This document shows positions 1 through 64,000 of a stretch of 64,000 nt of DNA, one piece after another. The position numbers and the translations under genes were made by a program. Below the pieces are notes generated by a model that was not told the DNA's origin, ran no database searches, and worked only from the letters and a program-made list of their open reading frames with translations. How positions within the stretch are numbered: position 1 is the first letter of the stretch; every line of letters starts with the position of its first letter. Source of the DNA: a virus; IMG/VR virus record IMGVR_UViG_3300038441_000779, positions 62,001 to 126,000 of that record; one strand, 5' to 3'.

Positions 1-491
1 TTAGTGAACTTGTTGTGGTACAGTCTGAAGCCATCCCACAATGCATTCACTCGTGCATTGAGGTAGTTGTCATTGAAGTCCCTGGCCAGGTCGCTCTTTG
101 TGAGGCCCGGCTCGATCTCAAACACGACATCTTCGAACTCAGTCCGAAGCGAGCTACGCTTGGTATTTGGATTGGGGGCGAATTGCATCTTCGGAGCATC
201 GGCCTTGGGTTTCTTGGCGGTGCTCACATTGTGCAATGGAATTGCCAGAATGTACGGGTCTTTGGGATCCTCGGAGATATACACGACCGGGTTGAGGCTG
301 TCGTTGAAGTTACGGCCAGTACGTTCCAGCAAACGGTCCAGTACTTCGTTCAGCGCACCTTCGGCATCTGGCTCACTGAGACCATTCTCAACGGCCAGTT
401 CTTTTGCGCGATTATCGATCCACTCAGGGGAAATAGCCCGCAGGGAATAACCCTGCTCGTGGAAGAAGTCTTCGCGGTCTTTGGTTTCCAT
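1..491 (-). CDS. Hypothetical phage protein, 3' end cut by window edge
   Basis: An open minus-strand frame runs from the ATG at 491 to the left edge without a stop, giving at least 163 residues starting METKDREDFFHEQGYS. An AAGGA sits 9 bases before the ATG (minus-strand sense, 500-504), which supports this start. The protein is acidic in its N-terminal half and has a Lys/Pro-rich stretch near residues 90-110. I see no recognisable motif, signal peptide or membrane segment. It follows rnhA by 15 bases on the same strand, so the two are probably co-transcribed, but that says little about function. The TAA-like triplet at positions 1-3 is out of frame, so the gene really continues leftwards. 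Confidence 0.8.
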   Translation of the reverse strand, partial: METKDREDFFHEQGYSLRAISPEWIDNRAKELAVENGLSEPDAEGALNEVLDRLLERTGRNFNDSLNPVVYISEDPKDPYILAIPLHNVSTAKKPKADAPKMQFAPNPNTKRSSLRTEFEDVVFEIEPGLTKSDLARDFNDNYLNARVNALWDGFRLYHNKFT

Positions 492-506
492 TACATCTGT
501 CCTTAA

Positions 507-1058
507 TTAAGCAGCGGCAACTGGGGGAGTACCCGCCAGTGGTTTATATTCTTCGTCAATAGTAGTTGGGTTAGCGGCGGCTTCAACAGCCAATTCGTCA
601 GCCATTTCGTTAAACGGATCACCAGCATGGCCGGCTACCTTGTGGAAGGTAACCTTGTTTAGCTTGAGTAGCTCGTCCATGATCTTCCAGAGATCGGCGT
701 TCTTAACCGGGGTTTGTGCCTGGTAGGTTACCCAATTGTTACGAATCCATCCACGCAGCCAATTGGTGGCGCCGTCGATAACATATTGGGAATCAGTGCA
801 GATAATGAAATGTTTACCTGGCCCGAACTCTTCCAGGGCGGCAATTACCCCCAAGATCTCTTGGCGGTTATTGGTGGTCATGTAGTAGCCCTTAGACAGC
901 TTAACCACAATGCCATCATAGATAGCTACAATCCCATAACCTCCAGGTCCGGGGTTACCCTTACAGGCGCCGTCAGTATAGATGATGTAAGGATTCTGTT
1001 TTAAAGCTTCCTTAACCCCCTTGTTACTGACTTTCTTTTTGAAACGATTACTAGCCAT
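507..1058 (-). CDS. rnhA: Ribonuclease HI
   Basis: Degrades the RNA strand of RNA:DNA hybrids, most likely removing Okazaki primers and R-loops during phage replication. The 183-residue protein has the complete RNase H fold signature: YTDGACKGNPGPGG near residues 27-40 with catalytic D29, NRQE with E67, CTDSQYV with D89, and the flexible His loop VAGHAGDPFNEMAD with H144 and D154. This is the full DEDD set plus the histidine. A basic N-terminal extension of about 22 residues precedes the catalytic domain, and a short Ala-rich tail follows. The ATG at 1058 is preceded by AGAGG. It lies downstream of the ligase-containing genes on the same strand, separated by a hairpin, which fits a lagging-strand maturation group. 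Confidence 0.96.
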   Translation of the reverse strand: MASNRFKKKVSNKGVKEALKQNPYIIYTDGACKGNPGPGGYGIVAIYDGIVVKLSKGYYMTTNNRQEILGVIAALEEFGPGKHFIICTDSQYVIDGATNWLRGWIRNNWVTYQAQTPVKNADLWKIMDELLKLNKVTFHKVAGHAGDPFNEMADELAVEAAANPTTIDEEYKPLAGTPPVAAA

Positions 1059-1074
1059 AAGAACCTCTGACCGA

Positions 1075-1093
1075 GGAGGGTGGTTAACCCTCC
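1075..1093 (-). terminator. Small hairpin between the 467-residue gene and rnhA
   Basis: GGAGGGT and ACCCTCC form a 7-bp stem with a 5-base loop (1075-1093), directly after the stop of the upstream minus-strand gene and before rnhA. No oligo-T follows, so it may be a weak terminator, an RNA stabiliser or a processing site rather than a full stop. Confidence 0.45.
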
Positions 1094-1106
1094 CCAGCTT
1101 TACAGG

Positions 1107-2507
1107 TTAAAAGTACATGTTGAAACTGTCGGTGGTATCACGCGGTTCCAACTGACGGGTCATCTCAGCGGCGGTGTCGATAGTTTTGATAACCTTGACA
1201 CGCGACATGATGGTGTCGGACACGTAACGCAGGATGCTGACCATCAGTGGATCGTTGGACGGTTTAACAGCTGGCTCTTCGTAACGGCCATCGAACATTA
1301 CCAGGGCCTTACCCAACCACTCGTCCAGCTCGTTGCGCAGTTCCCACTCTTCTTTGTCCAGCTTGAACTTGAACGGATCGGAAGTACCAAAGCCACCACC
1401 GATGATCTCGATGGTGTTTTCTTCGGTACGGACCATGAGCATGTCGCGGAAACGGCCGTGCGGCAGAACAACCTCGGTAATCGCCAGCTTGTTGCGAGCA
1501 TAGAGCGAGTTGGTGTTGATCGTCCGGTCTTTCACGCTCTGGTTGGCGATACCGATGAAGGTAGGGCAGTTCAACCAGCAACGCATCAGGTTAACGCCGG
1601 TGAGGGACAGGCGGCTGTTGGTACGAACGGTGGTCTCGGTGATAGTACACTCCTTGACCGCTACCCGCCCGTTACAGTCGATCTTGGAATCGGTGATCTG
1701 TGCCTGGAAGTAATCACCGCGGCTCAAACCACTGCGACGGATAGTGGAACGCTCCAGATAGACACCGTTGTAGTTGGTATCGAACTCACGCACTTTCTCG
1801 TATTCGCCCACATCCAGTTTCTTTGGAGTGTGGTCGACAGTGGTGTCACTGATCAGGCACTCGCTGTACTTGCCGCCGATCAGACTGACCGAGTTGAACA
1901 GACTGCAATCACGCACGTCGGCGTTGATCACGATAACAGACGCGCCGCGCTTGTGATCGACCTGGTTGCGGTTCATGCTCCAAGGATTGGACAGGTGCCC
2001 ACCGCTATCACGCTCGATCCACACCTTGGAGTCTTTGGACATCAAGTAGGCGTGGTACTGCCCTTCCAGCTCGAAGATGTACGCATCGAGTACGGTCTCT
2101 TTCGGAACCGGCAGTCCGTAATGGCGGTAGCAGAACCATTCGGAACTGAGGCCATCCGGGAAAGTCCGCATACCTTCCGGGTTATTGATTGCGGTGATGG
2201 AACCAAAGGTGAAGTCGCTAGCCACTGGGGCCAGCAAGTTACCCAAGACCACCAGGCCGGAGTCTAATCGGTCGAAATCTTTAATTGAAAGGCCCGACTG
2301 CACGACCTGAGAGATCTTGGGTACTTCTTTGGGTTTGTTGCCACCACGGAAGGTCGGGAAGGTACTAACCAGCCGTTGGAATTTGGCTGGCTCCAGTACT
2401 TCTTTGGCCGTTACTGGTCCGACTACCATTGGCAGGGTGGTTTCTTTGGACGCCACTTCTACCTTGGCAGTCCGAGCTGTCTTCACTACTGCTTTTGTAT
2501 CAGTCAT
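1107..2507 (-). CDS. Beta-solenoid-like protein coupled to DNA ligase
   Basis: I do not recognise a family. The protein is about 466 residues when started at the ATG at 2507; the GTG one codon upstream is possible but lies closer to the AAGGA. The ATG overlaps the ligA stop (TGATG), so translation is coupled to the ligase. The first 35 residues are Thr/Lys/Val rich. From about residue 180 to 330 there is a regular alternation of short beta-type strands and turns (for example ADVRDCSLFNSVSL, ECLISDTTVDHT, LERSTIRRSGL, AQITDSKIDCNGRVAVKECTITETTV), which resembles a pentapeptide-like or right-handed beta-helix fold. The C-terminal third looks alpha/beta with no catalytic signature. It could be a virion protein or a DNA-mimic or scaffold factor; its position between ligA and rnhA favours a non-structural role, but this is inference. 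Confidence 0.85.
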   Translation of the reverse strand: MTDTKAVVKTARTAKVEVASKETTLPMVVGPVTAKEVLEPAKFQRLVSTFPTFRGGNKPKEVPKISQVVQSGLSIKDFDRLDSGLVVLGNLLAPVASDFTFGSITAINNPEGMRTFPDGLSSEWFCYRHYGLPVPKETVLDAYIFELEGQYHAYLMSKDSKVWIERDSGGHLSNPWSMNRNQVDHKRGASVIVINADVRDCSLFNSVSLIGGKYSECLISDTTVDHTPKKLDVGEYEKVREFDTNYNGVYLERSTIRRSGLSRGDYFQAQITDSKIDCNGRVAVKECTITETTVRTNSRLSLTGVNLMRCWLNCPTFIGIANQSVKDRTINTNSLYARNKLAITEVVLPHGRFRDMLMVRTEENTIEIIGGGFGTSDPFKFKLDKEEWELRNELDEWLGKALVMFDGRYEEPAVKPSNDPLMVSILRYVSDTIMSRVKVIKTIDTAAEMTRQLEPRDTTDSFNMYF

Positions 2508-4483
2508 CACTTGAGTCCTTTTATCGTTTCGATCAGTTTATCGATACTACTTGCTTTGGTTCCCTCGATCGTAGGGATACCTAGCTCAGTTGCTTTTAAT
2601 ATCTTACTTTTACTAGGTTTCTCCCCGACCAACAGAAACTGGCAATCCTTGGTCAAATTCTCGACCAATTCAATTCCATGGCTTGCAAAGTAAGCGCCCA
2701 GCTCTTCCCGAGCTTGGCCCAACGAACCGGTAACGATGCCTTTGATACCAGTTACTACCGTTTCGTTTACATCCACCGACATATAACGCAGAATGTCTCG
2801 AGCGTTGTCGTAGAAGTCCTCATTGCGCAATACAGCTGCTATAGGCAAAGCCAACCCAGCACCAAAGCCAGGAACCTTCATGACCTTCTCAGGGTCTTTC
2901 AGGAAGTCCAAGGCGTCAGTATTAGGTGCTTCATCCCGACGCAGTTCAATAGGCAAAGCATCAGCCAGTTTCTTGGCTCGAGTCAGATCAATGCCCGGCA
3001 GGCCCAGTGCTTTGATAATGATGTGCCACGGTTGTTTACGTGCTGCTTGAATGCGTTCAGCGATCTTCTCCCCGACATTGGTAGGGTCCAGCAACCAAAT
3101 AACATCAGAAGTACTGCTGATGACGTCGAAGTCAATCAACTGTGCCAGCTTGACTGGTCCGAGGTCTTCGATATTCAGGCAGCGTTTATCAACCAGCGCT
3201 ACACAACGCATCAGAAGCTGCCCAGGACACTCCACAACGTTGTTACAAACGAGTTCGGCGCTGTTCTTGCTCTTACGTATCTCTAGAACAGAACCACAGC
3301 TAGGGCACTCTGTAGGAGCTTCAAAGAGGGGTCCGCTTCCGCTAGAGACGACACGATGCAACCGAGGAATAACATCGCCGTTGCGGCTGACCGAAATAAC
3401 ACTGTCTTCACGCAGCTCCAATGCAAGGAATTGGTAAATATTGTCCAGAGACGCTCGGTCACACTGAACACCGCCCAAACGAATAGGCTGGTAATTAATG
3501 CACGGAGTTACACGCCCAGTCTTACCTACCTGCCAGTCGATACTTACCGGAGTGGTTTCCTTCTCTTCGTCAGGGAACTTGTAAGCAATGGCCCAGTTAG
3601 GATGACGGTTAGTCACCCCCAATTCAGCCTGGCGAGCGATACTGTTGATCTTGCGCACCACGCCGTCCACTGGAATGTTGAGCAGTACCCTGTTGCGTTC
3701 GATATCCTGTTTGGTTGCTTGTGGGGCTGGCCAGAACCCTAGGCGCTCCCAAGCAAACCGCAGTTCTTCGTATTCGTCACAACCAAAGTTGGTATCGGAC
3801 CAGTAGATGTTGAAGTCCAGCAGTCCGATGGCGTTCTTGTCCATGTTCTTTTCCAGAGCACGAACAAAGCCACTGGCGGCATTACGTGGAGTACTCTTCT
3901 TCTTGACTGCTACCTCGTTGTAGGAGTCGAAGCTGAAGATATCCAGATAGCCTTCACCGCGTACTGTAAGCTGTTCCATGCCCTTTTGGCCACGCAACAC
4001 TTTAGGGATGGTGCGGAACAACGGAAGGGTGTGAGTTACGTCCTCACCTTCCATACCACTACCCCGAGTGGTCATCTGCTTGAATTCCAGATAACCGTCT
4101 TGGTTCTTGAGATACAGGATCTCCAACGCCAAGCCGTCGATCTTGTATTCGTCGTAGTACTCTTCGTCGGGGAACTTCTTGGTGAACTGTTCCAGCGCGT
4201 CGTGAGTCAATGCTTTCTTGAGGCTGAGCATTGGGTTGTCGAACGTAATCAACGTCAACCCAGCACCGCTAGGCTCGTGGATAGGTACTGGCTTGTTCTG
4301 TATGTCGAACAGTTCAGCCAGTTCCGGGTGGTGTTCCCGCAGCTCTTCGAAACGCTCCACCATTTCGTCGTAAACGTGGTTGGGGATGACCGCTGTGTTC
4401 TTGTTGAAGTACAAGTCGGCGTGATAGGCGATCTCTTTACTGAGCCTTTCCATCTCACCGAATACAGAATCTTTGTTAGGCAT
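2507..4483 (-). CDS. ligA: NAD-dependent DNA ligase
   Basis: Seals nicks with NAD+ as cofactor and probably joins Okazaki fragments. At 658 residues it is full length for bacterial-type LigA. Visible domains in order: an N-terminal Ia NAD-binding helix region (YHADLYFNKNT...HVYDEM, residues 20-41), PMLSLKKAL near 84-92, the adenylation motif KIDG with K114, NWAIAYKFPDEEKETTP, the GKTGRVTP / GGVQ motifs of the adenylation and OB domains, a four-cysteine zinc finger (CPSCGSV...LVCNN...ECPG), a helix-hairpin-helix region (KVPGFG) and a C-terminal BRCT domain (GIVTGSLGQAREELGAYF). No essential residue seems missing. The start ATG at 4483 follows GAGG. The stop overlaps the start of the next gene by one base. 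A hairpin lies upstream between this gene and the nucleotidyltransferase pair. Confidence 0.97.
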   Translation of the reverse strand: MPNKDSVFGEMERLSKEIAYHADLYFNKNTAVIPNHVYDEMVERFEELREHHPELAELFDIQNKPVPIHEPSGAGLTLITFDNPMLSLKKALTHDALEQFTKKFPDEEYYDEYKIDGLALEILYLKNQDGYLEFKQMTTRGSGMEGEDVTHTLPLFRTIPKVLRGQKGMEQLTVRGEGYLDIFSFDSYNEVAVKKKSTPRNAASGFVRALEKNMDKNAIGLLDFNIYWSDTNFGCDEYEELRFAWERLGFWPAPQATKQDIERNRVLLNIPVDGVVRKINSIARQAELGVTNRHPNWAIAYKFPDEEKETTPVSIDWQVGKTGRVTPCINYQPIRLGGVQCDRASLDNIYQFLALELREDSVISVSRNGDVIPRLHRVVSSGSGPLFEAPTECPSCGSVLEIRKSKNSAELVCNNVVECPGQLLMRCVALVDKRCLNIEDLGPVKLAQLIDFDVISSTSDVIWLLDPTNVGEKIAERIQAARKQPWHIIIKALGLPGIDLTRAKKLADALPIELRRDEAPNTDALDFLKDPEKVMKVPGFGAGLALPIAAVLRNEDFYDNARDILRYMSVDVNETVVTGIKGIVTGSLGQAREELGAYFASHGIELVENLTKDCQFLLVGEKPSKSKILKATELGIPTIEGTKASSIDKLIETIKGLK

Positions 4484-4517
4484 ATTAACCTCGAAATTAG
4501 ACCAAGCGGCTATAAGG

Positions 4518-4549
4518 CTAGGTACCAGGGTGTTACCCCCAGCACCTAG
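4518..4549 (-). terminator. Imperfect hairpin between nucleotidyltransferase pair and ligA
   Basis: CTAGGT (4518-4523) pairs with ACCTAG (4544-4549), with an inner GGGT/ACCC pairing and small internal loops. It follows the stop of the minus-strand gene at 4555 and precedes ligA. No clear T-tract follows. Confidence 0.4.
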
Positions 4550-4554
4550 TCCGT

Positions 4555-5028
4555 TTAGGCCGACTCGCGTACTTTGTTCTTTTCAGCCATCAGATCATTC
4601 AGCAAGCGGATGTCGACCAGATCTTGGTCGCGCTTAGCTTTTGAGCGTTCTGGCTGGGCATAGCCACCACGTTTCTGGATCATCAACGTCAGAACGTCAA
4701 AGATTTGGATGCCTTCTTCATTACAGATTGGGAAGTAGGTATTACGTTTACGGATCCAGATGGGGTGCTCTTCGTCCCATTCCTTGCCGTGCCCACTCTC
4801 ATACTGGAAAGCGACGTCCGTCATCGGATGGCAAATCACTTTCTGGTGAACGGCCAACTTGTGGAACGATTCTTCGTTTACCCACAGGTTGATGTCCTGG
4901 GTATGCTCTCGCAATCCCATGGCAACCAATGCACCGCCGCCACCCACGACCATGTGTTCAAATGGAATACCGTGGTCTTCGAAAAGAACTCGCAAAGTTA
5001 CTGCGATGTCATAAGAACTCTTGAACAT
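4555..5028 (-). CDS. Nucleotidyltransferase-fold protein, degenerate active site
   Basis: A 157-residue protein with the outline of a minimal (MNT/AbiEii-like) nucleotidyltransferase: VVGGGGALVAMGLREHTQDIN, i.e. a glycine-rich turn at residues 29-32 followed after about 12 residues by D45-I-N47. In active family members this position is Asp-x-Asp/Glu, so N47 replaces a metal ligand. The C-terminus has the family's typical helical stretch (ERSKAKRDQDLVDIRLLNDL). It starts one base after the stop of its upstream paralogue (5030-5515) and aligns with it residue for residue around position 45, so the two arose by duplication. Most likely the pair form a catalytic and non-catalytic partner, or this copy has become a binding protein. 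No substrate can be named. Confidence 0.75.
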   Translation of the reverse strand: MFKSSYDIAVTLRVLFEDHGIPFEHMVVGGGGALVAMGLREHTQDINLWVNEESFHKLAVHQKVICHPMTDVAFQYESGHGKEWDEEHPIWIRKRNTYFPICNEEGIQIFDVLTLMIQKRGGYAQPERSKAKRDQDLVDIRLLNDLMAEKNKVRESA

Positions 5029-5029
5029 A

Positions 5030-5515
5030 TCAAACCTTAGTTCTGTTAAGTTGGAGACCGGCAGCAGCCAGCTGGTCCCGCATTGAGTAAACGTTGTCCA
5101 GGCATTCCTTCAACGCCTGGATGTCTTTACGATCTTGCGCGGCCTTTAATGGGGGACGTTCAGGATGGTTCGCCATGATTTCTTTTTGTTTGATGAGTTG
5201 TTCCGGATGGTAGATCCAGATACCCAAATAATCCATGACATGAACTTTGTCAATCCCCGTAGGCAGCATGTGGAGATCCACCATGCCGTCCCATGCGATA
5301 AGCTCGCCAGTAAGACCTTGCTGAGCCCCTTTTCGTGCTTTATGTTTTTCGAAGAAGTCCACGGGCACGTCCACATCCAGGTCACTGGTATATTTACGCA
5401 AACCCAACAGAACCAAAGCAGCACCGGCGGACAGTACTACCTTTTCGTAAGGCAACCCTAGTTCAACGCAGAGTTGCTTATAACGACGAGATACAGCAGC
5501 ACGATCTAGACTCAT
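5030..5515 (-). CDS. Nucleotidyltransferase-fold protein (AbiEii/MNT-like)
   Basis: A 161-residue protein with a recognisable nucleotidyltransferase core: SAGAALVLLGLRKYTSDLDVDV gives the turn at about 29-32 and the metal-binding pair D45-L-D47; a candidate third acidic residue is D80 (GMVDLHML). The C-terminal helix RPPLKAAQDRKDIQALKE matches the usual Lys/Arg-Lys-Asp-hydrophobic end of this fold. Members transfer nucleotides to proteins, RNA or antibiotics; the substrate here is unknown. It precedes the degenerate paralogue by one base and lies between ligA and a Rad50-like gene. The start ATG at 5515 follows AGG. It is not a phage tRNA CCA-adding enzyme, which would be far longer. Confidence 0.78.
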   Translation of the reverse strand: MSLDRAAVSRRYKQLCVELGLPYEKVVLSAGAALVLLGLRKYTSDLDVDVPVDFFEKHKARKGAQQGLTGELIAWDGMVDLHMLPTGIDKVHVMDYLGIWIYHPEQLIKQKEIMANHPERPPLKAAQDRKDIQALKECLDNVYSMRDQLAAAGLQLNRTKV

Positions 5516-5523
5516 GGCATTAC

Positions 5524-5838
5524 CTACCCTAACATGTTTTCATTCATGTGACCGATGATGTTCTCGATGCTCTGGGCGTCAATTGAGGTGTACGCCGGGT
5601 TCAGGGCGGTATAGTTGATACCTTTCATACCCATCGAATCGAAGTTCACCAACGCCTGGTTCATCCCATGGAACTCCACAACGGCCGTCTTAGGACCACT
5701 GTTTTGTTGAATGGTGATGTACGCCACACCTTGTCCAGCAAACGAGGGGATCAGCACCCCGGTCTTGTCCTGAGTTACGCGAACTGGAAGTTTCACTGGT
5801 GAATTCCCTTGTGTAGAAAACTGGCTATAGCCGTTCAT
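5524..5838 (-). CDS. Hypothetical small protein
   Basis: A 104-residue frame from the ATG at 5838, followed after 8 bases by the nucleotidyltransferase start. The N-terminal 25 residues are Gln/Ser/Thr-rich; the middle (TGVLIPSFAGQGVAYITIQQNSGPKTAVVEFHG) looks all-beta; the end is helical. No known domain is recognised. The ribosome site is weak (GGGAAG about 13 bases upstream). It has its own 114-bp upstream region after a terminator hairpin, so it probably heads the transcript carrying the nucleotidyltransferases. Confidence 0.75.
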   Translation of the reverse strand: MNGYSQFSTQGNSPVKLPVRVTQDKTGVLIPSFAGQGVAYITIQQNSGPKTAVVEFHGMNQALVNFDSMGMKGINYTALNPAYTSIDAQSIENIIGHMNENMLG

Positions 5839-5893
5839 ATGGTTTGATGCTTCCCAAAATATGTTCAGACATCGGCTAACCTAACAAGGGAAT

Positions 5894-5916
5894 CAGGATA
5901 AGCGAAACTTATCCTG
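5894..5916 (-). terminator. Hairpin downstream of SbcC-like gene
   Basis: CAGGATAAG and CTTATCCTG form a perfect 9-bp stem around a 5-base loop (TTTCG on the minus strand), about 37 bases after the stop of the minus-strand SbcC-like gene. No long T-run follows. The remaining intergenic sequence (5839-5893, 5917-5952) shows nothing else that I can support. Confidence 0.6.
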
Positions 5917-5952
5917 TTCATACATCGTAGTAATATAGGTCCAAAATAAATC

Positions 5953-8421
5953 TTAGACTACCACGCTGTGCTTGTTAGGGGTGCCGGGTAATGTCAGTCC
6001 CTCGTACTTAAAGGCAATGATATTCGGATCCTTGAGGATACCGTATTGCCCGAAATAGTGAGAGACCATGAAGAGTTGCCGTGGGTTCTTGCCCTGCGTG
6101 TATTCCTGGATGAAGTTAAAGAAGCGGCCGCGCTTGATCTCGTCAAACGACACACCAACCTCATCCATGATCAACGGAGTAGGGAACCCTACGTATGCAG
6201 CCAATACAAAACGAAACGCCCAGTCAATCATGTCGGTTTCACCGGCAGAGCATTCCGAGATATCCGGGGTGGGGTCAGCATCACCCGTCACCACTGGGAA
6301 CTTGTAATTGAGGTCCCCGTTCTCTTTGTTGCAAGGTTTCACATAAAGAGTGGTGTTCCAGATTTCTTTAATAACAGTGTTGACGTTACCGCACAACGAA
6401 TTGATGAAGTCGCTCATCAACTTACCAATGATACCCTTGCTAGGGCACAGGCCATCCATCAGGATCTCGACGGTCTTGAGTCGAGCACGCATCCGGTTAA
6501 TGTCAGAGGTAATGGATTCCACTACCGCTGTCAGGCTCTTGGCGTTGATGATCGAACTCATGTGTTCGTCTTTCATGCCAGTCAGTTCAGAAACCCGAGT
6601 GTCTACCAAGTCACGCAACTGAACGTTAGCACGGTTAGCCATGCCTTCCAGGAGTTCTACTTGCAAGAGACGAACTTCTTCGATCTCCCGCTCATAGTTG
6701 GCGATGCTCATCAACTCTTCGTTAAGCAAGAACACCCGGCGCTTGTAGAAAGAGATCTGGTTATTCACACCCACCAAATCAGTCTCAAGGTTCTGGACAT
6801 GTGTTGCGATATCCAAAACGTTATCTTGGCTGATAAGGTCCAAGCGAGCGTCTACAACCTTCTTCTCATCGAACAGGGTCTGTCGGTAAGCAATCACCCC
6901 AACACGGCACATAAACGCATCCAGGACGTTACAGAGGGGTCCTGCTGGCGACTTACCAATGTTGTACGAACGAATCAGTTCTGGAAGTACCCGAACGTTA
7001 CCATTCTCCCGAACAAAGTTATAAAGCTGGTTCATTGTCAGATACCATTCGGCATCGTTTTCAATACGCAGATCCAAAGCTTTACTTTGAGCAGTTAGTC
7101 GTTCTACCTGGCCATATTGCGCCGCAATGGTTTCTTGCAGCGTGGCAATGTCCTTTTGGGTAATCCCTACCTTAAATGTGCTGGTGCAATCAGGACACTC
7201 GATATTCTCAGCCGACTGGTAGTGACGGAGTTTATGCTCCATCTGTTCCAATTGCGATTTAAGGTTACGCAGCTTGTTGCCTAGTTGTTCCTGATCCAGC
7301 AGCAACTGCTTATAAGCGCCGCTGGTGAGACTTTCGTCACTCAGGGTAACAACCCTACCCAAGTACTCTTTAAACCTGCCTACGACGTACTCCAGGCCTG
7401 TAAAGACCATCTCTGGGTCATCGAACACCGGCTGGTTGTTAAGCAGGTTGTTATAACGCTCCAGATCCTTATTGGTTCGCGCCAAGTCCTCGTCGATGTG
7501 CTTGGCTTGGTCCTTGAAAGCACCAGGATCTTTCAGGAAGTCATCCAATCCTTCGAGGTAGGAGGCGTGCTCCGCGATAACCCCTTTCAGAACGTTGGCC
7601 TTGTCCTGATACTTGCTCAGCATGCCGTCTGCTGTGTCATAGGCCGACTCAAGCTCTTCCTTAGAGAACTGAACACCGCTGAGGTTATTTACCAACAGCT
7701 TGTCCACCAAGAAAGTATAACGATCATGTTTACTACGCAGATTAGGATCCATCTTAGCCGATTCCAAACGCCCACGCATTAACAACGAACTTTGCAGATC
7801 TTGATCGACCTGCTTAATCCGACGCTCGAGTTCCTCTACCCCACAATTACTAAGTGTGGAGAGTTTACGGTTCTCTTCGGTGTGGCGTTCGATCTGCTTC
7901 TTGATCGTTGACTTGAGGTCGTTACGTTCTTGTCGCAGTTTCGAGTAAACCCCCAACGCGTATTCCGTGTCGTTAGGGTAGACCTGGAGGATAACTTCCT
8001 TGCGACGGTTAGGTGACATGGCCGAAAGACGGTCTACCATCTTCAAGCCGTTCAGGATCCGAATCAATCCGCCGTCTGCTTTGCCGAAGTGGTTGTAGAC
8101 CAATTCTTTCTGTGCACTGTAAGTACCGCCAGTGTTCAGCTCAGGACCGTCGTCAATTTTAAAGCTATGACCGTTACCCACCCCGGTGTAACTGTCGAGT
8201 TTGTACGTCCGCTTATTGTGTATGTATTCCACATACTTCCGCCCACCACGGTAGTTACCGTTCTCTGGTGGTAGCGGATTAAGTTCTTTTAAGCACGACG
8301 TCTTCCCCACGCCATTTGGCGCAATAAACAAATTGATCATGCTGCGCGTGTCCAACTCAATCTTGGTGATCCCACTCGACAGCAAAGGAATGTAATTTTC
8401 GAGAATCAGTTTTACAAGCAT
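5953..8421 (-). CDS. SbcC/Rad50-like recombination ATPase
   Basis: An SMC-type ATPase expected to pair with an Mre11/SbcD-like nuclease for DNA end processing or recombination-dependent replication. I place the start at the ATG at 8421 (822 residues, AAGGA upstream): the longer in-frame reading to 8538 would run into the divergent plus-strand gene. Features in order: Walker A IAPNGVGKTS (about 33-42), a long coiled coil with a central zinc hook ECPDC (about 407-411), a second coiled coil, the ABC signature region ECSAGETDMIDW (about 723) and Walker B TPLIMDEVGVSFDE (about 745-758). The domain order and central CxxC are typical of Rad50/SbcC and T4 gp46. No SbcD/gp47-type nuclease is seen in the window. 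The stop is followed by a hairpin. Confidence 0.9.
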   Translation of the reverse strand: MLVKLILENYIPLLSSGITKIELDTRSMINLFIAPNGVGKTSCLKELNPLPPENGNYRGGRKYVEYIHNKRTYKLDSYTGVGNGHSFKIDDGPELNTGGTYSAQKELVYNHFGKADGGLIRILNGLKMVDRLSAMSPNRRKEVILQVYPNDTEYALGVYSKLRQERNDLKSTIKKQIERHTEENRKLSTLSNCGVEELERRIKQVDQDLQSSLLMRGRLESAKMDPNLRSKHDRYTFLVDKLLVNNLSGVQFSKEELESAYDTADGMLSKYQDKANVLKGVIAEHASYLEGLDDFLKDPGAFKDQAKHIDEDLARTNKDLERYNNLLNNQPVFDDPEMVFTGLEYVVGRFKEYLGRVVTLSDESLTSGAYKQLLLDQEQLGNKLRNLKSQLEQMEHKLRHYQSAENIECPDCTSTFKVGITQKDIATLQETIAAQYGQVERLTAQSKALDLRIENDAEWYLTMNQLYNFVRENGNVRVLPELIRSYNIGKSPAGPLCNVLDAFMCRVGVIAYRQTLFDEKKVVDARLDLISQDNVLDIATHVQNLETDLVGVNNQISFYKRRVFLLNEELMSIANYEREIEEVRLLQVELLEGMANRANVQLRDLVDTRVSELTGMKDEHMSSIINAKSLTAVVESITSDINRMRARLKTVEILMDGLCPSKGIIGKLMSDFINSLCGNVNTVIKEIWNTTLYVKPCNKENGDLNYKFPVVTGDADPTPDISECSAGETDMIDWAFRFVLAAYVGFPTPLIMDEVGVSFDEIKRGRFFNFIQEYTQGKNPRQLFMVSHYFGQYGILKDPNIIAFKYEGLTLPGTPNKHSVVV

Positions 8422-8476
8422 GGTATAGATTTCCTTAACGGATACCTGTCCTTTTCTAAAGTATGGAGTACGTGGT

Positions 8477-9475
8477 ATGAGTTTATTGCAGTTTCTCGGA
8501 GTGGGTACCGTTACCGCTACCAAGGACACCAATACCAACGAAGTAATGGTTTACGCTCCGTTCTTATTTCCGCAGGCTGAGGGTCGTCTGTCGGCAAACG
8601 CTGAACGGGTAGAACGGGTAAGTAAGAACGCCGCTGGTGAAGAAGTTCGTAGTACTGCTTTAAAGAGCAATAGTATTCCGGCTGTCTGGCGGAAGATGGA
8701 TAACAGTAACCGTATCTCAGCTCCTGACGTTCGGGAGGGCAGTAAGGTAAGCATCTACCGCATCCCAGGTCAGAACGTTTACTACTGGTCACTGGATGGG
8801 GTGAACCCTGATACCTTCCGGATGGAGACAGTCCAGTACGGTTGGAACGCTAACCCTCACGTAGGGGAAAACGGAGAGTTCGAGGTAGACAACTTCTACC
8901 TGCTCAACTTTGACACACGTAACGGTCTTATCCAACTCCGTACCAGTGAGGCCAACGGCGAAGCTACTACCTTCGATATCCAGATCAATACCAAAACTGG
9001 TACGATCAACTTCGGTGGTAAGAACGGTAGCATGCTGAAGTATGACGACGTCGAGCGCTCGTTTACTTACACCAACCAAGACGGTAGTGTGTTGCGGGTG
9101 GTGAAGGAAGAGATAATCGCCCATGCCCCGAAGAGTATCTCTCTGTTCACTGACCAAACCGTTAACCTGAAAACCAAGACCCTCAAGATCCAGGCAGAAG
9201 AAGCTTTTGTCGATATTGGGGTGACCAAATGGAAGGGGCGTTTCGAACATACCGGGGATAGTACCCAGTTGGGTGACCACGACCAGGTAGGACGGACGTC
9301 TCAAGAAGGTAACTACATCCAAGAGGGTGATTTCACTCAGGACGGTAACCAGGTTACCTTTGGTCTTATTATCGGTACTGAGGACGTACGCACCTCTACC
9401 GTTAGTCTTAACCTCCACCCACATAGTGGCGTTGAGGGCGGTAAAGATACTTCGGGCCCGCCCGTACCAAGCTGA
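8477..9475 (+). CDS. Tail spike tip (central baseplate spike) protein
   Basis: A 332-residue protein probably forming the membrane-piercing needle at the tail end. The middle is repetitive beta sequence suggestive of a triple beta-helix (TFDIQINTKTGTINF, SFTYTNQDGSVLRV, TVNLKTKTLKIQAEEAFVDIG, then THGD/QLGDHDQVGRTSQEGNYIQEGDFTQDGN-type short turns from about 263). The end, LNLHPHSGVEGGKDTSGPP, carries the H-x-H pair (H314, H316) and Gly/Pro-rich cap known from P2 gpV and related spikes, where the histidines bind an iron ion at the tip. The start is supported by GGAG 8 bases upstream. It is divergent from the SbcC-like gene (55-bp gap) and convergent with the tail fibres across a strong hairpin. 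Confidence 0.75.
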   Translation: MSLLQFLGVGTVTATKDTNTNEVMVYAPFLFPQAEGRLSANAERVERVSKNAAGEEVRSTALKSNSIPAVWRKMDNSNRISAPDVREGSKVSIYRIPGQNVYYWSLDGVNPDTFRMETVQYGWNANPHVGENGEFEVDNFYLLNFDTRNGLIQLRTSEANGEATTFDIQINTKTGTINFGGKNGSMLKYDDVERSFTYTNQDGSVLRVVKEEIIAHAPKSISLFTDQTVNLKTKTLKIQAEEAFVDIGVTKWKGRFEHTGDSTQLGDHDQVGRTSQEGNYIQEGDFTQDGNQVTFGLIIGTEDVRTSTVSLNLHPHSGVEGGKDTSGPPVPS

Positions 9476-9486
9476 CATATACCTTA

Positions 9487-9520
9487 CTACTCCTACCGGC
9501 CCTAAAGCCGGTAGGAGTAG
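9487..9520. terminator. Bidirectional hairpin terminator, spike / fibre junction
   Basis: A perfect 14-bp stem (9487-9500 with 9507-9520) and a 6-base loop lie between convergent stops at 9475 and 9529. The perfect stem can act on both transcripts. The plus-side lead-in (AAGCTGACATATACCTTACTAC) resembles that of the 62.5-kb terminator. Confidence 0.8.
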
Positions 9521-9528
9521 GGGTACGT

Positions 9529-12426
9529 TTAAATGCGGTCGCGGTTAGTGAAGAAGCGGTTCACACCGTTACCACCATCATCGTCGAAGCACGGTACTGC
9601 CGTACCACGACGAGTAGCAGTTACCAGGTGGCGATCCAATACCAGGTATTCACGACTCACCGTAAGCACACCGTTAACCGAGGTACCGAAGAGGATCTCA
9701 GTGTTCGATGTTTCACGGATAGTGTCGCTAGCCATGGCAACCAGAGTATCGCCGTTACGGATCAGGTAGCAGTAGCTGGTCCCGACAGTCCGGACCTTAA
9801 CTGCGTAGTCCTTGTCCAGGATGTACGCTCGGCCGTTGATGAACACCTTGGCGCCAGCAGGTACACGTACCCAACCGGTTTCGTTGATGTCAAACGGATC
9901 CACTACCTGTGCCGGGTTCGCCGTGTTCTTACAGTTGGTAGTAAGAGCACCGTTAGCCGGGTCGTATTGATAGACCCCTTTACGCGGCACCACAAACGCC
10001 GGATAGACTTCATCCACCATGTCGATAGACTGACCACTTGGGTACAGGCGGGCGTTGTTAGTAACTACCGCGGTGATCACCGGAACGGCATCGTTGATAG
10101 CAGGGATGTTGAACGACACGTCCCCGTACAAGTCACCGAATGGGCGAGTAAGAGCGATCGAATAACCAGTAGGGCTAGTTTGAATAGCCATCAGGTCATT
10201 GAAGCTCATCCGCACACCGTCACCAGAGGCAGACACGCGGTACGCACCAGGCAGGCTAGAAACAGCCGGAGTAACGATAGTAGTCTTAACACCGCCACCA
10301 GGGACGAAGTCGAGAACGAACTGACCGTTAATGATCGACCATGGAGCAACACCTACCTCAGCGTGGCAAAGTCCATCAGACAACACGAACACAGCCTTGT
10401 TAGCCGTCAATGCAAACACTTGGATCTGCGGTTCACGGAAACGAGCGATGCCCGCAGGGATAGGACTACGCGCTGCAGCCCGGTCGAGCATGGCGCTGGC
10501 ACTGGCCTGCAAGGACATCAACGAGATCGGCGAGAGACTAACCACCGATCCCAGGGTCAAGGTTCCGTTAACATAGCTAAAGGAACTGTAACCTTGGTAG
10601 TTGTTGTTCTTGGTGAAGGCCAATGGATTAACCGACACACCGTCTACCGAAGACGAGACGTAGCAGGACAACGCCGTAGGGAACGCATTCAGTTTCTCTT
10701 GACGGATATTCAGGTCAGGCAAACGAATGCCGAACTTGTTACCCGAGTCAGTGGTGATGAAACCTGCAGTGTTCCAGGTGAGTTCCTGCCAACGATAACG
10801 ACCAGTGCCTACGTCCAACCCGTAAACCAGGTAAGTAGACTCAGCGCCGACGTGTTTGATCGGAATGATCCGTTCTGGCAATGCGGTGAAGCACGCGTGC
10901 CGTGCAGGAACCATCGTCTCAGTGGTGGCTTCTTTCATATCTACATAAGGACGTGGCCCGGCTACCCAGGCTTTAATGCCCTTCAAATCGGTTGTGAAGC
11001 GTTTAACCCGCATGCAGTACTTGCCATGTCGCGCTTTAACTACTTCGCCGTTATCGAGCACACAGCCCGGCAGGTGGGTGGGGGAGTTCATGTTCCAGCG
11101 GTTGCCTTGTTCCATCCACTGCTTCCCAGCAGGAACCACCAAGTCATTCGCCAGTACATCTTTAACCCGACTACCTACTACTCTGACGTTAGCCATACCA
11201 CCAGCCCGCAAAGTACCCGGGATGATCGATTCAACGAAGCGCCAGGTCACGTACTTGGAAGTACCGTCTGGCAGGGTGATGGTCACACCAACCGAGATAA
11301 ACAGGTATGCTTCGTAATCCTGGGCGTTCCAGAACAGAGCGGTAGTGATCCCGTGGGTATCAGCACCAATCGTTACTGTAGCGCCTGGGGGCAGGGTGAT
11401 GAAGTCAGCCAGGTTGTAGTTGTGGGTACCCTGAGCAGGACCACTGGTAATCCCAGTCATCCCATCGAAGTTCGCCATGTACGACGAGTCCACGATGTTA
11501 ACCATCGTTGGATCGGTTTCCAGAGCGTTCACTCGATAAAAGCGATGATGCACAGTGATCTGCCCACCAGCACCAGGGACCACTGCCGCTGCGATACCCT
11601 TATAAACCACACCGCCATAACCACGGTACATCAGGAACGAACGGGATTCCGAGGCAACCAACCCAGTAGCGTTCTTGAACTCGTAGATGGACTTGTCAGC
11701 GATAGGGTGGAAGAACCCAACGGTGCCAGCGCTGGACACACCGGCAACGTTGTTCCAACCCAAACCGGTGTAGAAGTTACGGCAGTTGAGGATCTCTTCC
11801 AGCTGGGTTTTACGAGCTACGTTGGTTGGTCCGCTGAGGAACAGACTCTGGCGCTCGAAAGACGCCGGACTCTGTCTTGGCGAGAACACCATCCGATCAC
11901 CGTTGAGTAGGATCGGTACCCGGCCAGCAGTAGCCCCGCTATCCAGGTAACGGGTAGGCTCAGGTCGGCTAGGTGGGGCGGTAGGGTAGTCGTCTGGCAT
12001 GTAGTAGCCAGCCATTTGCAATACGTCGTTCTCCTGGTAAGCACCAGCCTCGAATGCATAGGTGTTGGAGACGATTGCCTGTTTAACCCCTTGCGGAGTC
12101 ATGAAGGCGTCCACGTTAGCCAAAGCAATCTGCTCGGCCAAGGTCGCCACACGGAAGTTATCCTTCAAGCCCAAACTAATGGTGCTCTTGGTTTCCCCGT
12201 GTACAGCCCCGGTGGAGTTAATGTGGGCATCGATGGGAATGACCACTTCATTAATAAAGGCATTGAGGCTGTCGGTGAATTCGTGCAGACGGCCTTTGGT
12301 ACCTTCGTTAAATTCGGTGGTCTTTTCCTGAAAGTAATAAGCCATGTCATTGAGCTTACTGATCACCACCCCAAACCTGGGATTGGGTTCCTCAATGAAC
12401 GGCGAGTCACCACCATGTACAAGCAT
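9529..12426 (-). CDS. Tail fibre paralogue A
   Basis: A 965-residue protein of the fibre family repeated in this cluster. The start ATG at 12426 follows GGAG. Residues 20-80 are helical, and then comes the family motif AVHGETKSTISLGLKDNFRVATLAEQ (about 92-117), followed by MTPQGVKQAI, as in many phage fibres. The rest is long beta-rich sequence with little similarity to the other two large fibres. The C-terminal 20 residues (GTAVPCFDDDGG...FFTNRDRI) parallel the ends of the other two (GNSIPASSGL...WLRSDELLP), suggesting a common tip fold. It lacks the roughly 170-residue N-terminal attachment-like domain of its neighbours, so it may sit distally or bind through another fibre. Host-receptor binding is inferred. 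Confidence 0.78.
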   Translation of the reverse strand: MLVHGGDSPFIEEPNPRFGVVISKLNDMAYYFQEKTTEFNEGTKGRLHEFTDSLNAFINEVVIPIDAHINSTGAVHGETKSTISLGLKDNFRVATLAEQIALANVDAFMTPQGVKQAIVSNTYAFEAGAYQENDVLQMAGYYMPDDYPTAPPSRPEPTRYLDSGATAGRVPILLNGDRMVFSPRQSPASFERQSLFLSGPTNVARKTQLEEILNCRNFYTGLGWNNVAGVSSAGTVGFFHPIADKSIYEFKNATGLVASESRSFLMYRGYGGVVYKGIAAAVVPGAGGQITVHHRFYRVNALETDPTMVNIVDSSYMANFDGMTGITSGPAQGTHNYNLADFITLPPGATVTIGADTHGITTALFWNAQDYEAYLFISVGVTITLPDGTSKYVTWRFVESIIPGTLRAGGMANVRVVGSRVKDVLANDLVVPAGKQWMEQGNRWNMNSPTHLPGCVLDNGEVVKARHGKYCMRVKRFTTDLKGIKAWVAGPRPYVDMKEATTETMVPARHACFTALPERIIPIKHVGAESTYLVYGLDVGTGRYRWQELTWNTAGFITTDSGNKFGIRLPDLNIRQEKLNAFPTALSCYVSSSVDGVSVNPLAFTKNNNYQGYSSFSYVNGTLTLGSVVSLSPISLMSLQASASAMLDRAAARSPIPAGIARFREPQIQVFALTANKAVFVLSDGLCHAEVGVAPWSIINGQFVLDFVPGGGVKTTIVTPAVSSLPGAYRVSASGDGVRMSFNDLMAIQTSPTGYSIALTRPFGDLYGDVSFNIPAINDAVPVITAVVTNNARLYPSGQSIDMVDEVYPAFVVPRKGVYQYDPANGALTTNCKNTANPAQVVDPFDINETGWVRVPAGAKVFINGRAYILDKDYAVKVRTVGTSYCYLIRNGDTLVAMASDTIRETSNTEILFGTSVNGVLTVSREYLVLDRHLVTATRRGTAVPCFDDDGGNGVNRFFTNRDRI

Positions 12427-12447
12427 GTAGTTCTCCTGTAAAGAACT

Positions 12448-12467
12448 GGGTGGGTTTTACCCCACCC
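12448..12467 (-). terminator. Hairpin between fibre genes
   Basis: GGGTGGG and CCCACCC form a 7-bp stem with a 6-base loop in the 50-bp gap between fibre genes. There is no strong T-run; it is possibly a partial terminator or RNA-end stabiliser setting relative fibre amounts. Confidence 0.45.
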
Positions 12468-12476
12468 TAACAGAGT

Positions 12477-15400
12477 TTAAGGAAGCAATTCAGCAGCACG
12501 CAGGAACGTGAAGTTACCATCATCCTGAGGGAAGCCAGAGCTCACCGGGATAATGCCGCCCTTACGACTGTAGCTCAGTTCCAGGTCGCCGATCATGAAT
12601 GGCTGACGCCGCTCGATGAGCAGGATCTGGTTAGGCCCAGTAGTAACGGTAGCTGCGTGGATGAGTTTGCCACTTTGCCGCAACTTGGTGTCGGAGATAA
12701 TGTAATGCCCTTTCTCCCCGACGATTGTGGCGTATACCCAATACTTCTTGTTCTGTGGTGCCGGATCAAGGTCACGCAGATCTTGGATACCCGTAGGCAT
12801 CCGGTGCATTGTCCCGTTGATCATCAGTTCTACTTCTTCGAGGAAGAAGATAGCCCAAGCCACTTCGGGATAAGCAGTGATCGTTGCGTAGTAGCTGGTG
12901 TCCGCCCCATTGACTACAGGGAAGATCCGACAAGCACCACCAGACGAATAGATGAGCTCAGTAATGCTAGCACGATTAGCAACCGACCGATTCACCACGT
13001 CGCCTCGGGTACGTCCTACCTTAGGGATGTTGGTAATCGCGTCACCTTCTACCCAATCGGTAACAGTTCCTCCCAAGTTGGTGATCGCCCCAGTGCCGAT
13101 ATCCAGATCAAAGATAGTCAGGTCCATCAGCTGCGTACCAGTAACGGAAACGAAAGCCGAATTGTAGGCTGCCTTGAAAGTATTACCGGTCCGGTACATG
13201 CTCAACATGCCACGGTTTACGAGGTAAGCCGACCAGCCAGCACGCGAAGGAACTGCGTGATCGAGCTGAACGTACTCACCTGGATCGCTGAGTACCTGGA
13301 AATCGGTAATCAGGTAGCAACCGGGGTGGTTTGCATTAGGTGCTTCCACAATAGGACGGATGTGGAGTAGCCGGGCGTTCAAGATGGGCGATGAGGCGTC
13401 CGCACGTTCCGGATACTTCATGTGCAGAATCGCACTATTCAGACCAGCAAACATCCCACCTACGGCACCGTCCAGCATGTTCACGGTGAAGGACCAGAAA
13501 GCTCCTTGCTTAGCCGGAGGAATCAAACTACGCACTTTAGCCTTGAACGATTCGGACAACCCGTAATAATCGTTAGGCTCGTACATCATCTTCTGGTTTG
13601 CCACGTCCAGGGTGCGACGGTAGGTTTTAGGGAAGGTGAGGAAAGCTCCTGCTGGGTTAGGTGCCTGGAATGCTTCCGAAGGCAAGGTAAGGCGAGACAG
13701 CATATACAACGATGCACTAGACCAACCACAGCAAGCCATACTCATGTTACCAGCACCAACTCCCCGTGCCGCCAACTCTGCTGCCGAACCAGTAATACTG
13801 ATCACTGCTTCGAAAACAGACATGTTGGTGTCGTACACAGTGTTAACCAAAGGCCGGCTGTAAACCTGGCCATAGTTAATGTTGGAGACCTGGGGACGGA
13901 TCGCATAATCACCACTCACATTCCGACAAACCACTTTGGCATGAATGCCTGCGTTGGCCGGACGGTTAATGGTGGTTGGCGTAGTTACGAAGTTCTCTCC
14001 TTCAAACTCGTAGGCCAGATATCGTGTACTCAAACCAATCGGAACTGGGGTAAGGATGTTCCGACGTCTGAGCTGGATGTTGTGCGCCTTGATACGGTCA
14101 GTTCCAACGTGCCCCCGCAACAGCTCCTCCCTGCTGTTAATGACCTGACCACTGGAACTATACGCCCACTTAGTAGTCTGGATGAAGCTATTGAGCGGGA
14201 CCATTTCCGCAGCATCGTCGGTTACGCCGCCCACGGTCTCACCCTGTGGGGTGGTAATAACCGCCTGCTTAACAAAACGAACTGTGTAGTTATACCAGTT
14301 CATCATTTTTGTACGTTCGTTGACCCAGCCCACCGGGTCATTGTAGTCGACGTTAAACGTTGGCTGTGTGTACAGAGACGTCATCGCACCAGTAGCGAGG
14401 TTGATCTCGTAAACTACGTTGGTGATAGCCTGAACCGGGTTAAAACCCAACCCTGGTGGGGTGTAGTCAAAGAACGTAAACAACACGACGTTCAAATAGG
14501 CTACGTTAGCCGCTCCAGTCTTCTTGGCCATCATCGGCAAGATACGGCGACTGAACTGACCGTTAGTGTTCGCTGCCAACGGGATAGGGCTAAAGGTGTA
14601 ACGACCCCAACGAACAATCCCACCATTAACAATCTGACGCTGGGCGTATTCCCAGTGATTGTAATTGGAGTAAACCACACCGTCGTAGTCTGGGTAAGTG
14701 ATCTTGATCAATTCCCAGGTAGCTGGAGTAGCGTCGATCAGTGCTTGTTTAGGAATTCTCCAGAAGCTCAGACGACCTGCCGAGTGGATACCACCATCCG
14801 TGTTATATCCGTGGGATTCAACTACCAGGATCGCCCAGTCATCAATCAGGTTAACCGACATCCGCCCGTGGTATGGATAGACATCGAGTTTACTGGTAGG
14901 GCTGATAGCCCCAATCTGCGCATAGACCGGAGCCATGTTGACTTTGATGTACCGGTGTCCCGCCGGGTCAAAGCTGTTATTGGTGAGGGCCAAATACCAT
15001 TTATCGTTTACAGTCGGGTTTGACCCATAGGTCTGACCGACCATGATGATGTCGTTACCACTACCCATGATGATCGCATCGGGTTCTACCCCAATGTTGG
15101 TCAGTACTGGCGGTTCGTACTTATAAGCGGTATAGATGAAGTCATACAACTTGTTCGGGTTGAACGGACCGTTGTAATCACTCAGCGTGGAGAAGTACAA
15201 CCCCTCGTTGCGGCCATCGAAATGGTTTTGGATGATAACGGTACGACCATCCGGCTCGATACAAATACCCATGCACTCAGAACGACTACCCAGCCCCTCG
15301 AAGGAACCAGTAATGATCGGAGGGATGTACCCGCCGTTACTGAACTTGCTTACCGGCAAGATACCAGCACGCATTGCCTCGCTAGTGTCCGGGATATAGT

Positions 15401-16196
15401 CTTTAAGCAGCTCCTGAGCGCCCTGTGGGGTGCTGAGCAGCGTAGCCGATGTACCGGCCTTCTGTTCAGCCAACGAGGCCGTACGGTAGTTAGGGTGGTT
15501 ACCCATGTTTACCGAGTCCTTAGTCGGGCCGTGTGGGACGTTGTAGTTGGAGTCGTGAGCCTTGAGTCGTGCTTGCTGGGCGTCACGCACCGCATACAGC
15601 TGGTCGAATGCTGCACGAATGGCATCGTTCAGATCTTCGGATACCGCAGGGTCACGAGTACTGACGATGCCAGCCAGGTAAGTGTAGAACCAGGTCAGTT
15701 CATACCAGTCACCGATCTCGGTCTTGATGCTGTGGCCGTGCCATTCTGGGGGCAGGGTAGCCGGAACACCAAACACCTTAGACCAAGGCACTGGGATATT
15801 GCCCTTGTGCATTTCATACATCCATTCCTCGATGCTGTTACGAGGAACGAAGTAAGCACCCACACTCTGGTAGTTAATGGTGACGTATTCGTTTTCTTCG
15901 CGGATCTCGTCACTCAGCCGTACAAAACAAACAATCGGTCGACCGGTAACTTCTACCAACGGCATGAATTCTTCTTCGAGCCAATAGTCACGATCGCGTT
16001 TCAGTTCGGTACCGCGCTGATCGTAGACTACGGTCAGAGGCAACTGCCCATTCTTGGGATAGTCGCCAAAGAAAGGAGATGCGTCAGGAATGACCCAAGG
16101 ACAGGTCTTGTCCTGAATCGGCATCTTCTCCCCTACAAACTTGTTCACGGGGTTCTTACCGTGAATGTCAAATTGCACAATACGCAACGTATCCAT
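12477..16196 (-). CDS. Tail fibre paralogue B
   Basis: A 1239-residue tail-fibre-like protein. The N-terminal 170 residues match the neighbouring paralogues in pattern (VGEKMPIQDKTCPWVIPDASPFFGDYP, then a Tyr/Pro-rich region PPEWHGHS), likely the baseplate attachment part. The fibre motif NVPHGPTKDSVNMGNHPNYRTASLAEQ follows, then a large beta domain containing GYIPPIITGSFEGLGSRSECMG and IIMGSGNDIIMVGQ, which repeat as NFIPPSIDGSFEGLGGMSETAG and FIAQGSGKEVILVC in paralogue C. The tip has GIQDLRDLDPAPQNKKYWVYA and ends WLRAAELLP-like, also shared with C. The start ATG at 16196 follows AAGG. Function in host recognition is inferred from family and position. Confidence 0.8.
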   Translation of the reverse strand: MDTLRIVQFDIHGKNPVNKFVGEKMPIQDKTCPWVIPDASPFFGDYPKNGQLPLTVVYDQRGTELKRDRDYWLEEEFMPLVEVTGRPIVCFVRLSDEIREENEYVTINYQSVGAYFVPRNSIEEWMYEMHKGNIPVPWSKVFGVPATLPPEWHGHSIKTEIGDWYELTWFYTYLAGIVSTRDPAVSEDLNDAIRAAFDQLYAVRDAQQARLKAHDSNYNVPHGPTKDSVNMGNHPNYRTASLAEQKAGTSATLLSTPQGAQELLKDYIPDTSEAMRAGILPVSKFSNGGYIPPIITGSFEGLGSRSECMGICIEPDGRTVIIQNHFDGRNEGLYFSTLSDYNGPFNPNKLYDFIYTAYKYEPPVLTNIGVEPDAIIMGSGNDIIMVGQTYGSNPTVNDKWYLALTNNSFDPAGHRYIKVNMAPVYAQIGAISPTSKLDVYPYHGRMSVNLIDDWAILVVESHGYNTDGGIHSAGRLSFWRIPKQALIDATPATWELIKITYPDYDGVVYSNYNHWEYAQRQIVNGGIVRWGRYTFSPIPLAANTNGQFSRRILPMMAKKTGAANVAYLNVVLFTFFDYTPPGLGFNPVQAITNVVYEINLATGAMTSLYTQPTFNVDYNDPVGWVNERTKMMNWYNYTVRFVKQAVITTPQGETVGGVTDDAAEMVPLNSFIQTTKWAYSSSGQVINSREELLRGHVGTDRIKAHNIQLRRRNILTPVPIGLSTRYLAYEFEGENFVTTPTTINRPANAGIHAKVVCRNVSGDYAIRPQVSNINYGQVYSRPLVNTVYDTNMSVFEAVISITGSAAELAARGVGAGNMSMACCGWSSASLYMLSRLTLPSEAFQAPNPAGAFLTFPKTYRRTLDVANQKMMYEPNDYYGLSESFKAKVRSLIPPAKQGAFWSFTVNMLDGAVGGMFAGLNSAILHMKYPERADASSPILNARLLHIRPIVEAPNANHPGCYLITDFQVLSDPGEYVQLDHAVPSRAGWSAYLVNRGMLSMYRTGNTFKAAYNSAFVSVTGTQLMDLTIFDLDIGTGAITNLGGTVTDWVEGDAITNIPKVGRTRGDVVNRSVANRASITELIYSSGGACRIFPVVNGADTSYYATITAYPEVAWAIFFLEEVELMINGTMHRMPTGIQDLRDLDPAPQNKKYWVYATIVGEKGHYIISDTKLRQSGKLIHAATVTTGPNQILLIERRQPFMIGDLELSYSRKGGIIPVSSGFPQDDGNFTFLRAAELLP

Positions 16197-16216
16197 TCTT
16201 GATGCCTTTTAAAACA

Positions 16217-16248
16217 GGGGGAGTGTGGGGCGAACCCCACACCCTCCC
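16217..16248 (-). terminator. Hairpin between fibre genes B and C
   Basis: GTGTGGGG (16223-16230) and CCCCACAC (16235-16242) pair around CGAA, with further G/C pairing outside. It sits in the 59-bp gap between two large fibre genes. Confidence 0.55.
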
Positions 16249-16255
16249 ATTTACT

Positions 16256-19200
16256 TTAAGGAAGGAGTTCATCACTCCGTAGCCAAGGCAACTGACCTTC
16301 TGTGTTAGCCAGACCAGAGCTAGCAGGAATGCTGTTACCCCGCTTGAGTTCAGAAACACGGTTACCGTTTAGTGTAAACACGTTAAACCGTTCGATCGTA
16401 GAGATCTGCAAAGGACCGGTGACCACAGTACCTACCCACAACGAGAACGGAGACTCCAGACGTTTGTCCGCAGCAATCTCGTATGTCGGCACACCGTTGC
16501 GCAACAGCGCATAGATGTAGAAGGTTTTGTTCTGTGGGGCAGGATCGATATCGCGCAGGTCGATAGCTCCAGGCGGGAAGTTGTAACTCTTCCCGTTGAA
16601 GACTGCCTTAATAGCAGACTTGAAGAACACAGTCCAGCCGATCTGCGGATAAGCCGAACCAAGCAGGACCGTTTTAGTAGCGCCCTGGAACATGGTACCT
16701 GCACCGCCGGTCGAGCTACTGTGTGGTAGGGCATACACTACTGCGTCATCAGGAGCAACGCACTTGTGATTACCGCCGCCACTCTGCCCAGTCATGGTAA
16801 TAAGGGTTGCCGAATCATTCCAGCGACGAGTTGCTTTGTTGTCGTATTGGAACAACGAGTAAGTAACCAAACTATCTCCTGGTCCCCCCGCACTAATCCC
16901 TGGATCAAAGAATCCAATGATCTGGTTACCGTTTACATGGTAGCCAGCACGCGGAGCGCCGTGTGTCGAGTTAGGGTGGTTACCAGCCACAAAAGCGTCC
17001 CAGGTAGTAGGGGTGAGGTAAGCAGCAGCGCCTTCATACACGTAATGCTTTTTATCAAGCACCGTGTACCCAGTGACTACCTTGTTGGCTCCCCCGGAAT
17101 AAACCGGGGCGATGCTGAGCAAAGTAACACGACGATCTGTTGTACCTACCTTGGCCCAGTTGATCATCACCATGATCGGCAGCCAACCAAACTTGTTGGT
17201 GAGATCGCCAGTTGGGTCACAGATGCTGACAAAGACTCTAGGACATACGTTCATCCCTGCAACATCATCAACCTCTGTTTTAAGTTGGTTAACGATGGAC
17301 TGCGGATACAAGATTGTCGAAGTGGGGACAATATTGATAGTGCCGTCAGCCTGTATTTGTCGAACGTGTCCTGTGATCAATGGAACGTCGTCAGGGTTAG
17401 TGCCGGCGAACCAAGTACCAGGGTACTGGGCGTAATCCATGTACTTCTTCTGAACGCCTACACAGAAAGTCGACTCTCCGAGATCGGTGCCAAAGGAATC
17501 CAACTGAGCTGCAGGGACGGTAACACTAGCCCCACCAGCTTGCGGAGGTCCGTTAACTTGACGAACGTCGTTGTTCAACGGGCGCGCCAGCATATTGGGG
17601 TACAGGATGTTGGTTACTTCAGTGCGCTTAGCCAACTTCCCCGGGCCAACACGGTAATACAACCGATTGAAGCCAAGGGTTGCAGGATCAGGAGCATTGT
17701 AGAAATCGCCACCATTGCCCAACAGGAACGATCTAGGCTTCACCGTAGACTTCAGCGGGCTTACGATCGTTTCGATTATCCTGGTATCACTAACGTCAGC
17801 ATCTACCTCCGTATTCCATACCCGCCGCATTGTTTCATAAGGGGTTTTCCAACTACGTGATTTCAACATGTGCATACCACGTGGGAAACTTTGGTATTCA
17901 CCCCTGCTGGCAACAATGGTACCATCATCAAGAATGGTCACGCCCTGCTGTCGGTCGTAAAACACCAACAGGGTCATTACGTTATTGCCCCGGCTCGGCA
18001 GGTTGGTGTAATCCAAATTATGCCGAGGGGTCTGGTTGACCAACGTCATTATGTTGGTGGCCGGATCGAACTCATACAACATATCGATCATGGTGTCATA
18101 GTTGACGTTAATGCCAGGGACGATGTACCTGGAATAGAACGCAGCCATGAACCGCAACAGGAATTTACCTGGCTTGTCCGGGATTGGGCAGACCAGGGTT
18201 TGCTGTCCTCGATAAGCCCCAGTGGTAATCAAATTATCCTTCTGGACAAAATCGAAGTACCATCTGTAGTAGTGGTCTGACTTACCATTCGGATGCGGGA
18301 TAGGGGTACCCCAGCGCCAGTTTGGTGAGTTCATCCACTGCATGCCCTCGCCGTCTTTAAAGCTGAGGGTTACATGTACGGCGGTGGCCGGCAACTGACT
18401 GGCTACAGTAGCCTTGGGTACCCTGAACATATACCGGAAGTTAATCCCGGTGGTGCCAAATTCCGCTACCTTGCTAGCGTTATAAGGCGTTGCCAGTACC
18501 AGATAAATCCAGTCGCCCATCAACACCACACTAAGGTTGTTAAACCAACCAACGACACTGTGGCCTGCCGGAAGCGTGTTCGCAAGTGCCGAGACGTCCA
18601 AACGGCTGTAAACGTGTTTAGCTGGATCCAGCGAACCGTTAGTCAACCCGAGATAGAACGCATTCTTGGTGCTGTCGCATACCAGGATAACTTCTTTACC
18701 GCTACCTTGGGCAATGAAGTTAGGCCTGGCACCATCCGCCTCGAACAACTGGTGGGTATAACGATAACCGGTGTAGTCCAATTTCGGTTTGTCGTATGGG
18801 GTTTGTACCACAGAGTAATACAAGCCCTGCACCCGGCCATCGAAACGGTTGGCCAGGAACACTAACGAACCGTCAGACTCCATGCAGATGCCAGCGGTTT
18901 CGGACATACCGCCCAAACCTTCAAACGAACCGTCGATAGAAGGCGGGATGAAGTTACTGTTACCGAACTGGGCAACAGGCAACAGGTTACTACCCAGCAA
19001 CTCCGCAGCGTTGAACGCGTAGGTGTCGAGGATGGTCTTCATGCCGCCTGGAGTGAGGTGACGATCACTACGCGGAGTAATCAGATCGTCACCACGAGCA
19101 GTGGGGAAGTTGTCCACCAGCCCCAGGCCAGCCTGGGTCTTGGTGAAGCCATGGCTGTCGTAAGCGTTCTTGTGGCGGTTCAGGCTGTCCAACAACTCAG

Positions 19201-19807
19201 TCTTGTAGACGTTGATGTAGTTGGTCATCAAGTTGATGTAATGATCGAACTTGACTTCCAGCGCAGTACGAGCATTCATCTCCATCAGCGCCATCATCGA
19301 TTCGATCAGGTCCACCCAATCCTTGAACGCCACCATGTCGTACAGCAGGCTGTGGCGGTGCAGCTTAGGCCGGAACGACGTTGGCTTGTTGGTGAGGTAT
19401 TCCCACCAGGCCGGACGGTTGTCGTTGGTGAGATCGATAACCATCTTGAGGAAAGTACTGTCGAACAGACTGAACTCCCCTACCACGTCGTAATCGATAA
19501 ACCCGGCAGTGATATCCGGATTCAGGAACTCGATCATGCACGCTACCGGTTTAGCGGTAAGTTCGGTCAACCCACCCATGATGCGGTAAATGCGGTAGTC
19601 ACCCTTACCTTCCTTGTTAGCCGCAACAAGTGGTTCCATGTTCGCGTTGTAAACCCGCAGGCTCTTTACAAAGAACGGGGCGTTAACCGGTACTACGATC
19701 CTGGTCCAAATCCCAGGGGCCATAGCAAACGGTTCCCCCTGGATTTTGTTATCAGGATTGATATTCAGAATATCCTTGCGGTATTCCGGGACAATAGGGA
19801 AGTTCAT
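16256..19807 (-). CDS. Tail fibre paralogue C
   Basis: A 1183-residue fibre protein when started at the ATG at 19807, which has AAGGA 7 bases upstream; the longer frame to 19840 would overlap the preceding gene. N-terminal residues 1-170 form the attachment-like domain (IQGEPFAMAPGIWTRIVVPVNAPFF, YDVVGEFSLFDSTF). Then come a helical stretch and the fibre motif YDSHGFTKTQAGLGLVDNFPTA with LTPGGMKTILDTY. The large central beta domain shares the PPSIDGSFEGLGG, GICMESDG, NRFDGRVQGLYYS and GSGKEVILV blocks with paralogue B, so these two are the closest pair. The tip has DLRDIDPAPQNKTFYIYA and ends WLRSDELLP. B and C may be alternative or hetero-assembled receptor binders. Confidence 0.8.
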   Translation of the reverse strand: MNFPIVPEYRKDILNINPDNKIQGEPFAMAPGIWTRIVVPVNAPFFVKSLRVYNANMEPLVAANKEGKGDYRIYRIMGGLTELTAKPVACMIEFLNPDITAGFIDYDVVGEFSLFDSTFLKMVIDLTNDNRPAWWEYLTNKPTSFRPKLHRHSLLYDMVAFKDWVDLIESMMALMEMNARTALEVKFDHYINLMTNYINVYKTELLDSLNRHKNAYDSHGFTKTQAGLGLVDNFPTARGDDLITPRSDRHLTPGGMKTILDTYAFNAAELLGSNLLPVAQFGNSNFIPPSIDGSFEGLGGMSETAGICMESDGSLVFLANRFDGRVQGLYYSVVQTPYDKPKLDYTGYRYTHQLFEADGARPNFIAQGSGKEVILVCDSTKNAFYLGLTNGSLDPAKHVYSRLDVSALANTLPAGHSVVGWFNNLSVVLMGDWIYLVLATPYNASKVAEFGTTGINFRYMFRVPKATVASQLPATAVHVTLSFKDGEGMQWMNSPNWRWGTPIPHPNGKSDHYYRWYFDFVQKDNLITTGAYRGQQTLVCPIPDKPGKFLLRFMAAFYSRYIVPGINVNYDTMIDMLYEFDPATNIMTLVNQTPRHNLDYTNLPSRGNNVMTLLVFYDRQQGVTILDDGTIVASRGEYQSFPRGMHMLKSRSWKTPYETMRRVWNTEVDADVSDTRIIETIVSPLKSTVKPRSFLLGNGGDFYNAPDPATLGFNRLYYRVGPGKLAKRTEVTNILYPNMLARPLNNDVRQVNGPPQAGGASVTVPAAQLDSFGTDLGESTFCVGVQKKYMDYAQYPGTWFAGTNPDDVPLITGHVRQIQADGTINIVPTSTILYPQSIVNQLKTEVDDVAGMNVCPRVFVSICDPTGDLTNKFGWLPIMVMINWAKVGTTDRRVTLLSIAPVYSGGANKVVTGYTVLDKKHYVYEGAAAYLTPTTWDAFVAGNHPNSTHGAPRAGYHVNGNQIIGFFDPGISAGGPGDSLVTYSLFQYDNKATRRWNDSATLITMTGQSGGGNHKCVAPDDAVVYALPHSSSTGGAGTMFQGATKTVLLGSAYPQIGWTVFFKSAIKAVFNGKSYNFPPGAIDLRDIDPAPQNKTFYIYALLRNGVPTYEIAADKRLESPFSLWVGTVVTGPLQISTIERFNVFTLNGNRVSELKRGNSIPASSGLANTEGQLPWLRSDELLP

Positions 19808-19817
19808 GGATTGTTCC

Positions 19818-20582
19818 TTAATCGAGTTTAAGGGTACCATCCCGCAGCTGACGGAGACCCTCTTTAAAGGTTTCCATGGTCAAGGTGACGTTGGCACTGT
19901 TACCCTTAAGGTCGTTGGTAGTCGACGGGCGGTTGTTCGCCACATCTGGAATACCGAGATCGCCTTTGTCGGCCGGGTGTGCTTCTGGCAGACGTTTCTG
20001 CAAGTGCTCTTCCAGCAAGGCCAGGGCGTTGGTAGTAGCTGAGGTGTCAGTCAGTACCATGATCAGGCTTTTCAGCGCGGTGTAGTTCTCCAGCCAGTCG
20101 TAGGTCTGGGTCTCTGGGTGTTCGTGTGGATCTGGTGGGAAGTCGAACGGTACGTCTACCAGATCACCCCAGTCAACGATACGCGGGCTGTTGGCAATGT
20201 TCGCCACCAGGGTAGCCCAAGCCACTTCATCGAGGATGAACGGACCACCGATGGTATCGTAGTCGCACAACAGTACTTCGTTGGGGAACGGCTTCAACAG
20301 TACGATCGCACCAAAACAGTTACGCTGGTAGGTCTGAATGAAACGATCGAAGCTGTGAGCGAAGGCGTAGTCTACGCCTGGAGTAAGTGGGGTGTTACTA
20401 CCTTGACGACGGATTACAAACTTGCTGTTGGGCTTGGTAACTGGAGCGCCAGAAAAGAACGGACCGCAGCGAGGAACGAAGACACGACGGTCATTATCAC
20501 CGGAGGTTTTGATGACTTCTCCGATGATCCTGCAATCGATTCGCTCCTGGAATGGGTTCCATGGATAAGTGGGGTTAGCCAT
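19818..20582 (-). CDS. Short tail-fibre paralogue (attachment-domain stub)
   Basis: A 254-residue protein from the ATG at 20582 with AGGAG 8 bases upstream; an in-frame TTG at 20585 is less likely. It matches the N-terminal domain of fibres B and C (RIIGEVIKTSGDNDRRVFVPRCGPFFSGAP, GVDYAF, CDYDTIGGPFILDEVAWATL, PPDPHEHPETQTYDWLENY) and has a shortened fibre motif EAHPADKGDLGIPDVANNRPST near residue 200. It then ends within about 50 residues, without the large beta domain or tip. It is likely a short proximal fibre or adaptor that occupies the baseplate site. It is the first gene of the fibre operon, 10 bases before fibre C. Confidence 0.8.
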   Translation of the reverse strand: MANPTYPWNPFQERIDCRIIGEVIKTSGDNDRRVFVPRCGPFFSGAPVTKPNSKFVIRRQGSNTPLTPGVDYAFAHSFDRFIQTYQRNCFGAIVLLKPFPNEVLLCDYDTIGGPFILDEVAWATLVANIANSPRIVDWGDLVDVPFDFPPDPHEHPETQTYDWLENYTALKSLIMVLTDTSATTNALALLEEHLQKRLPEAHPADKGDLGIPDVANNRPSTTNDLKGNSANVTLTMETFKEGLRQLRDGTLKLD

Positions 20583-20653
20583 CAATAATGCTCCTGTTAA
20601 GAATTACTAGGGCTGAAGGCATTTTATGACCTGCCCCTTACAGTGAAGCTGAG

Positions 20654-20671
20654 GGCTATAAGCTTATAGCC
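20654..20671. promoter_or_regulatory. 18-bp perfect palindrome in divergent gap
   Basis: GGCTATAAGCTTATAGCC is a perfect palindrome in the 128-bp gap between the divergent fibre operon and the 20711 gene. It is followed on the plus strand by TTAGCATTTTTC. It could be an operator-type site or, in plus-strand RNA, a 7-bp hairpin plus short U-run acting as an attenuator. No promoter boxes can be assigned with confidence in the rest of the gap. Confidence 0.35.
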
Positions 20672-20710
20672 TTAGCATTTTTCATAGAATCCAAAGGAGT
20701 TGCACCCCCT

Positions 20711-21949
20711 ATGTATACTTACGACAGGGCTGTTGGCATTAGCCGACGTTCTCCTAAAGGTGAAGAACTTCTGGATATTGCAGCTGTTCCGTGCAATACC
20801 CTGTTTACTGAATATAGTCGTTTGATTATCGTTGTGGATGACAGTATCGCCCAGCGTAAGGTCTCTGTAGACCTCCAGTACTACTACGTCGAATTGGGCT
20901 CCTACACTGGGACTATCCAGGAGTGGTTGAATACCAAGACCAACGTAGTACTGCGCACCAGCAATACCCTGCCAGGTGATCGGTATCGTTTCGTTACCAC
21001 CCACGACATTCAGTATGAGAACTTTAGCCTTTTGCCTGGTAGTGTTGTCCAAGGTGACGACCGCCAAGACCTGCTGACTACTTCCGATGCGCCCGACATC
21101 CGTATAGTCAAGACCGACGGTAGTGACGTTGATTACGACGCACTAGTCCAGCGTTGCCTGTGGGTTATCAACGGTCACTTGACTCGCGCTATCCCTGGTA
21201 ACAAATGTCTGTTCCTGCGTAACGCCGGTAAACACTTTAACGTGTATGACAACATCCACGTTAACGCGCTGAACTTTAATACGGTCAGCAAACTGAATAC
21301 CTATCCCATTGATCTGGACGATATCAAGTTCGAACTGGTTAATGGTGTGCCGTATCTGCATGTCAAATCTAAAGTACCTCTGCAGGGTAAAACCACATGG
21401 ATGTCTATTGGTGGTCGATTGTACCTGGATGACGTTGTGCAGTATCGCGGTAACGACAGCTTTGCTATCCAGATCAATAAGGTAGACTGGTTCACAGCTA
21501 TCTTCGACTCCAAGCAATTGATTGACTTGAGCTCGGTTATCGACAGAGACCGCATGGTGGTTGATAAGGACTTCTTCAAAACCGAAGAGTTCTTTACCAA
21601 CTTGCTTACCGATCTGTCGTCGTTCTTAATTGTACTCGACAACCCTCACCTGGATGTTAGTCTCGTCCCCATGACTAACTATCTGTATCCATTCACCTAC
21701 CATACGGAAGAAACTCGTCGTCTGCCGATCTTGACAGGCAACGGGCTACTACCGAAGTACTTTACGCGCAGGATTGTAAACAGGAGACTTCTTGATATTG
21801 ATATCGGTGTGCAAAGACTGTACGTAAACAACACAACTGGAATCCGCAACGAAGGGAATCTCTTCCATGGATTCAAGAGCAAGTACGCGCCAAGTAAACT
21901 CCATCCGGGGTACTTACTTTATATCCGTGGCATCATTCAAGGGGACTAG
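20711..21949 (+). CDS. Virion structural protein candidate
   Basis: A 412-residue protein, starting at the ATG at 20711 with AGGAG 11 bases upstream. It has no membrane segment or catalytic motif; mixed alpha/beta, rich in aromatic and Asp residues (VDLQYYYVELGSYTG, GRLYLDDVVQYRGNDSFAI, DVSLVPMTNYLYPFTYH). It lies next to the fibre cluster and directly before the spanin pair (3 bases), so it is probably co-transcribed with lysis genes late in infection. A tail or baseplate role is the most natural guess, from neighbours only. Confidence 0.85.
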   Translation: MYTYDRAVGISRRSPKGEELLDIAAVPCNTLFTEYSRLIIVVDDSIAQRKVSVDLQYYYVELGSYTGTIQEWLNTKTNVVLRTSNTLPGDRYRFVTTHDIQYENFSLLPGSVVQGDDRQDLLTTSDAPDIRIVKTDGSDVDYDALVQRCLWVINGHLTRAIPGNKCLFLRNAGKHFNVYDNIHVNALNFNTVSKLNTYPIDLDDIKFELVNGVPYLHVKSKVPLQGKTTWMSIGGRLYLDDVVQYRGNDSFAIQINKVDWFTAIFDSKQLIDLSSVIDRDRMVVDKDFFKTEEFFTNLLTDLSSFLIVLDNPHLDVSLVPMTNYLYPFTYHTEETRRLPILTGNGLLPKYFTRRIVNRRLLDIDIGVQRLYVNNTTGIRNEGNLFHGFKSKYAPSKLHPGYLLYIRGIIQGD

Positions 21950-21952
21950 TCC

Positions 21953-22510
21953 ATGGGACAAGCTATTAAGGCTTGGGTACTCCTAGATCGACTGAGAGCG
22001 ATTGTGACATTGATCGCAGTCGTTATCGGAGCAGGCTTGATCATCTGGCAGTTCGTATCACCACGACCGGTGAAGCTGGATCCTGAAGCACTGAACTCGA
22101 TCAAGGAAGCCACCGAACAGATCCGTCGTGCTGCACAGGGCACCGAACAAGTTGTCAAAGACAACGCCCTGTTCAAATCCACGATACAGGATCAAATTAA
22201 AAACCAGACAAAGTTGCGAGACGCAAACTATGACCTACTCTTTGAGGAGTTTGGTGTCGACCCTCTACCGAAGTCTCTTGGGCTTGGTGGCTTTGGCGGC
22301 ACTGATGGCATGCAGCCACAACCCGACCATCTCGGAGGGTTCCATGTACCTCCAGATCCAGGCGGACCAAGTGGCGTACAGCGCCTACGCGACCCAATTG
22401 CAGATCAACCAAAAGCAGCTGACCGAAGTACTCCCGGAGTTCCAGGAGGTAACTCCCATCCCCCCTCAGAGCAGGGTGAACGACCTGGCGGCGTGGCTGG
22501 AGCAAAATAA
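21953..22510 (+). CDS. Inner-membrane spanin (i-spanin, Rz-like)
   Basis: A 185-residue protein with one N-terminal membrane helix (about 16-35, AIVTLIAVVIGAGLIIWQFV) and then a periplasmic helical region likely to form a coiled coil (SIKEATEQIRRAAQGTEQVVKDNALFKSTIQDQ). This is the layout of i-spanins, which join an outer-membrane lipoprotein to disrupt the outer membrane at lysis. From about residue 100 the sequence turns Gly/Pro-rich; this part overlaps the o-spanin gene in another frame, so its composition may be dictated by the overlap. The start ATG follows AAGGGG 8 bases upstream and 3 bases after the previous stop. The identification rests on topology plus the embedded lipoprotein gene. 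Confidence 0.8.
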   Translation: MGQAIKAWVLLDRLRAIVTLIAVVIGAGLIIWQFVSPRPVKLDPEALNSIKEATEQIRRAAQGTEQVVKDNALFKSTIQDQIKNQTKLRDANYDLLFEEFGVDPLPKSLGLGGFGGTDGMQPQPDHLGGFHVPPDPGGPSGVQRLRDPIADQPKAADRSTPGVPGGNSHPPSEQGERPGGVAGAK

Positions 22511-22715
22511 CTGCCTGCTGCCTAACCTTTCACCCACCGAAAGGGTTCATTGTTATCAAGTCACGCGGGTCTTCTTGATTCAAACGACCAAGCAACTTGA
22601 TGAACAAGACATGACGTTGTGGGCTGCGAAGAAAACTATCAAGCAGCTGATCGAAAACATGAACAAGATCATCGACATGGCTCCGAGCCCTGCGAATGAA
22701 CTTAAACCTCCCTAA
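22230..22715 (+). CDS. Outer-membrane spanin lipoprotein (o-spanin, Rz1-like)
   Basis: Starts inside the i-spanin gene in the +1 frame (ATG at 22230) and runs about 205 bases past its end, giving 161 residues. The N-terminus MTYSLRSLVSTLYRSLLGLVALAALMAC is a lipoprotein signal with lipobox L-M-A-C; acylation is expected on C28, giving a mature protein of about 134 residues. The remainder is helical and Gln-rich (YLQIQADQVAYSAYATQLQINQKQL...TTKQLDEQDM). It is longer than classical Rz1. Partner: the i-spanin at 21953. An in-frame ATG at 22128 would extend the frame but puts 34 polar residues before the signal, so I reject it. The two together finish lysis at the outer membrane. Confidence 0.82.
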   Translation: MTYSLRSLVSTLYRSLLGLVALAALMACSHNPTISEGSMYLQIQADQVAYSAYATQLQINQKQLTEVLPEFQEVTPIPPQSRVNDLAAWLEQNNCLLPNLSPTERVHCYQVTRVFLIQTTKQLDEQDMTLWAAKKTIKQLIENMNKIIDMAPSPANELKPP

Positions 22716-22748
22716 GTTAGTCCCCCAAAGCAGCATAAAACAACTATA

Positions 22749-22781
22749 CCCTCCAGGAGCCTTTACAGGGCTCCTGGAGGG
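22749..22781. terminator. Bidirectional hairpin terminator, spanin / holin junction
   Basis: A 13-bp perfect stem (22749-22761 with 22769-22781) and a 7-base loop, with CTATA/TATAG pairing outside across a 2-base bulge, lie between the convergent stops at 22715 and 22809. The right flank GGGTTATAGCTGCTTA resembles that of the 31.3-kb terminator. Confidence 0.8.
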
Positions 22782-22808
22782 GTTATAGCTGCTTATTGGT
22801 GTAACGCA

Positions 22809-23225
22809 CTACTGTTGCTGCGGATCGTTACCAGGCGTATCGTTACCCCCTTTGTTGGGGGATCTGATAAAGTCTGCTGCACGGTTCCGCAAACGATCGG
22901 TGAGATCGGTACCTTGCATGATCGTGGAGATGGTCTTGTTGGCGTTAACCCAAGTCCATGCCACTACTACCAGGCCGATGTTAGTCAGCATGATAGTGAT
23001 CTCACTTGGCCAGATACCTTTATCAGATACCGACAAGTGCGTGGTATAGGCGTTGATCACCGAAGTAATGCACATGGTGATGATCGCCAACATACCGCCT
23101 AAGTTACGAAGAATGATCGTCCACTTGCCGAACAGCTCCCTTTCGATTTCTGCGCCGGCGGCGACGGGAAGATTTGACTGGGGCTGGTCGGACGGGAGGA
23201 GCTCTTCTTGGGGCGAGTCCTTCAT
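22809..23225 (-). CDS. Holin-like two-helix membrane protein
   Basis: A 138-residue protein started at the ATG at 23225 (GAGG 6 bases upstream); longer in-frame starts lie deeper in the upstream gene. Two membrane segments are visible: about 42-60 (LGGMLAIITMCITSVINAY) and 76-93 (ITIMLTNIGLVVVAWTWV). A charged, proline-containing N-terminal tail precedes them, and a polar Asn/Gln/Gly-rich C-terminus follows. Size, topology and position facing the spanin genes fit a class II holin, but holins share no sequence signature and another small membrane protein cannot be excluded. It overlaps the RuvC-like gene by 122 bases in a different frame on the same strand. No endolysin is seen nearby. Confidence 0.6.
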   Translation of the reverse strand: MKDSPQEELLPSDQPQSNLPVAAGAEIERELFGKWTIILRNLGGMLAIITMCITSVINAYTTHLSVSDKGIWPSEITIMLTNIGLVVVAWTWVNANKTISTIMQGTDLTDRLRNRAADFIRSPNKGGNDTPGNDPQQQ

Positions 23226-23844
23226 GGAACACCTCAAATTGTTTGCCGATGATTTCGCAACGGAACAAAGCCACGGCAGTTGCGTCGATGGAGTGCTCAT
23301 CAAGAAGGTTTAAATCACAATCCCCCGCATCAAGCCAAGCATATTCCAATACGCCTGCTTTTACATCTTCTTTCTGGGTGCCCTTGAAAGCCGCACCCAC
23401 CACTTCCTTAGCCAGCATAGGCAGGACATAAGACAAGTGTACTTCATTATCAGTAAACTGTTCCTGCACCATTGACACAAACTGAATCAACTGTTTAAAC
23501 GTACCAGGGGAAACCCCGAGGAAGTTGTCTTCACAGATGCCAGTCATAGAACGTGAAATGATCTTTACTTCATCCCAGTCAGTCGAGTAGATACGCAGCA
23601 GGTTACCCAGTGCGCGGGCCAAAGCCCAGCTACGAGCCAATACACCAGTCTCGTGTGTGTCGTCAAACTGTACCGGGATGTCGTACAGACACCGATCGCC
23701 TTTAATGGTGTTAGCGTACACCAACTTGAATGGGGTCTGTTGCGTCAAATCAACATCAATGATGCACACCCCCATATTCGTGGTGGAAGGGTCGATGCCG
23801 ACGACCCTTATCACATGAGGGACTTTTACGAAGTCCTTAAGCAT
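23104..23844 (-). CDS. RuvC-like Holliday junction resolvase
   Basis: A 246-residue protein of the RNase H-fold resolvase family, expected to cut branched DNA before packaging. Visible motifs: VVGIDPSTTNMGVCIID with catalytic D18, ICEDN with E105 in the position of the second acidic residue, and the C-terminal cluster LDEHSIDATAVAL with D182/E183, H184 and D187. The LPMLAKEVVGAAFKGTQKEDV stretch matches the usual RuvC lead-in to the last motif. It ends with an Arg-rich tail (SSRRRRRRNRKG) that overlaps the start of the holin-like gene. The ATG at 23844 has AAGGA 6 bases upstream; it overlaps the preceding gene's stop by 19 bases. Confidence 0.85.
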   Translation of the reverse strand: MLKDFVKVPHVIRVVGIDPSTTNMGVCIIDVDLTQQTPFKLVYANTIKGDRCLYDIPVQFDDTHETGVLARSWALARALGNLLRIYSTDWDEVKIISRSMTGICEDNFLGVSPGTFKQLIQFVSMVQEQFTDNEVHLSYVLPMLAKEVVGAAFKGTQKEDVKAGVLEYAWLDAGDCDLNLLDEHSIDATAVALFRCEIIGKQFEVFHEGLAPRRAPPVRPAPVKSSRRRRRRNRKGAVRQVDDHSS

Positions 23845-24458
23845 ATGAATCCTTGCGTTTCACCCTCGTGCAATTTCACGATCACTACATAGGGTGAGTA
23901 ATCCAATAAAAATTCATCGGGCGCATCGATACTCCAACCCTTGAACACTACCTCGAAACCTGCCGTGGACAACAGACCAAACGTACCGGCCATCCAGCGA
24001 CCCAGGTAGTTGTAGTTGTTCAACAACGTAGCGAGGCGATAGTTGACATCGTTCACTACGTTGTAGGTTGGCACCGGGATACCAACAGGCACGTCATTGA
24101 GGAAGTCCAGCTCTTCTTTCAGATCGATCACGAGCGGTGTACCCAGGAACGGGGTGTACTCACGTGGACCGAAAGGATTGTTAAGCGTGACCCGAGGGGC
24201 TGGCGCTACGCTGGACATCATGTTGACAAAGGTCATCAACACGTTGCCGCCTTCCTTGCTGATCAGTTCCAGTTTGATCTTGCCATCTGGACCGACGTAA
24301 GCTTGGGAGTCAGCGTAGTTTTCAGATGCCAGAGGGGACATGGGTAGATACATGTTGTTGATCATACCCAGGGCATCTGGCATGAGCATCCCCTCGGCAA
24401 GCGGGAGGTGCACGGTGTTGGTACCGAGGTTATCGGCCAAAGCTGCTAACACATCCAT
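23826..24458 (-). CDS. Hypothetical virion-associated protein
   Basis: A 210-residue protein from the ATG at 24458, 3 bases after the stop of the 315-residue upstream gene. The sequence is hydrophobic and Pro/Asn-rich (NMYLPMSPLASENYA, NPFGPREYTPFLGTPLVIDL) without a membrane span. No known motif is recognised. The tight spacing with the upstream structural candidate and the resolvase suggests one transcript. Function unknown; a minor virion or assembly protein is plausible. Confidence 0.82.
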   Translation of the reverse strand: MDVLAALADNLGTNTVHLPLAEGMLMPDALGMINNMYLPMSPLASENYADSQAYVGPDGKIKLELISKEGGNVLMTFVNMMSSVAPAPRVTLNNPFGPREYTPFLGTPLVIDLKEELDFLNDVPVGIPVPTYNVVNDVNYRLATLLNNYNYLGRWMAGTFGLLSTAGFEVVFKGWSIDAPDEFLLDYSPYVVIVKLHEGETQGFICLRTS

Positions 24459-24461
24459 GTC

Positions 24462-25409
24462 TTAGTTCCCCTGGCTACCTGCGCTACCGCTGGCGTTGGT
24501 GTGCAGCAGCATTGGTTCGCTGGCACCGTGATCGTAGTCCATGTTCAACGTGGTGTTGTTCAGGGCGTTACGCGCATCACGCTCGGTGAGGAAGTGAGCA
24601 GCTACAGCACTCAGTACCTCGTTGTAACGGATCACAGCACCGCCACCAGAGGCGCCGTCGGTAACGGTGTCGATACCCCAGGCAATCATGGTTTCGTTGA
24701 TTGCAGCGTAGCTGGCGTCGTTGTACAGTACACGGCAGGCGTTAGCCAGTTCCTGGAGGTCACCTTCGTGCAGGGTGCAACCCAGGATAGCCGAGGAGTT
24801 GATGTACACGTTGCTGACCGGCACGCTACCTACCGAAGTGAAATCAACGGGCTGTGGGTTGAACAGGTCGTCGCGGCTAGGCACCAGAGGCACCGGCAGC
24901 TCGTTACCATTCTCGTCACGTGTGACTTTGTTCACTTGTGGGTTGTAGTTGTCGAAGTTGATCAGCTTCAGGTAGTAGAAGGCATAGGAATTACCGTCGT
25001 AACCGTTCTGCACCACACGCATGCGGTATTTGGCACGGTTGACGTTATCCAGGTCCTCATCGATAGGACGGCAGATGAACGGGATCGCAGTGAACAGGTT
25101 CATGTCGATCGGCTGGTGCTGGTTGATCTTCATGCGGCTAACGCCCATGGAGTCAGAACCGTTGCAGTTGGCGCCACGGATACCCACACCGAAATACTTC
25201 AGTTCGAAGTCGCCACCGTTCTTCGGACCGATCGATTCCTCAGCGAGAATGTTGTAACGCTCGTTGAGGGTGGTGTACTTGGGAAGCGTGAAAGGCTGGC
25301 GCGTGGCGCAGCACTTCATGATAGTGTTGCCCCAACCAGTGTTCGTCGTTGTCTGGGTAGGAACTTCCGAACGGTTCTGGTCTTGGATTTCTGTTGCGGA
25401 CAAAGCCAT
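24462..25409 (-). CDS. Virion structural protein candidate
   Basis: A 315-residue protein; the ATG at 25409 has AAGGA 9 bases upstream. Mixed alpha/beta, with a Gln/Thr-rich start (IQDQNRSEVPTQTTTNTG) and an Asn/Ser/Gly-rich end (LLHTNASGSAGSQGN). The core FELKYFGVGIRGANCNGSDS and YRMRVVQNGYDGNSYAFYYLKL looks like a beta-barrel or tail-tube-like fold, but I cannot name it. Codon choice is G/C-ending and even, consistent with good expression. The neighbours are virion genes on the same strand. Confidence 0.83.
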   Translation of the reverse strand: MALSATEIQDQNRSEVPTQTTTNTGWGNTIMKCCATRQPFTLPKYTTLNERYNILAEESIGPKNGGDFELKYFGVGIRGANCNGSDSMGVSRMKINQHQPIDMNLFTAIPFICRPIDEDLDNVNRAKYRMRVVQNGYDGNSYAFYYLKLINFDNYNPQVNKVTRDENGNELPVPLVPSRDDLFNPQPVDFTSVGSVPVSNVYINSSAILGCTLHEGDLQELANACRVLYNDASYAAINETMIAWGIDTVTDGASGGGAVIRYNEVLSAVAAHFLTERDARNALNNTTLNMDYDHGASEPMLLHTNASGSAGSQGN

Positions 25410-25421
25410 GGGGGTAATTCC

Positions 25422-25835
25422 TTATAGACGAATAAGCTGGAAGCTTGTCGATTTAAAGCGCATAGAATCTGCGGCTATGACTACACAAAGGTGTTCTTTT
25501 TCCGGCACCAGGTAAGCAATGTCTTCTTCTACCAGACTGTGGCCAGTGTGGCGATTAATCCAATTGGAGATCATCGCCTTACTGTGGTTCACGTCGAAGT
25601 CGTTACGATACTGCTTGGGAATAGACAAAGACTTCATCCTGCTAAACCCAGACAGATCGACTTTCTCCAGTTCGTAGTAGAGCGCTTCTTGCCCAGGGTG
25701 CTGGATTAGGAAGACCGCATTACCTTTAGCGTTGGTAGAAACGTGTTGAAAGGTGATCTCGTTGATCACCCGAGGGTCTTTAATGAACAGACCCTCACAG
25801 TACTTCTTCTTAATTAAGGCCAGGACCTTGTTCAT
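25422..25835 (-). CDS. Hypothetical protein
   Basis: A 137-residue basic protein. Its ATG overlaps the stop of the 770-residue gene (ATGA), so translation is coupled. It has a Lys-rich N-terminus (ALIKKKYCEGLF), beta-type centre and helical C-terminus. No known domain is recognised. Coupling suggests it works with, or at a fixed ratio to, the large upstream protein, perhaps as an assembly partner or chaperone; this is inference only. Confidence 0.8.
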   Translation of the reverse strand: MNKVLALIKKKYCEGLFIKDPRVINEITFQHVSTNAKGNAVFLIQHPGQEALYYELEKVDLSGFSRMKSLSIPKQYRNDFDVNHSKAMISNWINRHTGHSLVEEDIAYLVPEKEHLCVVIAADSMRFKSTSFQLIRL

Positions 25836-28144
25836 TTAGCGTTCAGGACCTCGTAGTCAGTTGGTGGTACCTCGACCCAGTTAGGCTTTTCACCCAGCTT
25901 GCCGTAGTAGGTATCAGGTATCTCGAGCCACTTGGGCTTGGTGGTCAGATCCCCGTAGTACGTATCCGGGATAATCAGCATCTTCGGATTGCTACCGAGT
26001 TCGCCGTAGTAGGTATCTGGGATAATGAACTCGTTAGGCTCATCGTCCCCTACTTTGCGGAAGTAGGAGTTATCCGTCATCCGAACAGCGTAGTACCACG
26101 GTTTGTCCACACGGTTAACCGGCTTGATGTGACCACGATCGGCTAGCGTTTGCTTTGCCGACATATCCGCCACGATAGCCGGTCTGTTAGGCGTGTAGAC
26201 CTTGAGCACTGACTCCAAGTTACGAATGCCGTCCATGTTGCTTTGGACGTTGAGCATCACGTTCTCGAAGTTACCCACCAGCTTGTTACCAGGACCAGTC
26301 CACCTGCTATCTCCTACAAACGTCTCGTTGAGCATTTCGGTAACCGACACGTCATCGTCCATTTCTTTAATGACGTGAATGGTGTACGAACTCAGACGGG
26401 TCATGATCTCGATCAGATCGTTTTGCTTAACCCGCATGTTAGGTTGGATATTGGTATCCCAGCCAGTTACTCGTTTGAAGATGTCCCAGGCAAAAGACTT
26501 ACACTCAGCGGCAGTATAGTCGGAGAAGTCGAAGTTGTAGTCTTTCAACAACTGTTGGTAATTGGTGTATTCACCAACCTTGACGATCCCTGACTCGTAC
26601 ACTACCTTAGTCGCGTTCTTTACCCGAGCCCGTTTGTTGAGGTCGTAGAACTGACTGTAGAGTTTCTTGTGCTTCCACATCGCCTCGTAAACTTCGAAGG
26701 CGTATTGGATCAGGTAATCAGGGGCCACAAAGTTAGCCACTGGGAACCAGATATCCCGGATGTCGAAAGCCAAGTACGATGGATAAATGAAGTCCTTACC
26801 GCCTACATGAACGATCTCAGCAACTGTAGGTGGCTTGATGCGCATCACGTTCTGGTAATAGACCGGGCAGATGTCTACCGGGCTCTTACCGTTACTGTAA
26901 TCGACCAGGTACTTCCAGATGTGGTAAGCATCCGTAACAGGCAGACGTACTTGTCGGCCGGTCTTAGGGTCGTTAACGATTACACGACCTTGGAACTTGT
27001 TGTTACTCGCCAGGTAGATCCACTCGTTGTACACCACCGACATCAGGGTATCTGCGTGACGGTTGGTGTAGTCGCGCATACTCGACTCGAGGGCTTTGGT
27101 AGGCAGCTCCGAGTGGATACTGTTCTTACCGCGCTCTAGGGCGTCTTCCTGGTAGATCGACGTCTGCTTGTAGTTGTCCTTCGCCAGCGGCTGCTGCTTC
27201 ATGATCAACTGTTCGGTGTTGATATACGCTGGTTCCCGCCCGTAGTCCTCGATGAGGTTCAGGTGGAGCTTGCGGTACAACGGGGTAGGGGTCAGGTCGT
27301 CGAGCTGAGTAGCTGTACCTTCTACCATGTCATACTTAGCCAATGGGATATTCGCTACGGTGAGCAAGTTCTCCATCAGCTTATCAAAGGTGAACATCTG
27401 GCCTGGGTTGTTCTTAATCCAAGCGATGTTCCGGAACAGCCACATTACCTGATGACGATTCAGGCTGTTCTTGTACTTGGAGAAATCCCCGTAGGAATCA
27501 ATGTGGCTCCAAATATAGAAATCGTGGCTATGGCGGGTGTACATGTGTTCTATGCGGATGGTGTGGATCGCCTTGATGATATCCGCGTACAGCAGGCGCA
27601 CCATTGTAGGTAGGAACAGGTCATCAGTGTAGATGTACTCACTGGTGAGGATCTGGTCCACTTCCGCTTTGATAAAGTTCTGCAACTGAGGGATCAGCTG
27701 CGTCTCGTTCCACATAACCAAATCTTGGTTATAGCGAAGGATCTTATAGTCCTCGGCCTCAATGGTCTCGGTATATGGGATCGGAGAAAGAATGCCACGA
27801 ATCAAAGTAGGCTGTGACGGGTACTGCTGGATCAGCCTGCTAAACCAGTAACCCCCCCGAGAATACTCCCGGAAGGTGGCTAAGTGGTAACGAAGGTTTT
27901 CTTTGTTGAAAACAATCTCTTCATCAGTATCCAGTGAGCGGATAACCATCGGGACGTCGGTCTCGTGGTAATCACCGTTCAAGTTCATGTAGTAGCGCCA
28001 GGTACGCTTGTCTTCACTGACAGGAAGTCCGGCGCGCACTAATGCCTGGTTATATCGCTTAGCCAAGGGCTCAATTTTGATAACCATAGTTCTTGCCAGG
28101 GCGAATATGTCCCGGAAGAACTTATCTTTATCGGCATTATTCAT
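25832..28144 (-). CDS. Large virion protein with C-terminal tandem repeats
   Basis: A 770-residue protein, probably structural, family not recognised. It is rich in Tyr and Asn with alternating helix and loop, and has no membrane helix or enzyme motif. Residues 707-757 are three 17-residue repeats built on IPDTYYG-x-L-x3-P-x2-(L/V), followed by a decayed fourth unit (VPPTDYEVL). Such short Tyr/Pro repeats resemble peptide-display or assembly tails. The ATG at 28144 is only 26 bases from the oppositely transcribed portal-candidate start. It is coupled by a 4-base overlap to the downstream 137-residue gene. A baseplate, tail or neck location is possible given the portal neighbour. Confidence 0.85.
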   Translation of the reverse strand: MNNADKDKFFRDIFALARTMVIKIEPLAKRYNQALVRAGLPVSEDKRTWRYYMNLNGDYHETDVPMVIRSLDTDEEIVFNKENLRYHLATFREYSRGGYWFSRLIQQYPSQPTLIRGILSPIPYTETIEAEDYKILRYNQDLVMWNETQLIPQLQNFIKAEVDQILTSEYIYTDDLFLPTMVRLLYADIIKAIHTIRIEHMYTRHSHDFYIWSHIDSYGDFSKYKNSLNRHQVMWLFRNIAWIKNNPGQMFTFDKLMENLLTVANIPLAKYDMVEGTATQLDDLTPTPLYRKLHLNLIEDYGREPAYINTEQLIMKQQPLAKDNYKQTSIYQEDALERGKNSIHSELPTKALESSMRDYTNRHADTLMSVVYNEWIYLASNNKFQGRVIVNDPKTGRQVRLPVTDAYHIWKYLVDYSNGKSPVDICPVYYQNVMRIKPPTVAEIVHVGGKDFIYPSYLAFDIRDIWFPVANFVAPDYLIQYAFEVYEAMWKHKKLYSQFYDLNKRARVKNATKVVYESGIVKVGEYTNYQQLLKDYNFDFSDYTAAECKSFAWDIFKRVTGWDTNIQPNMRVKQNDLIEIMTRLSSYTIHVIKEMDDDVSVTEMLNETFVGDSRWTGPGNKLVGNFENVMLNVQSNMDGIRNLESVLKVYTPNRPAIVADMSAKQTLADRGHIKPVNRVDKPWYYAVRMTDNSYFRKVGDDEPNEFIIPDTYYGELGSNPKMLIIPDTYYGDLTTKPKWLEIPDTYYGKLGEKPNWVEVPPTDYEVLNAK
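25874..26026 (-). repeat. Three in-frame 51-bp repeats (17 residues each)
   Basis: Within the 770-residue gene the units IIPDTYYGEL..., IIPDTYYGDL... and EIPDTYYGKL... follow each other without gaps, and a partial fourth unit runs to 25835. The protein unit is well kept while third codon positions differ, which suggests selection on the peptide rather than a very recent duplication. Confidence 0.9.
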
Positions 28145-28169
28145 AAGTTAACTCGCTAAAGGATTTCGT
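28145..28169. promoter_or_regulatory. 25-bp divergent start-to-start gap
   Basis: Only 25 bases separate the minus ATG at 28144 and the plus ATG at 28170. They carry AAAGGA for the plus gene and a weak GAG for the minus gene and nothing else. Promoters for both directions must lie within the opposite coding sequence. Confidence 0.7.
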
Positions 28170-31100
28170 ATGTCTTACAAAACACGGGCCGTTACGGTGG
28201 GTAATACTCCAGTGGACTTTACCAAGGTCAAGAAAAGCTTTTCTAACCTGCCACCGGCTATTCAATCTACACTGCGCAACGCGGTTCCGCGTAACGGACT
28301 TACCCCAGATCGAGGAGACGTTGGCGGCACGGAGACAGTCAACCAGGCGAAGCTGCAACGCCTGAGCGACGTTATCAGTAACAACATCAATGCCGTGACT
28401 GACCTGCGTACCATCACTCCGTATGTTGATAAAGCGGAACTGATTTGGAACACGATCCTGCTTTACCCTAACGGTAAGCAGGACAAGATTTTGACGTACG
28501 ACACGGTGTCTTCGCAGTTCAAGAACAATGCGCTACACCTTGAATTGCTTAAGGTTTGGGAAGAATACTTCACCAACGACTATAAGATCGAGGAAGATCT
28601 CAGCAAGATTATCAACGATATCTTGTGGAATACCGGCAGCTACGTACTCTTCAACTTGAGCCGTCCTGGTCTGGATTATTTGATCAACGGCAGCGAGTAC
28701 GATCCAAAGAAAGCTCGGGAAGGTAACGAGGCGCACGACATGTACCGTCGTCGCTCTCTGGACGAGCTGAAGAAGGAGTTCGTTGAAGTCAATGGCAAGG
28801 TCAAGGTGAAGAACCTTGGCAAGTTCGTCAGAGACCCAAGCGGTAGTAACAAGAGCAGTGTTAGTGGTCTGGAGGCTATCCTCAGCAACAACATCTCTGA
28901 CGCAGGTGTAGAGTTCAACCTGTTCGGTAATGACGTCGACCCTAATGGCGACTTCTGCGTTACTATTACCGACAACCCGGCGTGCCTGTACTTCCAGAAG
29001 TTCCGTGACAACAACCGCCTGTCCAACGCTAACGCGGTGATGGGTGTTGAAAGCATGGACTTGATGGTAGACCAGGTACTCAATGAACCTGAGAAGCTGC
29101 GGGATCCGATCGAGGATAGCGACACCCGGGTCAAGAAGTCGAAGAAGGCTGACAAGTCTGAAGCTACTACCCAGAACCTGGATGAGCATCAGATCGCTGC
29201 TGCTGCTCGGGAGATCTACAAGGCCCGGAACATCCACAGTCAGCAAATGCAGTTCGTTAAGCCGATTGACACCCTGTCCGTTGCTCCTTACGGTCGTGGT
29301 CTCACGTGGCACATTCCAAGTGAAGCGGTAATCCCAATTCACTACAACGGTCAGAACAAACGCCAGGGCGACTTCATCTTCCTGCTCGATCCTGAGGAAG
29401 GTACTTTCCTCAAGAACACCGCTGACCCGGAATACTACCAGTCGGTTAACAAGAACAAGTCTGGTATCACCAACAAGAACAAGTCGGGTAGCGAGAACTC
29501 CCTGATCAGTTCCTTGCGCGTGATCCAGGAAGGTAAGGAATGTGAATTCGACATGTCCGAATTCGTAGACCTAGCCAAAGCTAGTATCATCAAGCAGTTC
29601 ACTTCCTCTGTGCTGAGCGACAAAGCTGAGAACATCAGTATCACCATTGACGAAGAGACCAACAAGATCTTCTTGTCCCGTCTGTTCCGTCGTCAGGGTG
29701 TACGTTGCCTGTATGTTCCTGGTGAAGCTGTTACCTACATGGCTTTGAAGTATAGCCGTTTGGGTACCGGTCAGTCCCTCACTCAATTGGCCAAGATGCA
29801 CATCGCACGTCTGGCAGCATATGACGTAGCGGATGCTCTGGCTAACCTGGAAGCTGCTCAGCCACATACACTGATGACGCTTACCCACGGTAAGGAAGAC
29901 GGGGATCCGAACAACACTGTCGCTATTGCACGGGCAGCGTTCTACGATCAGAACCCTAAGCTGCACAGTATGCTGTCCAGTGCTCAGTTGTCGGTACCGA
30001 TGATTGTAGACTCCCTGCGGGACTCCTCGTTGACCGTTAAGATCAACGCCGGGGATAACCCACTGGTAGCTGCACCAGAGATCGACATGCAACAGATGCA
30101 GAAGAACTTCTTCCGCCCTGTGGACGATCAGTCTCGTCAGAAGGTAATGAATGACATCGCCAACTACTTCTTCACTCCTCGGAGCTGGCTGGACGTTAGT
30201 GATGACACGAACAACTTCAAGATCGAGGCGATCACTGAACACGAGATGGTGACCAACCAGGCGGTTAACTGGCAGGCTAGTCTCAGTAACTTCATCGTGG
30301 ACTTCGAGAAGAAACATGCTCGGGTAAACGGTCCTTTGATGACTCGGTTGATCAAAACGATCGCTGATAACAAGAAGTACTGGAAACCTGACAACAGTAA
30401 GGAAAAGATCGAGGGTGATGACTCTTCCGTGATCAAGATCTTGCTGGCTGACTTCTTTACTGGCATCAACGTTAGCTTCCCACAACCGTCCAACATTGAG
30501 ACCACTGATAAGCTGAAGAACCAGCTCGACGCGATCGATTCGTTGGTACAGAAGTGGATGGAGATCGCCAGTAGTTCTGAAGTGCTTAAATCGGTTGCTA
30601 CTTCGTTGGGTCTGTCTAGCGACGTTGCCAACGGTGAAGAAGTTATCAAGCACGTCAAGGCGTTCTTCTACGCTGAAGCCTTCAAACGCTACAACGTTCC
30701 TATGCCATTCGACGAGATCGTCAATGATGGTAAAGGTGGTGGTATTGCTTCTCTGGTACACGGTATCGTGCATCAACAGATCAACGCACAAGAGTTCTAC
30801 GTGCAGTACGTCACTGAGAAGCATAAAGCTACTCAGGCATTCCTCAAGTCCAACAAGAGCAAGCTGGAGAAGCTCCTACAAGAAGTACAGGAAGCTGCTC
30901 CGGGTGCTGAGTTGGGTGACGACGGTCTGCCAGTCGGTGGGGTTGATGACGGCACTGGTGTAGACGCTGGTGCGGAAGGCGGCGATGAGGGTGGTGGTTA
31001 CAACCCATTCGGTGGTGACGCAGACGCCGGTACCGATGACGGTACTACTGGTCCTGACGACACCCCGGCTCCTGATGAGGACACGGCTCCTACAGAAGAC

Positions 31101-31238
31101 GCTGGTACTGAACCGGCTGCTACTGAAGAAACCGAAGAATCAGAAGAAACTGAACCGGACGCAACGGAAGATAGCACTAAAGGTAGCAAAGATCCAAGCT
31201 CTCCTAACTACGATCCGTTCACTGGCGGTAAGGCGTAA
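28170..31238 (+). CDS. Portal protein candidate
   Basis: A 1022-residue protein; the ATG follows AAAGGA. It has long alternating helix/strand sequence with a core (about 370-760) containing IPSEAVIPIHYNG, GDFIFLLDPEEGTFL, IFLSRLFRRQGVRCLYVPGEAVTYMAL and SLTQLAKMHIARLAAYDVADALANLE, which has the feel of a phage portal stem/wing region. It sits in the head module near the capsid gene, as the portal does in phiKZ-type phages. The last ~115 residues are an acidic Asp/Glu/Thr/Pro/Gly tail ending YDPFTGGKA, not typical of T4-type portals. A different head-vertex or virion protein remains possible. A bidirectional terminator follows. Confidence 0.55.
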   Translation: MSYKTRAVTVGNTPVDFTKVKKSFSNLPPAIQSTLRNAVPRNGLTPDRGDVGGTETVNQAKLQRLSDVISNNINAVTDLRTITPYVDKAELIWNTILLYPNGKQDKILTYDTVSSQFKNNALHLELLKVWEEYFTNDYKIEEDLSKIINDILWNTGSYVLFNLSRPGLDYLINGSEYDPKKAREGNEAHDMYRRRSLDELKKEFVEVNGKVKVKNLGKFVRDPSGSNKSSVSGLEAILSNNISDAGVEFNLFGNDVDPNGDFCVTITDNPACLYFQKFRDNNRLSNANAVMGVESMDLMVDQVLNEPEKLRDPIEDSDTRVKKSKKADKSEATTQNLDEHQIAAAAREIYKARNIHSQQMQFVKPIDTLSVAPYGRGLTWHIPSEAVIPIHYNGQNKRQGDFIFLLDPEEGTFLKNTADPEYYQSVNKNKSGITNKNKSGSENSLISSLRVIQEGKECEFDMSEFVDLAKASIIKQFTSSVLSDKAENISITIDEETNKIFLSRLFRRQGVRCLYVPGEAVTYMALKYSRLGTGQSLTQLAKMHIARLAAYDVADALANLEAAQPHTLMTLTHGKEDGDPNNTVAIARAAFYDQNPKLHSMLSSAQLSVPMIVDSLRDSSLTVKINAGDNPLVAAPEIDMQQMQKNFFRPVDDQSRQKVMNDIANYFFTPRSWLDVSDDTNNFKIEAITEHEMVTNQAVNWQASLSNFIVDFEKKHARVNGPLMTRLIKTIADNKKYWKPDNSKEKIEGDDSSVIKILLADFFTGINVSFPQPSNIETTDKLKNQLDAIDSLVQKWMEIASSSEVLKSVATSLGLSSDVANGEEVIKHVKAFFYAEAFKRYNVPMPFDEIVNDGKGGGIASLVHGIVHQQINAQEFYVQYVTEKHKATQAFLKSNKSKLEKLLQEVQEAAPGAELGDDGLPVGGVDDGTGVDAGAEGGDEGGGYNPFGGDADAGTDDGTTGPDDTPAPDEDTAPTEDAGTEPAATEETEESEETEPDATEDSTKGSKDPSSPNYDPFTGGKA

Positions 31239-31262
31239 AGCAAAAAAAAGAAACAAGACTAC

Positions 31263-31295
31263 TAACCCCTACCCACCATTGGTGGGTAGGGGTTA
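31263..31295. terminator. Bidirectional hairpin terminator, portal candidate junction
   Basis: A 15-bp perfect stem with a 3-base loop lies between convergent stops at 31238 and 31303. An A8 run at 31242-31249 gives a U-tract for the minus-strand transcript. The right flank GGGTTATGTCTGCTTA recurs inverted at 42744-42759. Confidence 0.85.
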
Positions 31296-31302
31296 TGTCT
31301 GC

Positions 31303-31680
31303 TTAGGCTTTAGGTTTGAAGAAACTCACGCTATCGATAACTTTTTCCTGCCTGTCGTTGACAAGAGTTACCATGACCTGGAACTTGTCGCACATGATCC
31401 GCTCACCTACCAGATCATTGCTCATCTCCAAGCGAATGAACACTTTGTCAGAGAAGACTTTATCACTATCATGGGCCAGTACTTCCAGCAGCATGGTCGT
31501 GATACGGTGGATCAGGTTAGGCATGCGCAGCAGTGGCTTTGGCCAATTACCGCTACGGCGGATCTTGGCGAACAGATCAATGATCGCTTGTGGATCTACG
31601 TGGGCTGGTACGTCATCAACCGGTCCGCGAAATACTTCAGAGGCTTTTAGTACCGCGGGAAACTGATTAGCTGTAGTCAT
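31303..31680 (-). CDS. Hypothetical protein
   Basis: A 125-residue protein with ATG at 31680. N-terminal helical part (PAVLKASEVFRG), then DPQAIIDLFAKIRRSGNWPKPLLRM, ending with a beta section FQVMVTLVNDRQEKVIDSVSFF. I do not recognise it. Its stop codon lies within the conserved flank of the terminator. It follows the 167-residue gene by 15 bases on the same strand, so they are likely co-transcribed. Confidence 0.8.
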   Translation of the reverse strand: MTTANQFPAVLKASEVFRGPVDDVPAHVDPQAIIDLFAKIRRSGNWPKPLLRMPNLIHRITTMLLEVLAHDSDKVFSDKVFIRLEMSNDLVGERIMCDKFQVMVTLVNDRQEKVIDSVSFFKPKA

Positions 31681-31695
31681 AGCTTTCTTCCTTTA

Positions 31696-32199
31696 TTAGT
31701 AAGCGACATGTTGATTGTAATAAACCATCCAGTCCACACCACGTACCTGGACGCACATACCTTCTTTAACTCCGTAAGGACCTTCATGGAGTAGTAGGAG
31801 GAGTTCATACTGGAAGCGACCAGAAATATAAAGGTCACGTTCCATCAAAGCTAACACTACTTCTCGAGCTATCTCCATAGGTTTACGCCTGAGTGCTTTA
31901 TTACCTCTGTGCAAGAACGGCTCAAGCTCGCGTTCAATCGAGTTAAGAAGACTCACCCCACCTTCGAACCGGCCGAGCGCATTCAGATCCAGTATGATGT
32001 GATGCGGGAGTTCTGGTTTAAGCGCAGGACCAGCAATAGGGGTGGTGCGTAGGCGGTGTTGCAAGTACTTCTTGAGATGTCCGCCAGAAGGCCTTGGTTT
32101 GTCTTTAGAGGTCGTTGTGTCGTAGACGTTGTAGTACGTCAACAGATTAGCCAACTCTGGCAGGGAGAGCTTATCGAGGTCTTTATCGGTAACTGACAT
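31696..32199 (-). CDS. Hypothetical protein
   Basis: A 167-residue protein; the ATG at 32199 has AAGGAG about 6 bases upstream. It begins with a helix KDLDKLSLPELANLLTYYNVYD, has a basic loop (TTTSKDKPRPSGGHLKKYLQHRLR) that could bind nucleic acid, and ends with an alpha/beta region. The opening resembles SAP-like helical motifs only loosely, so I do not assign one. It lies downstream of a terminator hairpin, so it probably has its own promoter near 32200-32226 or receives read-through. Confidence 0.8.
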   Translation of the reverse strand: MSVTDKDLDKLSLPELANLLTYYNVYDTTTSKDKPRPSGGHLKKYLQHRLRTTPIAGPALKPELPHHIILDLNALGRFEGGVSLLNSIERELEPFLHRGNKALRRKPMEIAREVVLALMERDLYISGRFQYELLLLLHEGPYGVKEGMCVQVRGVDWMVYYNQHVAY

Positions 32200-32226
32200 T
32201 ACAACTCCTTCTTCGACAAAAAAGAA

Positions 32227-32243
32227 AGGCCCACGAGGGGCCT
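32227..32243 (-). terminator. Intrinsic terminator of the 32272 gene
   Basis: On the minus strand AGGCCC-CTCGT-GGGCCT is followed by TTTCTTTTTT, a textbook rho-independent terminator about 30 bases after the stop of the 153-residue gene. Confidence 0.85.
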
Positions 32244-32271
32244 AAAGGGGAAACAGCAGTCAGCTGTTAGG

Positions 32272-32733
32272 TTAAGCTTGTTTACGCGCTTGGTATTCAG
32301 CGTTCCAGGCGTCGTGCTTTTCTTTAGCAGTAGCTTGCATCTCGGCTACCTTCTCCATCGAAACCAGATCGGTTTCTTTCAGCTGGCTATCAACCAGGTA
32401 ATGGACGTTAGCCAGGAAGGAGCTGCAGAACAGATTGCCGGTTTGAGATTCGTTGTAGTTCAGGATGGCTTGGTCCATGGTGTTATCGAATACTTCGACG
32501 CAACCACCGACGCTGTCACGGGAGATGTGAGCTTTGCCGTCTTTACCGAGGTACAGCAGGTTCAGCGAGAAGTACTTAGCTTGAACCAGAGCTACTGGAA
32601 CCAGGTGATCACCTTTTACCAGAGTGGCGATGCCGTACACAGCGCGCTCGCCAGCGCCACGGTGATCATCTACTACTACACCGTTGTTAGCGTTAACAGC
32701 AGCAACAACAGCAGCGAAAGTTTGCATAGTCAT
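32272..32733 (-). CDS. Hypothetical protein, probably monocistronic
   Basis: A 153-residue protein from the ATG at 32733 (AAGGATC 7 bases upstream); upstream in-frame codons lie in AT-rich leader and are unlikely starts. It begins MTMQTFAAVVAAVNANNGVVVDDHRGAG and has a Cys-containing centre and a charged C-terminal helix (EKVAEMQATAKEKHDAWNAEYQARKQA). No family is recognised. It is flanked by a strong terminator downstream and a hairpin upstream with a ~110-bp AT-rich leader, so it appears to be its own transcription unit, unusual in this operon-rich region. That suggests separate timing or high dose. Confidence 0.82.
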   Translation of the reverse strand: MTMQTFAAVVAAVNANNGVVVDDHRGAGERAVYGIATLVKGDHLVPVALVQAKYFSLNLLYLGKDGKAHISRDSVGGCVEVFDNTMDQAILNYNESQTGNLFCSSFLANVHYLVDSQLKETDLVSMEKVAEMQATAKEKHDAWNAEYQARKQA

Positions 32734-32739
32734 GGTGAG

Positions 32740-32849
32740 ATCCTTTTTACTATAAAGAGAATATAGCAATTCAAATGAATTACTGTTCTTGATTCACCCT
32801 AGTTATATAGACCTGAGATCCCGTAGAAATTAAAAATACAGCATAGCTA
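32740..32849 (-). promoter_or_regulatory. AT-rich leader, candidate promoter region
   Basis: Between two hairpins and upstream of the 153-residue gene lies ~110 bp of AT-rich DNA with TATA-type stretches (TATATAACT, CTATATTCTC on the minus strand) and a small AATTC-AAAT-GAATT inverted repeat. A promoter is expected here because the gene is insulated on both sides. I cannot assign boxes; the cognate polymerase is likely phage-encoded. Confidence 0.35.
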
Positions 32850-32877
32850 CCCTACCTACCCGAAAGGGTAGGTAGGG
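32850..32877 (-). terminator. Hairpin with GAAA/TTTC loop
   Basis: A perfect 12-bp stem CCCTACCTACCC/GGGTAGGTAGGG with a 4-base loop lies 36 bases downstream of the minus-strand stop at 32913. T-rich sequence (TATTTTTAATTT) follows about 13 bases later. Confidence 0.75.
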
Positions 32878-32912
32878 ACTATAACTAAACTAATTGCGCA
32901 ATTAACTCAGCC

Positions 32913-35291
32913 TCAATTGAGACCCAGCAGCACCAGCGCTTTCTGAGTGTCAACATGACGCAACGTGGCCACGTTACGATCACCGAGGGTATAGCTGAAC
33001 AGCCAGACGTTGTTCGAACCACTGAAGCGGATCAGCTTATCACGGTAGATCTCATCTTGCAGAACATCTTGGTCCTGGTCTTCCACGACGATTTCCATCA
33101 GACGGAAGATTTCAGGGAAGGTGCTGCGCTTGATGTATTGCGGTACGTTGACTTCTTCGTAGTACGGACCTTTGTTGCCTACGACGTTAGCCATGTAGAA
33201 GCTACGGATGACGTACAGGTTGACGTCGTCTTTCAGCTTGTCCAGAGCGCCCATCTCTTCACGAGGAACCAGATGCGGGTTGGCCTTGTGGAAGAGTTGC
33301 AGATGGCGGTTCAGGTAGCTGTCAGGTTTGATACCGACGAAGACGTTGAACGCGGTCTCGTCATTCTTGTGCAGCTCGTTGTACAGGTCGTCGATGTCAG
33401 CAGCCAGGTTATCGATCTGGAGCTTACCACCACCGCCTTTACCGTCTACCACGTTGTAGCCGCACTCGTTGGCCAGCCACTGGTTGCAGATCTCGGTCAG
33501 GCGACCGTTGATGAAAGTGCACAGGCCGTTGTCCAGGACACCTTCGCGGAACAGATTTTTCAACTTCTTGGCAGCTTCATAGAAGCTTGGACGGTCAGCT
33601 ACGGTCAGCTGGCTGTCGGCGAAGACGAACGGAGCGTCCAGGAACAGACGTTCTTTATCTTCGGCAGAGGCACACTCGTAAGTGTTCCACTCGGTTAGGT
33701 TGTCGAAGACTGCGGCGGAGGTATCTTTGAACTTGCTGGTGACACGGCTGGTGATCAGATTAACGTTGTTGATGATGGCAACCGATTCTTTCTCAACGAT
33801 TGGCTCGTCGATAACAATCGCAGGGATGCCTTCACCGAGGGCCTTGACGCTTTCAACTGGAACTTCCAGCTTGTCATCTTTGGCCACTTCAGCGAGTGGA
33901 GCAGCGATGACCATGTAGGCGTCGTTGTCGTTATCTGGCTTGTCCAGCAGCGGCAGCAGCAGAGCTGGGTTGGTAAGTACTCTTGTCACATCGAGATTCT
34001 CAGCACGAACTACATGACTGAACCACCCGTTGTCTGCCTGCAGATCGATTACCACGATACGGAAGCAGCCGTGCATCAGAGCTTCCTCTTGACGCATTTC
34101 CGGGTGACGTTGGAAGACGCGTTGGATTTGACGCCAATCGCTTTCTGGAATGAAGTAGTGGTTCGGACGACCGGTCGGACGGAAGTAGCGAGGAAGATCG
34201 AACTCCCGCATGTTGTTCCGGTCTAGGTTTTGCAAATCGTTACGGATAGTACCCCAAGTCATACCCACCTCGTTAGAAACATTATGGTTAGCGGCCGGTT
34301 TACGCGGCGGCTCCTGGTTAACTTTGTAACCATGATAAGCTGCAGCGTTACGTTTGATCATCGCCGTAAGACTGTTATGGTCTTCGGTTTGGTAGACTTC
34401 AGTCCGCGCCTGCTGCGGAACAAAGCCCAGGTATTCCGCATAGTTGTTCGGGTCATAGACTCGAGCATACTCCACGGGTGTGCTGATGTGGCTTACAAAG
34501 TTCAAGTTGGCATAAGGGAATGGTGCGTCGAAGGTTTCCCACATCTTCGAGAACTGTTCCTTAATGCCGTCAAGGTTTGCCAACTGCTGTTCTAGCGTTT
34601 TCGGGAGTCGATGGTTAAACGACAAACCCTTCTTCGTGTTGAACAACCAGTTAAGCAATTCCAGGAACAACACGTGATAGCAAGCGAGTTGAACTGCGTT
34701 GTTGAAATCCTGCTCAGTCCACTGCTCTTTATTACTGCGGCGCATTTCTTCGATCAGCAGATAACCGAAGATCACAGTACCCTGCATAGCGATAGTGTGA
34801 TGGAACGTCGCGATCTTGTTAACGTCAGCAATGAACTCTTTCTTCAGCGGGCAGGGATACCCAGTTTGCTGATCCAGTACGAACTGTTCTTTAACTTGCT
34901 GATAGTTCTTGTAGAACACTGCAGTCTCGCGACGGCTCATGTAGTACAGGAACTTTACCATGGGCTCTTCGACCTTACCGATATAGTACTCGATAGTGTC
35001 GGAGTCAACAGCCCCGCTACCTTCTAGCATCCCTGCTAGTACATCGTTATGCTCCACGCCACCGTTGTGGGTCTTCCAGTTGAAGCCGGTGGGTGATGCG
35101 CCGGTAGTACTCATACCACCAGCGAGCAAACCTTTAATAGTGTTGCCTGGGATCAGCGCTGCCGCGTTACCCATTTGAGGACTTAAGTTAACACCGCCCA
35201 CACCGCGGTGCTGCATTCCTGCTGGCGGGGCTACGTCCAGATTGATACTGCCAGGACGCATGCCACTTGTCGGGCGTAGGGAATCACTCAT
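32913..35291 (-). CDS. Large hypothetical protein, head module
   Basis: A 792-residue protein whose ATG overlaps the stop of the RNA-polymerase-like gene (ATGA). The first ~75 residues are Gly/Met/Pro-rich and disordered-looking. The middle is helical (TAVFYKNYQQVKEQF, QDFNNAVQLACYHVLFLELLNWLF) and includes a basic Pro-rich linker (VNQEPPRKPAANHN). The C-terminal half is mixed alpha/beta with a GKGGGGK turn (about residue 650) that is not a proper Walker A. I do not recognise a family. Translational coupling to the polymerase subunit hints at a transcription or assembly-related role, or simply late co-expression. Confidence 0.83.
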   Translation of the reverse strand: MSDSLRPTSGMRPGSINLDVAPPAGMQHRGVGGVNLSPQMGNAAALIPGNTIKGLLAGGMSTTGASPTGFNWKTHNGGVEHNDVLAGMLEGSGAVDSDTIEYYIGKVEEPMVKFLYYMSRRETAVFYKNYQQVKEQFVLDQQTGYPCPLKKEFIADVNKIATFHHTIAMQGTVIFGYLLIEEMRRSNKEQWTEQDFNNAVQLACYHVLFLELLNWLFNTKKGLSFNHRLPKTLEQQLANLDGIKEQFSKMWETFDAPFPYANLNFVSHISTPVEYARVYDPNNYAEYLGFVPQQARTEVYQTEDHNSLTAMIKRNAAAYHGYKVNQEPPRKPAANHNVSNEVGMTWGTIRNDLQNLDRNNMREFDLPRYFRPTGRPNHYFIPESDWRQIQRVFQRHPEMRQEEALMHGCFRIVVIDLQADNGWFSHVVRAENLDVTRVLTNPALLLPLLDKPDNDNDAYMVIAAPLAEVAKDDKLEVPVESVKALGEGIPAIVIDEPIVEKESVAIINNVNLITSRVTSKFKDTSAAVFDNLTEWNTYECASAEDKERLFLDAPFVFADSQLTVADRPSFYEAAKKLKNLFREGVLDNGLCTFINGRLTEICNQWLANECGYNVVDGKGGGGKLQIDNLAADIDDLYNELHKNDETAFNVFVGIKPDSYLNRHLQLFHKANPHLVPREEMGALDKLKDDVNLYVIRSFYMANVVGNKGPYYEEVNVPQYIKRSTFPEIFRLMEIVVEDQDQDVLQDEIYRDKLIRFSGSNNVWLFSYTLGDRNVATLRHVDTQKALVLLGLN

Positions 35292-36946
35292 ACTTTACTT
35301 TCTCTAAATCTGAGTCGTCGTTCTGATTTTTCGTACAGCTCCTTGAATTGAGGGTCCAGGGCTGTTACTTTGTCGTTGATCAGATAGACACATGGTAGTA
35401 GGTAAGCACGTCCGTCAGGTCCCGGAGAGGACACTCGAAGATGGCTGTTAACAAACAGCTGCGAAGTGTGGATGTGAGTTGAACTGTCGTTCGCGTCAAA
35501 GTCACCCTTCTTCTTATTCTTGGACGAACTGGTGAACACTTTATCCTGCGGCATACATCCCAACATGTAATCGACGAAGGGTACGTCAGTCGGGGTGGCT
35601 TCCTGGATCAGGTTAGTGGTTCGTGCGTTGTCGATTTCTTTTACATGGAAACGACTATTAAGGAAACGCGATACCTTTTTCTGACTCAGTTCCGAGTTAT
35701 TCTTGATATCGTGCTTGAAGTTGTTCGCCGCGGTGATGAGTTTATCCATCGTGAATTCGAGGCTAGCAAGTTCTTTGTGGAACATAGTCGCACGGTCTGT
35801 CGTCTGAACGATCTCACTACGATTGGTGATAATGTAGTTAAAGAGATCGAAGATGTCGGACGCTACGATGTTCTGGGCTGCGAACTTCTTAATGGAGTCC
35901 TCATCCAGGTAATCGTTGATGGAATCGAAGTGATCGTACATCAAACGCATGATGTACTCATTGGAGTCACCACTCTTAACCGAAGTACGTCCGATTAAAA
36001 GCTTCCAATAATCAGGATCGTCGATCCGATCGATGTCAAAGTAGCTCGACATGCAATCAATTACAAACTGCAAAGATGCAGCATACTGCAAACCCAAAGT
36101 GTTCAGGGTCTTACGCTTACTCGATTTGTTTCGAATAGCGATACCCAGATCTTGGTTTACATATTCACCCAGGAATTTCGGGTTAGGGGATTTCGACCGC
36201 GTAATGATTTCCCAACGGTCCTCGGCTTTGCACTCATCAATGAGCACGTCAACCGGACCCAGTTCATACTCACATTCCCCGAACTTCTCCATGGCCTTGG
36301 TAAAGCCCATGTTGGCAAACACGTACCAAGCCAGCAGCGGAATAGGAACGTTCTTGCTGGTGATTTTCCGGGAGTCTGTGGGGCTGTAGAACCGGTTACT
36401 GGCCAAGTTGATACTGGCCGTACTCGTCATTACCTGTCCACCGTGGTTGAACACGTAATCGTAGTTGTAATGTTCAATACCAATCTTGAACTTAAACCCG
36501 AGCACTTTCACGAACAGAGAGTTTTCTTTGGTAACTGGTAACCCTCGTTCGGCTAGGACGATTTGCAAACTGTAGTGCACACCACGCAACCAAATGTCCC
36601 CATACTTGTCACAGTACGGCAACATGGTGTAAGCATGCATCTTGATCATCTGGCCAGATTTGTCCCGATACTCAAAATTCAGCTTCACCGGATAAATGGT
36701 TTCCTTATGGATATCATAAATCTTGGTGCTGGAGTTGATCAAATACTCGATGTACTCACGGGGAGACACACGCTTTACATCTATGAAAAATACGCCTCTC
36801 TTCTCAATACTCTTGAAGATAATCCTGAGCGCATTATCGTAGTAGCGCAGGGCTCCCTCAAACTCCTTGAGGTGAAAACCCTCCGTGATAGTTTGATTGA
36901 ACTTAGGCTGCCTTTCTTTAATACGCTCGGCGAGTAGGTGAAACAT
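35288..36946 (-). CDS. RNA polymerase beta N-terminal-like subunit candidate
   Basis: A 552-residue protein. Residues ~85-140 (YPVKLNFEYRD...MHAYTMLPYCDKYGDIWLRGVHYSLQIVLAERGLPV) follow the pattern of bacterial beta subunits, where a short strand pair leads to [27 protein letters not shown]. A subunit of this size next to the capsid gene is where phiKZ-type phages keep the N-terminal beta-like piece of the non-virion RNA polymerase. It would act with other split beta/beta-prime subunits, not in this window, on late promoters. The ATG at 36946 has a near-adjacent AGG and a GGGA further up. Most of the protein is diverged, so the call rests on pattern and context. Confidence 0.5.
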   Translation of the reverse strand: MFHLLAERIKERQPKFNQTITEGFHLKEFEGALRYYDNALRIIFKSIEKRGVFFIDVKRVSPREYIEYLINSSTKIYDIHKETIYPVKLNFEYRDKSGQMIKMHAYTMLPYCDKYGDIWLRGVHYSLQIVLAERGLPVTKENSLFVKVLGFKFKIGIEHYNYDYVFNHGGQVMTSTASINLASNRFYSPTDSRKITSKNVPIPLLAWYVFANMGFTKAMEKFGECEYELGPVDVLIDECKAEDRWEIITRSKSPNPKFLGEYVNQDLGIAIRNKSSKRKTLNTLGLQYAASLQFVIDCMSSYFDIDRIDDPDYWKLLIGRTSVKSGDSNEYIMRLMYDHFDSINDYLDEDSIKKFAAQNIVASDIFDLFNYIITNRSEIVQTTDRATMFHKELASLEFTMDKLITAANNFKHDIKNNSELSQKKVSRFLNSRFHVKEIDNARTTNLIQEATPTDVPFVDYMLGCMPQDKVFTSSSKNKKKGDFDANDSSTHIHTSQLFVNSHLRVSSPGPDGRAYLLPCVYLINDKVTALDPQFKELYEKSERRLRFRESKV

Positions 36947-36972
36947 CCTGGTATCCCCAAAAGTGTTGTGCT

Positions 36973-38118
36973 TTATGACCAGAAGAATCTAAATCCTGCT
37001 AGACAAATGCCGACAGTTGCTCCGACTGTTTTCAGCGCGTCTGATACCCAGGACAAAATACTTCTTTGCTTTGCTTGCTCCAGCGCGTGTTTGTCACGCG
37101 TTTCTTTCCTACGCATTTCCGCCTTTACACGGGCGATTTCTTCTTTGTTGCTATGGTCAGATCGGGCATGCTTGTCTTCAGCTGCCTTTATATCTTGTTT
37201 TAACCGAGCTAGATCCATCGCATGAGATTGCTTCATATGAGTAATCTGTAGTGATAAATCGCTTACCTGGTCTTCCGCTTTCTCTAGTCGGATAGTAGAA
37301 TCCCTCAGCAGTTTCTTTTTATCATCCAGCTCTTTGGAGATATCTTTGACCCTGCTCTCAGCTTCGAGATACCTTTCGGTATTACCATATTTCATGGCGT
37401 CCGCTTTCGAGGTGAAGATTCCGAGACTATCTAACAAGTCATCAGTCATGTTATCAAAACTGTAGAATAGCAGTTCAGGTAGCTTTTCACCAATGGAAAT
37501 GCCTATATACAATCCGGCACTATCCTGCTCGTTTTGCACCACTGGCACTTCAGTGGCACGACCGGCAACGTTTACGTAGAAGGGTTTTTGCGTCCGACGG
37601 GGATCAACCACATAAGCACAATAGTGGATGGCGAACCGTGGATTATTGCGTTGGAGTTGAGCAATTGAATCCGCAAGGTTAGTAGTAGGGACGTTGAGCG
37701 CGTCCTTGTTCTTGTGGCCAGAACCAGGATAAATAGTCAGGCCGAGCATCTCACTGTGGATGGCTGTGGTGTCATCTGCGAACCTAGCCCCCAAAGTAAT
37801 CTTTACCGACACCGTGTCATTGAGTGTCCGGAAATAAGTTGCTTCACTATTCTTGAGACGTTCTACTTCCTCCTTTAACCGATCCATGATTTCCCTGTCC
37901 AGTTTGGTCAAGGCGTGGCTTGGATCGATGTGGATAGTTTCGAGATTGATGTTAACCAGTTTGACTACTAGGTACTTGTCTTTCTCGAAGGTGGGCTCAT
38001 CACGTTTACGAACAATGCAACGCAACCCACCTTTATGTACTACAACGAGGTCACAGTCAGTGCCCCCGTTAATAATCTCGCGTTCCAGCTTGAAAGAATT
38101 CATATTCCAAACCACCAT
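36973..38118 (-). CDS. Coiled-coil protein with C-terminal hydrophobic anchor
   Basis: A 381-residue protein. Residues 1-235 are alpha/beta (EREIINGGTDCDLVVVHKGGLRCIVRKRDE, ITLGARFADDTTAIHSEMLGLTIYPGSGHKNKDALNVPT) and 245-350 a highly charged coiled coil (EAESRVKDISKELDDKKKLLRDSTIRLEK...). The end has a hydrophobic stretch (SDALKTVGATVGICLAGFRFFW, about 358-380) that could be a tail anchor. No enzyme motif is recognised. It lies 26 bases upstream of the polymerase-like gene. The AT-rich leader has a weak ribosome site; an internal ATG at 38103 is an alternative. A membrane- or shell-associated role is possible but unproven. Confidence 0.8.
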   Translation of the reverse strand: MVVWNMNSFKLEREIINGGTDCDLVVVHKGGLRCIVRKRDEPTFEKDKYLVVKLVNINLETIHIDPSHALTKLDREIMDRLKEEVERLKNSEATYFRTLNDTVSVKITLGARFADDTTAIHSEMLGLTIYPGSGHKNKDALNVPTTNLADSIAQLQRNNPRFAIHYCAYVVDPRRTQKPFYVNVAGRATEVPVVQNEQDSAGLYIGISIGEKLPELLFYSFDNMTDDLLDSLGIFTSKADAMKYGNTERYLEAESRVKDISKELDDKKKLLRDSTIRLEKAEDQVSDLSLQITHMKQSHAMDLARLKQDIKAAEDKHARSDHSNKEEIARVKAEMRRKETRDKHALEQAKQRSILSWVSDALKTVGATVGICLAGFRFFWS

Positions 38119-38318
38119 AATTAGTTTCTCTAACCTAATAATTTAGGTTTGAAATATTCCATTGCGAAAAAAAAAACCTCCCCCTACCCTATCCCCGGTT
38201 AGGAGGATAGGGTAGGGAGAAGTCTTCACAATGCCAAACGGGTTAAGCCAGCCTCTCCACACCATAGGGTCCTGTTAAGTAAAACTCTTCAGGACCCCGT
38301 AGTACGTGTCGGGGAGGC
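38119..38318 (-). other. 200-bp intergenic with MCP 3' UTR structure
   Basis: Downstream of the capsid stop on the minus strand the transcript can fold GGGTCCTG (38267-38274) with CAGGACCC (38290-38297), enclosed by GCCTC/GAGGC (38251-38255, 38314-38318). The main terminator follows. The rest (38119-38160) is AT-rich with AACCTAATAATTTAGGTT, a small inverted repeat near 38134-38151. No small open frame is convincing. Confidence 0.5.
38182..38217 (-). terminator. Intrinsic terminator of the major capsid transcript
   Basis: CCCTACCCTATCC/GGATAGGGTAGGG forms a 13-bp stem with a 10-base loop. On the minus strand it is followed by GGAGG and then ten consecutive T (A10 at 38167-38176 on plus). It is the strongest terminator in the window, matching the expected abundance of capsid mRNA. 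Confidence 0.9.
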
Positions 38319-40529
38319 TTACGGGTTTGGGACTGGGTTGTTGCCTTCGGTAGCGGTGATCAGCTCGTCCATCTTGGCAGCGAGACCAACCACTTCCACG
38401 CGCTGCTTGGCCAGCTTGGTCAGCAGACCTTCGTCGCCCAGGAACTTGCGAGCGTCGGTGATGGTCAGGGAACCGATGATCGGGTTCAGAGCCCAGTGCT
38501 TGTAGGTCGGCAGGGTCATCACGACACCGAAGTCCTGCTGATCACGAGTCACGTTACCTTGAACAACGATGTTCTCTTTCGAGACCACGACACCGACACC
38601 GCCCAGAGGGTTGATGAAGTCGGAAGTCGAGTTGTTCTTGGTGACGATCAGGATCTGACCGATCTGGCTGTCGAAGTTGGTTTCGATAGCGGTCATGTTG
38701 ACCATCGAGCCCAGAGTACGAGCATCGCCAGTCTTCATCAGGAAGCGACGCAGGTTCTGGTGGACGATGATGTTCCACTCAGGAGCGGTGGTACCGCCGT
38801 ACTCAGCGATGGCAGCCAGGCCGGACTTGGTGGTCAGAGCCGAGGTGATGTCGCTCAGTTCGTTGGTGAACACAGCCGATACTGCATCGAACACGCCGGT
38901 GGAGTCAACCACGGACACCACGTCTTCCAGGGTGATCGAACGGTTGACAGCCGAAGCAGTCACGTAGTGCATGCCAGGCAGCACGTTCGAACCTTGGTTG
39001 TTCGACACGACAGGGTGACCGTCGATCGAGGTGATGTACTTCAGGTGTTCCTGAGCCATGTCGAAGGCTTTCTTCGAGCACTGGTTGTTGATCGCGACCG
39101 ACATCTGCTGGATGGCGTAGTCCAGGGAGTCCTGGTTCACGTCTTCCTTGCTGATTGGGTACTTGACCGACACAGGCGAACCGCGGCGAACCGACAGGTG
39201 CTTGTCAGCGTCGAACACTTCGATACGGTAGCCGAAGTTACCGCGCGACAGGTTGTTGACGTTGGCGCGGGTTTTGATACCCGATACCGAGCCCTTGGTC
39301 AGCAGCTTGATCAGCGCCTTCTGGGTGTCGTCACCACGACCACGGTCAATAACGTTGCCGGTGGCGATGTGGGTCAGAGCCGAGATGGTCACGTGACCGC
39401 CGTTGAGGCGCATGGTGTTCTTCTGGCGCTGGAAGCTGCCCTGCATCGACACTTCGAGCATCGGCTGGTAGCCAGCGTCTTTGAACGCCTTGAACAGGGT
39501 TTCGCCGACACGGTTGCCGTCTTTGTCCAGTACGGCGAAGCCGTTGAACTGGTTCAGCAGCATGCCCAGCTGGCGGTCGTCCGAGGACTGGCCGTTGGTG
39601 GTCGGGTTGAAGGTGTTGTTCGACATCGCTTTGGTATCGATGAAGAAGATCTTCTCGACGCCGTCGATGGTCGCGGTCAGCTGCAGAGCTTCACCGGTGA
39701 TCGAGTTGGACTCGATTTCGTCGGTGCTGGTCCAGGCGCGCTGGCCAGGAGCTTGGCAGAGGCCCAGGAAGTTCGGGATGACGCTCGGAACTTTCAGGTA
39801 GCCAGTCAGGTGGTTCTCGCGGCCGTAGGCGTCAGCTTCCGGGTAGGTAGCAGGCCATGGGGCGATGGTAGCGGCGTCAACGAACAGCTCGCGAACGTCA
39901 TCACCGGCGTCTTCCGGGTAAACCGGGTAGATGGCCAGGACTTCGTCTTTGAACATTTCGCCGGTACGCAGCAGGCCGAAGATTGGCTTCAGCTCGGAAG
40001 CTTGCTGCCAGGCGTTGTTGCCGTAGGCATAGTTGCCCAGGCCGGCAGCGCGGACCTTCAGCAGAGCGCCTTCGTCTTCGTAGCGAACGGTGATGGTCGA
40101 GAACAGAGCTTCGGCCGCAGGGGTCTGCAGGTGGCTCTGGGCGTTCAGGGTCATGTTCGCAGCTTTGATGTCTGCTTCAGAACCGCGGAAGTTCTGCATG
40201 GAGAAGCCTTCCAGACCACCAACGGTGGAGTAGAAGTCTTCGGTCTTCTCGACGATCTCACGCAGGTCGCTGGCAGCGACTTTGTCGGTACGAGCCATGG
40301 AGCTCTGGAACGCGGCGTAGGTCTTGTCGTTCAGACGACTGTGCAGCATGCCCATCAGGTTTTGGCTTTCGACGCCTTGCACCTGGGCGAGACCGACTTT
40401 GTCGGCGAACTCGCTGAAGCTTTCGACACCGGCGTGAGCCGACAGTGTCTGGTTTTGTACAGCCGAACGGATCAGGTGAAAGAGGTTGCCCTCGTTCTTC
40501 AATCCGGTTTTGATCTCTTTGTAGGCCAT
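38319..40529 (-). CDS. Major capsid protein
   Basis: A 736-residue protein, close in size to the phiKZ major capsid protein. The sequence has the expected plan: a helical N-terminal region (about 1-140, FADKVGLAQVQGVESQNLMGMLHSRL...) likely removed on maturation, then a long alpha/beta HK97-type core (ITVRYEDEGALLKVRAAGLGNYAYGNNAWQQ...). It ends with a helical stretch after NPIIGSLTITDARKFLGDEG. Candidate cleavage sites of the (S/A/G)-x-E type used by phiKZ-like prohead proteases include AAE140 and GSE118. Codon choice is strikingly G/C-ending compared with neighbours, and a strong terminator follows, both fitting very high expression. The ATG at 40529 has AAGGA 9 bases upstream. Confidence 0.85.
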   Translation of the reverse strand: MAYKEIKTGLKNEGNLFHLIRSAVQNQTLSAHAGVESFSEFADKVGLAQVQGVESQNLMGMLHSRLNDKTYAAFQSSMARTDKVAASDLREIVEKTEDFYSTVGGLEGFSMQNFRGSEADIKAANMTLNAQSHLQTPAAEALFSTITVRYEDEGALLKVRAAGLGNYAYGNNAWQQASELKPIFGLLRTGEMFKDEVLAIYPVYPEDAGDDVRELFVDAATIAPWPATYPEADAYGRENHLTGYLKVPSVIPNFLGLCQAPGQRAWTSTDEIESNSITGEALQLTATIDGVEKIFFIDTKAMSNNTFNPTTNGQSSDDRQLGMLLNQFNGFAVLDKDGNRVGETLFKAFKDAGYQPMLEVSMQGSFQRQKNTMRLNGGHVTISALTHIATGNVIDRGRGDDTQKALIKLLTKGSVSGIKTRANVNNLSRGNFGYRIEVFDADKHLSVRRGSPVSVKYPISKEDVNQDSLDYAIQQMSVAINNQCSKKAFDMAQEHLKYITSIDGHPVVSNNQGSNVLPGMHYVTASAVNRSITLEDVVSVVDSTGVFDAVSAVFTNELSDITSALTTKSGLAAIAEYGGTTAPEWNIIVHQNLRRFLMKTGDARTLGSMVNMTAIETNFDSQIGQILIVTKNNSTSDFINPLGGVGVVVSKENIVVQGNVTRDQQDFGVVMTLPTYKHWALNPIIGSLTITDARKFLGDEGLLTKLAKQRVEVVGLAAKMDELITATEGNNPVPNP

Positions 40530-40531
40530 GG

Positions 40532-40616
40532 AAGGAATTCCTTACAGACTGAGGACAGACAGACAAATATATTTGTTTGTGTATACAGTGCTACACATAA
40601 CATATATTCGCGTGGG
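40532..40616 (-). promoter_or_regulatory. Major capsid gene leader
   Basis: The 87-bp gap upstream of the capsid ATG is AT-rich and on the minus strand contains AATATATGTTATGTGT and a 14-bp perfect palindrome ACAAATATATTTGT (40563-40576). The ribosome site lies in a second palindrome AAGGAATTCCTT (40532-40543). Some phiKZ-type late promoters carry a TATG core, and TATG occurs twice here, but I cannot assign the start site. Confidence 0.4.
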
Positions 40617-41165
40617 TTACGGGTTTTGCAAACCGAGCAGCTTATAAACCACAGCCAGAGAGAATTCTCCCAAAGCTGGTTCGACGATTTTCCCGAAGTG
40701 GGACTCCAGGTAACCGCAAGAGTTGAAAATGCATTCGAGCAACGCTCCAGAGAATGTTGCCGATTCAAGCTCAGTCCAACCTGCGAGCTTATCATCATTT
40801 TCAGTGTTGAACGCAAAGACCAAGACATTGGCCCCAGAGTTCAGGTAAGAGAAGGAGGCCGACGAGTTGATGAATTCCGATAAGCTTTCACCATCCACAC
40901 TATTAAATGCTTCTTTCAGCATACCTCCTTCATAGTCTTTCTTGAAAAGCATTTCCGGATCGAGCATGGGGACTCCAAGCTCTTGTGCGATCCGATGCTG
41001 GAATTTGAGGATCTGACCGATCTCGTTGTAGGTGAGCTTTTGATGATATGTCTCAATAGCTGCCAGATCTCGCAACGGAATCGATACCCGGTCCAATAGG
41101 CGAGCCATCGCGTTGGTCAGGAAGAACACATGAACCGAAGGCCCATTGGGGGTCCTGAGTATCAT
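40617..41165 (-). CDS. Hypothetical protein upstream of capsid gene
   Basis: A 182-residue protein; the ATG at 41165 has AGGAG 8 bases upstream, on the palindrome shared with the divergent helicase gene. Largely helical with LDRVSIPLRDLAAIETYHQKLTYNEIGQIL and a hydrophobic C-terminus (GEFSLAVVYKLLGLQ). No known domain. It is rich in Ser, Glu and Phe around 95-120. Its place before the capsid gene might indicate a scaffolding or assembly role, but nothing in the sequence shows it. Confidence 0.8.
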   Translation of the reverse strand: MILRTPNGPSVHVFFLTNAMARLLDRVSIPLRDLAAIETYHQKLTYNEIGQILKFQHRIAQELGVPMLDPEMLFKKDYEGGMLKEAFNSVDGESLSEFINSSASFSYLNSGANVLVFAFNTENDDKLAGWTELESATFSGALLECIFNSCGYLESHFGKIVEPALGEFSLAVVYKLLGLQNP

Positions 41166-41173
41166 CTTTTTTG

Positions 41174-41183
41174 CTCCTAGGAG
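41174..41183. promoter_or_regulatory. Palindromic dual Shine-Dalgarno between divergent starts
   Basis: CTCCTAGGAG reads AGGAG on both strands and serves the minus ATG at 41165 (8 bases) and the plus ATG at 41193 (9 bases). The start-to-start gap is 27 bp, leaving no room for promoters. Confidence 0.75.
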
Positions 41184-41192
41184 TTAGTCTGA

Positions 41193-42725
41193 ATGAATGA
41201 CTTGCTGGTGTTGGTCAAAGTGTTGTCGGCAATTTACCAAGCCAAGAAAATTAATGACGCCAATTTGCTTAAAGAGTTGGAAGAACTCTTCGAAGAACTT
41301 CCATCTCCTCCACCAGAAGTTTTTGTTCAGAACAAAGACGTCAGGGAAGGCATTAAAGCGACTATCCACTGGCTGTTTAAACAGCCAGATGATGAACCAA
41401 TCATAAAATCAGTATTGATGCAGCGTGTACGTATCTTTGCTGCTGGTAATGATGACATTAAACTGTCCATCGAAGACGGTCTGGAAGACTTCGATGACGA
41501 AGGTATGGTTCGTAAGGTTATCTACAAACAGATCACCGAGATCCGTCTATCGTTAGAAGACAAAGGTTTCGCCGATAAGTGGAAGAAGGCGATCAAGAAC
41601 TACTTCTACAAAGACCACACCGAAATCTCCAAGGAAGACTGGGTTGCTCTGTCGGATATCATTAACGACCGGATGGCTACGCTCTATGAAGAGAAGCAGT
41701 CAGAGGTTATTAGTGAAGTAAGCACTGAAGACCCTACCAGCTTCCACAGCATCATTCAGCTGGCTAAGCAAGAGAACAGTAACGAAGGTATTCTCAAGAC
41801 TGGTATCCAGGCGCTTAACCTGGCTCTTAGTCCTGATGGTGGTTTCCGTCGTAGTAAGTTCTATTTGCTCAACGCCCTGACCAACCGTGGTAAGTCCCTC
41901 ACTGTAGCGCACCTGACAGCCTCTGTGGGCCTTTACAACAAACCGATGCTGCGTAACAAGTCCAAGATTCCAACGATCCTCCTGGAGTCCGCAGAAGACA
42001 CCATGGACCTGATCATCCAGCGTATGTACAAGTTGGCCATCAGTGTTACTACTGACGCAGAGCCAGACTTCAACATCGCTGACCAAGATGACATCGTTGA
42101 AGCGATCGTGAACTGCTTCAAGAAGAACGGTTGGGTCTTGATCATGAAAGTGATCGACTCGAACAAAGACACAGCTGCTGCAATGTTCGACCGTGTTCGT
42201 CGTCTGCAACTCAAAGGCCACGAAATCATCTTCTTCGCTTACGACTACTGCGCGCTGCAGAACTACGATAAGCTGCCAGGAGAAACCAAGTCGGATAAAC
42301 TCCAATTGCACGTCCGCAAGATCCGTGCCTTCATGATCAGTCATGGTATCTGCTTTGCTACTCCTCACCAGTTGAGCCCAGATGCGAAGAAGCGTCTGCA
42401 AGAGTCTGATGAAGAGTCCGAAGTTTACTTTGCTCGTGAAGTAGCTGGTAAGTCGTATACCGAAACTTCCACCAAGATTACCAACGAAGTGGACGTTGAG
42501 ATTACCTTCCACGTTGCCAAGACCTCGTTCAAGAACTACTGGACGTTCTGTGTTGGTAAACAGCGTGGTGAAGGTTGCTTACCAGAACACCGTTTCGCTA
42601 TCTATGACATCGACCCAGTAATGGGCTTGAAGCATGATATCAACGGTAAACCCGCGTTCCGTCGCAGTTTGCAGACGAGACTGAACGACATGGGTGAGAT
42701 TGAGAATGACTTTGATGCTCTCTAA
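41193..42725 (+). CDS. DnaB-like replicative helicase (RecA-fold)
   Basis: A 510-residue protein with a DnaB-type C-terminal motor and a diverged N-terminal half. Walker A is ALTNRGKS (228-235), with Ala in place of the first Gly. ILLESAEDTMDLIIQRMYKLA (262-282) matches the DnaB stretch after Walker A with a Glu in the catalytic position. Walker B region EIIFFAYDYCALQ (344-356) and the downstream HVRKIRAFMISHGICFATPHQLSPDAKK (373-400) parallel DnaB's conserved end with the Q of motif H4. Expected to unwind DNA at the phage fork. Its start shares a palindromic ribosome site with a divergent gene. It is the only replication gene amid virion genes here. A packaging or recombination RecA-fold ATPase is the alternative. 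Confidence 0.7.
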   Translation: MNDLLVLVKVLSAIYQAKKINDANLLKELEELFEELPSPPPEVFVQNKDVREGIKATIHWLFKQPDDEPIIKSVLMQRVRIFAAGNDDIKLSIEDGLEDFDDEGMVRKVIYKQITEIRLSLEDKGFADKWKKAIKNYFYKDHTEISKEDWVALSDIINDRMATLYEEKQSEVISEVSTEDPTSFHSIIQLAKQENSNEGILKTGIQALNLALSPDGGFRRSKFYLLNALTNRGKSLTVAHLTASVGLYNKPMLRNKSKIPTILLESAEDTMDLIIQRMYKLAISVTTDAEPDFNIADQDDIVEAIVNCFKKNGWVLIMKVIDSNKDTAAAMFDRVRRLQLKGHEIIFFAYDYCALQNYDKLPGETKSDKLQLHVRKIRAFMISHGICFATPHQLSPDAKKRLQESDEESEVYFAREVAGKSYTETSTKITNEVDVEITFHVAKTSFKNYWTFCVGKQRGEGCLPEHRFAIYDIDPVMGLKHDINGKPAFRRSLQTRLNDMGEIENDFDAL

Positions 42726-42758
42726 CGTGATCTAAAGCGTATATAAGCAGACATAACC

Positions 42759-42793
42759 CTATACCCCTAACCCGCTGAGGGTTAGGGGTATAG
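42759..42793. terminator. Bidirectional hairpin terminator, helicase junction
   Basis: A 15-bp perfect stem (42759-42773 with 42779-42793) and a 5-base loop lie between convergent stops at 42725 and 42820. Plus-side lead-in TAAGCAGACATAACCC matches the inverted flank at 31290-31305. The right flank TAGGCTTTATT resembles that after 62502. Confidence 0.85.
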
Positions 42794-42819
42794 TAGGCTT
42801 TATTTCGCGTTTTAGGAGC

Positions 42820-43263
42820 TTATGACCCCAGCTGACCGATACCTACAGTGGGGAACAAAGTTTCCGCTGCCGCACCCTGGGGTGTTCTAATGCTTTCGGC
42901 AAAACTGACCATTTTGTCAATGGTTCCCTGTTTATGCTCTTCAGCGAGACGCATGAAGTTTTCAGTATTACCGAGCATGTTGATATACGCCATCAGTTCA
43001 CCAATTACAAACAATCTCCATCCGATGTCTTCATAGGCGTCGTTTTGACTGACAGCGTCAAGCAAAGCAACCGCACCGCCAACAATCCCTTTAGGGTGCT
43101 GATCGAACTCGCGAACACCAATCAGCTTCTCCATCTCGTCTTTAAAACGACGACGGCGTTCAATTTGATCCACCATTTCCTTGCTGGCCTGTTCGACGCT
43201 TACCCCTGGTTCAGCCCCTTCCAGTTTCTCGGCGTAGCCTTTCAAGATGTCGTTCACGCTCAT
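42820..43263 (-). CDS. Hypothetical protein
   Basis: A 147-residue, mostly helical acidic protein; the ATG at 43263 has GGAG and AAGGG just upstream. A charged N-terminal half (QASKEMVDQIERRRRFKDEMEKLIG) may form a coiled coil; the rest is a compact helical bundle (GGAVALLDAVSQNDAYEDIGWRLFVIGELMAYINML). No family recognised. A hairpin separates it from the upstream virion gene. It faces the helicase, but that gives no functional link. Confidence 0.8.
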   Translation of the reverse strand: MSVNDILKGYAEKLEGAEPGVSVEQASKEMVDQIERRRRFKDEMEKLIGVREFDQHPKGIVGGAVALLDAVSQNDAYEDIGWRLFVIGELMAYINMLGNTENFMRLAEEHKQGTIDKMVSFAESIRTPQGAAAETLFPTVGIGQLGS

Positions 43264-43290
43264 GTCCCTTCTCCAATGATGATGTCGTAC

Positions 43291-43310
43291 GTAGGGAGTA
43301 TACTCCCTAC
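43291..43310 (-). terminator. 20-bp perfect palindrome / hairpin
   Basis: GTAGGGAGTATACTCCCTAC is perfectly palindromic (8-bp stem, TATA loop) in the 140-bp gap between two minus-strand genes. It is probably a terminator for the 43404 gene or an operator for the 42820 gene. The rest of the gap (43311-43403) is G-rich on the minus strand (GCGGGTGGGGGCAGG), otherwise unremarkable. Confidence 0.55.
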
Positions 43311-43403
43311 TACTCCGCTTAGCCTATATGCAGAAAACACCCAGCCTGCCCCCACCCGCTTTCGCAGATAGTTCTCTCCTAGTGTATAACCTAGATTACC
43401 CAG

Positions 43404-44744
43404 TTAGGAAACAGCGTATTCCTCATCGCTCACCAGGAGCACCAAGGTACTGTGTTCCCGGAAGACTGGTTCCAAGCTTTCAGTGTCGGTTTGGTATTCA
43501 CTACGGACTGCCCCCACACTACCTTCCTTGTACATCAAGGACTCACTGCCACTCATGTAGTAGTAACGCACGGGCATGCACGGATCTATCATCAGACCGT
43601 TCGAGTTATGCCATGGTACCGAAGTAGTGTTGATGTCGTTGAGGGCGTTAGCGCTGAGGTGCTTGCACAGGTTACCAGTCGGGAGGATCTCGGTGGGGAT
43701 CCATTCCTCACCAGAAGCACGAGACTTGGTGCGGTATTCTGACAACGAGTCCGAACTGGTAGTTACCGCCACACCTTTGTTGTAGTAGCTGCCGGTTTCA
43801 CCCATGGCAGCATCGGAAGTGATGATTCGCTTACCAACACCTTTAGTTTGGCGTTTAATGTCGGTATTATCACTGTTCATTGCCGAACCGGTAGAGAAGA
43901 TAGTGATGGACTTCTCATCCATGATCCAGGTGTTCTTCAGAGTAGGGAACACGTTCTCTGGGAGACGGTAGACGTTCAATACTCGACGAGCCTTCTCAAA
44001 GCGGCCGGTACGGTACAGCGGATAAACGCGCCACTGGCCTTTACGGTAGTACATCCCCATGCCAGTGTTGTAGAAACCGAACTCTTCGTTATTCTGGAGG
44101 AAGTCGCCCAAGTCAATCAAGCGAGTGCCGAACGGAATCACGATTTGTTTGAAGACCCGATCGTTGTCAATCGGATATTCGATATCCACACCTTTCCAGG
44201 CATCCGCTCCGGTAAGGTTCAATTGTTCTCCGTACTCACACAGTTTATCGTGCAGTGCGTTGTCCAGGGTAGACATCAAGAAGATATCTTGCGCTGGTTC
44301 GTTACGGAGTTTGCCGAAACCGAGTTCATACAGCTGGAAGCTAATGGTGATCAAGTTGGTCTGGTCTTTGGTACTCAGGTCAGCTTGAGCAGTGTGGGTG
44401 CCTTCCATCTCTGGGTTGTCACTATCCAGAGGAGTGGCTCGGTACTTCTTCATTACTTGGTCGATACCTTCCCGTTCCACTACCTCGATGATGAGGTTGT
44501 CGCGGTAAGGGAGGATATCTTTGTTGTAAACGCCAGGTTGGATCTGGACACGGATGGTAAGGTCGTCACCCCGTCCCGTTACGAACGAACTCATGCGAGC
44601 CATACCGTTAGGCATAATCAACGGTATTTGCGCAACTGGGGTGACCGCCATTGCAGAAACATTGAATAGTCTTTCGTTGTTCTGAGTCTTCTGAACGTAA
44701 TTGACAAATTCAATAAGGTTCTGTAAGGAACGGGGTGCTTCCAT
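43404..44744 (-). CDS. Virion structural protein candidate
   Basis: A 446-residue protein, first residues MEAPRSLQNLIEFVNYVQKTQ. Beta-rich with patterns such as DDLTIRVQIQPGVYNKDILPYRDNLIIEVVEREG and NLITISFQLYELGFGKLRN, reminiscent of tail or baseplate proteins, plus a Gly/Ser-rich later half. No catalytic motif. It is the last of four tightly packed genes (46775-43404), all likely parts of the same tail or baseplate sub-assembly. The start is 2 bases from the previous stop. Confidence 0.83.
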   Translation of the reverse strand: MEAPRSLQNLIEFVNYVQKTQNNERLFNVSAMAVTPVAQIPLIMPNGMARMSSFVTGRGDDLTIRVQIQPGVYNKDILPYRDNLIIEVVEREGIDQVMKKYRATPLDSDNPEMEGTHTAQADLSTKDQTNLITISFQLYELGFGKLRNEPAQDIFLMSTLDNALHDKLCEYGEQLNLTGADAWKGVDIEYPIDNDRVFKQIVIPFGTRLIDLGDFLQNNEEFGFYNTGMGMYYRKGQWRVYPLYRTGRFEKARRVLNVYRLPENVFPTLKNTWIMDEKSITIFSTGSAMNSDNTDIKRQTKGVGKRIITSDAAMGETGSYYNKGVAVTTSSDSLSEYRTKSRASGEEWIPTEILPTGNLCKHLSANALNDINTTSVPWHNSNGLMIDPCMPVRYYYMSGSESLMYKEGSVGAVRSEYQTDTESLEPVFREHSTLVLLVSDEEYAVS

Positions 44745-44746
44745 GG

Positions 44747-45502
44747 TTAACCTGCCTTGAAGATCCAGTTAGGGTCAGATGCATGCGCCATTTCGTGGGC
44801 GAACAACGTATCCTGTCTCTGGAGCGGTGATTGGGTGTATGTTGGGGCGAATGGATCGAACGGCGACGGCATGTACGACTGAGTCGAATGCACAGCGTGC
44901 TGCGGAGCGATCTCATCGAGGTGACTGTAAAAGCTAATCCCTTCGTCACGACTACGAGCATGCATACTGGTCATGCCGAACAACGCACGGAAACCAGCCA
45001 AACCACGATCTTCCAATTGGGAGTCGAGTTCGTACTGTTTGTTGTTAGCTTCCCGTTTAACAAAAGGTTTGATCTTTTTGTATTCGTTGAACAGCAGGTA
45101 TGCAAAGTTCTCCAGTTCCCTGAGTTCAGTAAACGACGGACTCTTGAACTCAGGGACGTTCTTGATGATCTCACACCACAGAGCAATATACTCGATGATC
45201 GAGTCGTAGATCTCTACGATGCTTTTACTGGGCTTCTCGAATCCGAAGTCGTATACATCCTGGATGTTCCCCAGCAGGTCTAACAACTGGGGAATCCGGT
45301 ATACACGCATCTGCTTCTCTGAGTAGAAGTTGGTATCGTTAGCGAAGCCCTCCTGGGTGTAGGTAGGGCGATTCCGCAACTGATCCAGGGTCATCAACTT
45401 CTCAGGGGCAATCCAGATCCGGTAGGTGCGGTTCTGCAAGATGTTGTAAAGGAAGATCAAACGCTCCCTTACAAACTCGTAACGAGAATGAGGCATTGTC
45501 AT
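44747..45502 (-). CDS. Virion-associated protein candidate
   Basis: A 251-residue protein, ATG overlapping the previous stop (ATGA). Helical N-terminal two-thirds (YEFVRERLIFLYNILQN, SIVEIYDSIIEYIALWCEIIKN) and a Pro/Gln/His-rich flexible C-terminus (HAVHSTQSYMPSPFDPFAPTYTQSPLQRQ). A HEMAH near the end resembles a zinc-protease HExxH only by partial match (HEMAH fits H-E-x-x-H, residues about 236-240) but has no supporting zincin context, so I do not claim activity. Most likely a minor virion or tail-assembly protein. Confidence 0.8.
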   Translation of the reverse strand: MTMPHSRYEFVRERLIFLYNILQNRTYRIWIAPEKLMTLDQLRNRPTYTQEGFANDTNFYSEKQMRVYRIPQLLDLLGNIQDVYDFGFEKPSKSIVEIYDSIIEYIALWCEIIKNVPEFKSPSFTELRELENFAYLLFNEYKKIKPFVKREANNKQYELDSQLEDRGLAGFRALFGMTSMHARSRDEGISFYSHLDEIAPQHAVHSTQSYMPSPFDPFAPTYTQSPLQRQDTLFAHEMAHASDPNWIFKAG

Positions 45503-46806
45503 GAAGGAACTCCAAAACGACGGCTAAGTTGGATCAGTAGAATCAAAATAGCGCCATGATAAAGCTGCAGACGTGGGGTAAGCTTGAAGAACTCTTCCTT
45601 GCAGTACTTCAACAGTTTCTTACGAGGAACCAGGTGATCTCGCAAGATCTCGAACACCAGCTCTTCGAACTCACCCTGTGGGGTGCCAGCGTAGAACTCA
45701 TCGGAGAACAGGTAGTTGCTTACCTTGGACTCCGGGCTAGGACGCAGGATAGGGAAACCGTCCATGTTGAAGTACTCTTTATACAGCTTGTACTCCTCAG
45801 GGTCGGTGCAGATGAAATACGTAAACTTACTGGAACGCAGGTTACCGTACAGACGGCTGTTAACCAGGCGGTCGACACTGATCATCGTAGCGCCTGGTTC
45901 ACATTGCGACAGCAGGTTGAAATCTCCCCGCAGCAATACTTCCCAGATGTTGATCGTTCCGTACATCCCGAAGTCACGTCCGCCATACTGGGTAGAGAAC
46001 TGAGTGATAGTCGGATACATGGTCCGCATATCAGGTTCAATTACCGCACAGAGGAAGTTAACCAGATACTGGTCGTAGACGTAGCCACCCTTGATCTCGG
46101 TGTTACCACTGACGTTGTAGGCAATGGTTCGCTCTGGGTTCCACCAGAACTTACGCATGATCCAGTTAGCGATAGTGGTTCGCCAGTTGAACAGCTCGCC
46201 TTCGAGGTCGAACTCTTCTGGAGATACCAACGAAGCACCACCACTCAGAGCAGAGTCCTTCGAGTACACCAGTTCAGCTACTACACGACGTTCCAGTTCC
46301 TGAGCCCAGTACTCCTGGAGGATACCGACCATACGCCAGGTAATGTGCCAGACCTTGTTCGCAGTGAAGGCAGGTGGTTCTACCTGTTCAGTGATCTGGA
46401 AGAGCCCAGCGCGGCCGTCAGTGATCTCTGCGATGAACACGTCACCACGGATAGGTGGGGCGCCGAAAGCTACCCAACCGCTACCAGCAACACTCGATTC
46501 CGCTTTCTCAGGGTTAAAGTCAAACGACCCATCCCCTTCGAACTTGATGATCATCTTGCGGATACGGTCGTAGCTCTGGTAGGTAGCCGCGTTATCCGGA
46601 TCGAAAGGTGCTGCCTCTTCATCAGCTGCAAAGTGCTGACGGTAATACTCAACCAGAACCGGGGTACCCTGCACCATGCTGAGCAAGGAGGTTTCTGGTT
46701 GGTAGGTACCTACTACGATCGAGTGCCGATATTGTTCGGCATAGATCTTGGGAGCTTCTGGTTCTGGGGGAATTTCACTTCCCAGGGGTCCGATATCGAA
46801 TGACAT
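45499..46806 (-). CDS. Virion structural protein candidate
   Basis: A 435-residue protein from the ATG at 46806 (GAGG 9 bases upstream); ATG at 46815 and TTG at 46821 are alternatives. It overlaps the end of the upstream gene by 32 bases in another frame. Trp/Tyr-rich beta sections (WHITWRMVGILQEYW, MYGTINIWEVLLRGDFNL) and a basic helical end (VPRKKLLKYCKEEFFKL). No recognised motif. Part of the probable tail/baseplate block; coupled to the downstream 251-residue gene by a 4-base overlap. Confidence 0.82.
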   Translation of the reverse strand: MSFDIGPLGSEIPPEPEAPKIYAEQYRHSIVVGTYQPETSLLSMVQGTPVLVEYYRQHFAADEEAAPFDPDNAATYQSYDRIRKMIIKFEGDGSFDFNPEKAESSVAGSGWVAFGAPPIRGDVFIAEITDGRAGLFQITEQVEPPAFTANKVWHITWRMVGILQEYWAQELERRVVAELVYSKDSALSGGASLVSPEEFDLEGELFNWRTTIANWIMRKFWWNPERTIAYNVSGNTEIKGGYVYDQYLVNFLCAVIEPDMRTMYPTITQFSTQYGGRDFGMYGTINIWEVLLRGDFNLLSQCEPGATMISVDRLVNSRLYGNLRSSKFTYFICTDPEEYKLYKEYFNMDGFPILRPSPESKVSNYLFSDEFYAGTPQGEFEELVFEILRDHLVPRKKLLKYCKEEFFKLTPRLQLYHGAILILLIQLSRRFGVPS

Positions 46807-48325
46807 CACGTACATCCTCAATAAGGTAAGCGTTAAGTCCCATTTCCATCATGTACGAGTTCCACCATTCGCCAGGCAGACCACGACCTTTATGGATACC
46901 GCGACGAATGATGTTAGCGTGATTAGCCCAAGGCTTCTCCAACGCAGGCCATTCAAAGCCAGGGAACAACGTAGGCAGAATAGCTTCGTCTTCTGGATTG
47001 TTCTGGAGATCGTCCCAGAAGCTCTCCAGATAGTCGCGTACGGCGTGATCGATACTTACGACCATGCGATACTTGTTCTTCATGTTGACGTCGCCAGAAA
47101 GGCTTACAGTGCCGTCCTCGGCCATAGTCAAACGATCAGGCATCACCTGGAGGTCTTCAGACCACACGGTTACCAGGAACGGGGACTTGAACTGGGTGAA
47201 GATAATGTCCCGACGACGCAGGATGTAGTTCTTTACTCGTTCGTTCCATTGGAACCCTGGAATCTCGAAGATACTACCCAGCACTTGGTCCTGTTCGTCC
47301 TTAACGTTGAGACGCACCTGGAGTACTGGCTGAATCCAATCGCCGCCTGGCATAACCCAAGGATCGTGCAGCGGGAGTTTCAGGTAATAAGGCGCCTGGT
47401 ACTTACGGGTATCAGTGAGTGCCTTACCAAGAGACATCTCCGGGTTTGTCCGGACGTTGAACTTCTGGGTGAAGCCTTCATCAGGACGAGGGATCCAGAT
47501 GTGGTCGATCTCATCCTGGTAGACGTTCAGCGGGTATTCCAGTTCCCAACCAACGAACTCTTGGAAGTGGAACATGTACCCCACTTCTACTTCGTACTTA
47601 CCGAACATATCCGCATTGCGGGTTTGCCGCACGGTAGGTTCCTTGAAGGAGATCCCGATGTTATCCAAACGCATCGGTACAACCAAGCGGGTATTGTTCT
47701 GTGCCGGGTCGCTGGCGTACAGGAACGGTACCTTCTTGTATTGGGCGAACCAAGTACCGAAGTCTGGAGTAGTCGGATCGTTCTTTACCAGCAAGCGGTG
47801 TACGTTCTCGAACAACGCGATAATAACGTTGTTGACCACCAGGTGGACCGTAGCACTGAAGTTGAAGTCAACCACTTGTGCCGCTTGTGCCCGGTTGATA
47901 CGACGACGGAACTGGTCTGCAGACTTCGAGCTGTTGAAGTGCGCGATTACCGAGACGTTTACTACCCTGCCCGAGAAGGAAGGGTACATCAACATCGGCT
48001 GTTGGTCATGGGTCATCCATACCGGACGTTCGGTCATCTCCCGACGTTGGTTAGCATAACCACTGTTAAACGGAGTGTCTTCGTATTCAGCTACTACGAA
48101 GATCTTGTTACGGAACATGCCGTCAGTGTACAGGGTGGTACGTTGACCATCTCCTGCACGACTACCCAATACTGGTGCAATGTCATTACGCCCGTTGAAG
48201 TAGATCTCTGCCGTGGATTCCAGGCCGTAGAACTTCAACATACGACGCAAGGAGTCGAGGACCGCTGGTCGTGAAAACGACTTGTAGTCTTCCTCCGAAT
48301 ACATCGTTGATTTCAATAGTGCCAT
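46775..48325 (-). CDS. Virion structural protein candidate (tail/baseplate)
   Basis: A 516-residue protein from the ATG at 48325 (GAGG 5 bases upstream); the in-frame extension to 48340 has no ribosome site. It contains Arg-rich helix FRRRINRAQAAQVVDF, then beta-rich, Trp/Tyr-rich segments (VGYMFHFQEFVGWELEYPLNVY, YYLKLPLHDPWVMPGGDW). No enzyme motif. It is first of a four-gene set, with a terminator hairpin just upstream, so a promoter is likely between 48326 and 48345. Family unknown to me; the structural call is from composition and context. Confidence 0.82.
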   Translation of the reverse strand: MALLKSTMYSEEDYKSFSRPAVLDSLRRMLKFYGLESTAEIYFNGRNDIAPVLGSRAGDGQRTTLYTDGMFRNKIFVVAEYEDTPFNSGYANQRREMTERPVWMTHDQQPMLMYPSFSGRVVNVSVIAHFNSSKSADQFRRRINRAQAAQVVDFNFSATVHLVVNNVIIALFENVHRLLVKNDPTTPDFGTWFAQYKKVPFLYASDPAQNNTRLVVPMRLDNIGISFKEPTVRQTRNADMFGKYEVEVGYMFHFQEFVGWELEYPLNVYQDEIDHIWIPRPDEGFTQKFNVRTNPEMSLGKALTDTRKYQAPYYLKLPLHDPWVMPGGDWIQPVLQVRLNVKDEQDQVLGSIFEIPGFQWNERVKNYILRRRDIIFTQFKSPFLVTVWSEDLQVMPDRLTMAEDGTVSLSGDVNMKNKYRMVVSIDHAVRDYLESFWDDLQNNPEDEAILPTLFPGFEWPALEKPWANHANIIRRGIHKGRGLPGEWWNSYMMEMGLNAYLIEDVRDVIRYRTPGK

Positions 48326-48345
48326 ATAAACCTCAAGCAAATAAA

Positions 48346-48376
48346 CTATAACGGGAGGGGCGACCTCCCGTTATAG
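48346..48376 (-). terminator. Hairpin terminator downstream of 48384 gene
   Basis: CTATAACGGGAGG and CCTCCCGTTATAG form a perfect 13-bp stem with a 5-base loop, 8 bases after the stop at 48384 on the minus strand. It closes the large internal-head operon. Confidence 0.8.
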
Positions 48377-48383
48377 TGAGCTA

Positions 48384-49091
48384 TCAGGACTTCTTCGATT
48401 TGAAGCGAATACCGAAGTTACCGTGCTCGGTACCCACGACGGTGTATTGAGTAACACCATCGTCACTCAGTTCACGCACCGGGTTTGCAGACAGATCTTC
48501 GTGCACCAGGACTTCAAGACCACCGCACTCTTCAACGTGACGGCAGATCGCATCGACAGCTACGTCAGTCAAGTAGCCATCTACAACGATATCACCAGCT
48601 ACTTCGATCGGCTTGCCGAACAGGATGGCAGCATCACGCATTAAAGCAGTGTTGGGGTCGTGCAGTTCTTTGGTAGCTCGTGCATCACGGTCGACAACGA
48701 TGAACGTGAGGGTACCAGTCAGGAACACACTGGTAGGGGCGATAGGAACAACCTCGGTATAGAGGGGTTCGCCATCGAACTCTACCGTGGTGTCACCAAC
48801 GTTGTAGTCCACACCGCTGAGCAACGGGAGCCGGAACTGCTGAGAGAAGCGCTGGACAACTGCATCCAACAATTCGCCTTCACCTGCCTCAATACGGAAG
48901 ATGTTGTTGTTCAGGCGTTCCGCTGGAGAAACCTTACCGATAGACGCCAGCACGGTTTCGTTATCCAACGTGAGGACTTCTGCTTCGCTCTTGGTTGCAT
49001 CAATCGACGTAACCTTACGCAGCTCAGAACCCGGAGGAAGCGCACTGAACAGAATGCCCAGCATGTTTGGATGGACGTTATCAATACCCAT
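48384..49091 (-). CDS. Virion-associated protein candidate
   Basis: A 235-residue protein whose ATG overlaps the stop of the upstream internal-head gene by one base (TAATG). Opening MGIDNVHPNMLGILFSALPPGSELRKV, a beta-rich core (VDYNVGDTTVEFDGEPLYTEVVPIAPTSVFLTGTLTFIVVD) and a basic end RFKSKKS. The beta core could be a head-decoration or Ig-like fold; not recognised. Last gene of the 48.4-58.4 kb operon group before a terminator. Confidence 0.8.
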   Translation of the reverse strand: MGIDNVHPNMLGILFSALPPGSELRKVTSIDATKSEAEVLTLDNETVLASIGKVSPAERLNNNIFRIEAGEGELLDAVVQRFSQQFRLPLLSGVDYNVGDTTVEFDGEPLYTEVVPIAPTSVFLTGTLTFIVVDRDARATKELHDPNTALMRDAAILFGKPIEVAGDIVVDGYLTDVAVDAICRHVEECGGLEVLVHEDLSANPVRELSDDGVTQYTVVGTEHGNFGIRFKSKKS

Positions 49092-50587
49092 TATTTCTTC
49101 CCTTTGGTTGCCTTAGGCGCGGCCTTAGCAGCTGGTTTGGCTGCAGGCTTGGCTGCCGGGGCAGCGGCTGGAGCAGCTTCTGGCGCAGCGGCGTCAGTAG
49201 TGTTACCGCCTTCTTTGGTGAAGATCTTCGGGTTGATACCCTTGATTGCTTTCTGGATACCCTTAACGATCTTGTTCTGCGCACCCGCAGCGACCTTGAT
49301 TTCCTTAATGGAAGCCTTGGCCTTAGCGATCTTGTCGGTAACGTTGGACTTGGCGTTATTGGCCACTTCCTTGTTACTGCCGTTCGCAGTAGCAACTTTG
49401 CTGTTGGCTGCCTTGAGTTCGTTCAGAGCGGTTTGGGCTTTGGTCAACTTCTCGTTGATTTTGCTACCCTTGCCGACCTGCTTGTTCAAGATAGCCTGCA
49501 GACCGTCGATAACCCGGCTAGCGTCAGCAGCGGTATTCAGACCAGCTACGACCTTGCCCATGGCACCGGTGGTGTCAACTTGGGCTGCCAGAGCGAGAAT
49601 ACCTTTCTTGGCTGCGTCGTTAATACGAGCGCCCTTGTTAGGCATCGCCTGAATAGCCTTTTTGTTGTTCTCACCTACGTCTTCGGCTTCCTTGGATTCT
49701 TCCTCAGCCTTGTCGGAAGAGAACAGATCAAAGAACGACTTCAGCGCATCCCGGCACCACTCGTAGGCAGCGGTACCCATCTCCTTGATGGAGTCCAGGA
49801 AACCTTCTTCGTTACCCTGGTAAGCACGCAGCTTGAGGTCGTTGGCGAAGAACACACCGGCAGCATATTTAGCCGCAGGGGTATCACGTCCGCTCAGGAG
49901 ATCTTCCATCCCTTCCAGAACAGCGATAGGGTGATCGAGCTGGCAACCGCATTCACACCCAGCATGGCCGCCGCATTCGTTGCCCTGGATAACGAAGTCA
50001 TCCGGCTCCAGCGGGTAGACGTCTTGGTAGTCAGCAGGGGCGAACTCTTCCACACCGGCCAGCATGCCACGATGGGTAGTGACGAACACATCGACGATTT
50101 CCAGGATCTTCTCGGCGTAAGTGAAACGCGAGATGTGGAATTGCAGGGCGTCGCATTCCTCTTCCCGATCGAAACGCTCAGCGATGTTGTCGAGGAGGTC
50201 GTTGGCTTCATTAACCCACAGGTTAACACCCGACTCTTCGTCTGCGTCGTTTACCTTGTTACCCAAAGCACACACAGTAATCGCAATGCTGCGCGAGTCT
50301 TCACGGATAGCGTTGTGAAAGTCCGCATGCAGTTTGATCAGGTAGGTGTTGAGTACTTCGTTTACCTTCAGCTCGGAAGCGTCGTAGTAACCGATCGAGT
50401 TACGCATGTGATCGATGATCTGGTGGGCCCGGCGTTTAACTGCCTGGTTATCCATCTCATCGAAGTAGCCGTTGTCGTAACCCAGGGTGTTCAGGACGCG
50501 CCAGAGAGCTGGGTTGTTTTCGCTAGTAGGACGAACCGAGGTGCCGAGCATAACACCAAGGAGTCCAAGTTCCATTAAAGTACGCAC
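49091..50587 (-). CDS. Internal head protein candidate with histone-like tail
   Basis: A 498-residue protein. I accept the GTG at 50587, which has AAGGA 8 bases upstream; the next ATG (50575) lacks a ribosome site. Residues 1-200 are helical and acidic. A cysteine/histidine cluster follows (C205, H208, C211, C213, C215, H219). The aromatic amphipathic segment WCRDALKSFFDLFSS (about 277-291) is shared in kind with neighbours. Then come Lys/Ala-rich helices and an Ala/Pro/Lys tail (PAAKPAAKPAAKAAPKATKGKK) like bacterial H1-type proteins, suited to binding packaged DNA. It is placed in the block of internal head proteins; phiKZ-type phages pack such proteins in an inner body. Confidence 0.7.
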   Translation of the reverse strand: MRTLMELGLLGVMLGTSVRPTSENNPALWRVLNTLGYDNGYFDEMDNQAVKRRAHQIIDHMRNSIGYYDASELKVNEVLNTYLIKLHADFHNAIREDSRSIAITVCALGNKVNDADEESGVNLWVNEANDLLDNIAERFDREEECDALQFHISRFTYAEKILEIVDVFVTTHRGMLAGVEEFAPADYQDVYPLEPDDFVIQGNECGGHAGCECGCQLDHPIAVLEGMEDLLSGRDTPAAKYAAGVFFANDLKLRAYQGNEEGFLDSIKEMGTAAYEWCRDALKSFFDLFSSDKAEEESKEAEDVGENNKKAIQAMPNKGARINDAAKKGILALAAQVDTTGAMGKVVAGLNTAADASRVIDGLQAILNKQVGKGSKINEKLTKAQTALNELKAANSKVATANGSNKEVANNAKSNVTDKIAKAKASIKEIKVAAGAQNKIVKGIQKAIKGINPKIFTKEGGNTTDAAAPEAAPAAAPAAKPAAKPAAKAAPKATKGKK

Positions 50588-50598
50588 TGGTTTATTCC

Positions 50599-51024
50599 TT
50601 ATTCAATGAAGACCGAAACGATGCCGGAGTACAGAACTGCTCGACGAGCATCGATAATCATAACACCTTCCATCAAACACAAATCTACTTCTTCGCGGGG
50701 AAGATCGTACAAGCCCACCAAACGCTTCCAGTTGGTGAAATGCACACCGAGTGTGTCCATGGCAGGAACAGAGTCAGGAAACCCCTCAGAAACGATTTCA
50801 GGGGCTCCTGTGGGCATTTCAGTAATGCAATCACCGAACTCAATGTCAACAACACTTTGGTTGGTATTGTCGAACAGTTTACCGAGATCTACCTTCTTGA
50901 TAAACAGTGGGCCATTGGCGTTGACGAACTTGAACAGCTTGTCATTAACCGGGGTCACCGTACCGTAAAGATCGTCAGTGAACTTACCGACGATCTTTTT
51001 CAGGCTAAGGGTTTCGAGTCTCAT
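50599..51024 (-). CDS. Hypothetical protein
   Basis: A 141-residue protein, ATG overlapping the previous stop (ATGA). Beta-rich, with ITEMPTGAPEIVSEGFPDSVPAMDTLGVHF in the centre and a hydrophobic end DARRAVLYSGIVSVFIE. No motif. Coupling to the internal head gene upstream implies co-production; the role is unknown. Confidence 0.8.
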   Translation of the reverse strand: MRLETLSLKKIVGKFTDDLYGTVTPVNDKLFKFVNANGPLFIKKVDLGKLFDNTNQSVVDIEFGDCITEMPTGAPEIVSEGFPDSVPAMDTLGVHFTNWKRLVGLYDLPREEVDLCLMEGVMIIDARRAVLYSGIVSVFIE

Positions 51025-52118
51025 TTAGCGTCCTCGGTCTTTGCTTCGCTACCATCTTTCTTCACAGCAGCGTTAGCTACGGACAGTGCCGCGTTAATTG
51101 CTCTATAAAGAAGAGTTTCCAGCAGCTTGATGTTAGCCATGTTGGTGGTCAGCGTCTGCTTAACCTTGTCGGCCAAAGCTTTAGCTGCAGCTTCGTTTTC
51201 CAGCTCCAACGAATTACCCAGCTTGAGGGCATCGTTAACACGCTGAACAAACACGTTTTCCATTTCCACCACTTCTTTGGTGAATTCACCATAAAGATTG
51301 TTGGTGGTTTGGATGGCGCCCAGAATGTTCTCTACGACACTGACTGTAGCTTTGAAGGTAAGGCCCTTAGCACTACGACCAATCTTGGGATTAGCATTGG
51401 TAATAAGTTTACCACCCTTGCCGTGCCCCAGAATGACACCGGCCAGGAAAGGGCCTGGTTTGATAACCTCGGCCAACTTGGTAGTGAACACTGTTTCGGC
51501 TTTGGCCATGTCTTCTTTAGCCTTGCTCAGCTGAGCATGGTTAATCAGTACAGTCCCGATAGCACCAGTGTGTTCCTTGAGCGCTTTGATATACCCACGC
51601 CCTTCATTCTTGATAGCGTTTTCAATTTCGGTCAGCTTGCTTTTGATCCAACCGATATCGTGCCCAGGTTTACCCTCGGCGTTCCAGATGAACTGGTAGT
51701 CTTTAGGGTAAGGGATATCACCCTCTTTAACACCCTTGATCTTGATGGTCTTCTCCAGCTTGTCAGCGGTCTGGTCAACCATGCGTTGTTTGCTGGTGAA
51801 GAAACTGAAGACCCACTTGAAGAACTTCTTGATGTTCTCGACGATCCAGGTCAGACCATTTTTAATACCGCCCCAAATACCCTCGTTACCAGAGTACAGG
51901 CTAACGTCACGACGAACTGCTGGCATGTGAGTCATCACCCACTGGTAGTAACCTTCGGTACCGGTTACGTCAGCTTTGGTGTCGTACTCATCAGACAGTT
52001 CTTCTACTTCTTCCTCTGCGTGTTCCGCAGGTTCTTTGGCGTGTTCGGTTTCCCACAGTTCCATAACTGTAGGAGTGTTCACATAACGAAGTGGCAACAC
52101 ATATTCAGACATGTTCAT
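51021..52118 (-). CDS. Internal head (inner-body-type) protein candidate
   Basis: A 365-residue protein. Residues 1-80 are acidic (KEPAEHAEEEVEELSDEYD) and contain two Gly-x-Glu sites, GTE (about 53-55, then GYYQW) and GNE (77-79, then GIWGG). Directly after comes an aromatic amphipathic region IWGGIKNGLTWIVENIKKFFKWVFSFF (80-107), then basic Lys-rich helices. An acidic leader, (S/A/G)-x-E site and basic mature part are what is known of phiKZ-like internal head proteins cut by the prohead protease. Two ATGs six bases apart (52118, 52112) are both possible; AAGGG fits the second better. Confidence 0.7.
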   Translation of the reverse strand: MNMSEYVLPLRYVNTPTVMELWETEHAKEPAEHAEEEVEELSDEYDTKADVTGTEGYYQWVMTHMPAVRRDVSLYSGNEGIWGGIKNGLTWIVENIKKFFKWVFSFFTSKQRMVDQTADKLEKTIKIKGVKEGDIPYPKDYQFIWNAEGKPGHDIGWIKSKLTEIENAIKNEGRGYIKALKEHTGAIGTVLINHAQLSKAKEDMAKAETVFTTKLAEVIKPGPFLAGVILGHGKGGKLITNANPKIGRSAKGLTFKATVSVVENILGAIQTTNNLYGEFTKEVVEMENVFVQRVNDALKLGNSLELENEAAAKALADKVKQTLTTNMANIKLLETLLYRAINAALSVANAAVKKDGSEAKTEDAK

Positions 52119-52186
52119 ATACCCTTGAGAATAAACGAAGGCAACCTATAGCATTTCAACGAAAATGCAAAAAAAAAGAAACATAA

Positions 52187-52220
52187 ATAACCTATCGGGG
52201 CCAACGCCCCGATAGGTTAT
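52187..52220 (-). terminator. Intrinsic terminator of internal head protein transcript
   Basis: A 15-bp stem (52187-52201 with 52206-52220) and a 4-base loop lie 30 bases after the stop at 52251. On the minus strand it is followed by TTATTTATGTTTCTTTTTTTTT. The A-rich flank GCAAAAAAAA(A)GAAACA matches the one at 31241-31255. Confidence 0.9.
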
Positions 52221-52250
52221 CCGTTACGCAGGTATTACTTAAGCCGAGGC

Positions 52251-53543
52251 TTAAGCGTTACCGAAGCCCAGGTGGGCAGCAACGCCGTCCAGCACAGCGC
52301 CGGCGCGGTTGGTGGCGTGACGGTCGAGGACCGCAGCAACCTTGGCAACCAGGGCGTAGGTGGCTTTAACCACGTTCACCTTGCCGTTAACATCGGACTC
52401 TTTGTCGGAGTCACCAGCTTTGATGTTGTTCAGCTTGCCGATGATCTGGTCACGGGTGCTGTTGGTGGCTTTGCTGGCCAGCTTGTCGTCGCGCAGAACG
52501 GCGAGACCGGCTTTCACGCCGTCCAGAGCAGCAGTCAGACCGGACTTGTCGACTTTGGCCTTGGTTTCGCCAGTGCTCAGTTTCTTGGCTTCCGGCGCCT
52601 TCATCACGTTGATGCTGACGGAACGGATCGCGGTGGCAGCTTCGGCGAACGAGGTGATGGTTGGCTCGGAGAACGAAGCCGACATACGGACACCAGCGCG
52701 CTGGGAAACGATGACGTCTTTCGAACCTTGCTTCTTCTCGTTGTACTTGCCGAAGTCCTTGGCGTCGGCCTTGAACTGCGAGGTCATGCTGTCGTAGGCG
52801 GTCTTCAGACCGGCAACGGTCATGCCGTCAACCTTGCCAGCTTCAGCGGCCAGGCCGTCAACGCTGTTACGGGTACCGGTCATGCCGCCCTTGTCTTTCT
52901 TCGAAGCGTTGGCCAGGCCATCGTTCGCGTAGTCGACGTAGACGTTCCAGCCGCCGAGCTTGATCTTGTCTTTGATCTTGCCGCCGCCGTTCAGGCGTTT
53001 GCGCAGCTGATCTTCACGACGAGCCAGGGCATCGACCTTGCTGCGCATGGAGACGAAGAAGTTGATGATGGTGTTGAAGATGTGCTTGATGAAAGCAACA
53101 GCTTTGGCACCCCAGTTCTTCAGGGTCTCACCGATGGCTTCGATACCGGTGCGGGCCATCAGGTTGGCGGTGGCAGCATCGGACATCGACTCGGCACCAA
53201 CGCGGTCACCGGCGTATTCGCAGCCGAGCTTGCCGGCCAGGCGCAGAGCGCGGTTGTAGGTGTTGGAGAAGGCGATGGAGTTGAAGTTGCCGCTGTTCAG
53301 CATGGATTCCATGCCTTCAACGGATTCTTCCAGATCTTCCACGGTTTCTTCCAGGTCTTCGACCTTGTCGACCAGCTGGACGATTTCAGCGGTTTGCTCT
53401 TCGATGACAGCGGTCAGTTCGCTGACTTCGGCCACAACGGCTGCTTCTTCGGCATCACCAACGATGGTTGGGGAGTGTTGGCCTTCTTCGGCCAGGCCCA
53501 GTTCTTCGGCGCCCATGTATTGCAGAAGCGGATCAAAGCTCAT
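52251..53543 (-). CDS. Abundant internal head (inner-body-type) protein candidate
   Basis: A 430-residue protein. Residues 1-85 are very acidic with a heptad coiled coil (VVAEVSELTAVIEEQTAEIVQLVDKVEDLEETVEDLEE). Then a candidate prohead-protease site GAE (116-118), an aromatic amphipathic helix pair (TLKNWGAKAVAFIKHIFNTIINFFVSM, 140-166) and a basic Lys/Ala/Gly-rich remainder. This matches the family plan of the 51021 gene. Codon use is strongly G/C-ending, like the capsid gene, and a strong terminator follows, so it is probably one of the most abundant virion proteins. The ATG at 53543 follows a short GGGTAACATC leader. It is insulated from the upstream gene by 48 bp. Confidence 0.75.
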   Translation of the reverse strand: MSFDPLLQYMGAEELGLAEEGQHSPTIVGDAEEAAVVAEVSELTAVIEEQTAEIVQLVDKVEDLEETVEDLEESVEGMESMLNSGNFNSIAFSNTYNRALRLAGKLGCEYAGDRVGAESMSDAATANLMARTGIEAIGETLKNWGAKAVAFIKHIFNTIINFFVSMRSKVDALARREDQLRKRLNGGGKIKDKIKLGGWNVYVDYANDGLANASKKDKGGMTGTRNSVDGLAAEAGKVDGMTVAGLKTAYDSMTSQFKADAKDFGKYNEKKQGSKDVIVSQRAGVRMSASFSEPTITSFAEAATAIRSVSINVMKAPEAKKLSTGETKAKVDKSGLTAALDGVKAGLAVLRDDKLASKATNSTRDQIIGKLNNIKAGDSDKESDVNGKVNVVKATYALVAKVAAVLDRHATNRAGAVLDGVAAHLGFGNA

Positions 53544-53591
53544 GATGTTACCCTTTTTCGTTAACGAAAGGAAAGTGTGTTTGGAAACGTT

Positions 53592-54596
53592 TCACACGAA
53601 GACACCCAGTACACCATGAATGTACCGGTCAGTATAGCTGATTACTCGAGGAGTGAATCCGCTATAAAATGCGAGAGCTGCTGGTTCACCACCTAGCAAA
53701 CGCTCTGCATCATTCTGAGCACTCTTGCTCACTTTCTCCAACTTACCCATGTTGCCTTCAACAGTCTTGACCATTTCGCCCCAGGACTTGATGAAAGACA
53801 GGTAACTGTCGAAAGTATTTTTAAAGCGTTTGTGCATGTTGTTCACTTTGTCCAGCTTAACCAACAAAGCGTTGACTTCAGACTTGGACATGTTGACGCT
53901 TTCGGCTTGACCCTCAGGTCCGTCACCGTTCATAAGATATTTGTGAGCACTAACCTCATACTCCATAACCTTACTACCAGGCAATATGGCCGACCGATAG
54001 ATTCCTCCATCGTGACGGGGGAAGTCCAACACCGGATACTTCAAAGCTTCGTACTTGTCGATCACCTTGTAGATATCTTCGGTCGTGGATACATTCCGCA
54101 GCCCACGTAGAACACCCATACGGGCATCCAGGAAGGTGAGGAGATCCTTACCATGTTTATCGATGATTTCCAACGTGTGGATAAGAGTATCCATATCCTT
54201 GGACAGGTCACCAATCTCTCCATCGCTGGTCAATTGCTTAACTTTGTCTTTGGAGAACTTGATTTCGTGTTCTTCCGAACGCGAGAACTGTTGGATGATC
54301 TTCTTGATCAACACGTCGTTATCACTGAAAGCACGGATGAGCAGTTTACCGGCTCCTCCCAATACAGTGGCGAAAGCGCCGACGGTCTTACCGCCTACCC
54401 AGCCTACTGTAGTGAGCAAACCACCGCCCAGAGTCCCCATGCCTTCGCCTAGCGTCCCTAATACTTCTTGGTAACCTTCGTTACCAGTAACTGCGTTCTG
54501 TACATGCACGGCGAGCCTGGTGAGCTCATGGAGTTCGTACGCCATATCAGCGTGATTCTCCATACCCTGTGCATATAACAGTTTCAACTCGCTCAT
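53592..54596 (-). CDS. Internal head (inner-body-type) protein candidate
   Basis: A 334-residue protein; ATG at 54596 preceded by AGGGGG. A short N-terminal helix ends at TGNE40-GYQEV, a Gly-Asn-Glu site like that of the 51021 gene. Then follows a Gly-rich hydrophobic stretch (LGEGMGTLGGGLLTTVGWVGGKTVGAFATVLGGAGKLL, 48-86), not a clean membrane helix, and Lys-rich helices (HEIKFSKDKVKQL). The C-terminus is aromatic (YSGFTPRVISYTDRYIHGVLGVFV). It sits in the internal-head operon, 10 bases after the 451-residue gene's stop. Confidence 0.68.
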   Translation of the reverse strand: MSELKLLYAQGMENHADMAYELHELTRLAVHVQNAVTGNEGYQEVLGTLGEGMGTLGGGLLTTVGWVGGKTVGAFATVLGGAGKLLIRAFSDNDVLIKKIIQQFSRSEEHEIKFSKDKVKQLTSDGEIGDLSKDMDTLIHTLEIIDKHGKDLLTFLDARMGVLRGLRNVSTTEDIYKVIDKYEALKYPVLDFPRHDGGIYRSAILPGSKVMEYEVSAHKYLMNGDGPEGQAESVNMSKSEVNALLVKLDKVNNMHKRFKNTFDSYLSFIKSWGEMVKTVEGNMGKLEKVSKSAQNDAERLLGGEPAALAFYSGFTPRVISYTDRYIHGVLGVFV

Positions 54597-54605
54597 GCAG
54601 CCCCC

Positions 54606-55916
54606 TTATTCTGGGAGGTTAACAGTGATCGACGTATTGCACAGTTCAATCAAACCATTGAAGATCAGCACCAGGTAGTTGTTAACAGCCGCACGGTTAA
54701 CCAGCAGCTCTACCTGATTCTTCCGAACAATGGAAGTAAACGCGGTCTGGACTTTGTCCTTCATATCATCGGACATTGGCGACTCATAGATACCTTTGAC
54801 GATATCGTTGAAGTCGTTGTCGTTGATCTTGTAACGGTCCATACCTTCTGTGGTTTTACGCCAAGCCTTGAGGGTCTCGCGCATGAGCTTGACCAGTGTC
54901 TTGATCGTGTCGCTAGAAAGCGTCTTGATCGCAGCACCGATCTTTGGATACTCAACCGGAGAGTTGTTCTCGAACCCGACCATGTCCAGATCGATGTAAC
55001 CTTGGACGTAACCGATTACCTGCTCGATGCTGGTAGGAGAGGTATTAACCTTTTCCTGACGCACATCGAGGAAGTAAGCACCACCCATAAGTTCTACCGA
55101 CTGCTTGGCTACTACGCTCGAAGTAGTGTGATCCTTGTTAGGATACGAGCACTCTTTGAAGCGAGCCGAAACAATCGACTTAGGCAGCAACAGGAAACGT
55201 TCCTTGGCTTCGTCGTCCGTCAGTCCATCGAACCCACCGAAGTAACTCAGTGTGTTGTTCAGGACTGCACGGTTGGCCAGGTAATAGTTGTTGGTGAGGG
55301 CCGAGATCGTGGCATTCAGTTTAGTGAGACCACTAACCCAGTCCTCGTTAACCTTACCACCAACCTTGAACTGGTTGAACAGTCGGGTACCCAGCAGGAT
55401 GGTGTCGGTGCCAGCTTTGAAGCTAGGCGCGGCGTTGATGTCCTTTTCCAGGATATCGATCAACGACTCCAAACTTTCCGTCGACTGGGTAAACAACAGG
55501 TAGGATTCACGGAAACCAATACCGATCTGAGCGGATATCTCCTTAGCCTTGCGGTAGAAGTCCCCCAGGAAGCTCTCACAGCCCTGTAGACGCGTTCTGA
55601 TGAATACTGCGGGCATCAGAGTGTGTCCGAGGCATTCGACGCCCTGAACCTGTCCCAGCTCGTCTGCAGGAATATCCACATCCGAACGGGTCAGGTAGTT
55701 GTCCATTTGTTTGGCCAACGGGACGTCGAGCTTGTGCTCGTCGATATTGGTCAACACTTTCTTGACCAGCTCAACACGGTCTTTACGGTCGTCCAGTCGT
55801 TCCTGAAGGATTTGCAAAGCAGCCGTGTCTTGCGCCTTCTCTACCAGCTCAGCAGATTTGACTGTACTGATAACAGCCATTTCTGCTGCAAGCTGCAGAT
55901 CATTTGCGTCAGGCAT
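54606..55916 (-). CDS. Internal head or virion protein candidate
   Basis: A 436-residue protein from the ATG at 55916 (GGAG 8 bases upstream); the longer frame to 55961 is not supported. The start lies 8 bases inside the previous gene. Helical throughout: DLQLAAEMAVISTVKSAELVEKAQDTAALQILQERLDDRKDRVELVKKVLTN, later SLESLIDILEKDINAAPSF. One GVE triplet near residue 90 could be a processing site but is weak evidence. No enzyme motif. Grouped with inner-body-type proteins by operon context. Confidence 0.72.
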   Translation of the reverse strand: MPDANDLQLAAEMAVISTVKSAELVEKAQDTAALQILQERLDDRKDRVELVKKVLTNIDEHKLDVPLAKQMDNYLTRSDVDIPADELGQVQGVECLGHTLMPAVFIRTRLQGCESFLGDFYRKAKEISAQIGIGFRESYLLFTQSTESLESLIDILEKDINAAPSFKAGTDTILLGTRLFNQFKVGGKVNEDWVSGLTKLNATISALTNNYYLANRAVLNNTLSYFGGFDGLTDDEAKERFLLLPKSIVSARFKECSYPNKDHTTSSVVAKQSVELMGGAYFLDVRQEKVNTSPTSIEQVIGYVQGYIDLDMVGFENNSPVEYPKIGAAIKTLSSDTIKTLVKLMRETLKAWRKTTEGMDRYKINDNDFNDIVKGIYESPMSDDMKDKVQTAFTSIVRKNQVELLVNRAAVNNYLVLIFNGLIELCNTSITVNLPE

Positions 55917-56415
55917 AGTAGGACTCCCCGCCGTGCAGCAAGAAGATCCGCCCCACAGCAATAGGTCCGATGCCAGCCAACAGACGATAGAGATCGAAGT
56001 CGAACAGCTTCAGCCCATTCTTGAGCAGAGGATCCAGGGAACTGCCTTCACGACCAGTAGGGGTATAAACCGCATCGTGGTAGTGTGACAGGTTCTTCAT
56101 CCGCTCTTCGTGGATGCTGATTGAGGTGTTGATCGACAGGTGCCCGATCTTACCATTGAGGTAGTTCAGGATATCCCGCACCAGCCCAGCCAGAGGACCA
56201 TCAGCGTTAGCACGCAGCCACTGGGAGAACGTGTCACCGGTCAGGCGACGTACCAAACGAATGATCTCAACAGGAACGTGGCCCTTGAGGACCATGTTGA
56301 AATCTACCAAACTATCCCGACGCAAGGCAGCAAGGTTTTTGAAGATGGTGGCCATCTCCGCATCGTTGACTTGGTCGAAGAAGAAACCATTGGGGCCCAT
56401 CCGATAAGCAGTCAT
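55909..56415 (-). CDS. Hypothetical virion-associated protein
   Basis: A 168-residue protein, coupled to the upstream gene by TGATG and to the downstream one by an 8-base overlap. Helical (AEMATIFKNLAALRRDSLVDFNMVLKGHVPVEIIRLVRRLTGDTF) with a hydrophobic end FDLYRLLAGIGPIAVGRIFLLHGG that is too polar for a sure membrane helix. Not recognised. Confidence 0.8.
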   Translation of the reverse strand: MTAYRMGPNGFFFDQVNDAEMATIFKNLAALRRDSLVDFNMVLKGHVPVEIIRLVRRLTGDTFSQWLRANADGPLAGLVRDILNYLNGKIGHLSINTSISIHEERMKNLSHYHDAVYTPTGREGSSLDPLLKNGLKLFDFDLYRLLAGIGPIAVGRIFLLHGGESYYA

Positions 56416-57302
56416 CAGTCGTAGCTCTTGATGATTTGTTCGATGGCGTGTTCGTTCTTGATGATCCGCTCTTGGTAGATCTCGATCTCGCGATCGATTT
56501 GCGGATCATTGGTACCGTCACGGCGGTTGATCGCCTGGGAGATCTTCATGGCGTGCTGTTGGTTCTTCGCACGCATGTTGTCGATCCGCATCAGGTTGAT
56601 GTTCTTCATGCCCAGACCAACCCAGAACGCAGGGTTCAGGTTGTGGATACCGAAGCCTTTACCAACCAGATCGGTGGTGCCTTGGCCAGCGGTGGACTCG
56701 AGAACGTCCAGAGACACTTCGCTGACTTCTACGTCCGGGATCTTCTCCAGGGTTTGCAGAACCAGGCGACCGCCTTTCAACAGCTCGACGGTGAAGTGCT
56801 TGTAGAACTCGAGAGTACCCTGCATCCACTTTTGATCGTGCACGCTCAGGTACTTGTTCGGATCAACCTTGTTCAGATTGATGGTCAGGCAGACGTCGAA
56901 GATCTTGCCGGTGAACTCCAACCAGTAGTTGATATACTCGACCAGGTTGAGGATGTTGGCTTGACGCAGGGTCACCAGTTTGCCATCCCAGACCTTGGTG
57001 TTGTAGCCACGAATCATCTTCTCCAGACCAGGAGTGATGTGTTTGATCGCAGCCAGACCGAATTCGAGATCACCCAACAGGGACGAACCACGGAAGCCTT
57101 TGTCCTGGACATGGCGCAGCAGCGACTTGGTCAAAGTCCAGCTACCGGCCACTTCATCGAACTGTTTGTTAAGGTTGTTCGCCTTAACGTTGTCGATGTT
57201 GGCCATCAGGTCGTTGACGCTGACAGTGATACCTGCCAGGAAGGTGTGGAGTTCACCCTCGTTGAAAGTCTTGACCTTACCGGTATAAGACAGAATATCC
57301 AT
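56415..57302 (-). CDS. Virion-associated protein candidate
   Basis: A 295-residue, largely helical protein; ATG overlaps the preceding stop by one base (TAATG). Middle: GLEKMIRGYNTKVWDGKLVTLRQANILNLVEYINYWLEF. The end is strongly charged (NRRDGTNDPQIDREIEIYQERIIKNEHAIEQIIKSYD), probably a coiled coil. G/C-ending codons suggest good expression. No family recognised; operon membership suggests a head-internal or assembly role. Confidence 0.8.
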   Translation of the reverse strand: MDILSYTGKVKTFNEGELHTFLAGITVSVNDLMANIDNVKANNLNKQFDEVAGSWTLTKSLLRHVQDKGFRGSSLLGDLEFGLAAIKHITPGLEKMIRGYNTKVWDGKLVTLRQANILNLVEYINYWLEFTGKIFDVCLTINLNKVDPNKYLSVHDQKWMQGTLEFYKHFTVELLKGGRLVLQTLEKIPDVEVSEVSLDVLESTAGQGTTDLVGKGFGIHNLNPAFWVGLGMKNINLMRIDNMRAKNQQHAMKISQAINRRDGTNDPQIDREIEIYQERIIKNEHAIEQIIKSYD

Positions 57303-58411
57303 TACATGCCTCCGTTGAGCAGCTTGACGAGGTCGGACAGATTGTTCGAGCCCATATCTTTCTTACCTTTCAGCGCCAGGTCTTTACGGGTGTAGATCTC
57401 TGGACGCGATTGACCGTGGGTGTAGAAGGTGAAGATACCGCGGTCTTCGTTGCAAACCACGATGGTGTTCGCCTTCACAGCCTTGAAGATCTCGTTGCGC
57501 GAGTTCTCGTTGGCGAAACGACGACCGATCGACAACTCGAGTTGGTTGGCGGTGTCCTGAGTAAAGATGAAGGTGTTCGCCAGGTTGTTAACGGAAACAA
57601 CACCGGTACGAACGGCAGCGACGCGGTTACCCGACTCGTTGCTCATCGCTTCACGGTAATACCCGGACATGTCCTCGTTCTTGATCTTGAAGCGCTCTTT
57701 GATGATGTCCTTACCGGTCAGCAGATCAGGTACGGTGATCTCCTTGGTTTGAACCATCAGGAAACGAGCGAACATGCCGTCTTCGATCTTGGCCGCCGAG
57801 AACACACGGGTCAGGCTGGCTGGATCGATAGGCACAGGGATCTGACGGAAGGTCAGAGGGAAGTCGATGTCCTTACCGCTGGCGGTAGGCAGGGTAGCCA
57901 CGACCGTACGACCCACCGCCAGAGGGGTGTATTCGTTCAGGTCAGGCATGTTCTTACCACCGACGTTAACGGTAGGAATGAACTCCTTCTCTTCCTTGGC
58001 TTTCTCTTCTTTGGTCTTGATGTTGTTGTCGTGGGCTTCGATACCCGCGAGGCACAACAGACCGGCGCGCTTCGGATTGATGGAACCAATCAGGTTCTCA
58101 ACCTTCACGCCCATCGCTACGGAACTCTCCATCGACAGGTGGGTGAGAGTAGCGACGATGTCACGCAGGTTGACGATTTGCATCAGGTCATTCATGTACT
58201 CCTGGTGCAAAGAAGTAGCTTCGATTACCACCATCGGAGCCACGATAGAACGCGCCGCGCTCTCGTGAACCGAGGTGGTGGAAACCACATTGTATGCCTG
58301 CCTGACATTGTCCGCTGCGTTGGCTGCGGAGGTGATATCTTTGCTGTCTGGGTAGAGTTTGGAGGCCACACCCAGAAACAGAGATCCCAGGTTCAAAACT
58401 GCAGAGATCAT
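57302..58411 (-). CDS. Virion structural protein candidate, first gene of operon
   Basis: A 369-residue protein; the ATG at 58411 has GAGGT 9 bases upstream. It begins with a hydrophobic helix (MISAVLNLGSLFLGVASKLY) that could be a membrane-active or signal-like segment, though Ser/Gly-rich. Then come helices and a beta-rich C-terminal half (NTFIFTQDTANQLELSIGRRFANENSRNEIFKAVKANTIVVCNEDRGIFTFYTHG). A Lys/Glu-rich loop (TKEEKAKEEKEF) lies near 130-145. Not recognised. It heads the internal-head operon and starts 34 bases from the divergent virion gene. Confidence 0.8.
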   Translation of the reverse strand: MISAVLNLGSLFLGVASKLYPDSKDITSAANAADNVRQAYNVVSTTSVHESAARSIVAPMVVIEATSLHQEYMNDLMQIVNLRDIVATLTHLSMESSVAMGVKVENLIGSINPKRAGLLCLAGIEAHDNNIKTKEEKAKEEKEFIPTVNVGGKNMPDLNEYTPLAVGRTVVATLPTASGKDIDFPLTFRQIPVPIDPASLTRVFSAAKIEDGMFARFLMVQTKEITVPDLLTGKDIIKERFKIKNEDMSGYYREAMSNESGNRVAAVRTGVVSVNNLANTFIFTQDTANQLELSIGRRFANENSRNEIFKAVKANTIVVCNEDRGIFTFYTHGQSRPEIYTRKDLALKGKKDMGSNNLSDLVKLLNGGM

Positions 58412-58444
58412 GAAAATTTACCTCTATTTGTAAGAGAAAAGACG
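58412..58444. promoter_or_regulatory. 33-bp divergent start-to-start gap
   Basis: It separates the minus ATG at 58411 and plus ATG at 58445 and holds GAGGT for the minus gene and AAGAGA for the plus gene. No promoter fits, so both promoters must be inside opposing genes. Confidence 0.65.
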
Positions 58445-59512
58445 ATGGCAGATAACCCGCTCAACGGATGGTTTGATGGGACTCCAGGTAACCAGAAACC
58501 AGGCCGAGATCTAGATCAGTCCAGCTATGAGGATTGGCTTGACTTTGCGTTCCGAGAGAACGGTGGACCAGGCTACCGATCAGCAATGATCAACATGTTG
58601 CGTGGGGCAAGGATTCTGGGCCCCGGGAACCAACAGGCCCCCATCCCCGACGACACCATAGGATTGGTTTTCATGAACCGTCCTAAACTTAATTTGTCCG
58701 ACCGAAATATCCAGGAACATCCGCAATTACTTACTCTTATCAGCCCTCCGCAGAATAGTCTTTCTGCTTATATAAAGGGTCTATTAGATCCTAACTGGGC
58801 TCGTGGTAATAGCGGCATGGTAGAATTCCTCGATCCCTTGTATCCATGGATCGCCCCTGTAAGTAACCTGATCAAGGTGTGCAGCGGTTTCCCTGACGTT
58901 AGTCTCAACGTGGCCCGCTCCACGCCCGGTATTCGTAAAGAAGTCTATCAGTACGTTGACGGCATCTTGCCAGTTAACTACGACTTCGATATGTCGATGT
59001 CCTTCTTCCCTATCAAGCACAACATCTTGGCGAACATGTTCGATGTGTGGAACCATTACATCGACGGGGTTTCCACTGGTGACGAAGGGATGGAGCCTTA
59101 TGCTGAAGCGCTTATTCAAAACTATCGTGATTTCGACGCTACTATCTTCACGATCATTCTGAACAAGAACCTGCGTAACGTGGAAGGCATTTACAACAAC
59201 GGTTATTGCTGGCCTAACACTTACCCGTCTGGTGCGTTCAGTTCCATTGACCGTACGCAGGATACCTTGCGCGGCCAGGGGCAGGATGAGCTAGAGATCC
59301 GCTTCCCTAGTGTGGGTTTCCGTTATAACAACTTGAAGGTGGTGGATCGGTTCAACCGGATCACTTTGGAATTCAACCCGAACATGATGCCAGGTATTCG
59401 TGAAGAGAACTACCGCAAGCTCGAAGTAGCCGAGTACTTTGCTGGTGGTTACCACGCCTATCCTTGGATCAATCCATTGAACATGGAAATGGAATACTGG
59501 AGTCCCAAGTAA
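58445..59512 (+). CDS. Virion structural protein candidate (tail/baseplate)
   Basis: A 355-residue protein from ATG 58445 (MADNPLNGWFDGTPGNQKPG). It is Pro/Asn/Tyr-rich with no membrane helix, and has mixed beta sections (VNYDFDMSMSFFPIKHNILANMFDVWNHYI, NRITLEFNPNMMPGIREENYRKLEVAEYF). The stop overlaps the next start by one base, so it is coupled to the 980-residue protein. A baseplate or tail-terminator type role is plausible. The longer in-frame stretch back to 57410 is only antisense shadow of the 57302 gene. Confidence 0.83.
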   Translation: MADNPLNGWFDGTPGNQKPGRDLDQSSYEDWLDFAFRENGGPGYRSAMINMLRGARILGPGNQQAPIPDDTIGLVFMNRPKLNLSDRNIQEHPQLLTLISPPQNSLSAYIKGLLDPNWARGNSGMVEFLDPLYPWIAPVSNLIKVCSGFPDVSLNVARSTPGIRKEVYQYVDGILPVNYDFDMSMSFFPIKHNILANMFDVWNHYIDGVSTGDEGMEPYAEALIQNYRDFDATIFTIILNKNLRNVEGIYNNGYCWPNTYPSGAFSSIDRTQDTLRGQGQDELEIRFPSVGFRYNNLKVVDRFNRITLEFNPNMMPGIREENYRKLEVAEYFAGGYHAYPWINPLNMEMEYWSPK

Positions 59513-62454
59513 TGGCCATTAGTCAAGATCAACTTATTGCTCTGGCGGATAACCCAGAGCGTGGTATCGATACCATCATCAACGATATCGAGAATACCTG
59601 GTTCGATAAACGGGTCCAGCTTAACAGTAAAACCCACCCAGCTATCTTTGCTGCGGATCTGATCATTGGCACCTCGTATGGCGTGCTGAACCGTATCGAC
59701 GACTCGATCAGTCGTAACTTTGCAGACCATGCGCGGAACATCTCTGACCTGGCCAAGCACATGGGCGACGAAGAGAAGATCGGTCTGTTCGGTAACCCTA
59801 GTAACTGCACCATGGTTCTGGGTATTCAGATCAATGCCTTTAATAACCTGGCCAAGGATAAGACCGTTACGGTAGGCAAGGTTACCACCACGTACAAAAT
59901 GCTGTTGTTCCCCAAAGATACCGAGATCATCATCAACGGCTATTACTTCGCCATTGAGAACGGCATCGAGATCCGTTACAAGGAGTCTTCGGGTTACCAG
60001 GTAGTGTATGACGATAGCACACCTAACTCCCAGGCTCCTATCCGTGACAACGTGCTCAAACGTGGCTTCAAAGAAGAGAACGGTCAGATGTTCTTGGTTA
60101 TCCAAGTTCCTGTTCGTCAACTCCGCTGTTTGGCTACTGAAGGCCTGACCTCCAACGCCTCGTCTGGTTGCCGTGGGAACATCGAATACCCGGATAACCT
60201 GTATAACGTTCGTGCCTTTATTCGTCGTGGTTCTAACCCGAACGTGTTGCAGGAAATCAAGGTAGCCTTCGACCAGGATGTGTTCGACCAGAACAACACC
60301 ACGCTGTCGCTGAATATCGACACCACCAACAAGACCTTCAACTACGAGATCCCCGACGTTTATATCCAGGATGGTAGCGGTGTTGGCACAGTCCACATTT
60401 ATACCTACACCACCAAGGGTGATCTGGTTAAAGACTTCCGTGAAGTACCGTTGAAGGAGATCGTGGTCAACTACCAGGACTACCGTTATGGTGCTGGGCG
60501 TCTTGGTCCTTATTCGGAAGGTTTGCGTAACTCTGGTGCTATCGCTTGGGGTGTCACTGAGATGACCCGTGGTGGTACTAACCCAAGACCGTTCCTGGAA
60601 GTCAAGGAAAGCTTCTTGCAGGGTCGTCGGGTACGTAATCTGCCTATCACCGAGAACAACCTGGAAGGTACAGTAGAAGGCTTCGGCTATAACTCGGTTA
60701 AGAGTATCGATTACCTCACTGGTCGCCAGTACTCGATTACCAAGGAACTGCCTAAGCAAAGCAACAAAGACTTCTACGCTCCTATGGCGTGCTTTGTGGG
60801 TAGTCACCTCACTTCTGCTAACCAGTTGGTGGCAAGTGGTGTGGTGTTGGATAACGGTAAGCGTATTACCATTCCGCACAACGTATTGTTCGACGTCAGT
60901 GCTTATACCACTCAGCTGGTTACCCAGCCGATCAAGGATAAGTATCTGGGCCTGTCCAACGAAGCGCTGGTGGAGCTGGTCAGTAATAAGACCTTGGTCT
61001 ACACCCCGTTCTACTACGTGATGGATACCACCAACAACCAGGCGGTATTGCGTACCTATCACCTGGACAGCCCGAAGTTCGGTTACCAAACCTTTGTGGC
61101 CGAGAACGACGCTCTCAACATCGAAGTAGGTGTTGGGCAAATCGACATGGTCCATCAGGAAGACGGTTACCTGATCACCATCGTTACCCAGAGCAGCCAG
61201 AGCTACAAGGAACTGGACAACGATGCGGTCGGTGTACAGATGTCGATGAACATTGTCGACTCTGAGTCGTTGGCTAGCCTTAAGGCTACGTTCTACGGTG
61301 TTACTGAAGCCGGTGAGCGTATCTGGCAGTTCAAGTTGAAGACCAACTTCGACCTGGACATTAACGACGTACTGTACTTCAACAACCTGTGGATGTTCGG
61401 CCAGCAGCAGTACAGTGTTGGTACTCCGCTCGATATGAACATGACGTTCATCTTCACCATCAGTGGTGACCCTACTGCCACAGACACTCCGTCCGATCGC
61501 AAGATTGAACAGAGCATGTTTGCTGACAACCAGGTAGCCATTATCGAGACTTCTTATTCGGTTGTTATCGGTAGCCGTCTGGGCAACCTGTACAGTCGGA
61601 TTCGTCCATTGGTTGGTGAAGGTCAGTACAAGCGCTATGAACAGGACGTGCCTGAAACCTACCCTGCTGATGTATTGAAGCGGGATGACGAAGGCAAGTT
61701 GATGTTTGACGGCCAAGGTGAAGTCATCGTCGAGCATCGTGCTGGCGAGATCATGTACAACAGCGCTGGCAAGATCATTCTGCGTTACCGTAAGAATGAC
61801 TTCATCCTGGACAGTGCTGGTCAGCGTATCCCTCTGGCACCACGTGAACTCCTGCATCACTTCGACTTCATTGCGTTTGATGCGGCTTACTACTTCAGTC
61901 GTGATGATTACGACAAAGAGTTTGCTCAGGAGACCAAGGACCACTTCGTCCATGTAGTCGGTGCGGATATGAGTTACTTCGACACATTGACTCTGGACCG
62001 TACTGGGTTGTTCTACCAGCCGCGTAGCAAGATCGGTCCGGTACAAGTGTTGGTCAACAGTAACTACCAGATGTACCTCAAGCAAGACCTGAGTTTCGTG
62101 TTGGTGTACTACTTGACTCAGGGTGGCTACAAGAACCAGAACTTGAAAGACTCGCTGTTGGCTAGCAGTCCTAAAGTGATCAACGAAATGCTGGACGGTG
62201 CTACAACTATCTCCACCGCAGAGATCATCCAAGCTTTGCGGAACAACGCACCACCTGAAGTAGTGGGCATCAAGCTCAACGCTTTGGCAGGGGATAGCAC
62301 AGTAGATATTATCAGTAACGAAGACTCGCTGACCGGTTTCAGTGTTCGTAAGTTGCTGAAGCTGACCAGTGACCAGTTGGTGGCGGTACAAGAGGCGATC
62401 GATACCTCGTTCATGCCTCACGACCGTGCAATGGTAAGTATGGGCCAAGTATAA
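59512..62454 (+). CDS. Large virion protein, baseplate-wedge candidate
   Basis: A 980-residue protein started at the ATG at 59512, overlapping the previous stop (TAATG); an upstream reading to 59464 is not needed. Features: an N-terminal helical region, beta-sandwich-like sections (TEIIINGYYFAIENGIEIRY, VHIYTYTTKGDLVKDFREVPLKEIVV), then IAWGVTEMTRGGTNPRPFLEVKESFLQGRRVRNLPITENNLEGTVEGFGYNSVKSID (about 360-415). The last has the flavour of the J/gp6 baseplate-wedge core, where a conserved Arg-rich strand precedes an extended loop. The C-terminal half is beta-rich and Asp-rich. Size and neighbours fit a wedge protein, but identity is not established. Confidence 0.8.
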   Translation: MAISQDQLIALADNPERGIDTIINDIENTWFDKRVQLNSKTHPAIFAADLIIGTSYGVLNRIDDSISRNFADHARNISDLAKHMGDEEKIGLFGNPSNCTMVLGIQINAFNNLAKDKTVTVGKVTTTYKMLLFPKDTEIIINGYYFAIENGIEIRYKESSGYQVVYDDSTPNSQAPIRDNVLKRGFKEENGQMFLVIQVPVRQLRCLATEGLTSNASSGCRGNIEYPDNLYNVRAFIRRGSNPNVLQEIKVAFDQDVFDQNNTTLSLNIDTTNKTFNYEIPDVYIQDGSGVGTVHIYTYTTKGDLVKDFREVPLKEIVVNYQDYRYGAGRLGPYSEGLRNSGAIAWGVTEMTRGGTNPRPFLEVKESFLQGRRVRNLPITENNLEGTVEGFGYNSVKSIDYLTGRQYSITKELPKQSNKDFYAPMACFVGSHLTSANQLVASGVVLDNGKRITIPHNVLFDVSAYTTQLVTQPIKDKYLGLSNEALVELVSNKTLVYTPFYYVMDTTNNQAVLRTYHLDSPKFGYQTFVAENDALNIEVGVGQIDMVHQEDGYLITIVTQSSQSYKELDNDAVGVQMSMNIVDSESLASLKATFYGVTEAGERIWQFKLKTNFDLDINDVLYFNNLWMFGQQQYSVGTPLDMNMTFIFTISGDPTATDTPSDRKIEQSMFADNQVAIIETSYSVVIGSRLGNLYSRIRPLVGEGQYKRYEQDVPETYPADVLKRDDEGKLMFDGQGEVIVEHRAGEIMYNSAGKIILRYRKNDFILDSAGQRIPLAPRELLHHFDFIAFDAAYYFSRDDYDKEFAQETKDHFVHVVGADMSYFDTLTLDRTGLFYQPRSKIGPVQVLVNSNYQMYLKQDLSFVLVYYLTQGGYKNQNLKDSLLASSPKVINEMLDGATTISTAEIIQALRNNAPPEVVGIKLNALAGDSTVDIISNEDSLTGFSVRKLLKLTSDQLVAVQEAIDTSFMPHDRAMVSMGQV

Positions 62455-62466
62455 AGCTATAAACCT

Positions 62467-62502
62467 TACTACCCCTAGCCCTTAACGGGGCTAGGGGTAG
62501 TA
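62467..62502. terminator. Bidirectional hairpin terminator, 62.5-kb junction
   Basis: A 15-bp perfect stem (62467-62481 with 62488-62502) and a 6-base loop lie between convergent stops at 62454 and 62510. Plus-side lead-in AAGCTATAAACCTTACTAC resembles that at 9475; right flank TAGGCCTTTATTCCGCG resembles the 42.8-kb one. Confidence 0.85.
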
Positions 62503-62509
62503 TAGGCCT

Positions 62510-63250
62510 TTATTCCGCGATTACTTCCAAGGTAGAAGCCAACTGGGTCAAGTACTCAGCGAACAAGTACGTGAAGTTGATTTCTGCCAGGTACGACTTG
62601 GTGCTGTACTGCACACCGGCCAGACTAGGATTGTCGCTACCTTCTTCAGGCTCACGGTTACGACGTTCCACTACCTTGTGATGCGCTTCCTTGAGGTCAG
62701 GGAGGAAGTCCGTGATGAACAGATAGTCCCCGTCTTCCACAAGCTGGGATTCCACCTTGTAGTCTTTCCACGCACTGGCTTCAGCTGCTTCTTCAACGCT
62801 CAGGGTAAACGAGTTCCAGCGGATGCCCTCGATATAGATGAGGACGTTACGACGGAATTCGTTATGAGCATTCAGCGCCACTTCGTTGTTGGGATCGAAA
62901 TGGCTCAGCTGCTTCAGGATTACACCGATGTAGTTCTCGATGTAATGCTGTGTATCCAGCATGAAGGTAATGCCAGGCTTGGTAGGACCGGCGATGTTAT
63001 CCAACGCATACCCAGGCAAACCAGCGTAACGAATGATCGAGGAGTTCTCAGCGGGGAACGACGCCGACAACTGAGCTACCAATTTCTTGGCTTCAGGTGT
63101 CTCACCCCAGATACCTTTAATGATCACCCGAGCAGCCCCGAGGGTCACACCTTTGTCCAGCGCACTACGGATCTGCTCGAGGTTACCCGCGCATTCCTGG
63201 ATAGCCACTTCTGCGGCGGTACGAGAAGTTACGATAGTTTCCCAGTTCAT
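62510..63250 (-). CDS. Hypothetical virion-associated protein
   Basis: A 246-residue acidic protein, ATG overlapping the previous stop (ATGA). Helical with SRTAAEVAIQECAGNLEQIRSALDKGV, a loop AGPTKPGITFMLDTQHYIENYIGVILKQL and a charged C-terminal part (VERRNREPEEGSDNPS). No membrane segment or motif. Its coupling to the next gene suggests a two-gene unit, possibly paralogous in helical plan to the internal-head proteins, but I see no clear match. Confidence 0.8.
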   Translation of the reverse strand: MNWETIVTSRTAAEVAIQECAGNLEQIRSALDKGVTLGAARVIIKGIWGETPEAKKLVAQLSASFPAENSSIIRYAGLPGYALDNIAGPTKPGITFMLDTQHYIENYIGVILKQLSHFDPNNEVALNAHNEFRRNVLIYIEGIRWNSFTLSVEEAAEASAWKDYKVESQLVEDGDYLFITDFLPDLKEAHHKVVERRNREPEEGSDNPSLAGVQYSTKSYLAEINFTYLFAEYLTQLASTLEVIAE

Positions 63251-64000
63251 ACGGTTTTACCCCAGCCGATTTGTCGAGTGAAGTTGTTGTAGACTTCCTT
63301 GAGGTTCTTCATGTCGGCTTGTGCGTAGTTGTGGAACTCAGCACTGAGCTTTTCCATGAAGGTCTTGGCGTCTGCATCTTTGATGAACATCAAGGGCTGA
63401 GGGCGACCCTTGCTATCTACCAACGGTTTATGACCATTCTTCTTGGCGTCTGCGATCGACTTCTTCATGGTCTCGATGTCACCCAACACGCCACCGTAGT
63501 AGAAGGCGTGCGCACGGTTATGCCATTCGATCAGATTGGTCGCTTGTTTCTGCACAACGATCAGCGCCTGGGACACACTGAAGCAGAACTGGGTAAAGCT
63601 TCGCACCTCGATGGTCATTCGCTGATATTCAGTAATCAACTGATGTTCAGTCGGGATAGACTTGAAGTTGAAGAAGTCGTTCATGTCCTTGATCTTTGCA
63701 GACTCAGACTTGTCGACGATATTACCGAGTTCTTTCCAGTTGATGCCAGACAGGTCCAGCTCGTTATCGGAGATCTGTTGATAACGTGCGTTCAGGCCCT
63801 GGATCGTAGCCATGATCACCGGAATATCTTGAGGAGGCAGCTCCAGCTTTTCGGTGTGGATGGTTTGCTTGAGCTTAGCACGGACTTTGTCGAAGCCCTC
63901 GGTCAGTTCTTCGTTGGTAAACTTGAGCTTATACAGCTCTTCGTAAACCTTGCCGACGATCTCACTGATAGGAGCAACGTCCAACCCAGCTTTGACTTCC
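63247..64000 (-). CDS. Hypothetical protein, 5' end beyond window
   Basis: A minus-strand frame open to the right edge, at least 250 residues; a TTG at 63984 is not a convincing start, since the frame continues upstream (EVKAGLDVAPISEIVGKVYEEL). Helical, Lys/Glu-rich (FTNEELTEGFDKVRAKLKQTIHTEKLEL), with a QFCFSVSQALIVVQKQATNLIEWHNRAHAFYYGG stretch and a C-terminus KNLKEVYNNFTRQIGWGKTV. Its plan is close to the internal-head-type proteins (helical, basic, aromatic end). Function not recognised. Confidence 0.8.
   Translation of the reverse strand, partial: EVKAGLDVAPISEIVGKVYEELYKLKFTNEELTEGFDKVRAKLKQTIHTEKLELPPQDIPVIMATIQGLNARYQQISDNELDLSGINWKELGNIVDKSESAKIKDMNDFFNFKSIPTEHQLITEYQRMTIEVRSFTQFCFSVSQALIVVQKQATNLIEWHNRAHAFYYGGVLGDIETMKKSIADAKKNGHKPLVDSKGRPQPLMFIKDADAKTFMEKLSAEFHNYAQADMKNLKEVYNNFTRQIGWGKTV

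Follow-up and report, generated by a model that had tools for sequence, protein, structure and literature searches.

A tandem gene pair in a DNA-processing cluster

The window analyzed here is a 64,000-nt stretch (positions 62,001 to 126,000) of a 184-kb IMG/VR virus record, IMGVR_UViG_3300038441_000779. It carries two adjacent minus-strand genes, each supported by an open reading frame, an AlphaFold2 model, Foldseek matches, and 16 orthologs: copy A (5030..5515), encoding a nucleotidyltransferase (NTase)-fold protein of 161 aa, and copy B (4555..5028), encoding a 157-aa paralog that we class as an NTase-fold pseudoenzyme. A single base (5029) separates the TGA of copy A from the ATG of copy B; the coordinates, lengths, order, and one-base gap given in the initial annotation are all correct. 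The first 24 kb of the window had no near DNA match among 50,697 phage records, and the nearest annotated relatives of both proteins are from Pseudomonas phage EL and EL strains. The initial annotation had regarded the pair as having no known counterpart in phiKZ-type phages. EL encodes the same pair as adjacent hypothetical proteins, gp120/gp121, immediately before its NAD-dependent DNA ligase. The pair itself is therefore not new, its genes having been public since the deposition of EL.

The surrounding genes, all on the minus strand, bear out the assignment of the pair to a DNA-processing cluster. In order along the strand, they run from an SbcC/SMC-like ATPase (5953..8538; Pfam SMC_N E 3e-5, below cut-off), whose real start is probably internal to this open reading frame and whose orthologs in related loci are 48–70% identical, through a 104-aa gene (5524..5838), copies A and B, and a conserved NAD-dependent DNA ligase (2507..4483; Pfam DNA_ligase_aden E 6e-38), to a 467-aa gene and a conserved RNase H (507..1058; Pfam RNase_H E 1e-42). 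This order is identical in phage EL. The 467-aa gene (1107-2510) overlaps the end of the ligase gene, matched no family over threshold in profile searches, and is 20–32% identical between loci, well below its neighbors. The 104-aa gene, the first in the operon, was identified by its reading frame, its conservation, and a profile match to phrog_16812, for which no function is assigned.

We compared 16 EL-like jumbo-phage loci (the window, EL, and 14 environmental contigs), and in all of those found, copy A is directly followed by copy B; the small phrog_16812 gene is likewise kept in 16/16. Between this small gene and copy A, eight loci (L010, L011, L014, L024, L025, L031, L033, and L038) have about 430 extra bases, which in the two that were read (L010 and L025) hold a gene of about 150 aa without known function, overlapping the beginning of copy A. 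The record of Pseudomonas phage vB_PQ1 (L007, PQ516283.1) shows copy B and the SbcC-like gene each broken into several reading frames, likely by sequencing error, and its frameshifted copy B was excluded from the counts.

Directly downstream of the SbcC-like gene lies an early-type phage promoter motif, ACCTATATTACTA (5928..5940, minus strand), a 13-mer with a single exact match, both in the window and across the record as a whole. The core TA[CT]ATTA[CT] preceded by ACC (ACCTAYATTAY) occurs in the same place in 16/16 loci, just after the SbcC-like stop codon and upstream of the gene of about 100 aa, copy A, and copy B, and the same site in EL carries a putative-promoter annotation. It fits the published consensus motifs of both EL, WTTTYAAACCTACATTATY, and phiKZ, TATATTAC (PMC7058600, Table 2), and motifs of this kind are early promoters in phages with profiled transcripts (PMC7598289). 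The motif gives strong grounds to expect early expression of the operon, and its conservation points to a job soon after infection. The co-transcribed arrangement behind it agrees with the proposal that the two proteins are made together, and it makes a role in host take-over or counter-defense directly testable in EL, a phage of laboratory use.

Fold and common ancestry of copies A and B

AlphaFold2 models built from 10–11 sequences each were of high confidence for copy A (pLDDT 91.3, pTM 0.83) and copy B (pLDDT 92.0, pTM 0.85). Both matched the solved structures 4ok0, 4o8s, 2ewr, and 8an5 by Foldseek (probability 0.98–1.00, E 0.004–0.02), with probabilities of 0.99–1.00 for copy A against solved NTases, and the leading solved matches of both were H. 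pylori 4ok0, JHP933, Thermotoga TM1012, MenT1, and viral polyadenylate synthases (probability about 0.9–1.0). Copy A additionally matched the structures of ANT(2'')-Ia and LnuA. A PDB sequence search found nothing useful. The E values are modest and the TM-scores to solved NTases are about 0.45–0.55 for both models, so the fold class is well supported, although the solved structures include no close relative. Among viral models, the top matches were mostly unnamed proteins of other jumbo phages (RP12, 201phi2-1, EL, PhiEaH1, RSF1, Phabio, Noxifer). The Pol beta NTase fold class proposed for both proteins is thus well supported by the models.

The two copies are paralogs, as the initial annotation had it, with 30% identity over 141 aa by BLASTP (E 1e-11) and a profile-profile match by hhalign at 99.4% (E 5e-22 over 141 columns), and each matches phrog_12854 over most of its length (copy A E 8e-22, copy B E 4e-20). 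Maximum-likelihood phylogeny places the 16 A proteins in one clade and the 16 B proteins in another, both with 99/95 support, indicating a single duplication before the EL-like radiation. Mean pairwise identity over the 16 loci is 47% for copy A and 41% for copy B, and pairwise dN/dS of about 0.08–0.28 shows that both copies are under purifying selection. These ratios, well below 1, indicate that copy B is a maintained pseudoenzyme; pseudogene decay is ruled out by them and by its invariant N47 and W49, and chance reading frames are ruled out by the strong conservation. A scan of GTDB genomes for copy A, a weak test with a narrow pattern prefilter, found no cellular relative.

The two copies have probably not always traveled together. 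Between the window and locus L016, copy B is 80% identical (4555-5028 against L016:5001-5465), as compared with 37% for copy A, 49% for the SbcC-like protein, and 48% for the ligase. Copy B alone therefore appears to have been exchanged between the two lineages, which speaks against tight, obligate co-adaptation of the pair and weakens the reading of A and B as an obligate heteromer.

Metal sites of the two copies

Active Pol beta NTases carry a pair of acids in the pattern [DE]h[DE]h and a third acid on a later strand; canonical enzymes have a loop of the form hG[GS]. The initial annotation contrasted D45-L-D47 in the upstream copy with D45-I-N47 in the downstream copy, and we read the same residues. 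In copy A, codons 45-49 (D-L-D-V-D; 5369..5383, minus strand) form the metal-ligand strand (46-50 in the model), which holds an extra in-phase acid, D49, and codon 80 (5276..5278, minus strand) encodes an Asp on strand 79-83 that is a candidate for the third metal ligand. D47, D49, and H82 are present in 16/16 loci, D45 in 15/16 (Glu in L004), and D80 in 15/16 (Gly in L031). Copy A thus carries the acid pattern of active NTases; copy B fails it, with N47 in 16/16 and no third acid. The spacing of D45, D47, and D80 resembles that of D39, D41, and D71 in MntA, which hold Mg2+ (PMC7641770).

The glycine loops show the opposite trend, being S29-A30-G31 in copy A and G-G-[GS] in copy B, each in 16/16 loci. 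Read from the sequence, copy A keeps the acids beside an unusual loop and copy B keeps the loop while having lost acids. From its acids we infer that copy A may be catalytic; the invariant S-A-G allows that it is non-canonical or even inactive, since MntA activity is abolished by changing GS to AT, as it is by changing DxD to ExE (PMC7641770). In the EL strain GXNNE2 (L002:2546-2983), copy A reads TNNLDVDV, with N45 in place of D45 and with D47 and D49 kept, a natural substitution that suggests that D47 and D49 may outweigh D45 in importance.

The metal site of copy B is broken, as claimed, and more severely than claimed. Its codons 45-49 (D-I-N-L-W; 4882..4896, minus strand) encode a conserved but degenerate site, with N47 and W49 in 16/16 loci and D45 in 15/16 (Ala in L014). 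The refuting condition set in the initial annotation, homologs that never conserve the paired Asp, does not apply: this Asp persists in copy A, with Asn at its place in every copy B. Near the position of the D80-x-H82 strand of copy A, where the alignment is loose, copy B has no recognizable acid. The loss of the second acid thus stands, but with the D80 equivalent missing as well, copy B lacks two metal ligands out of three rather than a single one. Roughly where copy A has D80-x-H82, copy B instead has a conserved basic and aromatic stretch (codons 93-99, R-K-R-N-T-Y-F; 4732..4752, minus strand), in which R93 and N96 are each found in 15/16 loci and Y98 in 14/16.

These residues bear on the chief rival to a joint function, which we consider rather doubtful: copy A would be an enzyme and copy B a separate protein that binds nucleotides or nucleic acids at a new site (N47, W49, R93, N96, Y98), the two being adjacent only as early genes. 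Such separate work is consistent with invariant residues that copy B has of its own, unlike a decaying copy, with the exchange of copy B alone between the window lineage and L016, and with the single copy in the jumbo phages RVTF4 and D6. It does not readily account for the adjacency of A and B in 16/16 loci though other genes come and go alongside.

The wider family offers further combinations. The protein is single-copy with DxD in D6 and RVTF4, and single-copy with a degenerate motif in 201phi2-1 (gp304); FLC6 has a tandem pair (gp104/gp103) with DxD in both members, again next to a ligase, and PhiEaH1 (gp184/gp183) has one DxD copy and one degenerate copy (gp183). The DNA ligase gene adjoins the NTase genes in both Burkholderia phages FLC6 and SURPRISE13, and the depositors of the latter had already labeled SURPRISE13_105 a putative nucleotidyltransferase superfamily protein. 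The degenerate motifs of gp304 and gp183, N45 in the GXNNE2 copy A, and the absence of the first Gly of hG[GS] from copy A would all suit a scheme in which neither copy is an enzyme and the fold serves as a ligand-binding scaffold from which catalysis has been lost repeatedly. We think this unlikely, as D47, D49, and H82 are invariant and D80 is kept in 15/16 copies of A at 47% mean identity, and D6, RVTF4, FLC6, and SURPRISE13 retain DxD as well.

Proposed role and relation to known families

We tentatively favor, at a little under even confidence, a reading in which copy A is an NTase with an RNA or protein substrate, active early in infection, and copy B is its non-catalytic partner. A gene for a small NTase-fold protein was duplicated in tandem long ago and spread through the EL-like jumbo phages. 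Copy A would be a metal-dependent enzyme that places an NMP on an RNA 3' end or on a protein; copy B, predicted to be unable to hold the catalytic metals, may still bind nucleotide, since its fold and glycine loop are preserved, and would bind the substrate for copy A or regulate it. Both would be made early from one promoter, with the DNA ligase downstream. The loss of D80 from copy A of L031 and N45 in that of GXNNE2 count against this reading. A more elaborate form, in which a conserved heteromer of an active A and a pseudoenzyme B, made early by these relatives of the nucleus-forming jumbo phages, chemically tags host RNA or protein and so disarms a host defense or redirects host translation, is speculative and improbable.

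A specific version of the favored reading, in which copy A, with copy B, repairs or labels the 3' ends of RNA in the manner of the RlaP or CCA-adding enzymes of other jumbo phages, strikes us as quite unlikely. Jumbo phages do use NTases in RNA repair (PMC7824862), and copy A resembles the catalytic folds of MenT1 and viral poly(A) polymerase, but neither copy matches an RlaP or CCA-enzyme family, and no adjacent ATP-grasp or RtcB RNA ligase was seen, the "RNA ligase" of EL scoring as Acb1.

Acb1 is an anti-CBASS cyclic-nucleotide nuclease, and two genes annotated or clustered as RNA ligase score above its Pfam cut-off: L040:3424-3864 (record positions 57423-57863, a short way outside the window) and gp126 of EL (L001:11925-12350, labeled RNA ligase), with E values of 5e-7 and 3.5e-11 in the order named. 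A DHH phosphoesterase is encoded nearby. An Acb1 homolog in the same genome region of this phage and of EL would fit a counter-defense role, as would the early-type promoter and the precedent of MntA (PMC7641770): copy A would transfer AMP in the manner of MNT and thereby block a HEPN-type RNase of the host or another toxin, with copy B as its adaptor. We give this version only a slim chance, given that neither a GSx10DxD motif nor an MNT family match is present and that nothing in the sequence indicates a HEPN target.

Among the open-access papers searched, we found no description of the NTase fold assignment for the EL-like phages, of the fixed broken site, or of the promoter link. The fixed pairing of an intact with a broken site offers precise mutants, at D47 of copy A and at N47 and W49 of copy B.

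Neither copy scored above a family threshold in Pfam, NCBIfam, or PADLOC searches, and no HEPN or AbiEi-type partner was seen, so the suggested membership of MNT or AbiEii did not hold up. The fold is shared with MenT1/AbiEii-type enzymes (8an5, 8an4), but the curated AbiEii/MenT cut-offs of Pfam and NCBIfam are not reached by A or B, a PADLOC match of copy A to an AbiEii profile is weak (E 0.0037) and covers 44 residues of the motif region only, and, unlike AbiEii and MenT, the pair has no recognized cognate antitoxin gene among its neighbors. Copy A shares with MntA three similarly spaced acids and differs in having S-A-G instead of GS and 13 rather than 10 residues from there to DxD (D45); with DxN in copy B, the GSx10DxD motif is absent from both. 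No HEPN partner with RX4HXY was matched among the neighbors (the 104-aa phrog_16812 protein, the paralog, and the DNA ligase), and membership of MNT/AbiEii was rejected on these failed family tests. Two other members of the copy B group gave weak matches to DUF6036 (PF19502; best E 0.0028), as did one of the copy A group (E 0.041), none over the Pfam cut-off of 23.6 bits; P0001 and P0002 had no match, nor did anything in the phage's own genome even at E 10.

The RlaP and CCA-adding NTases of jumbo phages belong to the same fold superfamily and occur in the same kind of virus (PMC7824862), but A and B have no Pfam match to either family and no RNA-ligase partner beside them, and RlaP membership was rejected, the neighbor called RNA ligase in EL scoring as Acb1. 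By profile score, A and B belong with PHROG 12854, whose members include EL gp120/gp121, PhiEaH1 gp184/gp183, FLC6 gp104/gp103, and 201phi2-1 gp304; EL, FLC6, and PhiEaH1 likewise carry the gene in tandem. This family has no assigned function though it is present in the well-studied phages EL and 201phi2-1, and our analysis assigns it a fold together with a putative active site; the fixed combination of an intact-site copy A with a DxN...W copy B is found only in the EL-like clade.
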